The position numbers and the translations under genes are program-made. Below, one piece after another: positions 1 to 64,000 of a stretch of DNA of 64,000 nucleotides. Source of the stretch: Adlercreutzia muris. Its GTDB lineage: Bacteria > Actinomycetota > Coriobacteriia > Coriobacteriales > Eggerthellaceae. Location: positions 62,001-126,000 of the forward strand of contig NZ_WAJS01000002.1 in assembly GCF_008831045.1 (NCBI RefSeq), in the 5' to 3' direction. The first letter of the stretch is position 1; the number at the start of each line of letters is the position of its first letter. The notes under the pieces are model-generated. The model searched no databases and was not told where the DNA came from. It saw only the letters and a program-made list of their open reading frames with translations.

Positions 1-92
1 TGGTGGCCGAAATCGGCAAGACCATCATCCACGAGCTGGGCCACTACTTCGGCCTGGACGAAGACCAGCTCGCCGCCATGGGCTACGAGTAA
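1..92 (+). CDS. Zincin-like metallopeptidase, C-terminal end (partial)
   Basis: Only the last 29 codons are in the window, read in the frame starting at base 3 and ending in TAA. They carry the zinc-protease motif HELGH followed by YFGLDEDQL and a short tail GYE. This matches the end of the small zincin-like metallopeptidase family (PF06262 type), in which the HExxH helix lies close to the C-terminus and the protein is about 110-130 residues long. The two histidines would bind zinc and the glutamate would be catalytic. The substrate is unknown. The gene converges on the higBA pair, with only 3 bases between the stop codons. The family call is good; the start lies outside the window. Confidence 0.8.
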   Translation, partial: VAEIGKTIIHELGHYFGLDEDQLAAMGYE

Positions 93-95
93 GAC

Positions 96-383
96 CTAGC
101 GAGCTAGCACCGTCACGTTCGGCAACGCAGACTCGTCGATGGTTTTGAGCTGATAGGCATTCTCCAGGTTGAGCCAGAACTGGGCCGTGGTGCCCAGCGC
201 CTTCCCCAGCAACCACGCCATTTCAGGGGTAATGGCCCGGCGGCCGTGGACGATATCGGAAATGGCCGACTGGGGCTTGCCGATGGCCTTCGCGAGCCGA
301 TACTGGCTGATACCCAAAGGCTCGAGGAATTCCTCCCGAAGAATTTCGCCCGGCGTTGAAACGATCTCATTGATGGTAGTCAC
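96..383 (-). CDS. higA: HigA-type antitoxin, XRE-family DNA-binding protein
   Basis: Antitoxin of a type II pair. It should bind and neutralise HigB and repress the shared promoter. The protein begins MTTINEIV and continues STPGEILREEFLEP, the standard opening of HigA/VapI antitoxins, followed by an XRE helix-turn-helix (ISQYRLAKAIGKPQSAIS, then the recognition region). I chose the GTG at 381-383 because AAGGAG sits nine bases upstream and the family normally starts at this residue. This gives 95 residues and a 17-base overlap with the toxin. An in-frame ATG at 408-410 would add nine residues. The toxin-first order is typical of higBA. Family assignment is secure; the start is less so. Confidence 0.85.
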   Translation of the reverse strand: MTTINEIVSTPGEILREEFLEPLGISQYRLAKAIGKPQSAISDIVHGRRAITPEMAWLLGKALGTTAQFWLNLENAYQLKTIDESALPNVTVLAR

Positions 384-654
384 AGAACTCAACTCCTTGC
401 GCCTCGCCATGAACCCACGTAAAACAAAGCCTCCACTGTCGATTGACCCGAATGCTGTACTGACTTTCGCGCTTCCCCTTGAGGGCCTCGAGACGATTAC
501 CCGGCGGCACGCGCAGATCGCACAGTTGGCACGCCGCATCCAGCATCTGCAACTTCCGATAGAGGCTTCGGCGAACGTCCCGGGGCACCCGCGACGGGGC
601 ATAGCCCGCTGGATCGTTCCAAAATAACTCAAGGTCCTTTTGCTTGAATTGCAT
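367..654 (-). CDS. higB: HigB-type toxin, RelE/ParE superfamily
   Basis: Predicted ribosome-dependent mRNA endonuclease of 95 residues. The conserved HigB core is visible: LDAACQLCDLRVPPGN, then RLEALKG, then QYSIRVNRQWRLCF, ending in a CDYH motif. The length matches the family (about 92-95 residues). It is the first gene of the pair and overlaps the antitoxin start, so translation is probably coupled. A weak ribosome-binding site (AAAGGA) precedes the ATG. No frameshift or missing block is seen, so the toxin looks intact. Native function could be stress response or maintenance of the locus; nothing here distinguishes these. Confidence 0.88.
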   Translation of the reverse strand: MQFKQKDLELFWNDPAGYAPSRVPRDVRRSLYRKLQMLDAACQLCDLRVPPGNRLEALKGKRESQYSIRVNRQWRLCFTWVHGEAQGVEFCDYHQ

Positions 655-668
655 AGCAGCATCCTTTA

Positions 669-713
669 CTTATGCAATACAGATATACTACTGTCAAGCA
701 GAAGTATTGTCAA
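669..713 (-). promoter_or_regulatory. higBA promoter/operator with two tandem TTGACA boxes
   Basis: Read on the minus strand, a perfect TTGACA (708-713) is followed after 17 bases by TAGTAT (685-690). A second perfect TTGACA (692-697) is followed after 17 bases by CATAAG (669-674). The upstream pair gives a sensible leader of about 25 bases, whereas the downstream one would leave almost no leader. CAATAC (675-680) and GTATTG (704-709) form an inverted repeat spanning the core promoter, a plausible HigA operator for autorepression. Confidence 0.6.
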
Positions 714-870
714 CGACAGGAAGCACGTTCCAACTTTCCCACGGTATTGAGCGAGGAGAGCTCTCTGTCCCACTGAGGCATTTTTATCATGGAACTATAG
801 CAATAATGCGTGAACCGTAAAGAAGTTTACTTCATGGGATGCCTCGGTTATCCCCTTGTTCCCTCCTGCG

Positions 871-1434
871 CTACCCCTGGTCACCCGTCTCCCGTTCGAA
901 GAGGGCGATGATCTTGTCGCGGTTGTGGGTGTCGCATTTACGGTAGATGCTGCGCAGGTGCGACTTCACCATGGACTCCGAGACGAACAGGGCGTTCTGG
1001 ATGTACTTCAGGCCGTGGCCGGTCACCCACAGGCGGAAGACCTCGCTCTCACGGGGCGATAGGTCGTATTCTGCGCAGAAGATGACGTAGGGATCGGGCT
1101 TCTCAACGGCATCCGTCACAGCGCAAGCAGCTTCCGCACGTTCTCGCAGGCCTTCCTCCCCCGCAACGTTTTCCGCGCCATCGTCCGATAGGATCGGAGC
1201 GCCCGCACCTTCGCCGGATGCGCTCCCGCAAGCGGAGACGGAGCACTGAGGCGCGCCGGCCAGCCTCTCCTTTTCCCCATCCACGTCGAGCAGCTGGCCG
1301 CCTTCCCGACCGCCCGCGGCGTGGCCTGCATCTACAGCCCGCGCCGTTCCCTCCCCGGCCCTCGCGCACCCTGCGGGGGCCGGTGTTTTCGAGAAGTCCG
1401 GCTGCCGCCTACGACCCTCACGCCCAAAACCACG
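871..1434 (-). pseudogene. LuxR-type DNA-binding domain, probable N-truncated remnant
   Basis: The last 75 or so residues are a clear LuxR C-terminal helix-turn-helix: LSPRESEVFRLWVTG, then ALFVSESMVKSHLRSIYRKC, then HNRDKIIALFE. Full regulators of this group carry about 400 residues of membrane helices before this domain. Here the reading frame upstream is a Gly/Ala/Glu-rich stretch that soon runs into the tRNA-Pro terminator and the tRNA gene. No in-frame ATG lies between the terminator and the domain and no good ribosome-binding site is visible, so the 5' boundary given is only the maximum extent. It may be a decayed 5'-deleted copy or a short free-standing DNA-binding protein started at GTG/TTG. 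The intact relative is at 7373-8914. Confidence 0.55.
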
Positions 1435-1460
1435 AAAAGAGCCGCCCCGAAGGACGGCTC
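1435..1460 (-). terminator. Rho-independent terminator of tRNA-Pro
   Basis: On the minus strand a GC-rich stem (GAGCCGTCC pairing with GGGCGGCTC, loop about TTCG) is followed by TTTTCG. It starts about 13 bases after the CCA end of the tRNA. Confidence 0.75.
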
Positions 1461-1472
1461 CCTTGCTTTTCA

Positions 1473-1549
1473 TGGTCGGGTTGACAGGATTTGAACCTGC
1501 GGCCTCTGCGTCCCGAACGCAGCGCTCTACCAAACTGAGCCACAACCCG
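1473..1549 (-). tRNA. tRNA-Pro (anticodon CGG)
   Basis: A complete cloverleaf can be drawn: acceptor CGGGTTG pairs with CAACCCG, the anticodon arm is CTGCG-TTCGGGA-CGCAG with anticodon CGG, and the T arm contains GGTTCAAATCC. CCA is encoded at the 3' end (minus strand, 1473-1475). It decodes the CCG proline codon, which is heavily used in this high-GC genome. Confidence 0.95.
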
Positions 1550-1578
1550 TTTTCGCTCCCTTGCGGACAGCGAACGCT

Positions 1579-1606
1579 ATGATACCACAGAAGTGCCGTC
1601 ATGCAA
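1579..1606 (-). promoter_or_regulatory. Probable promoter of tRNA-Pro
   Basis: On the minus strand TTGCAT (1601-1606) is separated by 16 bases from TATCAT (1579-1584), about 30 bases before the tRNA 5' end. Confidence 0.45.
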
Positions 1607-1608
1607 GG

Positions 1609-1646
1609 AAAAAGTTGCGAGCGCCCGAGAACCCGATGGACGCTCG
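1609..1646 (-). terminator. Rho-independent terminator after the thioesterase gene
   Basis: On the minus strand CGAGCGTCC pairs with GGGCGCTCG around an 11-base loop, and CAACTTTTT follows. It lies 23 bases past the thioesterase stop and ends the flippase-thioesterase transcript. Confidence 0.7.
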
Positions 1647-1668
1647 AGCGGCGGACACAATGCCGGCC

Positions 1669-2145
1669 CTAACGGCCGCGCTCGGCCTCCCGCTCGGCGA
1701 GGTAGGCCTTTGATACCACCTTCACCACGACATGGCCGTCGCTCATGACATCGCCCTCGTCGTCGTAGGCCGCCACATTCCAGATGAGCTTGTAGCCGGC
1801 TCGGCGCGACGGCACGCGCTCGGCCAGGGTGGCCACCCCGCGCACGGTGCCGCTCTTGCCGCTCTTCCGATGGCGCACGCACACTTCCACCCCGAAGGGC
1901 TGCTCGCTCTGCCCGTCGCAGACCATCTCGCCGCCGGCCGAGGCCACGGTTTCCAACAAGGCAATGGTAGCGCCCCCGTGCACGAAGCCGAAGGGCTGGG
2001 TGATGGCCGGCGTGATGGGCATGACCGCCTCCACCTGCTCGGTGGTAGCCGCCGTGATGACGATGCCCAGCGTATGGTTCAGCCCCGTGGTCTCCCGCTT
2101 GCGGGCCACCTCGGCGGCCCTACCGGTCAGCGACGTCGCCTCCAT
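1669..2145 (-). CDS. PaaI-family hotdog thioesterase
   Basis: A 158-residue single hotdog-fold protein that should hydrolyse an acyl-CoA or aryl-CoA thioester in the cytoplasm. The diagnostic block is FGFVHGGATIALLETVAS, with the HGG turn and the acidic residue in the following helix that acts in catalysis in PaaI/YdiI-like enzymes. The N-terminus contains NHTLGI, as in the family. The ATG is preceded by AAAGGAGG at good spacing. The start overlaps the end of the upstream membrane-protein gene by 26 bases, so the two are co-transcribed. The native substrate cannot be told from the sequence; menaquinone-pathway (DHNA-CoA) or phenylacetate-type thioesters are possibilities. Confidence 0.82.
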   Translation of the reverse strand: MEATSLTGRAAEVARKRETTGLNHTLGIVITAATTEQVEAVMPITPAITQPFGFVHGGATIALLETVASAGGEMVCDGQSEQPFGVEVCVRHRKSGKSGTVRGVATLAERVPSRRAGYKLIWNVAAYDDEGDVMSDGHVVVKVVSKAYLAEREAERGR

Positions 2146-3262
2146 CGGCGGCCTCCTTTCCCGGAAGACTGCTCTCGGCCGCCGAGTCCGACACCGGAGC
2201 CGCGGCGGCCCGGGCCCGCACTTCCTCGAGGGGCACGGGCTTGCGGGTGCGGGCCTTCTCAGGCGGAGCGAAAGCCTTCATGCGCTGGATGACAAAGGCG
2301 CCCACGAGGAAGGGCAGCCAGAACACGATGCCGCGATACACCATGACCACGGCCAGCCCCGTGGCCGAATCGATGCCGAACAGGGCGAAGGCCACGGTGA
2401 CCGCCGCCTCCACCACGCCGACGCCCTGGGGCACGAAGGAGATCATGGCGAAGAGCGTGGCCACCACATACCCGCAGATGAGCGCCTCGGGATGGTTGAC
2501 GCCGAAAGCGAAGCCCACGAGCACGAAGCAGCTCATCTCGCAGATGCTCGACAGCGTGGTCCACAGAAACGACTGCACGGTCTTCTTCGGATTCTTCGTA
2601 ATGAGGTGCGCCGCACTCGAGAAGTTGTGGATGGTGCGGGTAACGGCCTCGTCGACGGGGTCCTTCTTGAACTTCGCGAGCACCCAATCGGCCAGCTTCA
2701 CGAAGGGCCTCAGCACCTTCAGCACCAGGTTCGGCTTCAGGCCGCCCACGGTGATGACGAACACGAGACCGCCCACGAGCACGATGGCCACTGCCCCCAC
2801 GGCCAGCCAGCCCGGCTGAAGGCCCACGGTAAGAGACAGGGCGCCGAAGGTGACGAGCATGATGATGACGAAGCCGGTATCGATGGACAGCTGCATGAGC
2901 AGAGCCGCCGTCGTGCCCTTGCCGGCCTGCATGCCGTTCTTCGCGGCCGTAGCCATAACGAGCGAGGTGCCCGCCAAATTCATGGAGGGCGCCACGGTAT
3001 TCATGAAGAAGGTACCGAACACGAGCGACAGCCCCGTACCATAGCTGATGTGGCCATTGACAGTGTTGAAGCAGGCTTGGAAGCCACGGCCCTGGGCCAG
3101 GTACTTGCACACCTGGGCCACCACGGCCGCGCCGATGAAGAACGGCGTGCCCTGTTTGATGGTCTCGACGAGCTTCACGAGCGAATCGCCGGAAAAGAAC
3201 ACGAAGGCGAGCACGATGACGACCACGACGCCGATCATGATCTTCTGCAAGTTGCCACGCAC
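2120..3262 (-). CDS. Lysylphosphatidylglycerol synthase TM region/UPF0104-like membrane protein
   Basis: An integral membrane protein of 380 residues with about eight hydrophobic helices. It resembles the flippase-like region of MprF (PF03706, also seen in AglD-like proteins) and has no catalytic lysyl-transfer domain. Visible family signatures include the NTVAPSMNLAGT region and the FVPQGVGVVEAAVT block with its conserved PxGxGxxE core. The C-terminus is a charged, Ala/Pro-rich cytoplasmic tail. I start it at GTG 3260-3262, preceded by GGGAGGTG, because a longer open frame upstream is Arg-rich and has no ribosome-binding site. Family members are thought to move lipids or glycolipids across the membrane; the substrate here is unknown. 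It is the first gene of a two-gene unit with the thioesterase. Confidence 0.75.
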   Translation of the reverse strand: MRGNLQKIMIGVVVVIVLAFVFFSGDSLVKLVETIKQGTPFFIGAAVVAQVCKYLAQGRGFQACFNTVNGHISYGTGLSLVFGTFFMNTVAPSMNLAGTSLVMATAAKNGMQAGKGTTAALLMQLSIDTGFVIIMLVTFGALSLTVGLQPGWLAVGAVAIVLVGGLVFVITVGGLKPNLVLKVLRPFVKLADWVLAKFKKDPVDEAVTRTIHNFSSAAHLITKNPKKTVQSFLWTTLSSICEMSCFVLVGFAFGVNHPEALICGYVVATLFAMISFVPQGVGVVEAAVTVAFALFGIDSATGLAVVMVYRGIVFWLPFLVGAFVIQRMKAFAPPEKARTRKPVPLEEVRARAAAAPVSDSAAESSLPGKEAADGGDVADR

Positions 3263-3531
3263 GGAGCACACCTCCCTTTCGGTTCTCTCGCGCCGCCCGC
3301 CGCGCCAGCGACGGGATCGGCCTCGCCCCGGCGCCGCGCAGTACCAAGAACCGCCCGGCCATTTTCGGGGCACCGACAGATTATAGCCCACCGAGGCCGC
3401 TTCGACGGCCCGCACCGCGGCAACGGAAGCCGACGGCCCCATCTCGCGCCACCGCTTCGGCGCCGAAAGCGGGGTTGGCGGCCGCGATGCCCGCGACGGG
3501 CAGCGGGGCTCTCTTCAAGGTCGGCACCTTC

Positions 3532-5226
3532 CTAGGAACGCGGCGGGCGACGGCGGCTCAAGAGGGCCAGGGCCGCGCCGCTCGCCACCACGACAACGCA
3601 CGCGATCACCATGGGCACCCCCAGATCGTCGCCGGTCTGGGCGAAGGCCGCCGGGGCCGCGCCCCGAGCCGGCGCCCCGACACCGGACGAGGCCCTTCCG
3701 CGACTCGAAGACGCGGCCCCGCCCTCCGCGCTCTGACCAGCGCCTGGGCTGGCGTCAGCCGTCCCGGAGCTCTCTTCGCCCGTGCCGTCGGTCGCGGCAC
3801 CGCCAGACTGGTCGGACGACCCGCCGACATTGCCAGTCGCACCGGAGGCCCCTGCGCCAGGATGGTCGCCGTGCGGCCCGTCCCCATCGGTGCCCGTGTC
3901 GCCATCGCCCCCGGGCGAAGGCTCCTCGGCTCCCGACTGGCCGGGCCGGTCGCCCGCGCTTCCCTCATCGGGATCAGCCGGGACATCAGTACCGGGCACA
4001 TCGGAGGCCTTCAGATGGTTTTCCCACACCACGGGGCTCGGCTGCGCATCCAGATCCACATCCAGCCAGCGGTCGCTGTTCGCGGGCTTCTTCCGCACGT
4101 AGGTGACCGAGGCGTCCAGCGCGCCGTTGCTGCCCTCGGCCACTTCCACGGTGATGATGTAGGAGCTCTCGTCGAGCACCACGTCGGCCGGCGCCGAGCG
4201 AGTCGCGCCCGTCTGCTTCACGGCGTAGAAGAACCGCCCGGGCCCATCGAAGACCGCTCCGTCGATCAGGCGCACGCCCGCTCCCTCCGACCCGTTCGCC
4301 GCAGCGGCGCAGGGCACCGTGCCGCTGTCGATGATGGTGCCGTCCTCGGCCACTTCCCTCACGGAGAAGGTAAATTCACCGGCCGAGATGGCCTCGCCGT
4401 CCAGGAGGACGGCGCCATCGAAGCGATCGAGCACGGCCCCGTTGAAGACGTTGAGGAAGCCTTGCCCCGCCCCCGAAGTAGGTTTGGCCGGCCGGCCGTC
4501 GAACGCGGCGTCGCCCAGGGGCAGCACTGCCAGCACCGGACTGCCGCCCGCATCGGCGGTCTGGTACACGTACAGGTAGATGCGCTTCACGCTGTCGTCG
4601 TAGGTGACGCCCTGGTAGACATAGCGGCCGCGCTCATCGCGGGTCACGCCGTCCTTGAGAGAGCCGTCAGGATTGCGCGGCACCTGCTCGGCGACGGTAT
4701 AGCAGAACACCCGGCCCGCGGAGCGCTCAGTGGCCGTCTTCCCGAGCAACGTGCTGTCGAAGGCAAGCGAGCCGAAGGTCACGGCGCCCTCGGCGTTATT
4801 CTGGGCCAGGGCCGAGGCGGGCATCGGCTGATCGCTCTCGGGATAGTACGTCAGATCGCCATGGGCCACGAGCTCGTACTTCTCGGCTTCCGAGAGGGTT
4901 GCGGAGCGCAGCTGTCGCGGCAGATTCGACCCCGCCGGTATGGAAGCCACGCCCGCTCCCGCCAGGCGGAAGGAGAATTCTCCGGCCGCCAAGGGCCGGC
5001 CTTCCAGGTACTTCATGCCGGAAATAGCGAACGAGACGGGCTCGGGTTGGCTCCCCGCGGCCGCAGCGGTCAAGGGCACCCCGAAGCGCCCCGGCAGCCC
5101 ATCGGCTTCCTCGGCGAAGGCCACGGGGGCCGCCATCAGTCCGACAACGCTTACCATGAGAGCCGCCAAGATCCAAGCCGCTGTGCGCCGCCACCGGCCC
5201 GTCGGCCTCTCCCCGTTCCCCACCAT
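3532..5226 (-). CDS. Secreted Spy0128-like pilin/adhesin with sortase-type tail
   Basis: A 564-residue surface protein. It opens with a signal peptide (basic GRWRRTAAW, hydrophobic core, cleavage near AFAEE). Two domains like the Spy0128/FctA pilin fold follow, at about residues 60-230 (opening SFAISGMKYLEG) and 245-395 (opening GQGFLNVFNG, with FTFSVRE). Such domains usually form internal isopeptide bonds. A Gly/Ser/Asp/Pro-rich wall-spanning region of about 110 residues comes next, then FAQTGDD, a membrane helix and RRRPPRS. The tail is sortase-like, but the motif is FAQTG rather than LPxTG. ATG 5224-5226 is chosen because it places the signal peptide correctly; a longer TTG-started frame exists. 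No pilus-type sortase is adjacent; the only sortase seen is class B at 16.7 kb. Confidence 0.78.
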   Translation of the reverse strand: MVGNGERPTGRWRRTAAWILAALMVSVVGLMAAPVAFAEEADGLPGRFGVPLTAAAAGSQPEPVSFAISGMKYLEGRPLAAGEFSFRLAGAGVASIPAGSNLPRQLRSATLSEAEKYELVAHGDLTYYPESDQPMPASALAQNNAEGAVTFGSLAFDSTLLGKTATERSAGRVFCYTVAEQVPRNPDGSLKDGVTRDERGRYVYQGVTYDDSVKRIYLYVYQTADAGGSPVLAVLPLGDAAFDGRPAKPTSGAGQGFLNVFNGAVLDRFDGAVLLDGEAISAGEFTFSVREVAEDGTIIDSGTVPCAAAANGSEGAGVRLIDGAVFDGPGRFFYAVKQTGATRSAPADVVLDESSYIITVEVAEGSNGALDASVTYVRKKPANSDRWLDVDLDAQPSPVVWENHLKASDVPGTDVPADPDEGSAGDRPGQSGAEEPSPGGDGDTGTDGDGPHGDHPGAGASGATGNVGGSSDQSGGAATDGTGEESSGTADASPGAGQSAEGGAASSSRGRASSGVGAPARGAAPAAFAQTGDDLGVPMVIACVVVVASGAALALLSRRRPPRS

Positions 5227-5361
5227 GGCGATCACCCGCCCTTTCTCGCTCAGAACGCGTGGCAATCAGGGATCCACGCCCTCTTAGCATAGGGGCTGGC
5301 CCGCGCCCGCCGCCGAGGGAACGGGCTTTGTTCGCGGCCCGTCATCCCCCCGTAAGTGGCA

Positions 5362-5400
5362 GGTGACCCGCATCGCAACGAGCGCGCAATGCGGGTCACC
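5362..5400. repeat. 12-bp perfect inverted repeat
   Basis: GGTGACCCGCAT (5362-5373) and its exact complement (5389-5400) are separated by 15 bases. The pair lies between the end of the ATP-grasp gene and the start of the pilin-like gene, both minus strand. There is no T-run on the minus side, so it is either a weak terminator or an operator for the pilin gene. Confidence 0.6.
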
Positions 5401-5419
5401 ACGCTATGATGGGCGCAAC

Positions 5420-6574
5420 CTAGCCGACGAATTCCATGAGATCGCTGCGCAAAAGCCAATCGCGCTCAGCCGCCCCCGCCTCGTCGGCTCCCGTATCCAG
5501 GAAGAGGAAGCCGTAGAATCCCACGGTCTCGGGGTCGAAGCGGTGGTAGGACAGCACATGGGAGCAGCGGGCCAGCAGGGCGTCGTGGTCGAAGGGAGCC
5601 GCCAGGTCGGCCTCGGGCGCCGGGTTCAGCAGCGACATGGAGAACACGCGGCCGGGATGGGCCCCGTACAGAGCGGCCAGATCCACCTTCTCGTTTTCCA
5701 GGAACGCCTCATAGGTGCGCAGGCCCACGCCGAAGTAGGCCACATCGGTGCCGCCGAGACCAGCAAAGCGCAGGGGGTTGAACTCGATGGGGGCGATAAC
5801 GTCGCCGTCCACCCGCACCTCCACGTGCACGGGAATGTTGCGGGCGCCCACGATGGCGTTTACGGCCCTAAGCCACGCCAAGAAGCGCGGCCCCATCTCG
5901 TTCACGATGGTCTCGTCGGTGAGGTACATGCGGTCGGAGGTGTCCTCAGGTCCGGCGAAATCGTGGCGCAGGACGTTCAGCAGATGCGGCGCGCCCTCCT
6001 CGTCGAAATAGCAGTCCAGGGCGTATTCCACGCCGCCAATGAAGCCCTCGATAATGTATACATCGCCGCCCACCACGCTTTCCGGGTAGCGCTCGTGCCA
6101 GCCGTCCTCGCGTCGGGCGATGTCGGCCACGGCACAGGCCCAATCGTCGGGCTCCTCGATCACATAGACCCCCATAGAGCAGAAACCCACCGAGGGCTTC
6201 AGCACCACGGGCAGGGGCAGATCGTCCACGTTCACGGCATCCAGCTCGTCGCGGGTCGCCGTGACATAGAACAGGCCCGGGTTCAGCGCGGCCAGCTTCT
6301 CACGCATGAGCGCCTTGTCCTTGAACAGCGCAATGGCCTCGGTGAGCCCCGGATTATCCACATGATCCATGATCCATGCCAGGGCGTTCTCGGAATTGGT
6401 GTACACCCGCTCCCCCGCCTCCAGGCGCCGGACGGCCTCGGCATCGTCCACCAGGTTCAGCGACCGCGCATCGGCCAGCGACCGCGAGAAATCGTTGGCG
6501 AGCACTGGATGCTGCGATTCCTCGATGTAGTCAAGCAGGGGTGCCGAGGCGTAGGGGGCATCGATGATGATCAT
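5420..6574 (-). CDS. ATP-grasp domain protein
   Basis: A 384-residue cytoplasmic ATP-grasp enzyme, the fold that joins a carboxylate to an amine or thiol through an acyl-phosphate. The nucleotide-binding region has LPVVLKPSVGFCSMGVYVI (lysine plus glycine-rich loop). The metal/ATP region has HVEVRVDGDVIAPIEFNP, with the Glu and Asn that bind magnesium. The N-terminus is a short Rossmann-like pre-ATP-grasp domain. AAAGGAG precedes the ATG at good spacing. It resembles generic ATP-grasp ligases and not a named enzyme such as PurD or carbamoyl-phosphate synthase. The substrate is unknown and there is no pathway partner next to it. Confidence 0.8.
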   Translation of the reverse strand: MIIIDAPYASAPLLDYIEESQHPVLANDFSRSLADARSLNLVDDAEAVRRLEAGERVYTNSENALAWIMDHVDNPGLTEAIALFKDKALMREKLAALNPGLFYVTATRDELDAVNVDDLPLPVVLKPSVGFCSMGVYVIEEPDDWACAVADIARREDGWHERYPESVVGGDVYIIEGFIGGVEYALDCYFDEEGAPHLLNVLRHDFAGPEDTSDRMYLTDETIVNEMGPRFLAWLRAVNAIVGARNIPVHVEVRVDGDVIAPIEFNPLRFAGLGGTDVAYFGVGLRTYEAFLENEKVDLAALYGAHPGRVFSMSLLNPAPEADLAAPFDHDALLARCSHVLSYHRFDPETVGFYGFLFLDTGADEAGAAERDWLLRSDLMEFVG

Positions 6575-6770
6575 GGAAACTCCTTTGAAGCGAGGTCGCC
6601 ACGGCGACCTTCAAGCGAATGCGCAGATCCCATTATAGCCGCCAGCGGCACCTGGCGGGAAACCAGAGCCCGCAGAGAAGCCCCACCGATCTCATATGGC
6701 AAGGGCCATGCCTTGCCGCCGCGTCGGCCCCGTACCCCTGCGGAGCACCCGCCTTCGGCTCCGAAAACGG

Positions 6771-6805
6771 GAAACGCGCCCCCTGGGAGGATGGGGGCGC
6801 GTTTC
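6771..6805 (-). terminator. Strong hairpin in the 6575-6916 gene-free stretch
   Basis: GAAACGCGCCCCC pairs perfectly with GGGGGCGCGTTTC around a 9-base loop. On the minus strand it is followed by CCGTTTTC, consistent with a terminator about 110 bases after the truncated flavoprotein. A second small perfect hairpin (GGCAAGG/CCTTGCC, about 6698-6717) lies in the same stretch. I see no gene there. Confidence 0.6.
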
Positions 6806-6916
6806 TCGCAAAGGGAGGGAATAGCACTGTGCAACGTCGCACCGGAGGCGACGCGAGCCTGCGTCAGGAGCCGGCATTCCCGGCCGACCCCGCAAGATCG
6901 GCCGGAACGCTGCGAC

Positions 6917-7354
6917 TTACAGGCTGGCGACGTACTTGCCGGTGACGTAGCCCTGGGTGTGGGCGCGGCCCAGCGAGAGGCCCGGCATGTACATGGAGTA
7001 GTCCACGCCGCCGTAGAAGTTGCCGGCAGTATTGCCGATGGCGAACAGACCCGGGATGGGCTCGCCGGTTTCCGCGGCCAGCACCTCCATGTTCGGGCCC
7101 ACGTTCACGCCGGACACGACGGCGGATACGCGCACGTGGCGGTGGATGCCGTAGAAGGGCGGCGTGTCAATGGCCGTGAGCCACTTACCCTCCTTGCCGA
7201 AGTCCAGGTCCTTGCCGGCGGCGACGCACTCGTTGTAGCGCTCGACGCTCTTCACGAAGGCAGCGGTGTCGGTGATGCCGAGCTTGCCGGCGAGCTCCTC
7301 CAGGGTGTCGGCCTTGTAGGTGCCGATCTGGTCCTCGAAGACACCGACTTCCAT
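6917..7354 (-). pseudogene. FAD-dependent oxidoreductase (fumarate-reductase type), C-terminal fragment
   Basis: The last 145 residues of a flavoprotein of the FrdA/flavocytochrome c family. Visible features are the helical capping/closing segment with VKSVERYNECVAAGKD, TPPFYGIHRHV, the substrate/FAD region VNVGPNMEVLA, GLFAIGNTAGNFYGG and the C-terminal SLGRAHTQGYVTGKY. A full protein would be about 500-600 residues. Everything N-terminal, including the FAD dinucleotide fold, is missing: homology stops about 18 bases before the start codon of the LuxR gene on the other strand. The fragment still has an intact frame and stop, so the loss looks like one deletion and not slow decay. The intact relative in this window is at 32466-34238. 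Confidence 0.8.
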
Positions 7355-7372
7355 GCATAAACGGGAGGAAGC

Positions 7373-8914
7373 ATGACCATGGCCAATCGAGATCGTCGGG
7401 AATACGCCCCCGGGTGCCCCGACACCCCAAAAACAGCGATGCCCATCACCGGGGAAGACGGCGGAAAGGCCGCCGAGCCGTGGCACTTCGGCCTTTCCGC
7501 CCTGCTGAAATTCAAGCTCCCCCGCGTGCCCCTGTTCTTCCTTGGCATCGGCGTATACCGCGCCTGGATCGAAATCGCCTTCGTCGGTTCCTTCGTCAAT
7601 TTCCCCTCCCTGCCCCTGCCCATGCGAGAGTGGTTCGACACCACGGCCGTCTTCGTCATGCTCCTCTGCGTCCTGCTCGCCCGCCGTATCGGCCCCTTTT
7701 ATCGCCGTCGCAGCGTCTTCGTGCTGTGCGGCACCACCATGGTGGCTTCCACAGCCATGCTCTTCGCCACTATTCTGGCTCCGGCCGTTGCACCCTTGCT
7801 CGGCATGCCGGCCGCCGTGCTCGGGGGCATCGGGCTCGGCCTCATCATCCTTATTTGGAGCGAGGTCTACGGTTGCCTGAACCCGCTGCGCGTGACCCTG
7901 TACTACGCGGCCTCCATGATCGCCGGTGCCCTCATCGTCTACGTGTTCATGGGATTCCGCATGGAATGGCTCGCCGTGTTCGCGAGCATCCTGCCCCTTG
8001 CCTCCCTCATCTTTGCCCGTCGGGCCATGGGCGAGGTGCCCGCCGCCGAGCGCCCGGCCCCCGCGGACGTGAAGTTCAAGGCTCCCTGGAAGATATTCCT
8101 GCTCATGGCCTTGTACGCCTTCGCCTACGGCATCATCGAGACGCGCGCCTATTCCGGCAGCTTCGGACCCCACTCCTCGCCGGGCTGCCTCATCGTGGCC
8201 CTCATCATCTTCTTGGGAGTGGCCCTGCGCCGGGAGCGCTTCGACTTCAACTCCATCGTGCGCATCGCCCTGCCGCTCATGATCGTGGCCTTCTGGATGG
8301 TGCCGGCCTTGGGCATCGAGGCCTACGCTCTCAGCGGACCGGCTGCCGTGGGCGGCTACACGGCCGTATCGGTGCTCATCATGACCTTGTGCAGCAACAT
8401 GTGCTACCGCTACGGCGTATCGGCCATCTGGCTCTTCGGCATCGAGCGGTCGGTGCGGCTCGCGTTCATGATCCTCGGCCGGGGCATCGCCTATGTGGGC
8501 CTGACGGCGCACCTCGGCGCCATCGATGGGGCCGCCCTGGTGTCGGGCTTCGCCGTGACCGCCGTGCTGCTAGCCACCTTGCTGCTGTTCCGCCAGAAGG
8601 AGATTACGGGCAACTGGGGCGCGAACCTGCTGACGGGCCGCAGCAAGAGCCCCGAGGGGCTGCACCGCGAGCGCATTGCGGCCCAGTGCGCCGCGGTGGC
8701 AAACCGCTATCGCCTGACGGGCCGTGAGACCGAGATTCTGAACCTGCTGGCCCAGCGCAAGACCGTGGGCATGATCGAGCGGGAGCTGTTCATCGCCAAC
8801 GGCACCGCCAAGGCCCACGTGCGCCACATCTACCAGAAGCTGGACATCCACTCCCGCGAGGAGCTGTTCGCCCTCATCGATCCCGGCGAAGTGGATCCCC
8901 TCGAGGGCAAGTAG
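7373..8914 (+). CDS. LuxR-family regulator with multi-pass membrane sensor domain
   Basis: A 513-residue regulator. Residues about 40-420 are a series of roughly 12 hydrophobic helices, and the C-terminal 70 residues are a LuxR helix-turn-helix: LTGRETEILNLLAQ, then ELFIANGTAKAHVRHIYQKL, then SREELFALI. This architecture is abundant in Eggerthellaceae, where such genes usually sit beside flavin-dependent respiratory reductases and are thought to sense a ligand through the membrane domain. Its neighbour is the truncated flavoprotein on the opposite strand. GGGAGGAAGC precedes ATG 7373; a second in-frame ATG follows six bases later. Almost no untranslated DNA remains upstream, so its native promoter may be lost. 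It is one of the few plus-strand genes here. Confidence 0.87.
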   Translation: MTMANRDRREYAPGCPDTPKTAMPITGEDGGKAAEPWHFGLSALLKFKLPRVPLFFLGIGVYRAWIEIAFVGSFVNFPSLPLPMREWFDTTAVFVMLLCVLLARRIGPFYRRRSVFVLCGTTMVASTAMLFATILAPAVAPLLGMPAAVLGGIGLGLIILIWSEVYGCLNPLRVTLYYAASMIAGALIVYVFMGFRMEWLAVFASILPLASLIFARRAMGEVPAAERPAPADVKFKAPWKIFLLMALYAFAYGIIETRAYSGSFGPHSSPGCLIVALIIFLGVALRRERFDFNSIVRIALPLMIVAFWMVPALGIEAYALSGPAAVGGYTAVSVLIMTLCSNMCYRYGVSAIWLFGIERSVRLAFMILGRGIAYVGLTAHLGAIDGAALVSGFAVTAVLLATLLLFRQKEITGNWGANLLTGRSKSPEGLHRERIAAQCAAVANRYRLTGRETEILNLLAQRKTVGMIERELFIANGTAKAHVRHIYQKLDIHSREELFALIDPGEVDPLEGK

Positions 8915-8951
8915 ACTCGGCAGCTGATCGGGGCCGCCCTTCGGATCACGC

Positions 8952-8981
8952 GGCGGAGCGGCTGCTTGGGCTCGCTCCGCC
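8952..8981. terminator. Hairpin between convergent genes
   Basis: GGCGGAGCG pairs with CGCTCCGCC around a 12-base loop, between the LuxR stop and the S-component stop. It has no clear T-run on either side, so its activity as a terminator is uncertain. Confidence 0.4.
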
Positions 8982-8988
8982 GGTTGCC

Positions 8989-9609
8989 CTACTCTCCCAG
9001 GCCGTACTTCGCCCGCACCCGGGCGAGCTGACCGAGCAGCGGGTTGGCCGCCAACAGCAACGTGAGCGCCGTGGCAACCCCGTGGATGACGTTGACGGGA
9101 AGGCCCGCTCCGTAGATGGCCAGCACGCTGGCCGGAGTGAGGGACGCGAGCATGAGGAATACCGAGCTCGTGTCCAGAATGGGCCCGAGCACCAGAACCA
9201 CGAAGAGGAAGCCGCCACCGGCAAGACCGAGGCGCGCCCAGCCCGAGAGCGGCACGGACAGGCGCGGCCCCACCAGACCGAAGACGAGCCCCGCGCTGCC
9301 GAAGGCCAGCATCTGGAAGGGAGTCCACGGGCCCTGGCCGAAGAGGAACCCCGAGGCGAGAGCCGCCAGAGCTCCGGCCAGAAACCCCTGGCGCGGCCCC
9401 AGGGCCATGCCCGTTATCATGACGACGGCCGCCATGGGCTTGAAGTGGGGCACCGCGGCGAAGGCAGCCCGCGAGGCCACGGCCAGGGCCACCATGACCG
9501 CCAACAGCACGATATCCCGCGCCGCGGGACGGCGGCGCTCGAACCCCACGAGGAAGGGCGCGAGGGCTGCCCCGATGATGAGGATGCTGATCAGGTAGTA
9601 CGGCTTCAC
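8989..9609 (-). CDS. ECF transporter S component, probable corrinoid binding subunit
   Basis: A 206-residue membrane protein with about six helices, of the size and character of ECF S components. The segment FKPMAAVVMITGMALGPRQG followed by an Ala/Gly-rich helix and a GQGPWTPFQMLAFG loop is typical of these substrate-binding proteins. It starts with GTG overlapping the EcfA-EcfA stop by four bases (GTGA), so it is translationally coupled and is the last gene of the cobalamin-riboswitch operon. That placement, rather than the sequence, is the basis for proposing cobalamin or a related corrinoid as substrate. It would pair with EcfT and the fused ATPase encoded just upstream. The exact S-component subfamily is not assigned. 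Confidence 0.78.
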   Translation of the reverse strand: MKPYYLISILIIGAALAPFLVGFERRRPAARDIVLLAVMVALAVASRAAFAAVPHFKPMAAVVMITGMALGPRQGFLAGALAALASGFLFGQGPWTPFQMLAFGSAGLVFGLVGPRLSVPLSGWARLGLAGGGFLFVVLVLGPILDTSSVFLMLASLTPASVLAIYGAGLPVNVIHGVATALTLLLAANPLLGQLARVRAKYGLGE

Positions 9610-11534
9610 AGGCGCTCCCCTTCCGCCCCTTGCGCAGCCACCGACCCACAGGCGGCGATCACCTGCCCGTCGGTGACCGTATCGGCAAAGACGTCGCGGC
9701 TCATACGGCTCGCTGCCGTGGTGTAGAAGCGGTTGGCCCCGAAGAAGCGCTGTGGCTCGTCATCGGCGGACACAATTCCCTGGAAGAGCAGCACGCAGCG
9801 GTCAGCCCACGTGGCGCAGAACTCCATATCGTGGGAGGCCATGACCACGGCCACCCCGCGCTCGGTCAGGGCGCAGAGCAGCTGGCCGAAGCGCTTTTTG
9901 AAGAGGACGTCGGTGCCCTTCGTCGGCTCATCGAGGAGGAGCACGGTGGGGCTGCCCAACAGCACCTTGGCCAGGGCCGCCCGCTGCTGCTCACCGCCGG
10001 ATAGGTCGAGAGGATGGCGCTCCAGCAGGCCGCCGAGGTCGCACAGCTCCACGACTTCGGCCTGATTGCCGCCGGCCACTTTCGCCATTTCCGCCATTTC
10101 CGCCATTTCCGCCAGCTCCGCGGCCACCGTGGACCGGGAGAACAGCAGCTGCGGGTCCTGGGGCAGCAGGGCCACACCCGGAAAGGGCCCGCGCCGGCCA
10201 GGGCATCCCGGGACCCGCACAGAGCCGCGCAGCGGACGGGCGAGACCGGCCGCCACCTTGAGCAGCGTTGTCTTCCCCGCCCCATTGCCGCCGAGTAGGG
10301 CGCAGAGGCTGCCCCGAGGCACCTCGAGGGACAGCCCCCGCAGCACGTCGGCTCCGGCGCGGTCGTAGCGGAACCATACGTCGCGCAGGGCCAGAGCTGC
10401 ATCGCGACCGTGGATGCCGACGCTTCGGGAGGCCCCGGTCTTGCGGCCGAAACCATCGGCCGAACAGCGCTCGGGCTCGGCAGCCGAAGGAGACGTGAAG
10501 CCGGACTCCTCGCTGCAGCCCATCGGCTCCGCGGGCACAGGAGTCGCAGGCGCGGCCCCGTGACCGCGCTCGGCACACCAGCGGCGCAGCCAGCAGCGGC
10601 CCTCGCGCACCGTAAGGGGCGCGGGCACGGCATCTTCCGCAGGAGTTCCGTCGCCAATTGTCGGGAGGGAGGCGCGAGGGCCGGGCGCAGTGGCAGCAAC
10701 GCGACCGCCGGGCCCAACAGCGGCGCTGGTCGCCCCAGCCTCTTCTCGGGCGCCAGGTATTTCCCGTCCCATCACCCCGTGATAAATGCGCACGGGAGCC
10801 GGAAGGGCCGTGACCAGGGGACTGCCTGTGGCAAAGAGGCGCGCAGCCACGGCCCGGGGCTCCCCGCAAGCCGCCACCGTGCCCTCTTCGAGCACCAGCA
10901 CCCGATGAGCGCTGGCAAAGGCCTCTTCTATCCGCTGCTCGCCCATGATAACCGTGACGCCCAGCTCCTCGTTGAGCCGTCGCACCAGGGCCATGAACTC
11001 GGTAGCGGCCAAAGGATCGAGCTGGGCCGTGGGCTCGTCGAGCACGAGCACGGCGGGGTCGGCGGCCATAACGGCCGCCAGGTTCAGGCGCTGGCATTGA
11101 CCGCCCGACAGATCGGCGGTCGCGCGGTCGAACCACCCATCGAGGCCGAAGAAGCTCGCCGCCTCGGCGATACGCGCCCGGGCAAGGGCCGGATCGCACC
11201 CAAGGCTTTCCAGGCCGAAGGCCATCTCGCCGGCCACCCGGTCGGCAACAATCTGGTCGCGCGGATTCTGCATGACGAACCCGATGCGCCGGGCCTGCTC
11301 GCGCCGGGACACTTCCTCTAGGGGACGGCCCTGGAAGAGCACGCGGCCCGTGCGGGCGCCATGGGGCGCAAGGGCGCTCTTCAGGTGCCGCAGCAGGGTG
11401 GTTTTCCCGCTGCCGCTGGGTCCGACCACAAGCAGGTATTCCCCAGGCTCTACCGTCAGGGACACCCCTCTCAGGGCCGGCACGGCGGCGCCGGGATAGG
11501 CAAACGTCAGCGCCTCGCACGCGAGAAGTGCCAT
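9606..11534 (-). CDS. ECF transporter ATPase, two ABC domains fused (EcfA-EcfA)
   Basis: A 642-residue protein with two complete ABC ATPase domains that energise the ECF importer. Domain 1 (about 1-250) has Walker A GPSGSGKTT, signature LSGGQCQRLN and Walker B VLVLDEP. Domain 2 (about 395-600) has Walker A GGNGAGKTT, signature LSGGEQQRAA and Walker B VLLLDEP. They are joined by a low-complexity Ala/Gly/Pro linker of about 130-150 residues. Most ECF systems make EcfA1 and EcfA2 separately, so here the heterodimer is built into one chain. A 9-bp tandem repeat inside domain 2 encodes AEM units. The ATG at 11532-11534 overlaps the EcfT stop by 28 bases; a much longer open frame upstream is the shadow of EcfT. 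Confidence 0.87.
   Translation of the reverse strand: MALLACEALTFAYPGAAVPALRGVSLTVEPGEYLLVVGPSGSGKTTLLRHLKSALAPHGARTGRVLFQGRPLEEVSRREQARRIGFVMQNPRDQIVADRVAGEMAFGLESLGCDPALARARIAEAASFFGLDGWFDRATADLSGGQCQRLNLAAVMAADPAVLVLDEPTAQLDPLAATEFMALVRRLNEELGVTVIMGEQRIEEAFASAHRVLVLEEGTVAACGEPRAVAARLFATGSPLVTALPAPVRIYHGVMGREIPGAREEAGATSAAVGPGGRVAATAPGPRASLPTIGDGTPAEDAVPAPLTVREGRCWLRRWCAERGHGAAPATPVPAEPMGCSEESGFTSPSAAEPERCSADGFGRKTGASRSVGIHGRDAALALRDVWFRYDRAGADVLRGLSLEVPRGSLCALLGGNGAGKTTLLKVAAGLARPLRGSVRVPGCPGRRGPFPGVALLPQDPQLLFSRSTVAAELAEMAEMAEMAKVAGGNQAEVVELCDLGGLLERHPLDLSGGEQQRAALAKVLLGSPTVLLLDEPTKGTDVLFKKRFGQLLCALTERGVAVVMASHDMEFCATWADRCVLLFQGIVSADDEPQRFFGANRFYTTAASRMSRDVFADTVTDGQVIAACGSVAAQGAEGERL
10078..10115. 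repeat. 9-bp tandem repeat within the fused EcfA gene
   Basis: About four head-to-tail copies of TTTCCGCCA (first copy imperfect). On the coding strand they give the repeating tripeptide A-E-M, shortly after the Q-loop region of ATPase domain 2. The unit is a multiple of three, so slippage would change the copy number without shifting frame. Confidence 0.75.
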
Positions 11535-12415
11535 CGCAACCGCTCCCTTCCCATGACGAGGGCGGGCAGAAGCAGCAAAAGCCCGTAGGCCGCCAGGGAC
11601 GCCCCGAACATCGGCTCGGCCGCCGGCATCGCGACCCGGGGGAAGAACGTCGCCTCCGTGGCACCGAGGGCGGCGCCGGCAACTACGACGGCGGCAAGCG
11701 CCCCCATAAGGCCGAGGGCTGCGCCATCCCGCCAGCGGAACGACCAGCACGGCACCGTGGTGCGGCGTCCCGTACCGAAGCCGCGGCTCTCCATGGCACC
11801 GGCCGTGGCCATCCCGTGTTCGAGGGACCAGGCCGACACCGATGCGAGCACTACCGTCGCCTCCCGCACCCGAGCAATCGCGGGCACCTTCGTACCCGAC
11901 CCGCGACCGAGTCCGATGCCGGCCCGCGCTTCGGCCACGGCGGAAGCGCGCCGGCCGAAGCTGGGCACGAGGCGCAGTACCAAGGTGAGCGTCAGCGAGA
12001 CAGCCGGCGCGAAACGGCCGAACAGGTACAGGAGCTTGACCGTATCCATGACACGGTTGAAGCTGGCAAACCACCAGAGCACCGCCGCCAACAGCGCCGC
12101 CACCATCGCGCCGCAGGCAAGGGCCTCGGCAGTATAGGGGCGGCCGCCGGCATAGGTGAACAGAACCGTCTGGCCCAGGGGCACGAACAGCGGGTTCGCC
12201 AGGGCGACTACAGCGGCGAGAGGCACCGCGGCCCCGATCAACCGCCCTGCCGAGCGCCCTTGGAGGAGCAACAACGTAAGGGCCGCGGCCCCCGCGCCCA
12301 CCAGGGCAAAGGGCGGGCTGAGCAAGAATACGCCCAGCCCGATGGCACACAGGAAGAATCCCAGTTCGACGATGGGATGAACGGGGATGAGAAATGCTGT
12401 CGGAGGTGTTCCCAT
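11507..12415 (-). CDS. ECF transporter transmembrane (T) component
   Basis: A 302-residue EcfT-type scaffold subunit linking the S component to the ATPases. It has hydrophobic helices at both ends and the cytoplasmic coupling region with two short Ala-Arg-Gly type motifs, seen here as AVAEARAGIG and AMESRGFGTG (the usual form is A-R-G/S at the ends of the two coupling helices). The ribosome-binding site is modest. It begins 24 bases after the DUF4430 lipoprotein gene and its end overlaps the ATPase gene by 28 bases. It is the second gene of the riboswitch-controlled operon. Confidence 0.83.
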   Translation of the reverse strand: MGTPPTAFLIPVHPIVELGFFLCAIGLGVFLLSPPFALVGAGAAALTLLLLQGRSAGRLIGAAVPLAAVVALANPLFVPLGQTVLFTYAGGRPYTAEALACGAMVAALLAAVLWWFASFNRVMDTVKLLYLFGRFAPAVSLTLTLVLRLVPSFGRRASAVAEARAGIGLGRGSGTKVPAIARVREATVVLASVSAWSLEHGMATAGAMESRGFGTGRRTTVPCWSFRWRDGAALGLMGALAAVVVAGAALGATEATFFPRVAMPAAEPMFGASLAAYGLLLLLPALVMGRERLRWHFSRARR

Positions 12416-12439
12416 CAGCGAGACGAGGAGGTCGGCGCC

Positions 12440-12937
12440 CTAGGCGACGAAGAAGCTCCACTCGACGCTGTCGCCCGCAGCCAGGGTACAGCTATCGCAA
12501 CCCTCCATGACCTGCTCGTTGTTCACCGTGAACACCCAGCCGCTCGCTTCGCCCTGCGACCCATTGGCCACGCCGTTGATGGCGGTGACGTACTTCCCGT
12601 AGTCGCTATCCTCGGCCTGCACGTCCCAGCCCGTGGCCTCAAGGGCATCGAAGACGGTGGCGCCTTCGGGCAACGACACCTCTACGGTCTCGGAGGGGGC
12701 ATCGGCCCCCTCGGGCATGGCGACGGACACAGCAATCGACGCGCCTTGCTCGGCGTTATCGGAAGACGATTCGGCACCCTGCTCGGCGGCCGGAGTTGCC
12801 GGGGCGTCGACGGCGCCATCGCCAGCCGCCGGCTCGGTGCCGGCGCACCCAGCCAGGGCCAGAGCGGCGGCGCAGGCCAGGGCCAACAGGGCCGCGGACA
12901 GCTTCTTCCAGGAGGACGCAACGATAGACTGGTACAT
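12440..12937 (-). CDS. DUF4430 lipoprotein, probable extracellular corrinoid-binding protein
   Basis: A 165-residue lipoprotein with a basic N-terminus (SSWKKLS), a hydrophobic stretch and lipobox LALAGC, then an acidic/Ala-rich spacer and a DUF4430 domain. The domain shows ATVFDALEATGW, YGKYVTAINGVANG, SGWVFTVNNEQV and a final SVEWSFF. DUF4430 is structurally related to the C-terminal domain of the animal cobalamin carriers (intrinsic factor/transcobalamin). A predicted cobalamin riboswitch lies directly upstream and ECF transport genes follow, so capture of cobalamin or another corrinoid at the cell surface is the natural reading. The ATG at 12935-12937 is preceded by AGAAAGG; the longer open frame upstream runs through the riboswitch and is not coding. 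Confidence 0.85.
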   Translation of the reverse strand: MYQSIVASSWKKLSAALLALACAAALALAGCAGTEPAAGDGAVDAPATPAAEQGAESSSDNAEQGASIAVSVAMPEGADAPSETVEVSLPEGATVFDALEATGWDVQAEDSDYGKYVTAINGVANGSQGEASGWVFTVNNEQVMEGCDSCTLAAGDSVEWSFFVA

Positions 12938-12954
12938 GAGGCAAACCTTTCTCT

Positions 12955-13125
12955 CCAGGGCTCGTGCCTCTCGGCTTGGTATTCCGACTTCGTCCCGCCC
13001 GCGAGCGACCGCCCGTTGAAGCCCGCGCTTCACGGCGCCGGTCGCCACCGGTTCGGGAGCCATACGGTTACTGGCATAGCGCGGGATTCTCACCCGCATT
13101 CCCCAAGGATCAGGCGCTCCCGGCG
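12955..13125 (-). promoter_or_regulatory. Cobalamin riboswitch
   Basis: On the minus strand the leader contains the recognisable conserved pieces in order: GGGGAATGCGGGTGAGAATC (about 13084-13103), a CAGTAACC/TATGGC core section (about 13060-13075), a long paired arm, and the B12-box-like GTCGGAATACC followed by AAGCCGAGAGG (about 12970-12989). The ribosome-binding site of the DUF4430 gene is about 20 bases further on, so control is probably at translation or by a nearby hairpin. The outer boundaries are approximate. A covariance search against the Rfam cobalamin model would settle the class. Confidence 0.8.
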
Positions 13126-13204
13126 GCATCCGTACCACCCGACCGCGCCCGCGCTGCCCGCAACGCAGACAGCCCGATGAGCCATTGACCCCAGCATTAT
13201 GGCA

Positions 13205-13234
13205 CAAAAGGGCCGCCCCCGAAGGAACGGCTCA
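13205..13234 (-). terminator. Terminator downstream of xdhC
   Basis: On the minus strand GCCGTTCC pairs with GGGGCGGC around a TTCGG loop, followed by CCTTTTG. It lies about 220 bases past the XdhC stop and upstream of the riboswitch, separating the two transcripts. The stretch 13235-13450 has some local pairing but no gene I can support. Confidence 0.6.
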
Positions 13235-13450
13235 ACATCTATCCATCAGAGGCAATGCAGTTCGCACGACACGGGGTACTCTCACCGAGCGAGCTCCGCA
13301 GCGGACGAAACTGCCCGCGGACCATCTCTCAGAGCTCGGCCCGTCTGCGCGAGCGAGAATATCCCAGGTCTCGCGAGCGAAGAGGCGCGCCCGCCCCTGC
13401 CAGCGCGCCCCGCGAACCGTCCGGCACGCCCCGCGGAGGAAGCCGCCCGG

Positions 13451-14443
13451 CTACTCCCGCCCCAGGCTTACCTCGTGTTTTGCTCGGGCTTCGGCGCTAT
13501 AGCGGTCGCGGTAGCGCACGTCTACGAGCTCGGCCACGATGGCGATAGCCAGCTCGGCCGGGGTCTTCGCGCCGAACTTCAGCCCGATAGGCCTTTTCAC
13601 GTGCTCCCAATCCGCCTCGGCGATGCCGGCGGCAACCACCAGGTCGTGCACCGTGGCATTCTTCCCGGCGCAGCCCATCATGCCCACGTAGTGCACGCCG
13701 TTCTGCAGCGCCCAGATGCAGCCCTCGGGGTCGAACATGTGGCCACGGGTGAGCACGCACACATAGTCGTCGGGCCGAGCCGGCATATTCGCCAGCTCGT
13801 CGAAGGTACCGCCGTGCAGCAGGATGCGCTCGGCTGCGGGGAACCGCTCGGTGTTCAGAAATGCCTCGTCGTAGTCGACGGCAATCACGTGGAAGCCCAC
13901 ATGATCGGCCAGGGCCGCCACTTCCACAGCCGCATCCGACGCGCCCAGAAGCCACACGCGCACCTTCCCGAACAAAGGCTCGCTCGCCCAGGTGAGGCCG
14001 TCGAACTGATCGTTGTGCATGGAGGGGCCGCGCGTGACATCCTTGGCTTGGAACATATCACGGGGCGACAGAGGCCGCGACGCCACGATCTCCTTAGCGT
14101 CGCTGCAGAAGAACACGAGCGACTCCCCATCGGCGGAGCCCACTTCGCCGTACTTCTTCGTTACCTCGTTGTCCACATTGCCCACGGCCGCGGCTGCATC
14201 GTAGACCACCTTGAAGCCGAGCCAGGCCAAGTCCCCCTCGTCCAGGGCCCGTAGGGCCCGCTCGAAGGTGAGAATATCCGCCTCGGTCAGGGCAGCCGTG
14301 ATGGCAGCCAGGGCCGCAGGGCCGATATGGGGGTCGCCCGCCGTGGCTGCCTCGGAGAACGCGGGCACGTCCTCGGGAGTGAGCGAGGGCGTGCGCCCGG
14401 CCCGCAGATCGGCGACAACCGCTTCAAGAGTTTCGCGCTTCAT
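13451..14443 (-). CDS. XdhC/CoxI-family protein
   Basis: A 330-residue member of the XdhC family, which binds and helps insert (and sulfurate) the molybdenum cofactor into xanthine-dehydrogenase-type hydroxylases. The N-terminal XdhC_CoxI region is followed by a Rossmann domain (VWLLGASDAAVEVAALA, then VIAVDYDEA) and the typical C-terminal blocks HYVGMMGCAGKNATV and RPIGLKFGAKTPAELAIAI. The start is ATG 14441-14443 with AAGGGAG in front; nine extra upstream codons are possible but have no ribosome-binding site. No molybdenum hydroxylase gene is adjacent, so its client is elsewhere or this gene is a solitary member. It is transcribed alone. Confidence 0.82.
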   Translation of the reverse strand: MKRETLEAVVADLRAGRTPSLTPEDVPAFSEAATAGDPHIGPAALAAITAALTEADILTFERALRALDEGDLAWLGFKVVYDAAAAVGNVDNEVTKKYGEVGSADGESLVFFCSDAKEIVASRPLSPRDMFQAKDVTRGPSMHNDQFDGLTWASEPLFGKVRVWLLGASDAAVEVAALADHVGFHVIAVDYDEAFLNTERFPAAERILLHGGTFDELANMPARPDDYVCVLTRGHMFDPEGCIWALQNGVHYVGMMGCAGKNATVHDLVVAAGIAEADWEHVKRPIGLKFGAKTPAELAIAIVAELVDVRYRDRYSAEARAKHEVSLGRE

Positions 14444-14669
14444 CAAGATCTCCCTTCGGTGAGAGTACATCGGGATTTTTTGGCCAAAATAGCGCCGAGT
14501 GCGCTCTTTGGCCTCCTTTCACCTTCGCTGCAACGCCATTTTAGGCTCGCAGAAGGCGTCACAAGCCCATTTTTGCCCGATTACGCAGCCATTGGGCCCT
14601 TGGGGCAGCGCACTCGAAGCCATTTTGTCCACTTTTTCGAAAAGTGCTCCTGCAAAAGGCGCCAGCCAC
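14444..14669. other. Gene-free stretch with short palindromes upstream of xdhC
   Basis: There is no convincing coding frame. Two inverted copies of GAGTGCGCT (about 14498-14506 and 14607-14615) and a perfect CACTTTT/AAAAGTG hairpin (about 14629-14645) lie here. The region must hold the xdhC promoter, but no clear -35/-10 pair stands out. Confidence 0.4.
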
Positions 14670-15287
14670 CTACTCGCTAATATGAACGATGCGCTGCTCG
14701 TCCATGATCATGCGCCCCTCGGCGATGGCCCGCAGCACGGCCGGGTAGATCTCGTGCTCCGTCTCGTGGATGCGCACCTCCAGAGCGTCAATATCATCCC
14801 CGGGCAGCACGGGCACGGCCCGCTGGGCCACGATGGGGCCTTTATCGTACTCCTCGTTGGCCAAATGCACAGTCACACCCGTCACCTTCACGCCGGCATC
14901 CCACGCATCCCGGATGGCGTGGCCTCCCTTGAAAGAGGGCAGCAGGGCCGGATGCAGGTTCAGCACCCGATCGGGGAAGGCGTCCAGCACCACGGGGGTG
15001 AGCTTGCGCATGTAGCCGGCCATGACCAGGTACTCGGCGCCAGCCTCGGTCATGATGGCGGCAATGCGCCCGTCGGCGGCCTCGCGATCCTCGTACACGG
15101 TGCGATCGAACACCGTCACGGGGATGGCCGCGGCCCGGGCCCGCTCGATGCCGTAGGCATCGGGGCGCGACGACAGCACATGCACGATCTCCACAGGCAG
15201 CCCGTCCTGGGCAATGGCGTCGATGATGGCCTGCAAGTTGGTGCCGCTGCCACTGAGCAGCACGCCGATTTTCAGCTTGTCGGTCAT
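14670..15287 (-). CDS. purN: Phosphoribosylglycinamide formyltransferase (GAR transformylase)
   Basis: A 205-residue enzyme of purine synthesis. It transfers a formyl group from 10-formyltetrahydrofolate to GAR to give FGAR, in the cytoplasm. It opens with KIGVLLSGSGTNLQAI (phosphate-binding loop). The catalytic Asn/His motif is in VLNLHPALLPSFKG, and the catalytic Asp lies in the YDKGPIVAQRAV segment, all intact. Length is normal for PurN. The start is ATG 15285-15287 with GGAAGGG in front; ten extra upstream codons are unlikely. It follows purM on the same strand after a 224-base gap containing repeats, so the two may share a transcript or be separately controlled. Confidence 0.93.
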   Translation of the reverse strand: MTDKLKIGVLLSGSGTNLQAIIDAIAQDGLPVEIVHVLSSRPDAYGIERARAAAIPVTVFDRTVYEDREAADGRIAAIMTEAGAEYLVMAGYMRKLTPVVLDAFPDRVLNLHPALLPSFKGGHAIRDAWDAGVKVTGVTVHLANEEYDKGPIVAQRAVPVLPGDDIDALEVRIHETEHEIYPAVLRAIAEGRMIMDEQRIVHISE

Positions 15288-15301
15288 TCCAATCCCTTCC
15301 C

Positions 15302-15496
15302 TTGGCTTGAAAAGCACGGTTTGGCTCCCCGCGCACCTTCCTGTTCCAGCTTTTGGCTTGAAATCGACGACCTGGGGCCGCTCTACGTGCTTTATCGCCC
15401 AGATGTATTACATGAACGGGGGAAAATTCAACGCTGGTAATACACAAAAACGCCTTCCACGCTCTTTTCGGGCCCCAGATCGTTCTTTTCAAGCCA
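15302..15496. repeat. Three copies of a TGGCTTGAAA repeat between purM and purN
   Basis: A 26-base unit beginning TGGCTTGAAA and ending CTGGGGCC occurs at 15354-15379 and, inverted, at 15471-15496 (22 of 26 bases identical). A partial direct copy is at 15302-15328. The inverted pair could fold the intervening 91 bases into a stem-loop. Nothing coding is seen in the gap. Confidence 0.6.
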
Positions 15497-15511
15497 TACA
15501 TGGACCGGACG

Positions 15512-16588
15512 CTATGCGAACAGGCACCCCTCGCCCGTATACTGCACTTTACCGGCGCCCTCTGCGATGCGCCCGACGCGGTAGGTCTGCTCGCCGGCGG
15601 CCGCCAGGGCCGCCTCCACGGCCTCGGCGCGAGCGGGATCTACGATGAGGATCATGCCCAGGCCCATGTTGAAGGTCTTCAGGGCCTCGGCCTCGGACAG
15701 GTTCGCCGCCTCGCAGGCGAAGCGCACCACGGGCGGAAGGGGCCACGTGCCCAGGTCAACCTCGGCGTCCACCGTGGCGGGCAGGGCACGGTTCAGGTTC
15801 TCGGTAATGCCGCCGCCGGTGATGTGGGCGAGCGCACGGATGCCACCGGGCACCGCGTCCATAGCGGCGCGCACCGGCTTCACGTAGATGCGCGTGGGGG
15901 TGAGCAGAGCCTCCAGAATACTCTGACCGGCCAAGTCCTCGCGGGCCTCGCGCAGCGCCTCTTCGCTGCGGCCCTCCACGCACACCTTGCGGGCCAGAGA
16001 ATAGCCGTTGGAATGCAGGCCCGAGGAGGCCAGGCCGATGAGCACGTCGCCCTCGCGCACGCTCTCGGGATCGAGCATGCGCGGGCGATCCACCACGCCC
16101 ACGCAGAAGCCGGACAGGTCGTAATCGTCGGGATCCATCACGCCGGGGTGCTCGGCCATCTCGCCGCCGATGAGCGCGCAGCCGGCCTGACGGCAGCCCT
16201 CGCCAATACCGCCGACGATCTTGGCCATGGCCTCGGAGTCCAGCTTGCCCACGGCAACGTAGTCGAGGAAGAACAGCGGTTCGGCGCCTGTGGCCAGGAT
16301 GTCGTTCACGCACATGGCCACCAGATCGATGCCCACCGTGTCGTGCACGCCCAAGCGCTGGGCCACCTTCAGCTTCGTGCCCACGCCGTCGGTGCCGGAC
16401 ACCAGCAGCGGATCGTCCATGGCCTTGGCCGCGGCGATGGAGAACAGGCCGCCGAACCCGCCGATGTCGCCCACCACTTCGGGACGGTAGGTGGAATGCA
16501 CCGTGTCCTTGATGGCATCCACGGCCCGGGCACCCTCGACGATATCGACGCCGGCCTCGGCATAGGTCACGCTGTTCTGGTTTTCCAT
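15512..16588 (-). CDS. purM: Phosphoribosylformylglycinamidine cyclo-ligase (AIR synthetase)
   Basis: A 358-residue enzyme that closes the imidazole ring of FGAM with ATP to give AIR, two steps after PurN in purine synthesis. Family landmarks are VTYAEAGVDIVEG at the N-terminus, GFGGLFSI, the ATP/metal motif VSGTDGVGTKLKVA, VAMCVNDILATGAEPLFFLDY, the GGEMAEHPGV block and HITGGGITENLNRAL. Nothing is missing and the length is usual. ATG 16586-16588 follows GGAAAGGAA; five extra upstream codons are possible. Clustering with purN is common in bacteria. Confidence 0.94.
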   Translation of the reverse strand: MENQNSVTYAEAGVDIVEGARAVDAIKDTVHSTYRPEVVGDIGGFGGLFSIAAAKAMDDPLLVSGTDGVGTKLKVAQRLGVHDTVGIDLVAMCVNDILATGAEPLFFLDYVAVGKLDSEAMAKIVGGIGEGCRQAGCALIGGEMAEHPGVMDPDDYDLSGFCVGVVDRPRMLDPESVREGDVLIGLASSGLHSNGYSLARKVCVEGRSEEALREAREDLAGQSILEALLTPTRIYVKPVRAAMDAVPGGIRALAHITGGGITENLNRALPATVDAEVDLGTWPLPPVVRFACEAANLSEAEALKTFNMGLGMILIVDPARAEAVEAALAAAGEQTYRVGRIAEGAGKVQYTGEGCLFA

Positions 16589-16701
16589 GGGGTTCCTTTC
16601 CAAGAATGATCCGCTGGCTCATAGTATAAGGGACGGAACGGCCCCCCGACCCCGCAACGGCGCAGACGCTCCCCGCTCGGCCCGGGTCTCAGGCGGCGCT
16701 C

Positions 16702-17610
16702 CTACTCGGTTCGGTCTGACACGTCTCCGGCAATATCGGCAGCCGCCTCGTCCTCCACCGCCAGATCGCTATGATAGTCGCCCGTGCCCACATGGGCGAT
16801 GGGCACGAACTCGGCCGGGGCGGCGAAGGTTATGTAGCGCCAGGTGTTGTCGGCGCCGTCGCAGGTACAGAAGCCGAAGAGCTTCGTGGCATCGGTGACC
16901 AAGGCCGCCACATCGTTGTCGGGAGCGACGATGGATTCGTCGAGCAGCCACTGCTTGAAGTCGGAGAATTCCTGGTCGGTAGTGTAATTCGGCGTGGCGA
17001 TGGAGGAATGGGTCATGGGCACGTGCTCCACGGCGAAGGTTTGCAGACGGTAATTCCCCTCGGGCGTGAGCAGGTAGATGGTGCGGTGCTCGTTGAAGAT
17101 ATCAGAATCGCGCAGCTCGGCGAATAGGGCGAACATGGACCCATTGCGCATGTGGTGGCCGTAGAGGATGTTCACCTCGTCGGAGAAGTCGCCGGCGTTC
17201 TCGCCCGACAGCATGATGGAGCCGAACTCGGCCCCGAAGGAGCCCTCGCCCAAGCTGAAGTTGTGGTGGAGGTAGTACTCCGAATCGCCGTCCTTGTGGG
17301 CGACGGGATAGTTCACCATAGTGCCGGGCATGTACACCCAGGCCACCACATCGGGGTTGATCTCCCGCAGGGCATCCCAATCTACCACGAGATCGGCCAG
17401 GTTGATGCCCTCCGGAGCCGCTTCGGCCTCGGTCACCGCCGGGCCCGCGCTCTGGGCGATCTCATCGTACTCGTTTTGGCTCGACCAGTAGGTCCAAGCC
17501 AGATAGCCCAGGGTGCCCACCGAGGCAATGAACACGATGAGGGCCACCCAGAACACGATGCGCCAGAGGCAGCCGCCCTTCTTCTTTTTACGGTCTCTCT
17601 CGCTCGCCAT
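16702..17610 (-). CDS. srtB: Class B sortase
   Basis: A 302-residue membrane-anchored transpeptidase. The N-terminus is basic (ERDRKKKKGG) followed by one hydrophobic helix (about 15-38), giving an outward-facing catalytic domain. The catalytic triad is visible: His in ILYGHHMRNGS, Cys in LFGFCTCDG and Arg in NTWRYITF, with the helix-bearing insertion between them that marks class B. Class B sortases attach haem-uptake or pilus-like proteins to the wall through NPxTG-like signals, but family use varies widely in Actinobacteria. No obvious substrate gene is adjacent; candidate sortase-type tails in the window are FAQTG (3532-5226) and LPQTG (53814-64000). The C-terminal 35 residues are an acidic tail. 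Confidence 0.88.
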   Translation of the reverse strand: MASERDRKKKKGGCLWRIVFWVALIVFIASVGTLGYLAWTYWSSQNEYDEIAQSAGPAVTEAEAAPEGINLADLVVDWDALREINPDVVAWVYMPGTMVNYPVAHKDGDSEYYLHHNFSLGEGSFGAEFGSIMLSGENAGDFSDEVNILYGHHMRNGSMFALFAELRDSDIFNEHRTIYLLTPEGNYRLQTFAVEHVPMTHSSIATPNYTTDQEFSDFKQWLLDESIVAPDNDVAALVTDATKLFGFCTCDGADNTWRYITFAAPAEFVPIAHVGTGDYHSDLAVEDEAAADIAGDVSDRTE

Positions 17611-17693
17611 GGTTGACGGCCCCTTTCCACGTCGATTGCGCGCCTCGGCCCGCGACCACAGGCGCCCGGGCCGCTCTTCGTCGGCCGGCCCAA

Positions 17694-17719
17694 AACAAAA
17701 AAGGCCCCCGAAGGGGCCT
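17694..17719 (-). terminator. Terminator after the 35-residue membrane microprotein
   Basis: On the minus strand GGCCCC-TTCG-GGGGCC is followed by TTTTTTG. It lies 11 bases past the microprotein stop, supporting that gene as an independent unit separate from the sortase gene. Confidence 0.85.
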
Positions 17720-17729
17720 GCATGGAATG

Positions 17730-17837
17730 CTACTTCTTCATCTCGTCCATGAAGCCCTTGGCGATGAACACCACGATGATCAGGACGATGACCGCGACGC
17801 TGACCCAGATGACCTCGGGGGGAATGAAATCAAGCAT
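17730..17837 (-). CDS. 35-residue single-pass membrane microprotein
   Basis: A small reading frame starting MLDFIPPEV, followed by a strongly hydrophobic helix of about 20 residues (VSVAVIVLIIVVFIA) and a charged end KGFMDEMKK. The N-terminus is acidic and the C-terminus basic, which predicts the C-terminus inside. Support for translation is good: AAGGAG sits seven bases before the ATG and a strong intrinsic terminator begins just after the stop. It lies between the PPK2 gene and the sortase gene with its own terminator, so it is probably monocistronic. I do not recognise a family. It could be a regulator of a membrane complex or transporter, or a toxin-like peptide. Confidence 0.7.
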   Translation of the reverse strand: MLDFIPPEVIWVSVAVIVLIIVVFIAKGFMDEMKK

Positions 17838-17931
17838 GGGAAACTCCTTCTATGGAACAGGCCCGCTCCTCACGTGCCCGTTGACTTCCTGATGTTGGGT
17901 TCATAGTACCCCGAACCCTCCCGTTTCGCAA

Positions 17932-17976
17932 GGAAAACCCCTCGCCCCGCCGACCGCGCACGGTAGACGGGGCGAG
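17932..17976 (-). terminator. Terminator of the ppk1-PPK2 operon
   Basis: On the minus strand CTCGCCCCG pairs perfectly with CGGGGCGAG around an 18-base loop and is followed by GGGTTTTCC, about 25 bases past the PPK2 stop. Confidence 0.7.
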
Positions 17977-17998
17977 AGAACCGGCCCGCCCAGCCCTT

Positions 17999-19699
17999 CT
18001 AGCCGAAGTGCTCGACGCCGAGGCGATCCTCCAGGGCGTCCACGATGATGCGCAGGGCCTTGATGCGGGCGTAGCGCTTGTCGTCTGATTCCAGCACGAT
18101 CCAGGGGGCGAAGGTGGTGGAAGTGAGGCGGAACATGTCGTTGATGGCGGCCTTGTACTGGGGGTACTTCTCGCGGTTGCGCCAGTCGTCCTCGGTGATC
18201 TTCCACTGCTTGGCCGGATCCGTCTCGCGATCCTGGAAGCGGCGCAGCTGCTCCTCGGGGCTCACGTCCACCCAGAATTTCAGCAAGATGGCGCCCCAAT
18301 CCACCAGGTCGTGCTCGAACTCGTTGATCTCGTCGTAGGCGCGGCTCCATTCCTCGGGCGTGGCGAAGCCCTCCACCCGCTCCACGAGCACGCGCCCGTA
18401 CCAGCTGCGGTCGTACATGCCCACATGGCCCGCCTTCGGCAGGCGTGTCCAGTAGCGCCACAGGAAGGGATGGTTCAGCTCGGGCTTGGTGGGGGCCGGC
18501 GACGGGAAGATGTTGTAGGCGCGGGCATCGAGGGCCTGGGCCACGCGCTTGATGTTGCCGCCCTTGCCCGCGGCATCCCAGCCCTCGTACATGAGGATGA
18601 GGGGCACGCGCTTCTGGAACATGATGTTCTCCAGGCGGAACAGACGCGCCTGCAAGGCCCGCAGGGTCTTCTTGTAGGATTCCGGGTCGATGGCCAGGCT
18701 GTGATCGATGAGGTCGACCTGAGGGTAGTCCTCCACGATGGCGAAGCGCGACTGACGGGGCGCCAGCTCGCGGGCAGCCTCGGCCTGGGCACGGGCCCGA
18801 GCCAGCCGCATGCCGGAGAGCATGCCACGCCCCGGGGCGCCCACGCCGTCGGTCATGCCGAGGGCCTCGAGGTTGAACTGGGCCTCCATCTCCGCCTGAT
18901 GGGCCGAGAAGGCACCGCGCAGGGCATCGTTGGCCTCCTTCTGGCGCAGCCCCTGTTCCAGGGCTTCCACCAGGGTGCGGGCGATGGTGAGGTTCGTGCG
19001 GCGCTTGTCCTCCCCGTTGAGCAGCACCCAGGGGGCGAAGGGGTAGTCGCTGCGCTCCAGCAGGCGGTCGTACAACTCATAGGCGGCCTCGTAGCCGTGA
19101 TGGCTGTGCAGCTTCTTGTCGGTGACGCGCCAGCGGGTAGCCGGGTCGTCGTGAAGGCTGCGCAAGCGTTTCACCTGGGCTTCCTTGGTCATATGCACGA
19201 AGAACTTCACGACGATGTAGCCGTCGGCGGTCAGCTGGCGCTCGAAGTCGTAGATGGAATCGAGGTAGTGACGCTCCTCTTCCTTGGGCAGCAGCAGCTT
19301 GGCCGGAGCGTTGTACAGCATGTGCTGGATGACCGCCGAGTACCACCCGCGGTCGTAGAAGGTGATGGAGTTGCGCTCGCCGAGGGCCTTCCAGAAGTCC
19401 TGCATGATGGGATAGTAGCCCGTCACGCCCCATTCGCGACCGGCGAACTCGCGGGCATCAGGATCGAGATCGAGTCCGACATAGACGCCCGTGGAGCGCG
19501 CATCGAGGTTGTACATGAGGTCGGAGATGCGGCTGCCCTTGCCGGCGCCGTTCCACCCCTCGAACAGCACGACGAGGCCCACGCCGGCGTTGTGGGCCTG
19601 CTGCTGCAGCACGACGAGCCGTTCGATGAGGGCGTCCCACTCCTGCTTGTAGGCGGCCTTGGGCAGCTTCTTCTGGTTGAAGTCGATGGTCTCCAGCAT
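17999..19699 (-). CDS. pap: Two-domain PPK2-family polyphosphate:AMP phosphotransferase
   Basis: A 566-residue protein with two PPK2 domains. Each has a P-loop: FEGWNGAGKGSRI at about residue 45 and YEGWDAAGKGGNI at about 345. Each also has the following Asp-Arg motif: FYDRGWYSAV and YDRSWYGRVL, the latter followed by ERVEGFATPEEW. Double-domain (class II) PPK2 proteins typically phosphorylate AMP to ADP using polyphosphate, whereas single-domain enzymes act on ADP or GDP. Only the C-terminal domain is usually fully active in this class. The gene starts 26 bases after ppk1, so the operon encodes both synthesis and use of polyphosphate. An ADP or broad-NDP specificity cannot be excluded. Confidence 0.88.
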   Translation of the reverse strand: MLETIDFNQKKLPKAAYKQEWDALIERLVVLQQQAHNAGVGLVVLFEGWNGAGKGSRISDLMYNLDARSTGVYVGLDLDPDAREFAGREWGVTGYYPIMQDFWKALGERNSITFYDRGWYSAVIQHMLYNAPAKLLLPKEEERHYLDSIYDFERQLTADGYIVVKFFVHMTKEAQVKRLRSLHDDPATRWRVTDKKLHSHHGYEAAYELYDRLLERSDYPFAPWVLLNGEDKRRTNLTIARTLVEALEQGLRQKEANDALRGAFSAHQAEMEAQFNLEALGMTDGVGAPGRGMLSGMRLARARAQAEAARELAPRQSRFAIVEDYPQVDLIDHSLAIDPESYKKTLRALQARLFRLENIMFQKRVPLILMYEGWDAAGKGGNIKRVAQALDARAYNIFPSPAPTKPELNHPFLWRYWTRLPKAGHVGMYDRSWYGRVLVERVEGFATPEEWSRAYDEINEFEHDLVDWGAILLKFWVDVSPEEQLRRFQDRETDPAKQWKITEDDWRNREKYPQYKAAINDMFRLTSTTFAPWIVLESDDKRYARIKALRIIVDALEDRLGVEHFG

Positions 19700-19725
19700 G
19701 CCCGGAGCTCCTTCCTCAGTGGTCT

Positions 19726-22700
19726 CTATCCGAACAGCAGCTTCAGCAGACGCCCGAAGATCCCCAGCTTCTTCGGGGTCGCCGGCACGATCTCGGCCCC
19801 CACCAGTTCCGTCGGCAGCGGCTCGCGCCCCGTCGCCGCGGAGGGGCTCGTCGGATCGACGACCTCCGCGGCCGGCACAAAAGGGTCGGACTCCGCTTTT
19901 GCCGGGGAAGCGGCGACACGGGGCTGGGCGGCCTGCGATGCGGAAGCCGCCTGCGGCGCGTCGGGGGCCGGGGCAGGTTGCGGGGCTGGCACCGGCTGCG
20001 ACGGCGCCGAGGTCGCGGCGGCCGGAGCAGATTGCGGCTCCGGAGCGCTCGCAGCCGCAGGAGTGGTCGCATGGCCGGCGGCCGGGGCCGCAGGAGCGAT
20101 CGCATGGCCGGCGGCCGGGGAAGACGGCGATGCGGGCTGGGGCGTGCCGGCCAGGGACGGGTCGGCAGCCAGCACGGAGCGCAGGATGGCTTCGAACTCG
20201 GGGGTGATGGGCGCCCCGGCCGCGGCCACGGCCGCCACCGCCGCCGAATCCGGCAGCGGATCCAGGGACGAAGCGGGCTCGGAAGCCTCGGAAGTGGGGG
20301 CAGGATCGGCCGCCGGGGGCTCGGCCGAGGTCTCAGCAACAGTCGGAAGCCCGGAGGCAGATGCGGATTCGGCAGCGGACACGGGCTCGAAAGCGGTCTC
20401 CACCTGCGGCTCGGGCTCTAGCTCGGGTTCTAGCTGCGGGACGACCTGCTCCACCCGCGGCGGCGCGGCGTGCTTGCCCACCTTCTCGCCGGGTGCGGCC
20501 GCTCGAACGTCCGCGGGCACCGGCGCCTCCCCCGCTACCGACGCGACCGGCGCGACCGGCGCGACCGGCGCAGGGTGCAGCGCTGCAAGCACCGAGGCCG
20601 CCGAGGCCCCGGCCGCCACGGCCAAGGTCTCGGCAGCCGAGACGCCGGCAGCGGCAACGGACGCCTCTTCTGCGATCGGCTCCGCGACTTCACCCGCCTC
20701 CGTCGTCGAGGCCTTCCCGACAGCGGCCGCTGCCCCAGCCCCGACGGCCGCGTCGGGCGCCTCTTCCCCAATCGGCGCAGCCACGGGCGCCTCCAGGGCC
20801 GCGCTCTCGCGGGCCACGAACTCGGCCTCCTCCTCGGTGACGACAGGCGCACTCGGGGCCGAGGCCGTCACAGGGCCGAGAGGGAATACCACACGGTGCT
20901 CCTCGCCCTCGTCGGCCTCGTGTCGGGCAGCCAGTTCGGCGGCGGCCAGGCGCATGCGCTGGGCCTCGGCGATGAGGTACTTCTGGGAATCGAACAGCTC
21001 CACGTTCCCCTCGCGGTCGCGCTCGGCGAAGAAGCCGAGGGGCGTGTAGGAGCCGTCGGGCAGAAGCTCGCGCAGCTTCGCCGTGTCCGACCAGCTGATA
21101 TCCAGGTAGCCGAGCACCTGTTCGCGCAGAGTATCGTTCAGCACGGGCCAGGCGATCTCGATGCGCTTGTCCATGTTGCGGGTCATGAGGTCGGCGCTCG
21201 ACAGGTAGATGGCGCAGCTCTCCCGCGGGCCGAAGCCGTAAATGCGGCTGTGCTCAAGAAGCTGTCCCACGATGGACACCTCGCGCACGTGATCGGTGTA
21301 GCCGGGCACGCCGGGCAGGATGCAGGAGATGCCGCGCACGAACAGGTGCGTCTCCACCCCAGCCTGGGAGGCTTCCACCAGCTTGTCGATGACCTCCTTA
21401 TCGGTGATGGAATTCGTCTTGAAGAACAGCCCCGAGGGCTTCCCGGCCTTCGCGAGGGCGATCTGCTCGTCGATGCCGCGCAGGATGTTCTGCTTGATCA
21501 TGAGCGGTGCCACCCAGAGAATGTCGTAGTTGTCCGACGTGTTCTCCAGGGCCATATTGCGGAAGAAGTCGGCCGCGTCGGCACCGATGCGGGCATCGGT
21601 GGTGATGAAGGAGAAGTCGGTGTAGAGCTTCGCCGTCTTCTCGTTGTAGTTGCCGGTGCCCAGCTGGGTGATGTGCTGGAGCCCGTCTTCGGTCTGGCGC
21701 GTGATGGTGCAGATCTTGGAATGCACCTTGAAGTTGCGGAACCCGTAGATGACGTGGCAGCCGGCCGCCTCGAAGCGCTGAGACCACTCGATGTTGTTCG
21801 ACTCGTCGAAGCGGGCCCGCAGCTCAAAGAGAGCCGTGACCTCCTTGCCGTTCTCGGCCGCCGCGATGAGGGCCTCGGCCAAATGCGACTGGCTGGCCAG
21901 GCGGTACAGGGTGATTTTGATGGAGATGACCGCTGGGTCATTGGCCGCCTCGTGGAGCAGGCGCACGAAGGCATCCATGGACTGGTAGGGGTAGGACAGC
22001 AGCACCTCCCGCTCGCTCACCTGCTCGATGATGGAGCGATTGCGGTCCAGGCATGCCGGCCACTGGGGAGCGAAGGGCTTCTGGGTGAGCTCCGCGCGGC
22101 GCTCGGGCGCCAGGCGAGAGCCGAGACCCCAGGTGTAGCCCATGTTCAGGGGCACGCTCGTCACGAACAGCTGGTGCTCGGACAGGCCCAGCTTGTCCAG
22201 CAGCAGCTGCTTCACCGTGCGCGAGAGGGGCCGCTCGCTTTCCAGGCGCACAGGGGCCAGGCGGCTGCGCTTCTTGAGAATGCGCTTCATGTGCTCGCGA
22301 TAGTCCTCGCCCTGCTCCTCGGCGCCCTCGGTGGCGTCCAGATCGGCGTTGCGCGTGACGCAGACGATGTTGGTGTGCTTCACCGTGTACATGGAGAAGA
22401 TCTCGGGCACCCACATCTCGATGGCGTGCTCCACGAGCATGAAGGAGAGCCCCTCGCCGGGCAGGGCGATGACGCGGTCGGTTTGGCGCGGCAGCGGGAT
22501 GATGCCGAGCGTCACGCCCTCGGCACCCAGGTTCTTCGACTGCTTGCGCTCCCCCTTCTCAGCACGCTCGGCCTTCTCGGCCTTGGCCCGGGCCTTCTCC
22601 TCCTTGGTCTTCTTCACCTTCGGAGGTGCCTGCTCGTCCAGGCGCACGATGATGTAGAGGCCGCCGTTCTCCAGATGGGGGAAGGGGTGGCGCGCGTTCA

Positions 22701-23169
22701 CGATCTGCGGCGAGAGGAAGGGCAGCACGTTGTCGGCCATGTAGTCGTCGAGGAAGACGAGCTGCTCATCGGTGAGCCGGTCCTTGCGCACCTGGCGGAT
22801 GCCCTCGCGGGCCAGCAGGCCGTTGAGATGCTGGTAGGTTTCCTCGTAGTAGGGGTACAGCTCATGGCACCGCTCGTAGATGGCGTCGAGCTGCTCGGCG
22901 GGGGTCATGCCGGACTTCGGGTCGATGATGGACTTCTTCAGCAGCGCCAAGTCGCCCAGGGAGCCCACGCGCACCATGAAGAACTCCTGGAGGTTGCTCC
23001 AGAAGATGGAGATGAAGTTCAGACGCTCCAGCAGGGGCACCGTGGGGTCGGCCCCCTGATCAAGGACGCGCTTGTTGAAATCGAGCCAGGACAGCTCGCG
23101 GTTCTGCATATAGGGGGGCTTCGCCACGGCGGTGGCAGTTGTTGCGTCCTTCGATGCCTGCTGGGTCAT
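19726..23169 (-). CDS. ppk1: Polyphosphate kinase 1 with long disordered C-terminal tail
   Basis: A 1147-residue enzyme that makes polyphosphate from ATP reversibly. The PPK1 core occupies about residues 15-750. It has RELSWLDFNKRVLDQ near the start, a Lys/Glu-rich insertion (about 190-215, KKTKEEKARAKAEKAERA), and the two phospholipase-D-like catalytic halves, with the phosphorylated histidine in FKVHSKICTITR and a second histidine in LLEHSRIYGFG. Normal PPK1 proteins end here at about 690-720 residues. This one continues for about 390 residues of Ala/Pro/Glu-rich low-complexity sequence and finishes with PKKLGIFGRLLKLLFG, a basic amphipathic segment. GGGGAGG precedes the ATG. It is first in an operon with the PPK2 gene. 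Confidence 0.92.
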   Translation of the reverse strand: MTQQASKDATTATAVAKPPYMQNRELSWLDFNKRVLDQGADPTVPLLERLNFISIFWSNLQEFFMVRVGSLGDLALLKKSIIDPKSGMTPAEQLDAIYERCHELYPYYEETYQHLNGLLAREGIRQVRKDRLTDEQLVFLDDYMADNVLPFLSPQIVNARHPFPHLENGGLYIIVRLDEQAPPKVKKTKEEKARAKAEKAERAEKGERKQSKNLGAEGVTLGIIPLPRQTDRVIALPGEGLSFMLVEHAIEMWVPEIFSMYTVKHTNIVCVTRNADLDATEGAEEQGEDYREHMKRILKKRSRLAPVRLESERPLSRTVKQLLLDKLGLSEHQLFVTSVPLNMGYTWGLGSRLAPERRAELTQKPFAPQWPACLDRNRSIIEQVSEREVLLSYPYQSMDAFVRLLHEAANDPAVISIKITLYRLASQSHLAEALIAAAENGKEVTALFELRARFDESNNIEWSQRFEAAGCHVIYGFRNFKVHSKICTITRQTEDGLQHITQLGTGNYNEKTAKLYTDFSFITTDARIGADAADFFRNMALENTSDNYDILWVAPLMIKQNILRGIDEQIALAKAGKPSGLFFKTNSITDKEVIDKLVEASQAGVETHLFVRGISCILPGVPGYTDHVREVSIVGQLLEHSRIYGFGPRESCAIYLSSADLMTRNMDKRIEIAWPVLNDTLREQVLGYLDISWSDTAKLRELLPDGSYTPLGFFAERDREGNVELFDSQKYLIAEAQRMRLAAAELAARHEADEGEEHRVVFPLGPVTASAPSAPVVTEEEAEFVARESAALEAPVAAPIGEEAPDAAVGAGAAAAVGKASTTEAGEVAEPIAEEASVAAAGVSAAETLAVAAGASAASVLAALHPAPVAPVAPVASVAGEAPVPADVRAAAPGEKVGKHAAPPRVEQVVPQLEPELEPEPQVETAFEPVSAAESASASGLPTVAETSAEPPAADPAPTSEASEPASSLDPLPDSAAVAAVAAAGAPITPEFEAILRSVLAADPSLAGTPQPASPSSPAAGHAIAPAAPAAGHATTPAAASAPEPQSAPAAATSAPSQPVPAPQPAPAPDAPQAASASQAAQPRVAASPAKAESDPFVPAAEVVDPTSPSAATGREPLPTELVGAEIVPATPKKLGIFGRLLKLLFG

Positions 23170-23324
23170 GAGTCTGCGCCTCCCCTGTCTTTAACCGAAA
23201 AATCATGCCGCACGCCAAAAACGTGTGACTTTTATATTTTACCACTGGATAGCTCTCAGGCAGCAAATGAGCAGGGAAATAGCGAAGGTTGGGGAATTCG
23301 GCAGGAAGTCCGGCTATCGAAGGA

Positions 23325-24137
23325 CTATAGCCCGAACTCTCTCATCAGCCCATCCCGGTAGGCAGCATCCTTCGATGCTCGACGCGCGTCATCGATGCGC
23401 CCCGCGTCGAGCAGGGCTGCCATGAGCGCGCCGAGCTCGTCCCTGCCCTCTTCGCGGCCCTCCCTGAGGCCCTCCTCGCGCCCTTCTTCCTTTGCCCTGC
23501 GGCAGCGAATCTTGGTATCCTGCTCATAGGTAAGCACGCGCGTCACCCACTCCCGATCCCGGTTGTACTCCTCGACGAAGGAGTCGATTTGACGGGACAG
23601 CGATCCTTCCGCGCGCCCCGTGCGCACATAGTGTAGCAAATCGCGGAGGTCGGGGCTCGCCGCGCCCTCGGAGGCCGAGGCGTTCAGCACGATCCAGTGG
23701 GAATCGTCCCCCATGGACAGGTCAGGCGTCTCCAGGCAGACGCGCTCGATGGTGTAGACCGGCACGCCCGCCCCAAACGCATCAGCCGCACAAATAAAAA
23801 TGACGAAACTCTCCGGAAGCAACTCGTAGTCCTCTCCCTCCCCCAGCTCCGTCACATCGATGGCAGCTTGGTAATAACGCATTCGACGGCCAATGCGCGT
23901 CTCGCGGGCCAGCTGCATCTCAACATCATACACACGGCCGTCGTCCTTGGCGAACACATCCATGCGTACCCCTCGACTGGCAGCGGTAGGCTCTTTAGCT
24001 TGCTCGGCGTTCAGATAGCGAATTTCCCCCACCTGTATGCCGAGAGCAGCGTGAAGCACCCGGGCGCATACTTCCTTCCGGCACATGACACGATTGAACA
24101 TCCAGCGGTTCGAGAACTTCAAACTTCTCTGGGACAT
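23325..24137 (-). CDS. Rpn-family (PD-(D/E)XK) nuclease/putative transposase protein
   Basis: A 270-residue protein of the Rpn/PDDEXK_2 family, DNA endonucleases that promote recombination and were formerly called transposases. The nuclease core is visible as GVRMDVFAKDDGRVYDVEMQ (Asp, then Glu-x-Gln). The downstream helix has RRMRYYQAAID, and the C-terminus is a Glu/Arg-rich helical region (REEGLREGREEGRDE) with a short helix AGRIDDARRA, as in many family members. It is transcribed alone and no inverted repeats or target duplications were seen around it, so there is no evidence of an active element. The family is common in multiple copies per genome. Confidence 0.82.
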   Translation of the reverse strand: MSQRSLKFSNRWMFNRVMCRKEVCARVLHAALGIQVGEIRYLNAEQAKEPTAASRGVRMDVFAKDDGRVYDVEMQLARETRIGRRMRYYQAAIDVTELGEGEDYELLPESFVIFICAADAFGAGVPVYTIERVCLETPDLSMGDDSHWIVLNASASEGAASPDLRDLLHYVRTGRAEGSLSRQIDSFVEEYNRDREWVTRVLTYEQDTKIRCRRAKEEGREEGLREGREEGRDELGALMAALLDAGRIDDARRASKDAAYRDGLMREFGL

Positions 24138-24437
24138 GGCGGCTCCTTCGGCAACGACAGCGGAATACCCCTAGCCTACGCTCCCAGAACCGCACTTATG
24201 TCGCGGGAAAACCGTGCCTCGCTCCCGCCGCGAACCGCCTCCGCGTCACCGTGCACCGTCCGCACTTCGCGACTACGTCCCACAGGATTCGCGACAGCGA
24301 GCCCCCACAGTGGACGATAGCGCCGCCACCGCTCCTCCCCCTATTCACCTCTCCCCCCCACGAGGCCGGCCGCCGCAAACCGTACCGACGCCCCGCTCCA
24401 TCTATCGCCCCGCGCTCCTGACATGACCCCAGTCCAC

Positions 24438-24482
24438 GAAAAAGCGCCCCGCCGCGCGAACTTGAACTGCGGCAGAGCGCTC
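24438..24482 (-). terminator. Terminator of the NSS transporter gene
   Basis: On the minus strand AGCGC-TCTGCCGC pairs with GCGGCGG-GGCGCT around a loop and is followed by TTTTTCG, about 90 bases past the transporter stop. The rest of 24138-24571 holds no gene I can support. Confidence 0.65.
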
Positions 24483-24571
24483 CAACGACAAGGCCAGAAT
24501 ATCTCCCACGCGACCCGAGCTAACGGGAGCTGCGAAAGCCCAAGCTCGACCCGGGCCAGACCCGCATCCTC

Positions 24572-25975
24572 CTACCCGATACCGCCGTAGAAGATGCCGA
24601 GCACGATGACCACGGCGGTGATGCCCACGAACACGTAACGGGTCATGAAGTTGAACCACTTCCCCAAGGGCTTCGCGCGCCCGAGCTCCGCCTGCTTCTT
24701 CGCAAAGCCCGCCGGGCACACCCAGAAGAACATGACAGCCGCCAGGAACGCTCCCACGGGAATGACGTAGATGGAGATGACGTCCATCCAGTCGCTCACG
24801 GCGCTGCCGCCCTCGATGAACAAGCCCACGGCCACAGCAGCCACGGCAACGATGCCCACCGATACCACTCGCGACAATCCCAGCTGCCCCTGGAGCGCCT
24901 CCACGGGCGCCTCGAACAGGTTCATGAGGCTCGTAATGGCAGCAAACACCACGGCCACGAACAGGATGATGGCGAAGACGCCGCCAAAGGGCATCTCCTG
25001 GAACACCTGGGCCAGGGTGATAAACAAAAGCGGCGGCCCGGAGGATACATCGAGCCCAAAGGCGAACACCGCCGGCACCACCACGCAGGCGGCCACCAGA
25101 CCGGCAATGGTATCGAAGATGGCGACGTTCTTCGCCGCATCCACCACATCCACGTCCTTCTTGAGGTAGCTGCCGTACACGAGTGTGCCGCAGCCGGCCA
25201 GCGACAGGCTGAAGAAGGCCTGGCCCAGGGCATATACCCAGGTAGTGGGGTTCAACAGCGCCTCCCAGCGAGGCACGAGCAGATACATATAGCCCGCTTC
25301 CGCCCCCGGCAGCGTGGCCACGCGAATGGCAATGATGACGAACAGCACGAAGAAGGTGGGCATGAGCACCTTGTTCGCCTTCTCGATGCCGCGGGACACG
25401 CCGAGGATCATGATGCCGAAGGTGACGGCCAGGCCCAGCAGGTGAAAAGTCACGTTGCCGAAGTCCGACGCCATGGCCCCGAAGAAGGCACCCGTATCGG
25501 TTTGGGCCATGAGCTCGCCGGTCAGGGCCGAGAACAGGTAATGGCACGCCCAGCCGAGCACCACCGCATATCCGATGGCCAGGGCCAGCGACCCCAGCGT
25601 GGGAACGAGGCCGATGATCTTGCCGATGCGGTCGCCGTTCCTCACGCCGCGCATCTCCATCGCCTTGCCGAAAGCGCCCATGGGGCCCGTGCCCATGGCG
25701 CGACCGAAGGACATTTCCCCGATCACACCCGTGAAACCGAGCAGCGCCACGAAAATGAGGTACGGGATGAGAAAGGCCGCGCCGCCCAGCTGGGCCACGC
25801 GGTACGGGAACAGCCAGATATTGGCCATGCCCACCGCACTGCCCACGCAGGCCAAGATGAAGCCCGTGTGCGTCGCCCACGTGTCACGCCGCCGTCCGCC
25901 CGTCGCGCCCGTCTCCTCGCCGACCTCGATGGCCCGCGCCTCTTCCGCCACGATGTTGTCGCTTCTGTTCGCCAC
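24572..25975 (-). CDS. Sodium-dependent transporter, NSS (SNF) family
   Basis: A 467-residue secondary transporter with about 11-12 membrane helices that should couple sodium entry to uptake of an amino acid or related amine. The family opening is visible: FILACVGSAVGMANIWLFPY, then LGGAAFLIPYL, which forms the unwound first helix and sodium sites, and GEMSFGRAMG follows. The N-terminus has about 30 polar residues before the first helix. Substrates in bacteria include tryptophan, tyrosine, leucine and others; nothing here identifies it. It is monocistronic, with its own terminator downstream and 81 bases to the ABC-2 permease gene. Confidence 0.87.
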   Translation of the reverse strand: MANRSDNIVAEEARAIEVGEETGATGGRRRDTWATHTGFILACVGSAVGMANIWLFPYRVAQLGGAAFLIPYLIFVALLGFTGVIGEMSFGRAMGTGPMGAFGKAMEMRGVRNGDRIGKIIGLVPTLGSLALAIGYAVVLGWACHYLFSALTGELMAQTDTGAFFGAMASDFGNVTFHLLGLAVTFGIMILGVSRGIEKANKVLMPTFFVLFVIIAIRVATLPGAEAGYMYLLVPRWEALLNPTTWVYALGQAFFSLSLAGCGTLVYGSYLKKDVDVVDAAKNVAIFDTIAGLVAACVVVPAVFAFGLDVSSGPPLLFITLAQVFQEMPFGGVFAIILFVAVVFAAITSLMNLFEAPVEALQGQLGLSRVVSVGIVAVAAVAVGLFIEGGSAVSDWMDVISIYVIPVGAFLAAVMFFWVCPAGFAKKQAELGRAKPLGKWFNFMTRYVFVGITAVVIVLGIFYGGIG

Positions 25976-26056
25976 AGCGTCCTCCTTGAAAATTCCGTGC
26001 CCACCACTATAGCGAATGACGGGACGTCTGGGCGCGGCTTTTCGTCGGCAGGAGCG

Positions 26057-26830
26057 CTAGTTGTCGCGGAGGAGGCGTCGGTAGAGCAGCTTGAAGACCA
26101 CTACGGCCGCCACCATCCACACGGCCGTCACCGTGAGGGGCGCCACCGCAGCCGCCGGCGTCAGGCTTCCGCTGACGATAAGGCGCAGCAGCTCGTCCGC
26201 GCCTCCCGTGGGTGCGAAGCGCACGACCGCGCGGATACCCTCGGAAAAACTGCCGAAGATGGGCGCCATGGTCAGCAGGAGCACCGGCACGCTGTACAGG
26301 CCCGCGGTCATCTGGTCGCGCGAGGCGAGCCCCACTACGAGCGACACCAGGATGACGGGCACCGCCCCCACGCTACCGAGGAGCAGATACCACCCTGCCA
26401 GGCTCCACGGAGCCCCCGACACGGCGAAGCACACCAACTCGGTCGCTATGGTCAGGACGAAGGCCACGAACCCCTTGGCCAGCATGAGCTGCTCGGCGCT
26501 CACGTTCGCCAGCATGAGCGTGCGCAGGGTGTGCTTCTCCTTCTCCTCGGCCAGCCCGTAGATGAGCGACACAGAGGCGCCCATACCGATGGACAGGCAC
26601 AGCGACATCGACAGCACGATGTATTGGACGACCGACGTCACCTGGGGGCTCGCGCCCAGGCCTCCGTCGCCGCGCAGCGAACCGGCCAGGCCCATATCCC
26701 CGATGAAGAACCGATAGAACACGGCGAACCCCACCGGCATCAGCACGCACAGGATCATGGTCGGGTTCTTGGCGAGATCGGCGGCGTCCTTGGCGATAAG
26801 GGCGCCCAACTTGCGCAGATTCGCTTGCAT
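26057..26830 (-). CDS. ABC-2 type transporter permease
   Basis: A 257-residue membrane protein with six hydrophobic helices, the permease of an ABC-2 exporter. The N-terminus GALIAKDAADLAKNPTMI is a typical cytoplasmic amphipathic start. The loop YGLAEEKEKHTLRTLMLANVS is the conserved coupling region of this family (E-K-E..T..LL..P/V). The start ATG (26828-26830) overlaps the ATPase stop by one base, so the genes are coupled. It is related to the divergently encoded permease at 29230-29985, with the same N-terminal pattern (GAL-ARD...NPT). The exported compound is unknown; toxic peptides or drugs are common for such systems. Confidence 0.82.
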   Translation of the reverse strand: MQANLRKLGALIAKDAADLAKNPTMILCVLMPVGFAVFYRFFIGDMGLAGSLRGDGGLGASPQVTSVVQYIVLSMSLCLSIGMGASVSLIYGLAEEKEKHTLRTLMLANVSAEQLMLAKGFVAFVLTIATELVCFAVSGAPWSLAGWYLLLGSVGAVPVILVSLVVGLASRDQMTAGLYSVPVLLLTMAPIFGSFSEGIRAVVRFAPTGGADELLRLIVSGSLTPAAAVAPLTVTAVWMVAAVVVFKLLYRRLLRDN

Positions 26831-27675
26831 CAGAACTCCCTTCCCGTCAACTCCAGAAACACTTCCTCCAGGTTCGGCTCGTCGGAATGCACCGCGAGCA
26901 GCTCGCCGGCACAGGCCAGCTCGGGCAGCTTTGCGACATCGGCGGGGTCTTTGGAGAGCTCCAGCGTGCCGCGCGTGCGGGTGCGCACCGCGATGCGGTT
27001 GCGAGCATAGCGCAACTTCAGCTCGTCGGGGTCGTCGCAGGCGGCAATGGCACCGTCGGCCAAGATGGCCACGCGGTCGCATACCGTCTCCGCCTCGGCC
27101 ATGTCGTGGGTGGTGAGGAACACCGTCGCGCCCCGGGCGCGCAGGTCGGCGAGCAGCTTGTGAACCTCGGCACGGGCCGCAGGGTCGAGCCCGCTTGTCG
27201 GCTCATCTAAGAACAGCAGCTCCGGCTCGTGCACGAGGGCCGCCGCAAGGGCCGCGCGCTGACGCATGCCCTTCGAGCAGTGCTTGACGAGCGTCTTGGC
27301 ATCCTCGGCCAGGCCGAGCCGCTGAAGCAGCATGGGCACCCGACGTCGCCCTACCCCGCGCAGCCGCGCATAGAGCTCCACGTTGTCGGCGATAGACATG
27401 CGGTCGTACAGAGCGCTCGTGTCCGACAGGATGCCCACCCGCTCATAGTCGGCCTCTGTCGCGCGCTCGAGGGGGCGCCCCAGCAGGCTGATACGACCCC
27501 CGTCGCGAGAGAGCTGGCGCGTAAGCAGCTTGATGGTGGAGGTCTTGCCGGCGCCCGACGGACCCAGGAAGCCGAATACCTCGCCGCGACGCACCGAGAA
27601 GGTGAGGTTGTCGAGCACGCGCTTGTCGCCGAAGCTCAGACCCACCGCCTCCATGGAGAGAATGGCCGCGCTCAT
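26830..27675 (-). CDS. ABC transporter ATP-binding protein
   Basis: A 281-residue ATPase of an ABC-2 exporter. Walker A is GPSGAGKTST at about residue 39, the signature region is degenerate (HCSKGMRQRAA, where CSKGM replaces LSGGQ), and Walker B is LLFLDEPTSGLDP. The H-loop histidine lies in LTTHDMAEAE. The C-terminal 70 residues after the ATPase fold match the usual short regulatory extension. The weak signature (SKGMRQ) is common in exporter ATPases of this subgroup and need not mean inactivity. It overlaps the 70-residue membrane gene upstream by four bases and the permease downstream by one base. Confidence 0.87.
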   Translation of the reverse strand: MSAAILSMEAVGLSFGDKRVLDNLTFSVRRGEVFGFLGPSGAGKTSTIKLLTRQLSRDGGRISLLGRPLERATEADYERVGILSDTSALYDRMSIADNVELYARLRGVGRRRVPMLLQRLGLAEDAKTLVKHCSKGMRQRAALAAALVHEPELLFLDEPTSGLDPAARAEVHKLLADLRARGATVFLTTHDMAEAETVCDRVAILADGAIAACDDPDELKLRYARNRIAVRTRTRGTLELSKDPADVAKLPELACAGELLAVHSDEPNLEEVFLELTGREF

Positions 27676-27884
27676 CGAGCGGCTTTCAAGGTGCCGACGG
27701 CCACGGCGGCGTCGCCGGTCTCGGCCGAGGCGGAGTGGCCGGGCTCTAGGGCGTCCAAGCGCTCGTTCACCCGGGCGAGGCCTTCGTCGATATGGCGCTG
27801 CAGGTACACCACCCCCGCGCCGATAAGCACGAAGGCGAAGGCGAGGGCACCAACCAGAATGGTGAGGGCGTGGGTCGTGATCAT
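27672..27884 (-). CDS. 70-residue single-pass membrane protein in the ABC-2 operon
   Basis: First gene of the exporter operon. Residues about 5-28 form a hydrophobic helix (LTILVGALAFAFVLIGAGVV). A charged, probably coiled helix (QRHIDEGLARVNERLDAL) and an Ala/Gly-rich tail follow. The stop overlaps the ATPase start by four bases (ATGA), which argues strongly that it is a real, translationally coupled gene. AGAGAGG precedes the ATG. I do not recognise a family. It may be a small accessory subunit of the exporter. Confidence 0.7.
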   Translation of the reverse strand: MITTHALTILVGALAFAFVLIGAGVVYLQRHIDEGLARVNERLDALEPGHSASAETGDAAVAVGTLKAAR

Positions 27885-28030
27885 GGGAAATCCTCTCTTT
27901 CAGGGCGCCGCGAGAGCGCCGGTGAACTGACGGGGCCCATGATCGGAAAAGCGACCGCTGCCTGCAATATCTTCTGCACGACGCGCGCATCGGCTGCCCG
28001 AGAGGAGCCCACGGGCGCACGAGAGGAGCA

Positions 28031-28204
28031 GGGCAAGGCCGGCGGGAGGGCCCCGCGCGCAGATTCCGCAGCCTCGCGAAAAGGGGTGTACCATCCCCAC
28101 ACCGCTTTTCGCGAAGGCGAGGACCTGCTTGAGCACGGGGACCTCCCGCCGGCCTTGCCCGGACACCCCTTCTCCCCGCCGGCCCCGCGCGCAGATTCCG
28201 CAGC
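28031..28204. repeat. Nested inverted and direct repeats downstream of the LytTR gene
   Basis: An outer 20-base inverted repeat (28031-28050 with 28141-28160, 19 of 20 bases) encloses an inner one (about 28072-28089 with 28099-28117, core CGCGAAAAG/CTTTTCGCG). A 23-base direct repeat, beginning GCCCCGCGCGCAGATT, occurs at 28050-28072 and 28182-28204. The whole stretch 27885-28209 has no supported gene. It could act as a strong cruciform or terminator between the LytTR gene and the exporter operon. Confidence 0.7.
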
Positions 28205-28209
28205 GGCTT

Positions 28210-29157
28210 CTACTTCCAGCCGTAACGGTCGCGCATGGCCTCGGCTCGGCCCTTCGACAGCGGCAGCGAGGTATGCGCCGCATCGGACAGCACGAGGTTG
28301 AAGGTGTTGCGGGTGTAGCGCTCCACGCGAGCCACCTTCTGCACGTTCACGATATAGGAGCGGTGGCAGCGGAAGAACCCGAAGCGGCCGAGCTCGGCCT
28401 CCAGCTCGTCCATGGTGAGGCTCGTGGGGTACAGCTCGCCGCGCACGCTCGCGTAGTTCACCCGGTTGGCACTCTCGATGAAGTCGATGTCGCGAGGGTC
28501 GAGCAGCAATGTGGCGTCGCCGGCCTTCGCGGCGATCTTGCACACGCGCACCTCGTCGGAAAAGCCATCGTCCTCCTCGACGTCCGCCTCCTCCACATCG
28601 GCCGCGAACAGGCGCCCCTCTTCTTCCCAAAACGCCCGCCCCGGCAAAAGAAGCGCCTCGCGCAGGGGCTGGCCCACGGTGACGAACACGGTGCCGGCCT
28701 CATGGCGCTCGGCGATCCACGCCAGCACGAGGGCACGGGAGGAAGCGCTTAAATCCAGCAGGGGCCGTTCGCAAAAGCACAGCTCCGGCTCGAAGAGGCT
28801 CATGCGGGCGAAGGCGAGCAGGGCACGCTGCTCGGGCGCGAGCTTCGCCACCAGAGAGCGGGCGCACCCCTCCAGGCCGAAATGGGCCAGGGCGTCCCCA
28901 ACCGCCGTGCCGTCCCGTCCGGCGAGCCGGGCGAAGAAGCGCAGGTAGGACCGCGTCGTATCGCGGTCGAAGCCACCGTCGTCTTCCAGAAAGTAGGCAC
29001 CGCGGCGCGCACCCTGGATCTCGGCGACGGCCTGGCGGGCGCGCAGGCTCGTCTCGCGGGCGCATTCCACGTGCACGCTGCGGCACGCCTGCCCCGCCTC
29101 CGCGCGGATGAGCGCTTCGATGGAGAGGTATTCGGTGGCGAAGGTCTCTGAGGCCAT
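28210..29157 (-). CDS. LytTR DNA-binding regulator with degenerate ABC-ATPase-like N-terminus
   Basis: A 315-residue protein. The C-terminal 105 residues are a LytTR DNA-binding domain (DIDFIESANRVNYASV, then FFRCHRSYIVNVQKV, SLPLSKGRAEAMRDRY). The preceding part is not a receiver domain. Residues about 110-190 read like the second half of an ABC ATPase: LAPEQRALLAFARM at the signature position, ELCFCERPLLDLSASSR where Walker B and the D-loop would be (compare LLFLDEPTSGLD), then VFVTVGQPLREA near the H-loop. No Walker A is seen upstream, so ATP hydrolysis is unlikely. It lies between two ABC-2 permease units and is divergent from one of them, so it probably regulates them. ATG 29155-29157 chosen. 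Confidence 0.72.
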   Translation of the reverse strand: MASETFATEYLSIEALIRAEAGQACRSVHVECARETSLRARQAVAEIQGARRGAYFLEDDGGFDRDTTRSYLRFFARLAGRDGTAVGDALAHFGLEGCARSLVAKLAPEQRALLAFARMSLFEPELCFCERPLLDLSASSRALVLAWIAERHEAGTVFVTVGQPLREALLLPGRAFWEEEGRLFAADVEEADVEEDDGFSDEVRVCKIAAKAGDATLLLDPRDIDFIESANRVNYASVRGELYPTSLTMDELEAELGRFGFFRCHRSYIVNVQKVARVERYTRNTFNLVLSDAAHTSLPLSKGRAEAMRDRYGWK

Positions 29158-29187
29158 GGCTTCTCTTCCCAGTCGGTTGCGCCGTTT

Positions 29188-29195
29188 ATTATAAT
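29188..29195. promoter_or_regulatory. Overlapping divergent -10 boxes
   Basis: TTATTATAATGG contains TATAAT on the plus strand (29190-29195) and TATAAT on the minus strand (29188-29193), pointing to the permease and the LytTR gene respectively. Both give leaders of about 25-35 bases. No strong -35 box is evident on either side, which suits activator control or mutual exclusion. Confidence 0.55.
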
Positions 29196-29229
29196 GGCGA
29201 GCGGAAAGATAAGGGAAGGAAAGACGGTC

Positions 29230-29985
29230 ATGGAGCAACAGGAGCACGCGACGCCGCGCATCATCGGCGCACTTGTCGCGCGCGATGCGGGCTGCGCCCT
29301 GCGCAATCCCACGGTGCTTCTGTGCGCGGCGGTGGCCGCGGCCTTCTCATGGCTCTTCGGCGCAACGCTGGCCGACGAGCTGACCGCAACGCCCGGCTTC
29401 GCCGTTTTCCTCATGGCCTTCGCGACGATCCTGCCCACCCTGGAGGCGGGCGGAGTCGTCACCCTGTTCGCCATGAGCGAGGAGGACGCCCACGGCACCT
29501 ACGACGTCATGGTGCGGGAAGGCGCGAGCCTGGAGGCTATCGTAGCAGCGAAAGTGATCGTCGGCGCCGTGGGATGCACGGTACTCGTCCCCGTGTGCCT
29601 GGCGCTCGCGGGCGCACCTCGGGGCTGTCTTGGGCCGGCCGCGCTGCTGACGGCCGTGGGCAGTCTGCCCGTTCTCGTGCTCTTCTGCGGATGCGGCCTG
29701 CGCGCCGCCGACCAGATGCGCACGAACGGATGGGCCTGCCCCCTCGTCGTTGCCGGCATGCTGCCGCTGCTCGGCGCGCTCGGGCCGCAGTGGGCACCGC
29801 TCGTCGCGGCAAGCCCTGTGGGGTTTCTCGCCGGCAGCTGCGTCGCGGCGACCACGGGCACGCCTGACGCCCTGGGCCTTCCCCTCCCCGCGCTCGCAGC
29901 CAACCTCGTTGCGTGGCTCATCCTCGCCCTGCTCTGGCTGCGCCGGTGCATGAAGGCGTGGCGCAGCGCCCGGGAGTCGCGCTAG
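29230..29985 (+). CDS. ABC-2 type transporter permease, divergent paralogue
   Basis: A 251-residue membrane protein with about six helices. Its N-terminus (GALVARDAGCALRNPTVLL) and the loop FAMSEEDAHGTYDVMVREGAS correspond position by position with the permease at 26057-26830, so the two are paralogues. GGAAGGAAAG precedes ATG 29230; twelve extra upstream codons are possible. It has no ATPase gene on its own strand, so it may use the ATPase at 26830-27675 as partner. Its stop overlaps the end of the convergent glmM gene by four bases and there is no hairpin between them. Confidence 0.75.
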   Translation: MEQQEHATPRIIGALVARDAGCALRNPTVLLCAAVAAAFSWLFGATLADELTATPGFAVFLMAFATILPTLEAGGVVTLFAMSEEDAHGTYDVMVREGASLEAIVAAKVIVGAVGCTVLVPVCLALAGAPRGCLGPAALLTAVGSLPVLVLFCGCGLRAADQMRTNGWACPLVVAGMLPLLGALGPQWAPLVAASPVGFLAGSCVAATTGTPDALGLPLPALAANLVAWLILALLWLRRCMKAWRSARESR

Positions 29986-31409
29986 ACAGAGGCCTCCACC
30001 ACGGCGGCGATGGCCTGGGCATGGCGCTCGGCCTCGGCGGGGTCGGCCGCCTCCACCATCACGCGCACCACCGGCTCGGTGCCGCTCGGACGCAGGAGCA
30101 CGCGGCCGTCGCCGGCGAGCGCCTCCTCGGCGGCGGCCACGGCGGCGGCCACCTCGGCGTTGCCGTCCACAGCGTGCTTGTCGCGCACCCGCACGTTGAT
30201 GAGGGTCTGGGGCATCTTCTCCATCACGCGCACGGCCTCGCCCACGGGCTTGCCGGAGCGGATGACCGCTGCCAGGAACTGGCAGGCCGTCATGAGGCCG
30301 TCGCCCGTGGAATTGTGGTCCAGCAGGATCATGTGGCCCGACTGCTCGCCACCGATGGCGTAGCCGCCCTCGCGCATGGCCTCCAGAACGTAGCGGTCGC
30401 CCACCTTCGTCTGCACCACTTCGATGCCCGCCTCGCGCATGGCGCGGACGAACCCGAAGTTCGCCATGACCGTGGACACGACCGTGTTGCCGGCCAGCAC
30501 GCCGCGCTCGCGCATGTCCAGGGCGCACACGGCCTCCACCATGTCGCCGTCCACCACGGTGCCGTCGGGGCACATGATCATCACGCGGTCGGCATCGCCA
30601 TCGTGGGCAATACCCACATCGGCCCCGCTCTCGGCCAAGAGCATGCGCAAGGGCTCCAGGTGGGTGGAGCCGCACTGCACGTTGATATCCATGCCGTTGA
30701 AGTCGTCGTTGATGACGATGACCTCGGCACCCAGGCGACGCAGGGCCTCCGGGCTCGTCAGAGCGGCGGCCCCATGACCCGTATCCAGGGCGATGCGCAG
30801 GCCGGAGAAATCAAGGCCCTGCTCGCCAATGGAGCGCACCACGTGATCGATGTAGATCTCGCGGGCCTGCTCCAAGGGCACGGTCACACCGAGCGAGCCG
30901 CCCGAGGGCATGGCGATCTCGGACGCGAGATAGCTCGTGGCATCGGCAGCGAGCAGGTCAGTCGCCTCTTGGGACGCCTCCCACGCCGCCTCCTCCATGC
31001 GGGCCACCTGGCCTTCCAGGCCACCGGTCGTGATAAATCGCTCGATCTCGTCCTCAACGGCATCGGGCAGCTTGAAGCCCGCCGAATCGAACAGCTTGAT
31101 GCCGTTGTACTCCGGCGGATTGTGAGACGCGGAGATGACCGCGCCGCCGGCCGCCTTCATCTCGCGCACGAGCAGGGCCACGCCCGGCGTGGGAATGATG
31201 CCGGCCTCCAGCACGGTACCGCCCGCGCTCATGATGCCCGCGGAAAGCGCCGAACCCAGCATGTCGCCGGAACGCCGCGTATCGCGCCCCACCACGATGG
31301 TCTTGCCCAGGTACATGGCGGCAGCCTGGCCCAGACGGTAGGCCATCTCGCAGGTGAGCTCCACGTTGGCGATGCCGCGCACGCCGTCGGTTCCAAACAG
31401 TCGGGCCAT
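29982..31409 (-). CDS. glmM: Phosphoglucosamine mutase
   Basis: A 475-residue enzyme that converts glucosamine-6-phosphate to glucosamine-1-phosphate for UDP-GlcNAc and so for peptidoglycan. It starts MARLFGTDGVRGIAN, the standard GlmM opening. The phosphoserine loop is VISASHNPPEYNG, the metal loop is IAHDGDADRVMIM, the sugar-binding loop is AIGGEQSGH and the phosphate-binding loop is RPSGTEPVVRVM. All active-site blocks are intact and the length is near the usual 445-450 plus a short extension. It begins one base after the HisE-like gene, so the two form an operon. Confidence 0.94.
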   Translation of the reverse strand: MARLFGTDGVRGIANVELTCEMAYRLGQAAAMYLGKTIVVGRDTRRSGDMLGSALSAGIMSAGGTVLEAGIIPTPGVALLVREMKAAGGAVISASHNPPEYNGIKLFDSAGFKLPDAVEDEIERFITTGGLEGQVARMEEAAWEASQEATDLLAADATSYLASEIAMPSGGSLGVTVPLEQAREIYIDHVVRSIGEQGLDFSGLRIALDTGHGAAALTSPEALRRLGAEVIVINDDFNGMDINVQCGSTHLEPLRMLLAESGADVGIAHDGDADRVMIMCPDGTVVDGDMVEAVCALDMRERGVLAGNTVVSTVMANFGFVRAMREAGIEVVQTKVGDRYVLEAMREGGYAIGGEQSGHMILLDHNSTGDGLMTACQFLAAVIRSGKPVGEAVRVMEKMPQTLINVRVRDKHAVDGNAEVAAAVAAAEEALAGDGRVLLRPSGTEPVVRVMVEAADPAEAERHAQAIAAVVEASV

Positions 31410-31410
31410 G

Positions 31411-31953
31411 TCACTTTCCCCTTCTCACATATTCCCCGTGCAGGCGCACGGCGCCGGCCGGGCATTCCTCGTCGGTCATGCGCATGTTCAATTCGGCGGC
31501 GAACTCGTCAAGCGAGATGCCATAGCGCTCGAGCACTACCAGCAAATGATACACCACGTCGGCAGCCTCGTAGCGCAGATGGTCCACCGCCTCGCCGTAC
31601 TCGGGTGGAAGCTGCACCGAAAGGGCCTCCGGCTCAGCCGCGGCGCCGCCCTGGTCCAATGCCTCGCTCTGGCCGTCAGCGGCGCCATCGCCAGCAGCCT
31701 GCAGAGCCACGGCCGCGGCGAGCGATGAGGTGGCCCAGCCCTCCACGTCCTTGGCGGCCAGGGCCACTTCCCCGGCCTCTTCCATGACCTTCTTCAGCAC
31801 GCCATCTACGCTGCCGGTCAGAAGCCGATGGGTATAGCTCGCCTCGTCGGCCTCGCGCCGCGCGGCAATCGTGGCGCCAAGCGCTTCCAGCGTGGCGCCG
31901 ATCTGCGAGGCCGGGGGCACCTCGCCTTCGGGGATGTACGTCTTATCAACCAT
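31411..31953 (-). CDS. hisE: Phosphoribosyl-ATP pyrophosphohydrolase with internal insertion
   Basis: A 180-residue HisE-like protein of the MazG superfamily, catalysing the second step of histidine synthesis (PR-ATP to PR-AMP). The helices are recognisable: TLEALGATIAARREA, LLTGSVDGVLKKVMEEAGEVALAAKD (with the E-E-x-x-E metal motif) and LRYEAADVVYHLLVVLERYGIS. Ordinary HisE has about 90-110 residues; here an insertion of about 55 Ala/Gly/Gln-rich residues separates the two metal-binding helices. The start is chosen at MVDKTYIPEG; eleven extra residues from an upstream ATG are possible and neither site has a strong ribosome-binding site. No other his gene is near. It is coupled to glmM. Confidence 0.8.
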   Translation of the reverse strand: MVDKTYIPEGEVPPASQIGATLEALGATIAARREADEASYTHRLLTGSVDGVLKKVMEEAGEVALAAKDVEGWATSSLAAAVALQAAGDGAADGQSEALDQGGAAAEPEALSVQLPPEYGEAVDHLRYEAADVVYHLLVVLERYGISLDEFAAELNMRMTDEECPAGAVRLHGEYVRRGK

Positions 31954-32010
31954 TGAGTTCAGCGCTTTCTCTTCGCAGGCGAGCATGCTATACTGCAGAT
32001 ACCGGCAAAG

Positions 32011-32079
32011 CCCGAGTGACCTTACACTCTGGTCGGGCGGCGCAGGTTGTTTTGATTAGGGGTTAGTGGCAGCTAGCCC
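32011..32079 (-). other. Structured 3' region of the toxin-like microgene
   Basis: On the minus strand the toxin-like stop is followed at once by a GGGGCTAG...CTAACCCC hairpin, then about 20 bases later by a second stem (CCCGA...TCGGG). Such paired hairpins after tiny hydrophobic genes are typical where an antisense RNA overlaps the 3' end in type I toxin-antitoxin loci. No antisense promoter has been identified with certainty. Confidence 0.4.
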
Positions 32080-32205
32080 CTATTCTTTTCTTCCCACGAC
32101 ATCCTCGCGTTTATCCTCCCTCCATGTTTTCCATACCTCAAGCAGGAAAGCGGCGATGGTCGAAACCATCGCCAGCACGTTAAGAGCTTCCAGGATTATC
32201 TCCAT
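32080..32205 (-). CDS. 41-residue type I toxin-like membrane peptide
   Basis: A short reading frame MEIILEALNVLAMV continuing through one hydrophobic helix (to about residue 22) into a charged end (VWKTWREDKREDVVGRKE). Size, single N-terminal helix and basic/acidic tail fit small membrane toxins of type I toxin-antitoxin systems (holin-like/Fst/TxpA-like peptides). GAGAGGAG lies eight bases before the ATG. The stop is followed by two hairpins. It is upstream of hisE on the same strand but separated by about 125 bases of structured DNA. I cannot show a matching antisense RNA, so the toxin role is inference; a membrane microprotein of another kind is the alternative. Confidence 0.6.
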   Translation of the reverse strand: MEIILEALNVLAMVSTIAAFLLEVWKTWREDKREDVVGRKE

Positions 32206-32279
32206 AGGCAACACTCCTCTCGAAGCGCCGCCCACGTTCGGACTTTGCCAGCCTGTCTATGATACCCGTACAACAAGAA

Positions 32280-32305
32280 GAAGGTGACCCGCACGGGCCA
32301 CCTTC
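32280..32305 (-). terminator. Hairpin, possible second terminator
   Basis: GAAGGTG(A)CCCG pairs with CGGG(C)CACCTTC. On the minus strand TTCTTCTTG follows. It lies about 110 bases beyond the repeated terminator after the flavoprotein gene. Confidence 0.4.
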
Positions 32306-32414
32306 TCCAAATCACTCAATGCGAATGCGCGCCGTCGGGCCGATCAGGCCTCCTCGGGCTCCAGGTCGTCCAGAGTCGGCGATGCCGAGCCCTCCTTTGG
32401 CGCGCCCTTGCCCC

Positions 32415-32470
32415 GCAACGAAAAGGAGGGACGATTTCTCGCCCCTCCTTCCAAATGGAATAACCTTATT
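32415..32470 (-). terminator. Flavoprotein terminator, copy 1 of a 55-bp repeat
   Basis: On the minus strand a GGAGGGGCGA...TCGTCCCTCC stem is followed by TTTTCG, an intrinsic terminator. It belongs to a stretch of about 55 bases that is repeated almost exactly at 35640-35694 after rpoC. The flavoprotein stop codon lies inside this copy. Confidence 0.8.
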
Positions 32471-34238
32471 CCGCGAGGATACCCCCTGCTGCCATGTAGC
32501 CGCCTACGAAGGCCAGGCCCAGATCGGCATACATGCCCGTCAGGGGCTTGCCGGCGGGATTGCCGTCCCCCGCCGAGCCGCCCGCCGTATGCCAACCGGC
32601 GTAGAGCCCGGGAATGACCGCGCCCTCGACGGACAGCACTTGCATGCGGGGATTGACGCGCAGGCCGCACTTCGATCCGAACACATGGCCACCCAAGGCG
32701 GCACCGTAATAGGGCGGCGTATCGAGGGGGATCATCCACTCGGGGAGGTAGGGGTAGGTGGCCAGGTAGTCCTCGCCCTCGGCGCAAGCCTCATTCCACT
32801 TCTGCACCTCCGCCGTGAGCACGCCCTCGCGCAGCCCCAGGGCACCCTCCAGTTCCTCGATGCTGTCGCACTTCTTGATAACGCCGGCCTCGACCATCAT
32901 CTCGAAGCCCGTGTGCCAATCGCGCAGCCACTCGGGCACGCGGTCGATCAACGGGTCGTCGGCCGCAACGATCTTCGCCTTGCGGCAGATCACCTGGCCG
33001 AAGAAGTTTTCGGTCACAAGCTCGTCGAATTTCGCATCGAAGATGCAGTAGGTCTTGCCGCCCGGCTGGGACATCTCGATGGCGGCCGTCTCGCACAGGC
33101 CGTGAGAACCGGGCGCCGCATTGGGGTCGTAGGGATAGGTCGTTGCCGAAGTGGAAATGTAGGGAACCCGCCGCCCGTTGCGATTGATGCGCAGCCACGG
33201 CTGTCGCAGCGCCTGGTTGCCGTCCTTGTTGATATGGGCGTCCATCTCGATATCGTAGGGGTCGTAGTCGCGCCACCACACTCCGCCGTCGAACGCGCCC
33301 GTGGAATCGTAGCCCGCCAAATCGGCTCCGACGCCCTGACCCATGCGAATGCACTCGCCCGTGCCGTTGGGCGGCGTGGCAATATTGGCAATGCCCCGCA
33401 AGGCCGTCGGCGAGTACTGGGCCATCATGGCGCGATTGATCTCCATGCCGCCAGCGGTCAGAAGCACCGCTTTCTCGGCCTTGATGTACTTTTGCGCCTC
33501 CCCCTCGGTCACCATGACGCCGCACACGCGCTGCCCGTCGAAGACGAGGGCGTCCACCGAGCAGCCTGTGCGGAACTGGGCTCCGTCGGCCTGAGCCCGC
33601 TCGGTCAGCAACTGCATGGGGACGAGGTTCACGTTGATGCCGTTCGTGGGCGTCGACATGCCCTCCCACTCCAAAAGCCCCGCACCGGCCGGGGAGGGAT
33701 TCATGGGAACCCACTTCGCCCCCGCCTTCTCGATCATCCAGTCGATGCACTGCGGACCCTCCTCGGCCATGGCACGCAGCAGCTCCGGATCACCCGTGTT
33801 CTGCTGGCAGTCGAGCATGAACTCGACGATCCCATCGACGTCATAGGGGTAGCTCGGGTAGGCCCATTGGTTCGCTTCGGCCTGGCGATGGCCGCCGAAG
33901 TTGGAGAACACCGAGGAGTGCTTGGAATTGCCGCCCAATTCGTCGAGACGCTCGAGCACCAAGGGACGGTAGCCCGCCTGGGCGAGGCGGATGGCGGCGT
34001 TCACACCGCCGGCACCCGACCCCACGATGACGACATCGGCCTCCTCATCCCACGCCTCGGGCACTTCCACCGGCTCGATGGGCGCCCGAGCCGCCTCGAA
34101 GGCGTCACGGTCGGCATTGCCCGACCCGGTATCAGAGAGCGGCTCCGATGCCGGCGCGCAACCGACCAGGCCGGCTATGGCAGCCGCGCCGCCCATGAGA
34201 GCGCCCCCCTTCAAAAAGTTCCTTCGATCCATGTTCAT
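32466..34238 (-). CDS. Tat-exported FAD-dependent reductase, fumarate-reductase type
   Basis: A 590-residue secreted flavoprotein. The twin-arginine signal DRRNFLKGG is followed by a hydrophobic stretch ending in lipobox-like LVGC, so it may be a Tat lipoprotein. The FAD fold is at about 65-100 (ADVVIVGSGAGGVNAAIRLA, LERLDELGGNSKHSS), and the C-terminal FAD motif is GLYAGWHTAGGSAGDGNPAG. Such proteins in Eggerthellaceae act outside the membrane as terminal reductases for organic electron acceptors (fumarate-like, urocanate, catechols, xenobiotics), taking electrons from a membrane cytochrome. No haem-binding CxxCH motif is present. ATG 34236-34238 has AAAGGGG in front. The divergent LysR gene probably controls it. 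The acceptor cannot be told. Confidence 0.86.
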   Translation of the reverse strand: MNMDRRNFLKGGALMGGAAAIAGLVGCAPASEPLSDTGSGNADRDAFEAARAPIEPVEVPEAWDEEADVVIVGSGAGGVNAAIRLAQAGYRPLVLERLDELGGNSKHSSVFSNFGGHRQAEANQWAYPSYPYDVDGIVEFMLDCQQNTGDPELLRAMAEEGPQCIDWMIEKAGAKWVPMNPSPAGAGLLEWEGMSTPTNGINVNLVPMQLLTERAQADGAQFRTGCSVDALVFDGQRVCGVMVTEGEAQKYIKAEKAVLLTAGGMEINRAMMAQYSPTALRGIANIATPPNGTGECIRMGQGVGADLAGYDSTGAFDGGVWWRDYDPYDIEMDAHINKDGNQALRQPWLRINRNGRRVPYISTSATTYPYDPNAAPGSHGLCETAAIEMSQPGGKTYCIFDAKFDELVTENFFGQVICRKAKIVAADDPLIDRVPEWLRDWHTGFEMMVEAGVIKKCDSIEELEGALGLREGVLTAEVQKWNEACAEGEDYLATYPYLPEWMIPLDTPPYYGAALGGHVFGSKCGLRVNPRMQVLSVEGAVIPGLYAGWHTAGGSAGDGNPAGKPLTGMYADLGLAFVGGYMAAGGILAE

Positions 34239-34513
34239 CGCATGTCCCCTTTCCCTTCGCTCCTGCGAGGCCAACGGCCTGGGCCTCGTCTGTCTCCACC
34301 ATAAGGGACGAGACATCGAGGGCGGGGCAGAAAACAGTGGTCCCAGCGCAGGAAAACGGCGCTACCCTGTTAAAATTTCCTACAGTGCTGCCGCATCTTC
34401 CTGCGCAGAGCCGTCTCGACGCTCCGTACCATGGAAGGCAGCCGACGCACAGGCGCTCTCCCATGGGAGGAACCGTGCGGCAGAGGACGGGGGACGGGGA
34501 GAAAGGGGCTCCG

Positions 34514-35449
34514 ATGGATCTGCGCCAATTGCGGGAATACCTGGTGTTTGCCGAGGAACTCAACTATTCCCTGGCCGCAAAACGGCTCTTCGTATCGCGA
34601 CCGGCGCTCGCGGCCCACCTGGCGGAACTCGAAGACGAGCTCAACTGCCAGCTCATCGACAAGCACGGAGGGCACGCCACCCTCACGGGAGCGGGGAAGC
34701 AGTTCGTCGACACGGCCCGACGCCTCGTGAGCGACTGGGAGGCGGTCATCGAAACCTACCGCCACCTCTCCGACAACCTCATCACGGTGAAGGTCGCCGC
34801 ATCGAATTTGCCCTGGATCGAGGCCCACTTGTTCGCGGCTCGACGGGCACTTCAGCGGAGTCATCCGGAAAAGCAGCTCTCCATTGTCATCGAGAACGGC
34901 CCCCTGAGCACCATCGATGCCCTGGCCGATGACGAGAACCGCATCGTCATCGCCGGTTACAAGCAGGAAAGCTCCGTCTGTCCCCTTCCATCGCCCAGCG
35001 CCGACGGCTTTGTCGTGAGCAGGGAGCGCATCCTCCTCTTCGTGACCGATCGCAGCCCCCTGTTCGCCCGTGAGACCATCTGCACCGCCGATCTGGCCGG
35101 CGCCACGCTCATGGTGCCTCCGGATATCTACCCCGGCTACCAGCGCGATTCCATGGCCGAACGCTTCGCGACCCGGGGCGCTTCCGTCTCCATCGCCACC
35201 CAGGGCTTCGCCGACCACTTCGAGTACTTCTCCCATGACTTTGGCCAAACCGTTGGTATCGTGCCCACCACGTTGCTTCCCCGCTTCGGCATCGACCAAC
35301 GCCCCGACCTGCGCGTCTTCTCCCTTGCCGACATGGACATCGCCTCGGACTTCTACGCTCTGTTCAACCGCAGCTTCATCGCAACCGAGAACGGGCGCCT
35401 GCTCTTCGAAGAGATGCGCCGCGCCACCGAGGCTCTTGCGGGAATGTAG
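34514..35449 (+). CDS. LysR-family transcriptional regulator
   Basis: A 311-residue regulator. The N-terminal winged helix-turn-helix is typical: MDLRQLREYLVFAEELN, then LAAKRLFVSRPALAAHLAELE. The effector-binding domain covers about residues 90-300. It is divergent from the flavoprotein gene with 275 bases between the starts, a classic arrangement in which the LysR protein binds the shared spacer and activates the reductase gene when the electron acceptor is present. ATG 34514 is preceded by AAAGGGG. The gene ends just before a hairpin. The ligand is unknown. Confidence 0.88.
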   Translation: MDLRQLREYLVFAEELNYSLAAKRLFVSRPALAAHLAELEDELNCQLIDKHGGHATLTGAGKQFVDTARRLVSDWEAVIETYRHLSDNLITVKVAASNLPWIEAHLFAARRALQRSHPEKQLSIVIENGPLSTIDALADDENRIVIAGYKQESSVCPLPSPSADGFVVSRERILLFVTDRSPLFARETICTADLAGATLMVPPDIYPGYQRDSMAERFATRGASVSIATQGFADHFEYFSHDFGQTVGIVPTTLLPRFGIDQRPDLRVFSLADMDIASDFYALFNRSFIATENGRLLFEEMRRATEALAGM

Positions 35450-35484
35450 GCCTTCTCGGCCATAATTCGCTTCCATAATAAAAA

Positions 35485-35508
35485 GGGGATAGTCGATCAA
35501 CTATCCCC
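35485..35508. terminator. Hairpin between LysR gene and rpoC
   Basis: GGGGATAGT pairs perfectly with ACTATCCCC around a 6-base loop. The T-run (TTTTTATT) is on the minus-strand side, so it would stop transcripts arriving from rpoC; on the plus strand it follows the LysR stop but lacks a T-run. Confidence 0.65.
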
Positions 35509-35639
35509 TGTCATAGAATCGCCCAAGGAAGTCAGCGAGGATCCGGCAGGTACCCGGAACTGCCCCGCCTTCGCACCAAGTTGGCTCGGGCCAACGCCAT
35601 GTGCGAACTAAGGGGCAACGCCCGGTGCCTGCCGAACCT

Positions 35640-35694
35640 GCAACGAAAAGGAGGGGCGATTTCTCGCCCCTCCCTCCAAATGGAATAACTTTAT
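35640..35694 (-). terminator. rpoC terminator, copy 2 of the 55-bp repeat
   Basis: On the minus strand GGAGGGGCGA pairs with TCGCCCCTCC and is followed by TTTTCG, about 20 bases past the rpoC stop. It is nearly identical to 32415-32470, including the flanking TCCAAATGGAATAAC. The two copies bracket the flavoprotein/LysR cassette. Confidence 0.85.
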
Positions 35695-35712
35695 ACCGTC
35701 GCCGCGAGGGCT

Positions 35713-40137
<4,425 letters not shown>

Positions 40138-40140
40138 TAT

Positions 40141-43674
<3,534 letters not shown>

Positions 43675-43728
43675 GAGGCTGTTCCTCCTTCACGTCCATC
43701 GCAAATCTGCAAAAAGTTGCAATCCGCT

Positions 43729-43757
43729 AAATTACTACTGCGCGAAGTCCGAGTCAA
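43729..43757 (-). promoter_or_regulatory. rpoBC promoter
   Basis: On the minus strand TTGACT (43752-43757), a 17-base spacer and TAATTT (43729-43734) give a transcription start near 43722 and a leader of about 50 bases before the rpoB GTG. The region is AT-rich compared with its surroundings. Confidence 0.7.
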
Positions 43758-43822
43758 GAAAAATTTTTAGCAGCCATGGAAATTTTCTGGAAAATGGGCC
43801 TGGAGCAGGGCTTTGTTCAAAC

Positions 43823-43856
43823 AAAAAGCGGACCGAGAAATCCCCTCCCGATCCGC
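43823..43856 (-). terminator. Terminator of the DUF4839-like lipoprotein gene
   Basis: On the minus strand GCGGATCGGGA pairs, with two wobble pairs, with TCTCGGTCCGC and is followed by TTTTTG. It ends the transcript before the rpoB promoter. Confidence 0.75.
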
Positions 43857-43910
43857 TTGATATTCGACAGCCAACGTTGCCGCTCGCGCAAATGAGCTAC
43901 GAGCATAGGC

Positions 43911-44717
43911 TTATCGCTTCTTCAAAGACAAGCACTCGATGTAGAGTTGTTTGTTGTATCCGCTCCACGATGCATCGATTTTCCCACTAACTACCACGTT
44001 TTGGCCCTCTTCAACGCTTTCATCGATATCATTGTCCCAGGAACGATCTCCTATTCGAACGACTGATCCGTCAACGCTTTCTTCCTCTGAAATACCCAGA
44101 TCGTCTATGCCGTCATAATCTCCGCTTACCACGTCAATGATGTGGCTAGTGCCGCCATCATAGGTAATGTGGCTTAACACATACGCTTCAAATTCCACAT
44201 ATCGTCCATCGTACTCCTCCGCAAAGGACATATAATCCGCATCCTTATCTGATAGGATATCGGCGAAATCTGAGCAGTTATCAGTAGTCAATACAGGGCA
44301 TTCATTGTAATAAATTGTTATTGTTGCGTCTCGGGAAAAGCTCTCTCCGGCCTTCCATTGTCCAGAGCCGAATAGGCCATCATCGATAGATAATTCTTGG
44401 ATCAACATCCCATAGTTTTCATCATCTGGCCCACAGGGAACGGTGCTGATATCTGTAAACCCCAGTCCTTCAAAATAGTCACATAGGGCCTTGACCGTCC
44501 ATTCGGAACCAACGTAGCTTGAAGCGTCTTCGGGCATCATAATTTCGCCTGAAGACTCCTCATCTGCCTCTGAGCCTCCTGCTCCGATATTCTCCGCGCT
44601 CTCCTTCTCCTCCATTGCTCCCCTCAAGCTTTCTGACCCAGACTCGCAACCAGGCAAGCAGAATAGCCCGCAGGACAATAAGAGTGCCAGGGCGATTTTG
44701 ATGCAACGTCGTTTCAC
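43911..44717 (-). CDS. Secreted lipoprotein, DUF4839-like
   Basis: A 268-residue lipoprotein. Taking GTG at 44715-44717 gives a clean signal (VKRRCIKIALALLLSCG, lipobox LPGC). An ATG at 44762 would add 15 polar residues and also has a possible ribosome-binding site. After an acidic spacer come a domain with VGSEWTVKALCDYFEGLGF (about 70-140) and a C-terminal domain with DGRYVEFEAYVLSH, QNVVVSGKIDAS and LYIECLSL that resembles DUF4839. The gene is clearly lower in GC than its neighbours and uses AT-ending codons freely, which suggests acquisition. Function unknown. It is monocistronic, with its own terminator. Confidence 0.7.
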   Translation of the reverse strand: MKRRCIKIALALLLSCGLFCLPGCESGSESLRGAMEEKESAENIGAGGSEADEESSGEIMMPEDASSYVGSEWTVKALCDYFEGLGFTDISTVPCGPDDENYGMLIQELSIDDGLFGSGQWKAGESFSRDATITIYYNECPVLTTDNCSDFADILSDKDADYMSFAEEYDGRYVEFEAYVLSHITYDGGTSHIIDVVSGDYDGIDDLGISEEESVDGSVVRIGDRSWDNDIDESVEEGQNVVVSGKIDASWSGYNKQLYIECLSLKKR

Positions 44718-45088
44718 GATGACCAGCCTTTCGCTCTCGAGTTCGCTCCTATTCGCATCCATAAATACCTTTGCATCATTCTAGCGAATAACTGCAGCTG
44801 CGTCTTTATCCCAAGCCGAAAGCACGACCCATCCTCTCGCCACAACATAACACCTCTTGGAGAGGCCCTTTGGGACGAAGCTCCGCCTCTATAGCTCTAG
44901 CAAAATAATACTCATTAGCACTGCACGAGCGAAACATTGGAAATGGCCCAACGGAACCGCTGCACAAGGTCGGAGGTGGCGAGATGTCGGCACCCGCGAA
45001 CATTGCCGCAAGAAAGACGAGGACCCCTCTATGAAGATGTGCAGACCGTCTGCAGAGCGTCGAAATCCGCCCGATTGCACAGCCCTGT

Positions 45089-45275
45089 TAGTTCCAAGCG
45101 GCGCGAGAGGTCTCTCGGTCCTCCAACGTGAAAGCATAGGAGCCGCTACCGCGCATCATGGGCCGCAGATCCTTCGTGTGGATGATCACCTCGGCGCAGG
45201 GCGCGCATCTCGATGACCGTCTCGTCGGCGGCAAGACCGGCGTCGGTGCCCCGCAATGCGGCCGCGGCAGATGAA
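45089..45275 (-). pseudogene. Frameshifted 3' remnant of an EF-G-like gene
   Basis: Two adjacent frames on the minus strand match the end of the EF-G2-like protein encoded at 46224-48308. In one frame RGTDAGLAADETVIEMRA corresponds to VGTDAGFAAGETIIKMRA. After a one-base shift, AEVIIHTKDLRPMMRGSGSY corresponds to AEVINYTKDLRSMTRGSGSY. About 50 bases near the 3' end are missing, but the last bases including the stop (GTTAGTTCC on the plus strand) are shared with the intact gene. No start or upstream domains remain, so it cannot make a functional factor. Confidence 0.75.
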
Positions 45276-45380
45276 GATGCCACCTTCTGCAAACCATTCA
45301 CTGCAAAGCGCCACCACGCCCATGACATCGCCTAAGTTTGACTACGCGGTCACCGCTCTGGCTCAATAGCAGCAGAAGGC

Positions 45381-45409
45381 TTGCCAGCACGCCGATCAGA
45401 TGCTATAAA
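45381..45409 (+). promoter_or_regulatory. Promoter upstream of the DUF3800 gene
   Basis: TTGCCA (45381-45386), a 17-base spacer and TATAAA (45404-45409) predict a start near 45416. The resulting leader contains an intrinsic terminator hairpin before the ribosome-binding site. Confidence 0.6.
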
Positions 45410-45441
45410 GTAACTGGCTTTCGCAAAGAGGGCTACCAAGT

Positions 45442-45467
45442 GCCGGGGACGTTTTCCCCGGCTTTTT
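45442..45467 (+). terminator. Intrinsic terminator in the DUF3800 leader (possible attenuator)
   Basis: GCCGGGGA-CGTTT-TCCCCGGC is followed by TTTTTG. It lies between the promoter at 45381-45409 and the ribosome-binding site at about 45476-45482, so it would stop most transcripts before the gene unless relieved. Confidence 0.75.
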
Positions 45468-45486
45468 GCTATCTCAAGGAGGCCCC

Positions 45487-46161
45487 ATGCCCCTCGAACT
45501 CAGCCTTTTCTGCGACGAATCGGGCAGCGACGCACTGGACAGCCGCTACTACCTGCTGACACTCGTCATTCACGATCAAAGCGATTCGATCGTGAATTCC
45601 ATCACCCGCTATGAGCGCGCTCTAGTCGACAAAGGTCTTCCCGATCTTGCGTTTCACGCCTCGCCGCTCCTCTACGGCAAAGACGAGTACAAGAGTCTCA
45701 CACCGGAAACCCGCAAGAAGATGCTGTCCTCGTTTCGTGTGTTTTTCAGGCATCTACCAATCAAATACTGGGTATTTTCGGTAAAAACCCGGGAGCACCG
45801 ATCGCCTGAAGACATCGAACGCGCCATGCGCCGCGCACTCATTGACCTGCTGTTTGACAACCTCGCGTACTTTCAGCAGTTCGACACTATCAAGATTTAC
45901 TACGACAACGGGCAGCGATCCATCGCCGACGCGCTCCATAAGGCCATTGACTACGCCTTGTCAAAGAACGCCATCGCTTATAAGTCCACAAACCCGACCG
46001 ATTATCGCCTTGCTCAAGTGGCTGACTATATCTGTACCATAGAATTTACCGCGCTCAAATACGCTGTCAATGAAGCGACGGCCACTGACGAAAAATTCTT
46101 CGGGAGTTGGTCGATGTTCAAAAAGGGAATTCTGAAAGAAGTCCGTCACAAAAGAATGTAG
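45487..46161 (+). CDS. DUF3800 domain protein
   Basis: A 224-residue protein. It opens LELSLFCDESGSD, the acidic start of DUF3800, a family with an RNase H-like fold predicted from conserved acidic residues. Further acidic positions occur in TIKIYYDNGQRS and QVADYICTIEF near the C-terminus, so the predicted active site appears complete. DUF3800 genes are frequent in accessory and defence-related regions, but the biochemical role is not established. AAGGAGG precedes ATG 45487. The gene has lower GC than its neighbours, is on the opposite strand, and lies between an EF-G remnant and the intact EF-G2 gene. Confidence 0.82.
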   Translation: MPLELSLFCDESGSDALDSRYYLLTLVIHDQSDSIVNSITRYERALVDKGLPDLAFHASPLLYGKDEYKSLTPETRKKMLSSFRVFFRHLPIKYWVFSVKTREHRSPEDIERAMRRALIDLLFDNLAYFQQFDTIKIYYDNGQRSIADALHKAIDYALSKNAIAYKSTNPTDYRLAQVADYICTIEFTALKYAVNEATATDEKFFGSWSMFKKGILKEVRHKRM

Positions 46162-46223
46162 GAGACGTGTTTCAGAGCAGGGGTCGGAGCGCGACAAGGC
46201 ACCCGACCCCTGTTGCGAACAAG

Positions 46224-48308
46224 TTAGTTCCCCGCGGCCCGTGCTGCCTCGTAGGCTTCTACGAGCTTCTTGGTTACGTCGGCGGGAGCTGCCTCGTAGC
46301 CCTCTAGCGTAAGGCTGTAGGAGCCCGATCCGCGGGTCATGGACCGCAGGTCCTTGGTGTAGTTGATCACCTCGGCGTAGGGAGCGCGCATCTTAATGAT
46401 GGTCTCGCCGGCCGCGAAACCGGCATCGGTGCCGACGATGCGGCCGCGACGGGTGGAGATGTCGCCCATGATGGTGCCGGCGTACTCCTCCCCCACGGTC
46501 ACTTCCATGGTGGCCCAGGGCTCCAGGATGATAGGGCCGGCCTGCTCGCAGCAGGCGCGGAAGCCGATGCGCGCGGCGGTCTTGAAGGCCATCTCGTTGG
46601 AGTCGACGGAATGGTACGACCCATCGAACACCGTGCACTTAATATCCACCATGGGGTATCCCGCGAGGAAGCCCTCCTCCATGGCCTCGCGCACGCCCTT
46701 GTCCACGGCGGGGATGAGACCGTTCGGGATGGCGCCGCCCTTGATCTCGTCCACGAACTCGTAGCCCTCGCCGGGAATGGGAGCCAGCCGCAGCCAGCAG
46801 TCGCCGAACTGGCCGGCGCCGCCGGTCTGCTTCTTATGGCGACCCTGGGCCTCGGCGCCCTTGGTGATGGTCTCGCGATAGGGAATGCGCACGGGCACGA
46901 GACGCGCCTCAACCCCGGACTGGTCGCGCAGGCGGGCAAGCAGCATGTCCACCTGGGCCTCGCCCATGGCGTGAATGATGGTCTGGTGCGTGTCCTCGTC
47001 GCGGGTGATGCGGATGGTGGGATCGGCCTCGGCGGCACGGGCGAGGAAGGTGCCGAGCTTGTCCTCCTCCTTCTTCGACACCGCCTCGATGGCAACCGGG
47101 TACAGCGGCTCGGGCAGGGGCAGCGGCTCGATGGCGATGGTGCCCTCGCAGGACAGGGTATCGCCCGCGCGCACGTCATTCAGCTTCGGCACCACCACGA
47201 TGTCGCCGGCCTTCGCGCTCTTCACGTCCATGGCTTCTTTGCCCATCATCACTTGGATCTTGCCCAGGCGCTCCTTCTTGCCCGTGCGCCCGCACACGAG
47301 CTCCAGACCGGGCTCCAGGTAGCCGGAGATGACCTTCAGGAAGGTAAGGCGCCCCACGAACGGGTCGGAGACGGTCTTGAAGGCGAAGGCGCAGGGAGGC
47401 TTCGTCTCGTCGATGCGCACGGTGACGTCGTCGGCCATCTGGAAGCGGCCGTGGCTGCGCGGGTGCGGGAAGTAGGTGCAGATGTCCTCCATGAGCCCCT
47501 GCACACCCTGCATGATGATGGTGCTTCCCACGAACACGGGAATGACAAGCTCCTGGGCGATGGCTTTGTCGAGCAGGCTCTCCAGCTCCTCTTGGGTGAG
47601 CTGCTCGGTGCCATCGAGGTACTTCATCATGAGCTCATCGTCGGCCTCGGCCACCAGATCGCACAGCTTGTCGCGGGCGATGCGGGCCTCTTCCTGGTAC
47701 TTCGCCGGCAGGCTGTCCACGTCTTCCACGCGCTCGGCGGTGCCGCCCGGCTCGAAGTAGCGAGCCTTCATGCGGATGATGTCGATGACGCCCGCAAAAT
47801 CGGGGCCCTGGCCGATGGGAATGGTCACGGCGCCCAAACGTCCGCCAAAGCGCGCGTGCAGCAGCGCCATGGCGGTATCGAAGTCGGCCCCTTCGCGGTC
47901 GATGTGGTTGATGTACACGGCGCGGGACAGACGCATGTCCTCGGCCTCGCGCCACAGCTTCCCGGTCATGACCTGGGGACCGTCCACGGCATCCACGACG
48001 AACAGAGCCATTTCGGCGGCCTGCATGGTGGCCAGGGTGTCGCCGATGAAGTCGGGGTGGCCGGAGGTGTCCAGCACGTTGATCTTGTAGTCCTTGTAGG
48101 GGATGGGCGCAATGGAGGTGGAAATGGTGAACTTGCGCTTGATCTCCTCGGGGTCGTAATCGAGGTAGGACTTGCCGTCATGGGTGGTGCCCATGCGCGG
48201 GGTCTTGCCGGAAACGAAGAGCATGGCCTCGGCCAGTGAGGTCTTGCCGGCGCCATCCTGTCCCACAAGAACGATGTTTCTGACGTGTTCGGGAGCCGGA
48301 GCTGCCAT
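46224..48308 (-). CDS. EF-G2-like translational GTPase
   Basis: A 694-residue protein of the elongation factor G family. The P-loop is VLVGQDGAGKTSLAEA, G3 is DTSGHPDF (EF-G has DTPGHVDF) and G4 is NHID in YINHIDREG (EF-G has NKMD). These changes mark the EF-G-like/EF-G2 group and not the main translocase. Domains II-V follow, including TGGAGQFGDCWLRLAPI in domain IV and the C-terminal GDISTRRGRIVGTDAG of domain V. EF-G2 proteins have uncertain roles; some bind ribosomes without normal translocation activity. ATG 48306-48308 chosen; upstream frame is low-complexity. It is transcribed alone. Confidence 0.87.
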   Translation of the reverse strand: MAAPAPEHVRNIVLVGQDGAGKTSLAEAMLFVSGKTPRMGTTHDGKSYLDYDPEEIKRKFTISTSIAPIPYKDYKINVLDTSGHPDFIGDTLATMQAAEMALFVVDAVDGPQVMTGKLWREAEDMRLSRAVYINHIDREGADFDTAMALLHARFGGRLGAVTIPIGQGPDFAGVIDIIRMKARYFEPGGTAERVEDVDSLPAKYQEEARIARDKLCDLVAEADDELMMKYLDGTEQLTQEELESLLDKAIAQELVIPVFVGSTIIMQGVQGLMEDICTYFPHPRSHGRFQMADDVTVRIDETKPPCAFAFKTVSDPFVGRLTFLKVISGYLEPGLELVCGRTGKKERLGKIQVMMGKEAMDVKSAKAGDIVVVPKLNDVRAGDTLSCEGTIAIEPLPLPEPLYPVAIEAVSKKEEDKLGTFLARAAEADPTIRITRDEDTHQTIIHAMGEAQVDMLLARLRDQSGVEARLVPVRIPYRETITKGAEAQGRHKKQTGGAGQFGDCWLRLAPIPGEGYEFVDEIKGGAIPNGLIPAVDKGVREAMEEGFLAGYPMVDIKCTVFDGSYHSVDSNEMAFKTAARIGFRACCEQAGPIILEPWATMEVTVGEEYAGTIMGDISTRRGRIVGTDAGFAAGETIIKMRAPYAEVINYTKDLRSMTRGSGSYSLTLEGYEAAPADVTKKLVEAYEAARAAGN

Positions 48309-48889
48309 GAGCGACCACCTGCCTTCCAGATAGAGGGCGCCCGCGCCGGGTGCGCGGGCATTCCCAAGCGGCGCGGGCTCAGGCCCCACCGCAGGCGAGT
48401 ACCTTTCTGTCGCACGCCCCAGACTGCACGGAAGCCCCCGACGAGCAGAAACAGGGGCCTCGCCCCGATGCTCCCGTCGCCCTTCTACGGCATCCGCCAA
48501 CTCCTCCGCTTACTGACAGCGTGACAGCGAGCGGCTCTCTTCAACCGGCGAGCGGCAATTTGGCGTTGGATTCATCTTAGCAAAACCCTTGGCTCCCACA
48601 GCCCGCACCTGCCCGATATTTTCCCCAACTTTTCGGCGCTCCCGAGAGAGCGGGGCCGACGCGACAAGGAGCGGTACCCCGGAAAATCGCGGGGCCAGAG
48701 AGCAGAGGAGGGCGGGACGAAGGCGATAGGCGCAGGGCAAGCCGCAACGCTACAGGGGCGCGATGCAACGAGACGTGAGCGAGGCCGCACAGGGTCTTGG
48801 GAAGGGACGGAGGCGAGGTTTGCGCGAGACTGCGGGCGACGCGGCAACGGTACGCGGCGCGACCCCCGTGCGACATTCCCACGACAAAA

Positions 48890-49001
48890 GTACGGCTGCG
48901 AGCCTCTACGCTAGGGCATCCCCCGTACGGCTGCGAGCCTCTGCGCCAGAGCACCCCCCCCCGTACGGCTGCGAGCCTCTACGCCGGAGCATCCCCCCCC
49001 C
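48890..49001. repeat. Three tandem copies of a 35-39 bp repeat
   Basis: The unit begins GTACGGCTGCGAGCCTCT and ends in a C-run. Copies are at 48890-48924, 48925-48962 and 48963-49001, differing mainly in the length of the C-run. They abut the ribosome-binding site of the next gene. The rest of 48309-48889 (upstream of EF-G2) holds no gene I can support. Confidence 0.8.
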
Positions 49002-49013
49002 GAAAGGATCCCC

Positions 49014-49958
49014 ATGCCCAAACTCCTCCTCTTCGGCCCCACCGCCTTGGAATTCTATGAGCACTGCACCGCCCTTCCCTCGGAAGCGGTGACGTTCGCC
49101 GCGGCCAGTCGCCACTCACTCGTCCCCTATACAGCCACCGTCGGTGCCCTTCAAGAACAGTTCCCCTTTCTGACGGAGCCGCTCCATTTCACGGTGGCCG
49201 AAGAGCGCGATCGGCGTCAACGCTGCGCCCACTGCCATGTTGCACCCCCATCCCTTCGGGAGGGACTTGTGGTGCCCATAACCGGCGATGTCTTTGCGCC
49301 CCCACCCGAGATCGCGCTCATCCAAGGGAGTCGAGGGTTCGATCTGCCCCGCATCGCCCTCAAGGGATCGGCGCTCTGCGGCGCATTCGCCATAACCCGC
49401 GACGGGCACCTCACAGGAAGGGAGCCTCTCACCTCCCCCGGCGCCGTGGAACGCCTCAGCCGAACTCACAGAGATTTGGCAGGCTGCATCGCCGTGCGCA
49501 GTGCCGTTCCCTGGATGCTGCCGCGCGGCGCCTCCCCGCGCGAGCTCGCCAGCGCTCTCGCTCTCGCGCTGCCCACCCATCACGGCGGGTACGGACTCCT
49601 GCGGCCTCTGCTCAATCAGCGCATCGATGTTACCCGGCGCGGACAGCCTGCAGCGGCAAAGCGCTATTATGTCGCCGACCTCTGCTGGCCAGCCCAACGC
49701 CTCATCGTGGAATATGACAGCGACGCATTCCACCTGACATCGAGCCAGCACTACTACGATGCCGTCAAACGCACGACCCTCGAGGAGATGGGCTATCGCG
49801 TCATCACACTCACCAGCCGGCAGTTGCGCAGTCTCGACGAGATGGACAAAGTGGCCGCCATCATAGCCAAAGCCCTCGGTCGCCCCCTTCGCATCCGAAC
49901 GCGCAATCACCGAGCTCGTCAGATCACGCTCTGGAAAACACTGGGGCTTCTCCGATAG
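49014..49958 (+). CDS. DUF559-like (VSR-type) nuclease-domain protein
   Basis: A 314-residue protein. The C-terminal 100 residues resemble DUF559/very-short-patch-repair-like PD-(D/E)XK domains: YVADLCWPAQRLIVEYDSDAFH (Asp, then Glu-x-Asp), then YYDAVKRTTLEEMGYRVITL and TSRQL. The N-terminal 200 residues have no domain I recognise, but include a CAHC pair that could bind metal. Architectures of this type are widespread in Eggerthellaceae genomes, often in several copies, with unknown role. GAAAGGATCC precedes the ATG, and the tandem repeat described above ends only about a dozen bases before it. The gene is on the opposite strand to most neighbours. Confidence 0.72.
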   Translation: MPKLLLFGPTALEFYEHCTALPSEAVTFAAASRHSLVPYTATVGALQEQFPFLTEPLHFTVAEERDRRQRCAHCHVAPPSLREGLVVPITGDVFAPPPEIALIQGSRGFDLPRIALKGSALCGAFAITRDGHLTGREPLTSPGAVERLSRTHRDLAGCIAVRSAVPWMLPRGASPRELASALALALPTHHGGYGLLRPLLNQRIDVTRRGQPAAAKRYYVADLCWPAQRLIVEYDSDAFHLTSSQHYYDAVKRTTLEEMGYRVITLTSRQLRSLDEMDKVAAIIAKALGRPLRIRTRNHRARQITLWKTLGLLR

Positions 49959-50288
49959 GTGCCACCCGAGCACCTTGCCAACACCATCGCAGGTATTGCC
50001 ACTCGATCGGCACCATCCCCCTCCCGCGAACAGGGGGTGCGAAGGCGGCGGATTGCCCGAGCGAGCAGAGGACTGCGAGCGAGAATAAGACGAAGAACAA
50101 GGAGAGGCTGGAAGAGCAGGTACTCACGGGGAACGACTTGTGGAAGGGAGCCGCGAAAGTGGATCTCAGGCGCCCCCGAGCGAAAAGACCAGAGCTCGAC
50201 TCTCTTGAGAAAAAGGGCGGCAAGGGGCTCTGAAGGTGGGAAGAGCCGCAGCAGACGGGAAAGAAAAGCGGGGAAGACAGGACGTGGG

Positions 50289-50381
50289 ACGAGCCATGTA
50301 CCCATACAACGGCTTTGCGGCGGGCCATGTATCCAAACAGCGGTTTTGTGGCGGGCCATGTATCCAAACAGCGGCTTTGCG
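50289..50381. repeat. 31-bp direct repeats, three tandem units
   Basis: The unit GCGGGCCATGTATCCAAACA plus CGGTTTTGTG (second half variable) occurs at 50320-50350 and 50351-50381. A more diverged copy is at 50291-50319. There are no spacers between units, so this is not a CRISPR array. Confidence 0.75.
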
Positions 50382-50404
50382 GCGCACTTTGGCTCAAACT
50401 TGTC

Positions 50405-50588
50405 ACAAAAGGGGTGTTTGGTGCTCTTTGTGATGCCCAAAAAGGGCTTTCCGACCCTCAGACTGCTCAAATGCCCTGTTCAGAGGAAGGTGAAGAGCGT
50501 AGGTGAGCGTTTGCGAAGCACCAAACAGCCCCTTTGCGACAGTTTTTCCTCCGACAATGTCGGAAAAGGGGTATTTGGTGCTTCGCGG
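50405..50588. repeat. Interspersed palindromic repeat family
   Basis: A motif AAAGGGG-TTTGGTGCTTCGC occurs three times: 50407-50433 (direct), 50513-50538 (inverted) and 50564-50588 (direct). The last two form an inverted repeat with arms of about 24 bases that could fold into a large hairpin. Confidence 0.65.
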
Positions 50589-51001
50589 TTCGCTTTTTTG
50601 AACAGAGGGAGACTCGCGCCCAAGCAGAGCAAGAACACCTCAGGGGCACGGCCCGAACGACGATGCGGACTTAGAGAATGCGAGCTGGGAAGAGGCGCAA
50701 CACAAATGCCCGTTCGGAACGAACGGGCGCAAGCTCAGGGCACCATTACCGCCGACCCTCTCCTAGCGTCACCGCCCCCCGAAATCGCCCCTCCCTGCGC
50801 GCGCCGCGCGACCAATCGGCTTTCCCGCACGGCGCGACCAATCGGCTTTCCCGCACGGCAAGCCAGGGGGGGGGCGGACGCCCGCGCGAAGGGCGCGCAT
50901 CGAGCCTGCCTCACCGGGAACGTAGCGGCGGCAGATCCGGGGGAGCTGCACAACCGACCGCCCCTGCGGCCCGGCCGCACCCATCGTAGTCCCCTTGCGC
51001 C

Positions 51002-51034
51002 AAAAGACAAAGAAAGCCGCCCTGTTGGACGGCT
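51002..51034 (-). terminator. Terminator of the amidohydrolase gene
   Basis: On the minus strand GCCGTCC-AACA-GGGCGGC is followed by TTTCTTTGTCTTTT, about 100 bases past the stop. Confidence 0.7.
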
Positions 51035-51134
51035 CCTACTGTAATGGGGTGGGCGCCCGCGCGAAGGGCGCGCATCGAGCCGACGGCGCGCCCGCCCGAG
51101 CCGACGGCGCGCCCGCCCGAACCGACGCGCGTCC

Positions 51135-52460
51135 CTACAACTCCCCGATGATGCGGGCGGTGCGGGCGGCGCACTCGGCCTTGGCCCGCTCCAGGTCGAT
51201 AGTGGGCCATTGCCCCTCAGAACCCGCCGAATGGCCGTCGGCCCGGTAGATGACCTGGCCGTCGCACAAAGTGAGCACCACGTCGGAGCCGTCGCCAGCG
51301 TACACGAGGTTGTACACGGGATCGGGCGCCGGGCACCACTGGGGGCCGGTCGTGTCCAGCACGCACAGATCTGCGCGCATGCCCTCGGCCACGACACCGC
51401 AATCGTCGCGCCCCTGGGATCGGGCGCCGACCCGCGTAGCTGCAGCAAGGGCCTGCTGGGGGGTCACGGCCGTGGGATCCAGGGTCGCCCCCTTGTAGAT
51501 GAGCGCCTGGAGGTACATATCGTGGAACAGGTTGTGGTTGTTGTTCGACGCCATACCGTCAGAGCCCAGGCACACGTTCATACCCCGGCGCAGCATCTCG
51601 GGAATGGGGGCGAAGCCGCTGCCGAGCTTCAGATTGGACGCCGGGTTGTTGGCCACGAACACACCACGAGCCTGGAGGATATCCAGGTCGGTCTCATCGA
51701 CCCACACGCAATGGGCCGCTGTCACCGGCACGTCGAAGATGCCGATGCGATCGAAGTACTCCACCGGCGAGAGGCCACCGTGACGCTCGCGGCACTCGCG
51801 CACCTCCTTCTCGGTTTCCGAGAGATGAATGTGCAGCCGCAGGTCGGTGCCGCGCACGATGTCCAGGATGTCGCGGCACACTGTTTCCGTGGACAGGTAC
51901 TCGGAATGGATGTTGTAGTCGATGCGAATGCGCCCGTCACCGGCCCCGTGCCAATCGGCTACCAGAGCCTCCATCTGGGCGCAGATGGGATACTCCGCGT
52001 AGGGCTTTTCCTCGAAGGCCACGAGGCCCTCGCACATATTAGCCTTCATGCCCGCCTCCAGCACCGCGCGAGCGCGCTCCTCGCTGGCGTAGTACATGTC
52101 CGAGAAGCTCACCACGCCATAGCGGGCCATCTCAGCGCAGGCGAGGACCGTGCCCCAGTAGCAGTCCTCAGCGGTCATCTTGGCTTCGAAGGGGAAGCAC
52201 TTCTCCTCAAGCCAGCGCTGAAGCGGCAGGTTCTCGGCGAAACCGCGCAAAAGCGTCATGGGGGAATGGGCGTGGGCGTTGTAGAGCGCCGGCATGAGCA
52301 GCTTGCCGCGGCCATGGTAGACCTCCCCAAACGTGGCGGCGACGGCCCGCTCGGGGGCCTCCTCGCTCACAAAGGCGATGCGGCCGTCGCGAACTCCCAC
52401 CCAACGATGGGGCTGCACGGCAAGGTTCTCATCGAGGATGTCAATGTCGGCGAAGAGCAT
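51135..52460 (-). CDS. mtaD: MTA/SAH deaminase-type amidohydrolase
   Basis: A 441-residue metal-dependent hydrolase of the TRZ/ATZ group, which includes 5'-methylthioadenosine/S-adenosylhomocysteine deaminases. Metal ligands are visible: YNAHAHSPMTLLRGFAE (HxH), RLHIHLSETEKEV, TAAHCVWVDETD and CLGSDGMASNNNHN (Asp). The N-terminal and C-terminal segments form the small beta-sandwich. It would act in the cytoplasm, deaminating adenosine-type products of methyl transfer so that they can be salvaged. Related enzymes act on chlorotriazines, guanine or other ring amines, so the substrate is inferred. AGAAAGG precedes the ATG. It may be co-transcribed with the gene upstream (33 bases apart). Confidence 0.82.
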   Translation of the reverse strand: MLFADIDILDENLAVQPHRWVGVRDGRIAFVSEEAPERAVAATFGEVYHGRGKLLMPALYNAHAHSPMTLLRGFAENLPLQRWLEEKCFPFEAKMTAEDCYWGTVLACAEMARYGVVSFSDMYYASEERARAVLEAGMKANMCEGLVAFEEKPYAEYPICAQMEALVADWHGAGDGRIRIDYNIHSEYLSTETVCRDILDIVRGTDLRLHIHLSETEKEVRECRERHGGLSPVEYFDRIGIFDVPVTAAHCVWVDETDLDILQARGVFVANNPASNLKLGSGFAPIPEMLRRGMNVCLGSDGMASNNNHNLFHDMYLQALIYKGATLDPTAVTPQQALAAATRVGARSQGRDDCGVVAEGMRADLCVLDTTGPQWCPAPDPVYNLVYAGDGSDVVLTLCDGQVIYRADGHSAGSEGQWPTIDLERAKAECAARTARIIGEL

Positions 52461-52493
52461 AGCGGGCCTTTCTCGGGGTATGGAAGTGCGGAA

Positions 52494-53660
52494 CTAGAGG
52501 GAGAATATGCTGGGGGCGAGATACCAGGCGTCATTGATCTTGATAATGCGATAGGCCGTGGGGAAGGCCTCGGGGGCTTCGCTGGCAGCAGCGTCAGAGG
52601 CGCCGGCCCCCTCCGCGGCGGAAGCGGAATCCTCGGCCTCGGGAGCAGCGCCGCCCTCGCCCGCAGCGCCGGCGGCCGTCGGCTGGGCGTTCACCACATA
52701 GGCGGCCTGGAGGAAGCGCTCGAGTCCGACATCTTTGAAGCGGGCCTCGAGGGATCGGACCTCTTCCGGCGAGCAGGCCTCGCCCTGTACAAGGGCAAAG
52801 CCCTCGGGGGCCAGCGTCGCAGCCAAGGCGGCCACCTCGGGATCGGCCAGGCGCTCGATGAGAGCCGCGGGAGAATCGGCGCCAAGCGATGCGGACCAGG
52901 CGCTCAGGTAGTCGGCCGGCAGAAAGCTCAGGGCGCTGCGCACCCACTGGGCCTGAGCCGACGGATCGTCCGGCGCGGCAAGGGCCCGGTTCAGACCCGG
53001 GGTAACAGCCGCGAGCAGATCATCGGCGAAGGCATAGCCAGCACCCTCGGAAACGATGGGCCCCGCCGTGGGCACCTCCTCGCCACCTTCGGCCGCGCCT
53101 TCCGCGACAGCCTGGCCATCGCCCTCGGATGCGACACCCCCGAGGCTCCCATCGCTCTCGGGTGCCGCATCTCCGTCGGCCGCGACCTCGGCGCTCTCCC
53201 CGGCCGAAGTCTCTACTGCCGGGGCCTCCGCTGGATTCGACGGCGCCATGCGGCCCAGAAGCAGCGGCACCGCCACCACGCACGCGATGACCGCCACCAG
53301 CCCCACCAAGGCTGCCAGCAAAGCCGGACGCGGCGCACGGCCCTCATCGGCCCGAACGGCTGCCGGAGCCTCGACCTTGGCTTCCGCGGCGCCCGCCGCA
53401 GCCTCAGCACCCGCCACCGCCTCAGCACCCGCCACCGCCTCGACCGGAGCCCCGCCGTTGGCACTGTCGGCACCATCGGAGGCCATCGGAGGCATGACGG
53501 GCAGACCCCCGTCAGTGCCGCCCGATAGGAGGGCCGAGGGGGCGATCGCAGAGTCAGAAGCGGCAGCCGCGGCGGCCGAGGATGTCGATGGCAGGCCTGA
53601 AAGGGGCTGCGCGGGCGAAATACCCGGACGCTCATCATCGGGGGAAAGCAAATCGGCCAC
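52494..53660 (-). CDS. Membrane-anchored Ala-rich protein with extracellular domain
   Basis: A 388-residue protein. The first 105 residues are an Ala/Pro/Ser-rich, probably disordered cytoplasmic segment (with a VAGAEAVAGAEAAAGA repeat). A membrane helix follows (about 110-135, LLAALVGLVAVIACVV). After an acidic linker, about 200 residues form an outside domain (AFADDLLAAVTPGLNRAL, LPADYLSAWSASLGA, LERFLQAAYVV) ending in IKINDAWYLAPSIFSL. The last piece resembles the end of small DUF4878/DUF5105-type domains but I cannot assign a family. GTG 53658-53660 chosen, with AAAAGGAGG in front. It lies between the adhesin and the deaminase genes. Function unknown. Confidence 0.7.
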   Translation of the reverse strand: MADLLSPDDERPGISPAQPLSGLPSTSSAAAAAASDSAIAPSALLSGGTDGGLPVMPPMASDGADSANGGAPVEAVAGAEAVAGAEAAAGAAEAKVEAPAAVRADEGRAPRPALLAALVGLVAVIACVVAVPLLLGRMAPSNPAEAPAVETSAGESAEVAADGDAAPESDGSLGGVASEGDGQAVAEGAAEGGEEVPTAGPIVSEGAGYAFADDLLAAVTPGLNRALAAPDDPSAQAQWVRSALSFLPADYLSAWSASLGADSPAALIERLADPEVAALAATLAPEGFALVQGEACSPEEVRSLEARFKDVGLERFLQAAYVVNAQPTAAGAAGEGGAAPEAEDSASAAEGAGASDAAASEAPEAFPTAYRIIKINDAWYLAPSIFSL

Positions 53661-53730
53661 AGTGGCCTCCTTTTCAAAACACGGGAACAAGGCACGGAAT
53701 ATGCTCCAAGCCAAGAATACCCCATAAAGC

Positions 53731-53757
53731 GGGGAGCGGCCCTCAGGACCGCTCCCC
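53731..53757 (-). terminator. Terminator of the giant adhesin gene
   Basis: On the minus strand GGGGAGCGG(T)CC pairs with GG(C)CGCTCCCC around a TGAG loop and is followed by GCTTTATG. It lies about 60 bases past the adhesin stop. Confidence 0.65.
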
Positions 53758-53813
53758 TCCTCGCTTAATCTAGACGATCAGCCGGCTGCTCCGTCCGAAA
53801 CGGGCCCGGCGCC

Positions 53814-56800
53814 CTAGATGGTGATATCCACCCACCGCTCAGGCTCCTCCTCTTCACGGCGACGCAGCAGCGAGAGAACGAGCATCATGGCCGCAAGCCC
53901 TGCCAGGGATGCCAGGATGAGACGCAGCAGCGAGGCAGGATCACCGGTCTGGGGCAGCAACTTGTGCGTCACCTTCGCCAGCCAGTCCTTCTGGAAGATC
54001 TCCGTCATCCAGTCATCTTCCTCTCCAGGATCGGGAACAGGATCAGGCTCCACGTAGTAGCCCGGATCCACGGCCCGTCCAGCATCGCGCGTCCACTGCT
54101 GGGGCGCGAGCACCTGGTAGGCGACGCCGTAGGCATTGGGAGCGCCCCGCGGGCTCAGCACGCCGAGCGGCTCACTGATGCCCACGTTGTCGTCCACATC
54201 CTCACCACGCAGGTTCATATGGGCCACATCGTTGTCGAGGTTGTCGTCCTCGCCCACATTCAGCGGCACCCATTCCGCATCCGTCGGTTTTTCCATGCGC
54301 ACGCGATACACATAGGGACGACCATAGCCATCCACCGCCGGCAGGCCGACGAAGGAATAGCCGCCCTCCAAGTCGGTCTTGGTCGCGGCCACCCGCTCCC
54401 AGATGCCCTCGGAGAGCACGCCGTCATCCTGGTTGCGGTCGAGGCCGGCCGCTGGGTCGGGCACATCCATGGCCAGCAGCTTCTTGAGCCGCGCTGCGGC
54501 CTGACCCTCCCCGTCGTCGGCGTTGCCATCGTCTGGGTTATCGGCATCACTTCCGCCCGGGACGCCGTCGCCGGCATCACCGCCAGAGGCGTCCCCACTC
54601 GGGGCATCGCTGCCGCCGTCGCCGGCATCACCGTCGCCCGTGCCATCGGCCCCGTCGTCGAGGCCGTACACCCGGGTCACCCACGTCAGGGCCGTCACGT
54701 ACGCCGGCTCATCAGCCGCATCGTCCCCGTCGGCCCCTTCTGCGGGATCGCCGCCGGAACCGGTGTCTCCCTCGGAATCAGCGCTACCCTCGCTGTTGCC
54801 GCCATCGGGATCAACCGGGCTCTCGTCCTCGTCCTCATCGGGACTGCCGGGAACCTCGTCCCCGCCCGAAACGGGCGGCTCTTCCACAGGCGGCTCCGCG
54901 CCGTCCACGATCCAGGCGATATCCAAGTAGCGCTTCGTTTCCTGGAGCGGGTTGCCCTCAGCATCCAGGTCGCTGCCCGGCGCACCGTCGGTGATACGGC
55001 TCATCCAGCCCGCATCGACCGCATCGGCGAAGGTGGCCACCGAGCGCTCCAACACCACTTCTGCATCGATCACGAGCTCGTCGTCTTCGGCCTGGAGGCC
55101 GTCTTTGTCGGCGTCCTTCCACACCCAGCCGCTCACGCTCGTGCCCGCGAAGGGAATGAGGCCGGCATCGTTGAAGTGGCTCGACCGCGACCCGAGCGTG
55201 GACCAGCGCAGCCCATCGGGGCCGTCCACCTTGGACTCCTCGGCATCGGCATCGTCGGCGGCCATGGCGAGCACCATAAGACCGTCCACAGCCACCTCGC
55301 CCTCGGGATCGAGGCGCGTCGTGGCCTCGTCGAGATCGGAGTCGGTCTCGATGTCCTCGCCGTTGTTCAGACCCGTCACGGCGAAGCCGCGCGGCATATC
55401 CACCACGTTCACGCGGTAGCCGTAGACCACCGTCTGCTCGGCATTGCCGATGACGCGCACCTCCGTGGCGGGCAAGTCGTTGAATTCGTAGTAGCCCTGG
55501 GGATACTCGATGACCTGCTCCTCGCCGAGGAAATCTTTCACGCGGCGCTCGAAACGGCCGGTGGTCACCACCCGGCAGGTGCTGGCCTGCTCCTCGGCGG
55601 AGAGATACACCGTGGCGCCGCCCGGCTGCACCACATTGCCCTGGGCGTCCACAAGGCGGTTGAAGTCGCGGTCGAAGACCCACTGGTCCTCTTCCCCGTC
55701 ATACCAGTAACGGGTCAGCTCCACCGTGGCGCCGGTGATGCCGGCCTCTCCTTCCTCGCGCAGCCCGTTGCGGTTGCCGTCGTTCCACACGGTACCGGAA
55801 ACGGTATTCAGATTCGGGGCCTTCGCGCCGGCGTCGAGCACCGTGCCACTGGGAGCGGGCACGTCGAATGCCACCTTCTTGTCATCGGCATCGTCATCGT
55901 ACTGGGAACCGAACACGGAATCCGGCTTGTTAGTGCTCTCGCGGCTCAGGTAGGCATAGCCATCGTCGATGGTCATGCCATTGCGATAGGTGATGGCCTG
56001 GCGCAGGGTAAGCGCCCCCTCCTCGCTGCGGGTGAGGTCGGAATCGGGGCCGCCCACATGGAAGCGGGACATCACATAGCCGTTGTTCAGCTCTGCCATG
56101 TAGACGCGGTAGCGCGTCTGGAACACCTCGTCGGCGGCACCGGGCACCCCGTAATCCACCAAATCGCCCGCCGCGTCCTTCTGCACGTAGCACTGGAGGG
56201 CGCCGAAGCGGTAGCCGCCATCGGCACCGGTGGTGGTGGAGAGCGACCCGGGAGGCGCCGGCTTCACGGAACCCTGGCGGTTCTCGGGGGTGTCGGGCAA
56301 GCCCTCGGGCAGATAGCCGTTGGAGTCGCCCACCTTATCGGCAGGGGTGCGCACGGCCCATACCTCGGTTCCGTCGGGATCGGGGAAGATCACGGCGTCA
56401 CGAGCGCGGGTCGCTGCGATCCGGGAGGCCTCGGATCCCTCGGAATCGGTCGGGTCGCCGGCCGTCCTCAGACGGGCCACCAGCTGGTAACCCGTGCGCT
56501 GGGCCAGGCCCTCGATGGAGACGATTCCGGCCTCGTCGGCTACCGCCCAGGAGCCGTGGGCCGCGATCTCAGCTGCCGTGGCTCCCTCGGGGACCGCTGC
56601 GTACTCCCAGCCGTCCCAGGCGGGACCGGCTTCAACGTCGGCAATGGCGTCGTCGCCGACCTCCTTCCACCATCCCTCGCGCTCCGTGAAGGTAACCGCT
56701 GCGGCAGTCACATCCACATCGCCCTCGGCAAAGGGTACGCCAGCCACCGCCGTGGCCCCGCGGGTGGCCACGTAGAAGGGCTGCTGGCTCGTCACCAGGT

Positions 56801-59800
56801 TGCCGTCCCGATCCTGCTGGCGGCAGATAACGCCGTACTGGGTGTTCGGCCTGATCTCGATGGTGTGGGTCGTTCCATCGAGAGCCGTCACGGTCATGCC
56901 GTCGCGGAAGCGGCCCGGATACTTGTCCTCCCAGGGGAATACCGTGACGAAGTCGGCATCTTCCGCATCGGCGAGCCACAGCGGCTGCCAGTCGCCGTTC
57001 CCGTCGGTGTACCCGAAGCCCTCGATGGAGTATTGGGTGTTGTCAGTCACGTGGCGCACGCTCACGGAGCTGTCGGTAGCAGTCAGGTCGCCCGGGTGGG
57101 GATCGTCCACCGGATTGCCGAAGGCCGGGTTGTGCACCCACGCCCCGGCCCCGCCTGCAGCGTGGGGATCGTAGTACTCCTGAGTCAGGTAGATCGTCTC
57201 GCCCACAAGCGGGTCTTCCAGGGGAACGAGCGTGCCCGGCTCCTCGCCGTCGTCGCCCTCGCCCGCGTCGCCGTTCTCCTCACCCTCGCCGTTGGCCCCA
57301 TCGCCGGCGGCATCGTCCTCGCCCGGGACGACGCCGTCCTGTCCCGAGCCACCTTCCTCCGTCTCACCGCCGATGACCTTGTAGTTGCGAATACCATCGT
57401 AATTGGCATCGTCCCATGCCACGCCGGAGATGACCGCCGTGCCGAAGGGGCCGAAGCCGCCGTTCATGCAGTCGGCATCGCGAATGGTGGACAGGTCGAA
57501 AGCCATGCCGTTGGCTCCCACGTAGTACGCGGGATCCGTCGCACCCACCGGATCGGCCTCGGTCGTCGCCCGATCGGCCAGAACCAAGCGGCCGTCGAGC
57601 ACCGACTTCTCCTCATCCTGGGCGTTCACCTCGCTCAAGGTGATGGCGTAGTAGTCTTCGCTGTAGCCGGCATCGTTTGCAAGGCGATCATTCAGCACAG
57701 CCGCATCCCCGGGACGGTGCACCTTGGAGGCCGCCGCGCTCACCGGCTCGTCGCCGTCATCGGATAGCAGGCGAGTCACCGGCATGCCGCGCACGGTGCC
57801 GTCCTGGCCCGCGCGGCCCTCCACCTGCAACGTATAGCCGAGCAGATACCACTCGTCCCAGTCGTCGGTCACGAGCACGTCATCGTTGCCCTCGTCGTTG
57901 CCCGCCTTCACGTTGCGCGTCGCCGCGGGCAGGTCGTCGAAGGCGAAGCGACCCTCGGCGTCGGTGATGGCCCGCACGGTGCCGTTGGGCTCGGGCACCC
58001 ATTCGTAATGGTAGCCGGCCATGGGCTGGCCCGCGGCATCCCGGGCCTCGATGGCACCCGCCGCTGCCGGCCACGATCCCTCGTCGCCGGCAGCGGGATC
58101 ATCGCAGGCGCACTGGTCGTCGGCCACCAGCTTGAGGCCCCAGGCCCGCAGGTACACGTGCTTGCCCGCCAGCTTCGGCTCGTCGGCCTGGTTGATGCCA
58201 TCGTAGTTGCCGTCCTGGAACAGCACGCCTTCGATGGTGGCGGTCTTGCGCTTCAACAGGGCCGCGTCGTTATAGGCGCGATCGCTGCCGGCACCCAGGT
58301 CGTAGCGAGCACTCACAGCCGCTTCCCCGACCGCCGATGCCGCGGGCAGCGCCGCCAGAGCACGGGCCACCGTCGCGGCGGCACTGCGGGAGGCGCCCCG
58401 GGAAGCGGGCTTCTTCTGGGCCAGGGCCTCGTCCAAGGGCAGCAGGCCCTTGTCCTGGTTGTCGTTGTTGGACGGATTGCCCTCGGTCAGGTTGCCCAGT
58501 ACCGAGCTCTCGTCCTGGCGGTTCAGCAGCACATCGTACTCGTCGGCCTGCATGAGGTTGGCATTGACGTTGATGAGGTCGGAGTCCTGGGTGAAGTTGT
58601 CCTTCTGCTGGTACTTCGCAATCATCCAGGCCCGCTGCTTGAAGCCGGCATCGGTATAGCGCACCTTGTAGCCGTAGATGATCTTCTCGCCGTTGGCACC
58701 TGCCCGCTGAGTGGGCAGATCCTCGAAGCGATAGACGCCCGAGCGCACCACCGGATCGCCGCCCTCGACCACCGGGGCGTACTCCTGCACCTTCGTATAC
58801 TGCACGTGCTGGGGGTCGCTGCGCCAGGCCGTGGTGGTGTTCTGGTCGTAGTAGTCCGGGTCGGCATTGCCGTCGGTCCAGCCCTCGCCGGGCAGCGCCC
58901 ACTCGGGATCGCGCACCCAGTTGCCGTTCTCGTCGGGGATATAGCGCTCCAGGGTCACTCGGGCGTTGTTTATGCCGTCCTCGCTGGCATTCTCGTCATA
59001 GACGGTGCCGTCGCGGTAGGCGGTGCCGCCCACGGCCTCTTCCGGCTCGTAGACCACCGGCTCCTCGATGCCCGTGAGCTCGTTCGCGCGCATCACCGGG
59101 GTCTCGGCGCCGGCATCGTCCACGGCGTACAGGTGGATCAGGCCGTCGGGCTCCAGGCGCGAGCGCTTCACCACATCGCCCTTCATGAGGGGAGCGCCCT
59201 CCCCCTCGCCGTCGGTCGGCGTGATGGCCTCGTACACCGTGATAGTGCCGTCCTCGGCGTACTCGATGAGCAGCGGCACGAGCTTATCCGGATCCGCGGG
59301 ATCCGCAGCATGCACCACGGGCAGGCCCGTGGCCTCGTCGACCGATTGCACGCCGTCGTTGTCGGCATCGTTCCAGAAGATGCCCACGATGTCCTGGGTC
59401 GGCGGGGGCAGCTCGCCCACATCGCCGGCCTTCACGGCGTCATCGCCCGCGGCATAGTCGCGGGCGTCCATCCAATCGAAGGTGAGCCGCCCGTCCAGAT
59501 CGTTCTGGAAGTCGGTGGCGGCAATGGTCTCCTGGGCCGTGGCGCTGCGATCCTTGCCCTGGGCGGCCAGGATGATCTGACCCTCCAGCATCTCCTGGCG
59601 CTGACCGAGGTAGCGCTTGGGAGTCGTAAGGGGCGCGCCATCGGCGCCTGTGCCCTCCTCGGCCACGAAGGCCTCGCGACCGATGATCGGATAGTGCTCG
59701 GTGATGCCCAGATTGTCCGGCAGGTCGGAATCCACCGTCAGGGCCCGCTCCTCGGTCCCCTCGTGGTAGCGGGTCATCATCCAGGCGCCCTCCTCGGGCA

Positions 59801-62800
59801 TGCCGTAATGGTCGCGGTCGTAGTTCTCAGTGAGGCGATCCAGCTTCACGCGATAGGCGGCCAGGTACTGCTTGCCGGCATCATCGGTGTAGGCGCAGGG
59901 AAGGTTGTCGAAGCGGTAGACGCCCTCGTCGTTAGTGCGCACGGCCACCGTACCGTCGGTCACGACGGCGTCGGCGGTATCCCAATCGCCGGTCACCAGG
60001 GGGTGGTCGCCGTCGCGCAGCGTCGTGTATATATCAGTGCCGAAGTCCTCGTTGCGGAACCAGTGGCTCGTGTCATAGCTGGCCGAGATCTTCCCCGACA
60101 GGTTCAAGGTATCGTAGTCGAAGTCATCGGTGAGGAAGACCGGAGCGCTGTCGGGATTCACCGCATCGGGATCGTAGTACCACTGCTCCAAGGTGACGAT
60201 CTGCCCCTTAAGGCCCTCCTCCACGAGCTTGGTCGTCGTGGAGCCGTCGGGCAGCGCCACCTCCTCGGTCGTCTTCATATCCTGCAGGCCATCGTAGTCG
60301 GCATCGCGCCACACGCGGCCGGTGAGCGAGCGGGTGGGCACCGGCAGCTCGCCGGCATCGCCGCCATCGTAGCGATCGGCCCGCGCCCGCATAATATCGA
60401 ACACCACCGAACCGGTCGCATCGCTGATCACCTGGTTGTGGGGCACCGTGACCAGGGTGGTCTTGTCGGCAGCCAGGGTAGCGTCGGCATCCTTGGGGGC
60501 CGCGAGGATGATCTGGCCATCCTCGGCGCGCGTCCCCTCGTCGATGGCGCTCTCGAAGGCCCCCTCGCGGCCAGTGAGCGGGTAGGGCACCACGGTGTCA
60601 ACCGGCGTCGATCCGAGGCCATCGTCGATATCGGAATCGCTCGCGAGGGCGCCCTCGTGGTAGCGGGTCATCATCCACGGAACGCGGGACACGACGTTGC
60701 CCGCGCCATCGCGCACGTCGGTCTGCTCCAGCCCGTTCAGGGTCAGGCGATAGGAGGCCAGATAGAAGGCACCGGCATCGTCCACATAGGCCGTAGGCAG
60801 GTTCTTGAAGTTGTAGAGGCCATCGCCATTGGTGGTCAGGGTCACACGGCCGTCATCGCTCAGCGTGGCCTCATGGGGCTCGCCGGCAGCCCAGTCGTCG
60901 GTGGCGATGGCAGCCAAGGCGTTCATGGCATCGTGGCCGAACTGCTCGTTGCGCTTCCAGGTGCCGTCGGCCGGGTCGAAGTACCATTGGGTAAGGGTCA
61001 CCGACTCGCCCTCGATGCCCGGCTCGTCGTAGCGCTTCACCGTCCGCTTAAGCGGCTCGCCGTTCTCGTCGAGCACCTCTTCCTCCACTTCCGTGTAGGC
61101 CTGCTCGCCATCGTAGTCGTCGTCGCGCCATACCCGGCCGGAAATCTCGCGACGAGGCACGGCGATCTCGCCTACGTCGCCGCCCTGGACCTCGGCAGCT
61201 CGACGGGTCAGGTAGTCGTACTTCACCGTACCCGTCGCGTCCTGGTACACATCAGCGAGCGGGATGCTCACCTGGGAGGGCTGGTAGGCGTTCTCGCGGC
61301 CGGTGCCCACCGGAGCCGCCAGGATGATCTGGCCGTCGCGGTCCAGCGATCGCTGCTGCACGGCCGTGCCCGTGCCCGTATGGTCGAGTTCGCGGCCCAC
61401 GATGCGCAGGGCCGGCGCCTGCTGCCCCTGGTTGTCCTCCACGTCCGAGTCGCGCTGTTCATCGTCGCCCTGGTGGAAATGGGTCATCATCCACGGCGTC
61501 TCGTAGAGCAGCTTGGTCGGGTCGTCCTCGTCGTACTTCTTCTCGACGCGCAGGCCGTCCAGGCGCACACGGTAGGCGGCCAGGAAATGCTCGCCCTCAT
61601 CGTTGGTGTAGGCCGTGGGCAGGTTCTCGAAGGTGTAGGCGCCCTTGGCATCGGTATGCACAGTCACCCAACCGCCGTCCTGGGTCTCGCCGATGGGCAG
61701 CGTAGATTCCTCGTTGGTCGTCTCGGACTTCGCAAGGGCGCCCGTGGCGGCATCCAGGTAATCGCGTACCCACACCGTATAGTCCTTGCCCTGGAAATCC
61801 TGGCGAGTCTCGGTCTTCCAGCTGGCAGCCACCGAGGTGCGCACATCGTTGCCGAAATTCGGGTTCTGCACCCAGTTGGCACCGTCGTAGTACCACTGGC
61901 TGATGGACACCGCCTCGCCGGCCAGGCCCTCCTCGTCATCGGCACGCACGCCGTCGTAGTCCTCGTCGTTCCACACCACGCCGGTCACTGAGGAGCGCGG
62001 CACTTCCACCAGGCCCACGTCCCAATGCTCGATGCGCTGGGCGGCGCCGAGGTCGTAATCGTAGGTAATGGTCATAGGGCCGTTCTTGCGGGAGACGCGG
62101 CGAATGTTCTCGCGGGCCGTGGTCACGTCGTCGGCACCGCCGGCCATGACGATCATCTGATCGAAGGATACATCGTCGTCGTGACCGCCAGTCACGGTCA
62201 GCGGACCGGTGCCGGGCGCCGGCGCCTCGGTAGAGCCGGATCCGCTCTCGTTCAAATAGTAGGCGTAGACCTCTTTGCCGTCGCGCACGTAGGGGTTGCC
62301 GTCGGCGTCCCGCACGAGTGTGGCGCTCATGGCGGCATCGGAGTCCAGTTCCTCGTCGAATTGGCCGGTCAGCGGATTGGTCGGCGCGTTGCGCAGGGAG
62401 ATGCCCCAGTCGCGCTCCGCGGCCTTCAAGTTGTCGCGGTCGATGCGCACGCGATAGCCGGCCAGATACTTGGTCTTGTCCTCGTCCTTCACGGTCTTCG
62501 GCGCGTTCGGGTCGGCCACGTAGGTGAGCACGCCCTTGAACACATAGCTGCCGGCCGAGGAGGTGCGGGCCGTCTTGTACTCCAGGTCGTTGAGCACCCA
62601 GCGGCCCCGGCCGTTGCCGTTGTCGCCCGGGGTGCCGGGGTTGTAGTCCCGAGCCGCGAAGGCATCGGCGTCCTCGGGCAGCCAGTAGTACTGCTCAAGG
62701 GTCACCGTCACCGCGCCCACGCCGATGTTGGGCACGTCGCCCTGGATGCCGTCGTAGAACACCGGGTTGCCCGCAGCGTCAACGCCGTCGTTCTTGTCGC

Positions 62801-64000
62801 TCCACACGTAGTTGCCGAGGAAGCCCTTGGTGCCGTCGATCCAGCCCAGGGCCAGCTTGTCGTAGACCTTATAGCCCTTCCACGGGTTGCGCGGATCCTC
62901 GTAGACCGCATGGCCCTTGGCGTCCACGGGCACCGCCGCGTAGAAGCTGTTGGTCTCGCCGATGCCGCCCTTGAGCCACAGGTCGTTGTCCCACATGGCC
63001 GCCACCCGGTCGGTCGGGTTGCCCTCGGCATCCGCTGTCTGATCCTCGGCATTGGCGACCGGGCGCTTCAGAGGATCGTTCTCCCAGGCCATAACCGATG
63101 GCTTCAGCACGCGGTTCTTAGTATCGGTGCAGACGATCTTGTAGTTGTGCTCCGGCTCCAACGAGAAGCTGAAGGCACCGGAGGCGTCACCCTCTACGGG
63201 CTCCCAACGCCAATCTAGGTCATCCAGGTTCTCGGCCGCCACAAGCTTGTTGCCTGCGTCGTCGAAGGCGCGAGTCCACTTGTTCTGACCCTTCTCCGAC
63301 ACCATGAGCACGCAGTCGGTCTGGACCTCGGCGCGGTTGCCGTCGGTATCGTAGGCCTGCTCCCATGTGTCGGTGTCCTCGTCGTACACCTTCACGGACA
63401 CCTTCATGTTCTTGAGGCGCAGCTCATCGACGGCCAAGCCGTACTCATAGGGATTCGACTCGTCCAGGTTCACGTTCACCCAGTCGAGCACGCCGTCGAT
63501 AAGCTCAGGGTCGACCGCGCCGTCATTTTCGACGTACTTGTTCAGGTTCAGGGTCAGCTTGCCGTTCACCATGATGAATGGCGGCAGCTCGCCCTTGGAG
63601 GCGTCGTAGTCGGGCACGTTGTCCGGCGTGAGCGACAGCGGCGCGATGCCGGCATCGTCCCCAGAGCCGCCGTCCTGCTCACTCGTTGCGACCGAGGCGC
63701 TCTGCGGGTTGAAGATGTCGCCACCGCCGTCGCCGCCGGGGTTGTCGCCGCCGTCACCGTCGCCCTCGTCGCCACCCTCTTCGGGATCCTCTTCCATATC
63801 CTCGTAGCCAGCCAGCTTGTCATCGCGGAAGGCCACGCCGGAATACACCACCGGGCGCGCGATGCCCACGTTATAGCTGGTCATCTTCGCGTCGTAGATC
63901 TCATTTTGCGGATCGGCCCCCACAGCGTAGCGGTCGGCGTCGAAGGCCACCGCATCCACGCGGATCACCTCGGAGGTGGCCGTCATGGCATCGCCGGTGC
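53814..64000 (-). CDS. Giant LPQTG-anchored SdrD-type adhesin, 5' end outside window
   Basis: At least 3390 residues are encoded and the frame stays open to the end of the window, so the signal peptide is missing from view. The chain has at least eight SdrD B-like repeats, each opening with a G-x-V-W-x-D-x-x-Y/K-D-G motif (near 61970, 61120, 60310, 59370, 58220, 57410, 55780 and 55115). Each module typically carries a calcium-binding loop and Cna-B-like strands. Acidic Gly/Asp-rich spacers occur near 63700, 57300 and 54700. The C-terminus has LLPQTGD, a membrane helix and a charged tail RRREEEEPERWVDITI: a sortase signal. The role is probably adhesion to host or mucus, or cell-cell contact. 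Confidence 0.88.
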   Translation of the reverse strand, partial: TGDAMTATSEVIRVDAVAFDADRYAVGADPQNEIYDAKMTSYNVGIARPVVYSGVAFRDDKLAGYEDMEEDPEEGGDEGDGDGGDNPGGDGGGDIFNPQSASVATSEQDGGSGDDAGIAPLSLTPDNVPDYDASKGELPPFIMVNGKLTLNLNKYVENDGAVDPELIDGVLDWVNVNLDESNPYEYGLAVDELRLKNMKVSVKVYDEDTDTWEQAYDTDGNRAEVQTDCVLMVSEKGQNKWTRAFDDAGNKLVAAENLDDLDWRWEPVEGDASGAFSFSLEPEHNYKIVCTDTKNRVLKPSVMAWENDPLKRPVANAEDQTADAEGNPTDRVAAMWDNDLWLKGGIGETNSFYAAVPVDAKGHAVYEDPRNPWKGYKVYDKLALGWIDGTKGFLGNYVWSDKNDGVDAAGNPVFYDGIQGDVPNIGVGAVTVTLEQYYWLPEDADAFAARDYNPGTPGDNGNGRGRWVLNDLEYKTARTSSAGSYVFKGVLTYVADPNAPKTVKDEDKTKYLAGYRVRIDRDNLKAAERDWGISLRNAPTNPLTGQFDEELDSDAAMSATLVRDADGNPYVRDGKEVYAYYLNESGSGSTEAPAPGTGPLTVTGGHDDDVSFDQMIVMAGGADDVTTARENIRRVSRKNGPMTITYDYDLGAAQRIEHWDVGLVEVPRSSVTGVVWNDEDYDGVRADDEEGLAGEAVSISQWYYDGANWVQNPNFGNDVRTSVAASWKTETRQDFQGKDYTVWVRDYLDAATGALAKSETTNEESTLPIGETQDGGWVTVHTDAKGAYTFENLPTAYTNDEGEHFLAAYRVRLDGLRVEKKYDEDDPTKLLYETPWMMTHFHQGDDEQRDSDVEDNQGQQAPALRIVGRELDHTGTGTAVQQRSLDRDGQIILAAPVGTGRENAYQPSQVSIPLADVYQDATGTVKYDYLTRRAAEVQGGDVGEIAVPRREISGRVWRDDDYDGEQAYTEVEEEVLDENGEPLKRTVKRYDEPGIEGESVTLTQWYFDPADGTWKRNEQFGHDAMNALAAIATDDWAAGEPHEATLSDDGRVTLTTNGDGLYNFKNLPTAYVDDAGAFYLASYRLTLNGLEQTDVRDGAGNVVSRVPWMMTRYHEGALASDSDIDDGLGSTPVDTVVPYPLTGREGAFESAIDEGTRAEDGQIILAAPKDADATLAADKTTLVTVPHNQVISDATGSVVFDIMRARADRYDGGDAGELPVPTRSLTGRVWRDADYDGLQDMKTTEEVALPDGSTTTKLVEEGLKGQIVTLEQWYYDPDAVNPDSAPVFLTDDFDYDTLNLSGKISASYDTSHWFRNEDFGTDIYTTLRDGDHPLVTGDWDTADAVVTDGTVAVRTNDEGVYRFDNLPCAYTDDAGKQYLAAYRVKLDRLTENYDRDHYGMPEEGAWMMTRYHEGTEERALTVDSDLPDNLGITEHYPIIGREAFVAEEGTGADGAPLTTPKRYLGQRQEMLEGQIILAAQGKDRSATAQETIAATDFQNDLDGRLTFDWMDARDYAAGDDAVKAGDVGELPPPTQDIVGIFWNDADNDGVQSVDEATGLPVVHAADPADPDKLVPLLIEYAEDGTITVYEAITPTDGEGEGAPLMKGDVVKRSRLEPDGLIHLYAVDDAGAETPVMRANELTGIEEPVVYEPEEAVGGTAYRDGTVYDENASEDGINNARVTLERYIPDENGNWVRDPEWALPGEGWTDGNADPDYYDQNTTTAWRSDPQHVQYTKVQEYAPVVEGGDPVVRSGVYRFEDLPTQRAGANGEKIIYGYKVRYTDAGFKQRAWMIAKYQQKDNFTQDSDLINVNANLMQADEYDVLLNRQDESSVLGNLTEGNPSNNDNQDKGLLPLDEALAQKKPASRGASRSAAATVARALAALPAASAVGEAAVSARYDLGAGSDRAYNDAALLKRKTATIEGVLFQDGNYDGINQADEPKLAGKHVYLRAWGLKLVADDQCACDDPAAGDEGSWPAAAGAIEARDAAGQPMAGYHYEWVPEPNGTVRAITDAEGRFAFDDLPAATRNVKAGNDEGNDDVLVTDDWDEWYLLGYTLQVEGRAGQDGTVRGMPVTRLLSDDGDEPVSAAASKVHRPGDAAVLNDRLANDAGYSEDYYAITLSEVNAQDEEKSVLDGRLVLADRATTEADPVGATDPAYYVGANGMAFDLSTIRDADCMNGGFGPFGTAVISGVAWDDANYDGIRNYKVIGGETEEGGSGQDGVVPGEDDAAGDGANGEGEENGDAGEGDDGEEPGTLVPLEDPLVGETIYLTQEYYDPHAAGGAGAWVHNPAFGNPVDDPHPGDLTATDSSVSVRHVTDNTQYSIEGFGYTDGNGDWQPLWLADAEDADFVTVFPWEDKYPGRFRDGMTVTALDGTTHTIEIRPNTQYGVICRQQDRDGNLVTSQQPFYVATRGATAVAGVPFAEGDVDVTAAAVTFTEREGWWKEVGDDAIADVEAGPAWDGWEYAAVPEGATAAEIAAHGSWAVADEAGIVSIEGLAQRTGYQLVARLRTAGDPTDSEGSEASRIAATRARDAVIFPDPDGTEVWAVRTPADKVGDSNGYLPEGLPDTPENRQGSVKPAPPGSLSTTTGADGGYRFGALQCYVQKDAAGDLVDYGVPGAADEVFQTRYRVYMAELNNGYVMSRFHVGGPDSDLTRSEEGALTLRQAITYRNGMTIDDGYAYLSRESTNKPDSVFGSQYDDDADDKKVAFDVPAPSGTVLDAGAKAPNLNTVSGTVWNDGNRNGLREEGEAGITGATVELTRYWYDGEEDQWVFDRDFNRLVDAQGNVVQPGGATVYLSAEEQASTCRVVTTGRFERRVKDFLGEEQVIEYPQGYYEFNDLPATEVRVIGNAEQTVVYGYRVNVVDMPRGFAVTGLNNGEDIETDSDLDEATTRLDPEGEVAVDGLMVLAMAADDADAEESKVDGPDGLRWSTLGSRSSHFNDAGLIPFAGTSVSGWVWKDADKDGLQAEDDELVIDAEVVLERSVATFADAVDAGWMSRITDGAPGSDLDAEGNPLQETKRYLDIAWIVDGAEPPVEEPPVSGGDEVPGSPDEDEDESPVDPDGGNSEGSADSEGDTGSGGDPAEGADGDDAADEPAYVTALTWVTRVYGLDDGADGTGDGDAGDGGSDAPSGDASGGDAGDGVPGGSDADNPDDGNADDGEGQAAARLKKLLAMDVPDPAAGLDRNQDDGVLSEGIWERVAATKTDLEGGYSFVGLPAVDGYGRPYVYRVRMEKPTDAEWVPLNVGEDDNLDNDVAHMNLRGEDVDDNVGISEPLGVLSPRGAPNAYGVAYQVLAPQQWTRDAGRAVDPGYYVEPDPVPDPGEEDDWMTEIFQKDWLAKVTHKLLPQTGDPASLLRLILASLAGLAAMMLVLSLLRRREEEEPERWVDITI

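Follow-up and report, generated by a model that had tools for sequence, protein, structure and literature searches.

CbrTUV systems were reportedly predicted by Rodionov in 2009. ECF-CbrT of Lactobacillus delbrueckii, validated in 2018 by Santos, imports cobalamin and cobinamide (PMC5997447), and CbrUVT appears in the list of PMC6593275, in which Rodionov et al. 2019 state that identifying the B12 transporters of many gut genomes is an open problem. For extracellular transcobalamin-like SLBB proteins found with CbiO/CbiQ operons, a role in B12 scavenging was predicted by Burroughs et al. 2007 (PMC1796856); the literature searched yielded no test of this prediction, and no bacterial DUF4430 or transcobalamin-like SLBB member with proven binding of B12 or corrinoids. 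The annotation "Additional lipoprotein component of putative cobalamin ECF transporter" is already in print (PMC9963975), and the isolated beta domain of human transcobalamin is able to bind cobalamin and to assemble with a separate alpha domain (PMC5599065).

The window analyzed here is a stretch of 64,000 nucleotides from Adlercreutzia muris, which carries on its minus strand, from 13122 to 8989, a four-gene operon encoding a DUF4430 lipoprotein, an EcfT, a fused EcfA-EcfA' and an S component. We consider it very probable that this operon specifies a corrinoid importer, in which the ligand would be captured by the lipoprotein, handed to the CbrT-like S component and taken up at the expense of ATP.

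The operon and its riboswitch leader

A cobalamin-clan riboswitch heads the operon, 5' of the DUF4430 gene. The elements are the following:

12958 to 13122, minus strand: riboswitch and operon leader, a variant of Rfam AdoCbl-II (Rfam core 13025-13117)
12440 to 12937, minus strand: DUF4430 lipoprotein, 165 aa, DUF4430 domain at residues about 60-165, ATG start, lipobox LAGC (PF14478 at 62 bits, cut-off 23.8)
11507 to 12415, minus strand: predicted EcfT, divergent CbrV-type transmembrane coupling subunit (motifs EARAG and ESRGFG)
9606 to 11534, minus strand: fused EcfA-EcfA', CbrU-type duplicated ATPase, 642 aa (two ABC_tran domains)
8989 to 9609, minus strand: ECF S component, CbrT-related (PF07155, 45 bits)

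The DUF4430 and EcfT genes are separated by 24 nt, the EcfT and EcfA genes overlap by 28 nt, and the EcfA and S component genes by 4 nt. All five elements were found at the coordinates, in the order and with the close or overlapping spacing given by the initial annotation.

The same annotation had claimed a cobalamin riboswitch, to be checked with Infernal. This search gave a significant match to AdoCbl-II (RF01689) at 13025-13117 on the minus strand (E 9.2e-6, 601 bases searched), the score of which, 32.5 bits, falls short of the gathering score of 36.5 bits, so that a default Rfam scan of the window did not report it. Covariation and placement in the regulon support the assignment. The 3' half of the aptamer extends past the boundary of the Rfam core at 13025 to about 12970, and the leader has a conserved 3' element, GAAGTCGGAATACC. 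In 17 relatives the riboswitch core was invariant, and double-sided compensatory changes were present at 9 of the 19 consensus pairs, with covarying helices P3 (CTTGG/CCAAG, 3' strand near 12975-12980) and P5 (GCGGG/CCCGC). Leaders of the same operon in three genomes (G007, G048 and G126) clear the AdoCbl-II gathering score, with 36.6-44.5 bits. The 138 related genomes contain 105 AdoCbl-II matches, 75 of which have a DUF4430 domain downstream, where chance alone would give about 0.3, and in nine genomes where the DUF4430 gene stands apart from the importer it still has a riboswitch of its own, approximately 290-380 nt upstream of the domain. Bacillota versions of the operon carry a strong RF00174 cobalamin riboswitch (88-123 bits) at four of the eight loci scanned. 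The folding energy of the leader was uninformative when taken alone (z -1.07). With its core, its covarying helices and its position upstream of B12 genes, the leader belongs to the cobalamin riboswitch clan CL00101, as had been claimed, despite its score under the AdoCbl-II threshold.

The lipoprotein and the importer subunits

The AlphaFold2 model of the DUF4430 protein (pLDDT about 85 over the domain) found its best Foldseek match in the beta domain of human transcobalamin (5no0, 9.1e-7). VIA gave Z scores of 14-15.5 to the beta domains of haptocorrin, transcobalamin and intrinsic factor, with an rmsd of about 1.8-2.6 Å over 96-103 residues in most rows and an identity of approximately 13-23% to these animal carriers, whereas the next beta-grasp proteins reached only Z 9.3. 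Searches of the PDB with DUF4430 profiles built from sequence alone either placed transcobalamin at E 0.76, behind unrelated matches, or did not return it, and the relationship is apparent only at the level of the modelled fold.

An HMM that detects the alpha/alpha toroid in 45 related loci found none in the window, nor at the other DUF4430 locus of the genome, and the protein consists of a lipoprotein leader and a beta domain only, in place of the N-terminal toroid and C-terminal beta domain of the animal architecture (PF01122). The description of this protein as intrinsic-factor-like thus holds for the fold of the beta domain, but not for the toroid half. That half adds to affinity in human transcobalamin, and its lack counts against the proposed capture. 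On the modelled fold, we describe the protein as a predicted corrinoid capture lipoprotein, similar to the beta domain of transcobalamin.

For the S component, a PDB profile search built from 50 relatives returned CbrT (6fnp_A) as the best match, with an E value of 4.5e-20 and 75.6 bits, followed by other S components at 2.5e-7 (34.0 bits) and 5.7e-6 (29.5 bits); this lead of about 40 bits holds among solved structures, which do not include CblT or further B12-related S components. Its AlphaFold2 model (pLDDT 95) has the ECF S-component fold, with known S components occupying the top 22 VIA rows (Z 10-15.8), and contains seven predicted helices, one more at the N-terminus than the stretch aligned to CbrT. 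Neither Foldseek nor VIA sets CbrT apart from other S components, and 6fnp is not among the Foldseek matches listed, which is no argument against the CbrT relationship. NCBIfam gave no named specificity (FolT, 21.6 bits against a cut-off of 60), and no CbiM match was found. A closest match to a non-corrinoid subfamily would have spoken against the initial annotation; the best solved relative is the B12-specific CbrT.

The window EcfT scores 17 bits against Pfam CbiQ, under the cut-off of 25, and its orthologue at the same operon position in Kurthia scores 47.8 bits; the position is kept in 40 Eggerthellaceae loci. In a motif alignment the Walker and signature motifs of EcfA-EcfA' are intact, with the exception of the H-loop of NBD1, where Gln replaces His.

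Distribution, cofactor use and alternative substrates

The pairing of DUF4430 with an ECF importer was found in most of the Eggerthellaceae members examined and across Bacillota. Of 138 genomes, 101 have both the S component and DUF4430, 9 only the S component, 2 only DUF4430 and 26 neither (Fisher test, p 2.6e-18, kinship ignored). Because nine genomes, some of them incomplete, have the S component without a detected DUF4430, the lipoprotein may help uptake rather than be essential for it. The alpha/alpha toroid is also present at 40 of the 54 Bacillota DUF4430 loci, as a fusion at 17 and as a neighbour at 31 (a Rosetta-stone link). Giant DUF4430 proteins of relatives bear SLH or GLUG domains.

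Searches of the Adlercreutzia genome did not find CobS, an adenosyltransferase of the BtuR or PduO type, or NrdJ, and the sole B12-binding domain detected is that of MetH (a short metH). From these absences and this single B12-binding gene, a finished cobamide for the methionine synthase MetH is the most likely import. The lack of a known adenosyltransferase would also make a strictly adenosylcobalamin-sensing switch odd, and leads to the expectation that the leader responds to methyl- or hydroxo-cobalamin. A second, unlinked riboswitch in the genome controls a membrane-anchored protein of 1,236 residues, which contains a further DUF4430 domain. No cobalamin riboswitch was detected at the FecCD-type importers at C9 and C5; such importers could also carry corrinoids.

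Low intracellular cobalamin would, from the behaviour of the riboswitch class, permit expression of the operon. Anchored to the membrane outside the cell, the lipoprotein would bind a corrinoid in the manner of the transcobalamin beta domain and hand it to the CbrT-like S component, and, by analogy with ECF-CbrT, the EcfT/EcfA-EcfA' module and ATP would drive it inward, most likely as a finished cobamide to be used by MetH. The 1,236-residue protein might act in the cell wall as the initial catcher and relay corrinoid to the lipoprotein. Extended to Gram-positive gut bacteria in general, this leads to a speculative proposal, which we regard as possible but rather doubtful: a cell-wall corrinoid relay from large anchored proteins with multiple DUF4430 domains (in relatives also with alpha-toroids) to the DUF4430 lipoprotein and on to the CbrT-like S component, in which the alpha and beta halves of transcobalamin, in many Bacillota the products of separate genes lying side by side, would together clamp the vitamin, with the Eggerthellaceae having mostly the beta half alone.

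Cobalt ECF transporters (CbiMNQO) are likewise often under B12-riboswitch control, and the predicted EcfT and EcfA encoded here fall within the CbiQ/CbiO superfamily. Import of cobalt is nevertheless rejected as highly improbable, as the S component does not resemble CbiM in sequence and has CbrT as its best solved relative, complete cobamide synthesis is not expected without CobS, and the operon includes a transcobalamin-like lipoprotein. Another tetrapyrrole such as heme is extremely improbable as the ligand and was also rejected: a heme-scavenging ECF transporter is reported from Staphylococcus lugdunensis (PMC7299338), but B12-riboswitch control in two phyla and the transcobalamin fold argue against such a ligand here, and hemin was no competitor in ECF-CbrT (PMC5997447).

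Instead of a finished cobamide, the operon might import a precursor or building block of B12 (cobinamide, alpha-ribazole or dimethylbenzimidazole), since the substrate is not fixed by B12-riboswitch control alone and cobinamide is also carried by ECF-CbrT (PMC5997447). This is very unlikely in a genome lacking CobS, where cobinamide or lower-ligand parts could not become a cobamide, and the relatives of DUF4430 and CbrT are corrinoid proteins. Nor is it likely that the lipoprotein is a co-regulated surface protein for structure, adhesion or corrinoid storage and not a substrate-binding partner; the SLH or GLUG domains of the giant proteins and the nine genomes with an importer but no DUF4430 would fit such a role, against which stand its near-constant pairing with the S component, the position of its gene right before EcfT and its transcobalamin fold.

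Comparison with known systems

The initial annotation had presented the pairing of an ECF importer with a lipoprotein as an unusual hybrid design. The arrangement is real, but it is widespread (most Eggerthellaceae, Bacillota), carries a printed annotation (PMC9963975) and, as a system type, was already predicted in 2007 (PMC1796856); it is not new. The operon type is a concrete B12 transporter candidate for most Eggerthellaceae examined and for many Bacillota, the small toroid-free lipoprotein offers an easy test case for the 2007 prediction, and the fold that it has in common with the host's own B12 carriers bears on competition for B12 between host and microbe.

With ECF-CbrT the Adlercreutzia system shares a related S component (profile E 4.5e-20), a predicted EcfT with paired ATPases and a B12 context. 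Whereas CbrT draws on a module that serves other S components as well, the module here is a dedicated one, its ATPases fused and encoded within the operon; the S component has an extra N-terminal helix, and a DUF4430 lipoprotein gene stands in first position. With the systems of Burroughs et al. 2007 it has in common a transcobalamin-clade beta-grasp protein, CbiO/CbiQ-type genes, bacteria lacking B12 synthesis and a scavenging role; the DUF4430 protein of the window differs in being toroid-free. The passage that describes those systems does not name the S component, and riboswitch control, the regulon test and the actinobacterial family are added here.

The animal carriers intrinsic factor, haptocorrin and transcobalamin share the beta-domain fold, whereas the window protein is a membrane lipoprotein without the alpha/alpha toroid. 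The same fold is present in RUMGNA_00854 of Ruminococcus gnavus (PDB 3u7z, Z 14.6 to the DUF4430 model), deposited as a "putative metal binding protein". The proposed cell-wall corrinoid relay would be analogous in logic to heme relays. BtuG of Bacteroides (PMC6143338) is also a surface lipoprotein that captures B12 for a gut-bacterial importer, but its partner is the outer-membrane transporter BtuB of Gram-negative cells, and the likeness to the DUF4430 lipoprotein is one of role.

Organization of the predicted corrinoid importer operon

The initial annotation described a cobalamin riboswitch followed by a closely spaced set of DUF4430 lipoprotein and ECF importer genes, and a cluster of this composition occupies 13122 to 8989 of the minus strand, in the order structured leader, DUF4430 lipoprotein, EcfT, fused EcfA-EcfA' and S component, with its genes separated by a gap of 24 nt or overlapping by 28 nt and 4 nt.

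Features of the operon and of two other loci in the same genome
12440-12937, minus: DUF4430 lipoprotein, 165 residues; PF14478 62 bits (cut-off 23.8); lipobox LAGC
11507-12415, minus: divergent EcfT; CbiQ 17 bits, under the cut-off of 25 (Kurthia orthologue, 47.8 bits)
9606-11534, minus: fused EcfA-EcfA', 642 residues, two ABC_tran domains
8989-9609, minus: S component; PF07155 45 bits
L005:9159-12946 (locus on contig C41): riboswitch and 1,236-residue surface protein; AdoCbl-II 42.7 bits, above the gathering score
L160:2668-5148 (locus on contig C2, some 20 kb beyond the window): short MetH; PF02310

Just past the operon's 3' end, on the other strand, 7373-8914 (plus) reads as a gene for a multi-pass membrane protein whose C-terminal sequence is of LuxR type.

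The leader riboswitch was not detected in a default Rfam scan of the window; a focused scan gave an AdoCbl-II (RF01689) match at 13025-13117 (32.5 bits, E 9.2e-6), under the gathering score of 36.5. Aligning 17 such leaders revealed an invariant core, double-sided changes at 9 of the 19 consensus pairs, the conserved 3' element GAAGTCGGAATACC, and a helix P3 in which CTTGG pairs with CCAAG, one pair alternating among U-A, C-G, G-C and A-U. The 3' element falls outside the Rfam match, and on this alignment the aptamer extends to about 12970. Match and covariation together uphold the proposed cobalamin riboswitch, and the leader was filed as a member of the cobalamin clan rather than as a strict RF01689 member. 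Between the aptamer and the start codon, a CCCTGGA element (12940-12965), kept in many relatives, is possibly part of the expression platform.

Probable corrinoid specificity and the B12 need of the host

A profile built from 50 S-component relatives singled out CbrT, the proven B12-specific S component, at E 4.5e-20 against 2.5e-7 and 5.7e-6 for the runners-up, in favor of the corrinoid S component originally suggested. Structure comparison assigned the ECF S-component fold to the window protein, an N-terminal helix of which falls outside the stretch aligned with CbrT. The ECF-CbrT system imports cobalamin and cobinamide, and hemin does not compete (PMC5997447). The ATPase motifs of EcfA-EcfA' are intact except for the H-loop of the first domain (VIMGEQRIEEA), where Gln replaces His; this Gln is found in the window protein, its closest relative and one further locus (L048), against His in 16 other aligned relatives, and may render the two ATP sites unequal.

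The kinship of DUF4430 with the animal cobalamin carriers also held at the level of fold. Sequence profiles of DUF4430 alone did not reach transcobalamin significantly. The AlphaFold2 model of the domain (pLDDT about 85) had the human transcobalamin beta domain as its best Foldseek match (9.1e-7), followed by the bacterial 3u7z, of the same fold, and then by transcobalamin, haptocorrin and intrinsic factor; VIA-align gave these proteins Z scores of 14-15.5, versus 9.3 for the next beta-grasp proteins. The separately expressed domains of human transcobalamin assemble on cobalamin, and because its isolated beta domain binds cobalamin (PMC5599065), a beta-only corrinoid binder is plausible. In the predicted mechanism, the lipoprotein would bind the corrinoid and hand it to the S component, with ATP driving import. 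Computation establishes the riboswitch and its regulon, the operon, the lipobox, the transcobalamin beta fold, the kinship with CbrT and the gene content; binding, hand-over, ATP-driven import and a relay from the giant surface protein are inferred from them.

In the genome containing the window (2.77 Mb, 94 contigs; completeness given as 99.99%), neither CobS, nor a BtuR- or PduO-type adenosyltransferase, nor NrdJ was found, and the sole B12-binding domain detected (PF02310) belongs to the short MetH of 826 residues. The simplest substrate of the importer is a finished cobamide for MetH. With MetH as the only PF02310 protein and no BtuR/PduO or NrdJ, the organism may use methylcobalamin only. 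As the genome is without a known adenosyltransferase, the leader may sense methyl- or hydroxo-cobalamin.

A riboswitch regulon in Eggerthellaceae

Across 138 genomes of the family, 105 AdoCbl-II matches were found at E<=1e-3, and 75 of them have a DUF4430 domain within 9 kb downstream on the same strand, compared with about 0.3 expected by chance in an analytic estimate that takes a genome of 2.4 Mb to hold about 1.6 DUF4430 loci. The S component is also downstream in 56 of these 75 cases, and six further matches precede an S component without DUF4430. In nine genomes, some of them draft assemblies (G002, G004, G005, G006, G077, G078, G079, G083 and G133), a DUF4430 gene located away from the importer is preceded by a riboswitch of its own, 290-380 nt ahead of the domain, which carries the evidence for a regulon beyond mere operon inertia. 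S component and DUF4430 occur together in 101 genomes, S component only in nine, DUF4430 only in two and neither in 26 (Fisher p 2.6e-18, uncorrected for kinship).

In many relatives the operon opens with a giant protein bearing one or several DUF4430 domains. The window's genome encodes on contig C41 a 1,236-residue protein that combines GLUG repeats and DUF4430 with a membrane anchor at the C terminus, directly downstream of the only other AdoCbl-II match of the genome; this surface protein might relay corrinoid.

Toroids and known systems

The hybrid design, initially regarded as unusual, is not new. Burroughs et al. 2007 (PMC1796856) described, in CbiO/CbiQ operons of bacterial hosts without B12 synthesis, domains resembling transcobalamin that are fused to toroids, and proposed B12 scavenging; CbrUVT is listed among B12 systems (PMC6593275); and one entry of a Lacticaseibacillus table reads "Additional lipoprotein component of putative cobalamin ECF transporter", with the DUF4430 protein LGG_02295 of that paper adjoining rtpR (PMC9963975). 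Given these precedents, the operon belongs to an already known kind, experimentally unproven as far as the non-subscription literature goes, and a direct test may exist elsewhere. What is added here is the riboswitch regulon test, the fold match, the census of split and fused toroids, and the beta-only form in Eggerthellaceae.

A scan of genome contigs yielded at least 494 S-component relatives. Outside Eggerthellaceae, DUF4430 is present at 54 of 77 S-component loci, and an alpha/alpha toroid accompanies it at 40 of these 54; the two are fused in 17, and in 31 an adjacent gene encodes the toroid. Pfam Prenyltrans or SQHop backs the toroid in most of those tested, often under the curated cut-off, and the eukaryotic cobalamin-binding family PF01122 gave a weak, sub-cut-off match in two toroid proteins. 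In the genome containing the window, the toroid search covered the window and the DUF4430 locus on C41 and detected none. Of eight Bacillota loci scanned, four have RF00174 cobalamin riboswitches upstream (88-123 bits).

In Kurthia zopfii (L090:3571-9606), a cobalamin riboswitch is followed by a secreted toroid protein, a DUF4430 lipoprotein, EcfT, fused EcfA and the S component, so that the two halves of transcobalamin stand as separate neighboring genes. In Lachnospiraceae/Clostridia (loci L139, L141, L149, L135 and others), toroid and DUF4430 are fused in a single protein within the same importer operons, as in animal intrinsic factor, which likewise joins a toroid to a beta domain.
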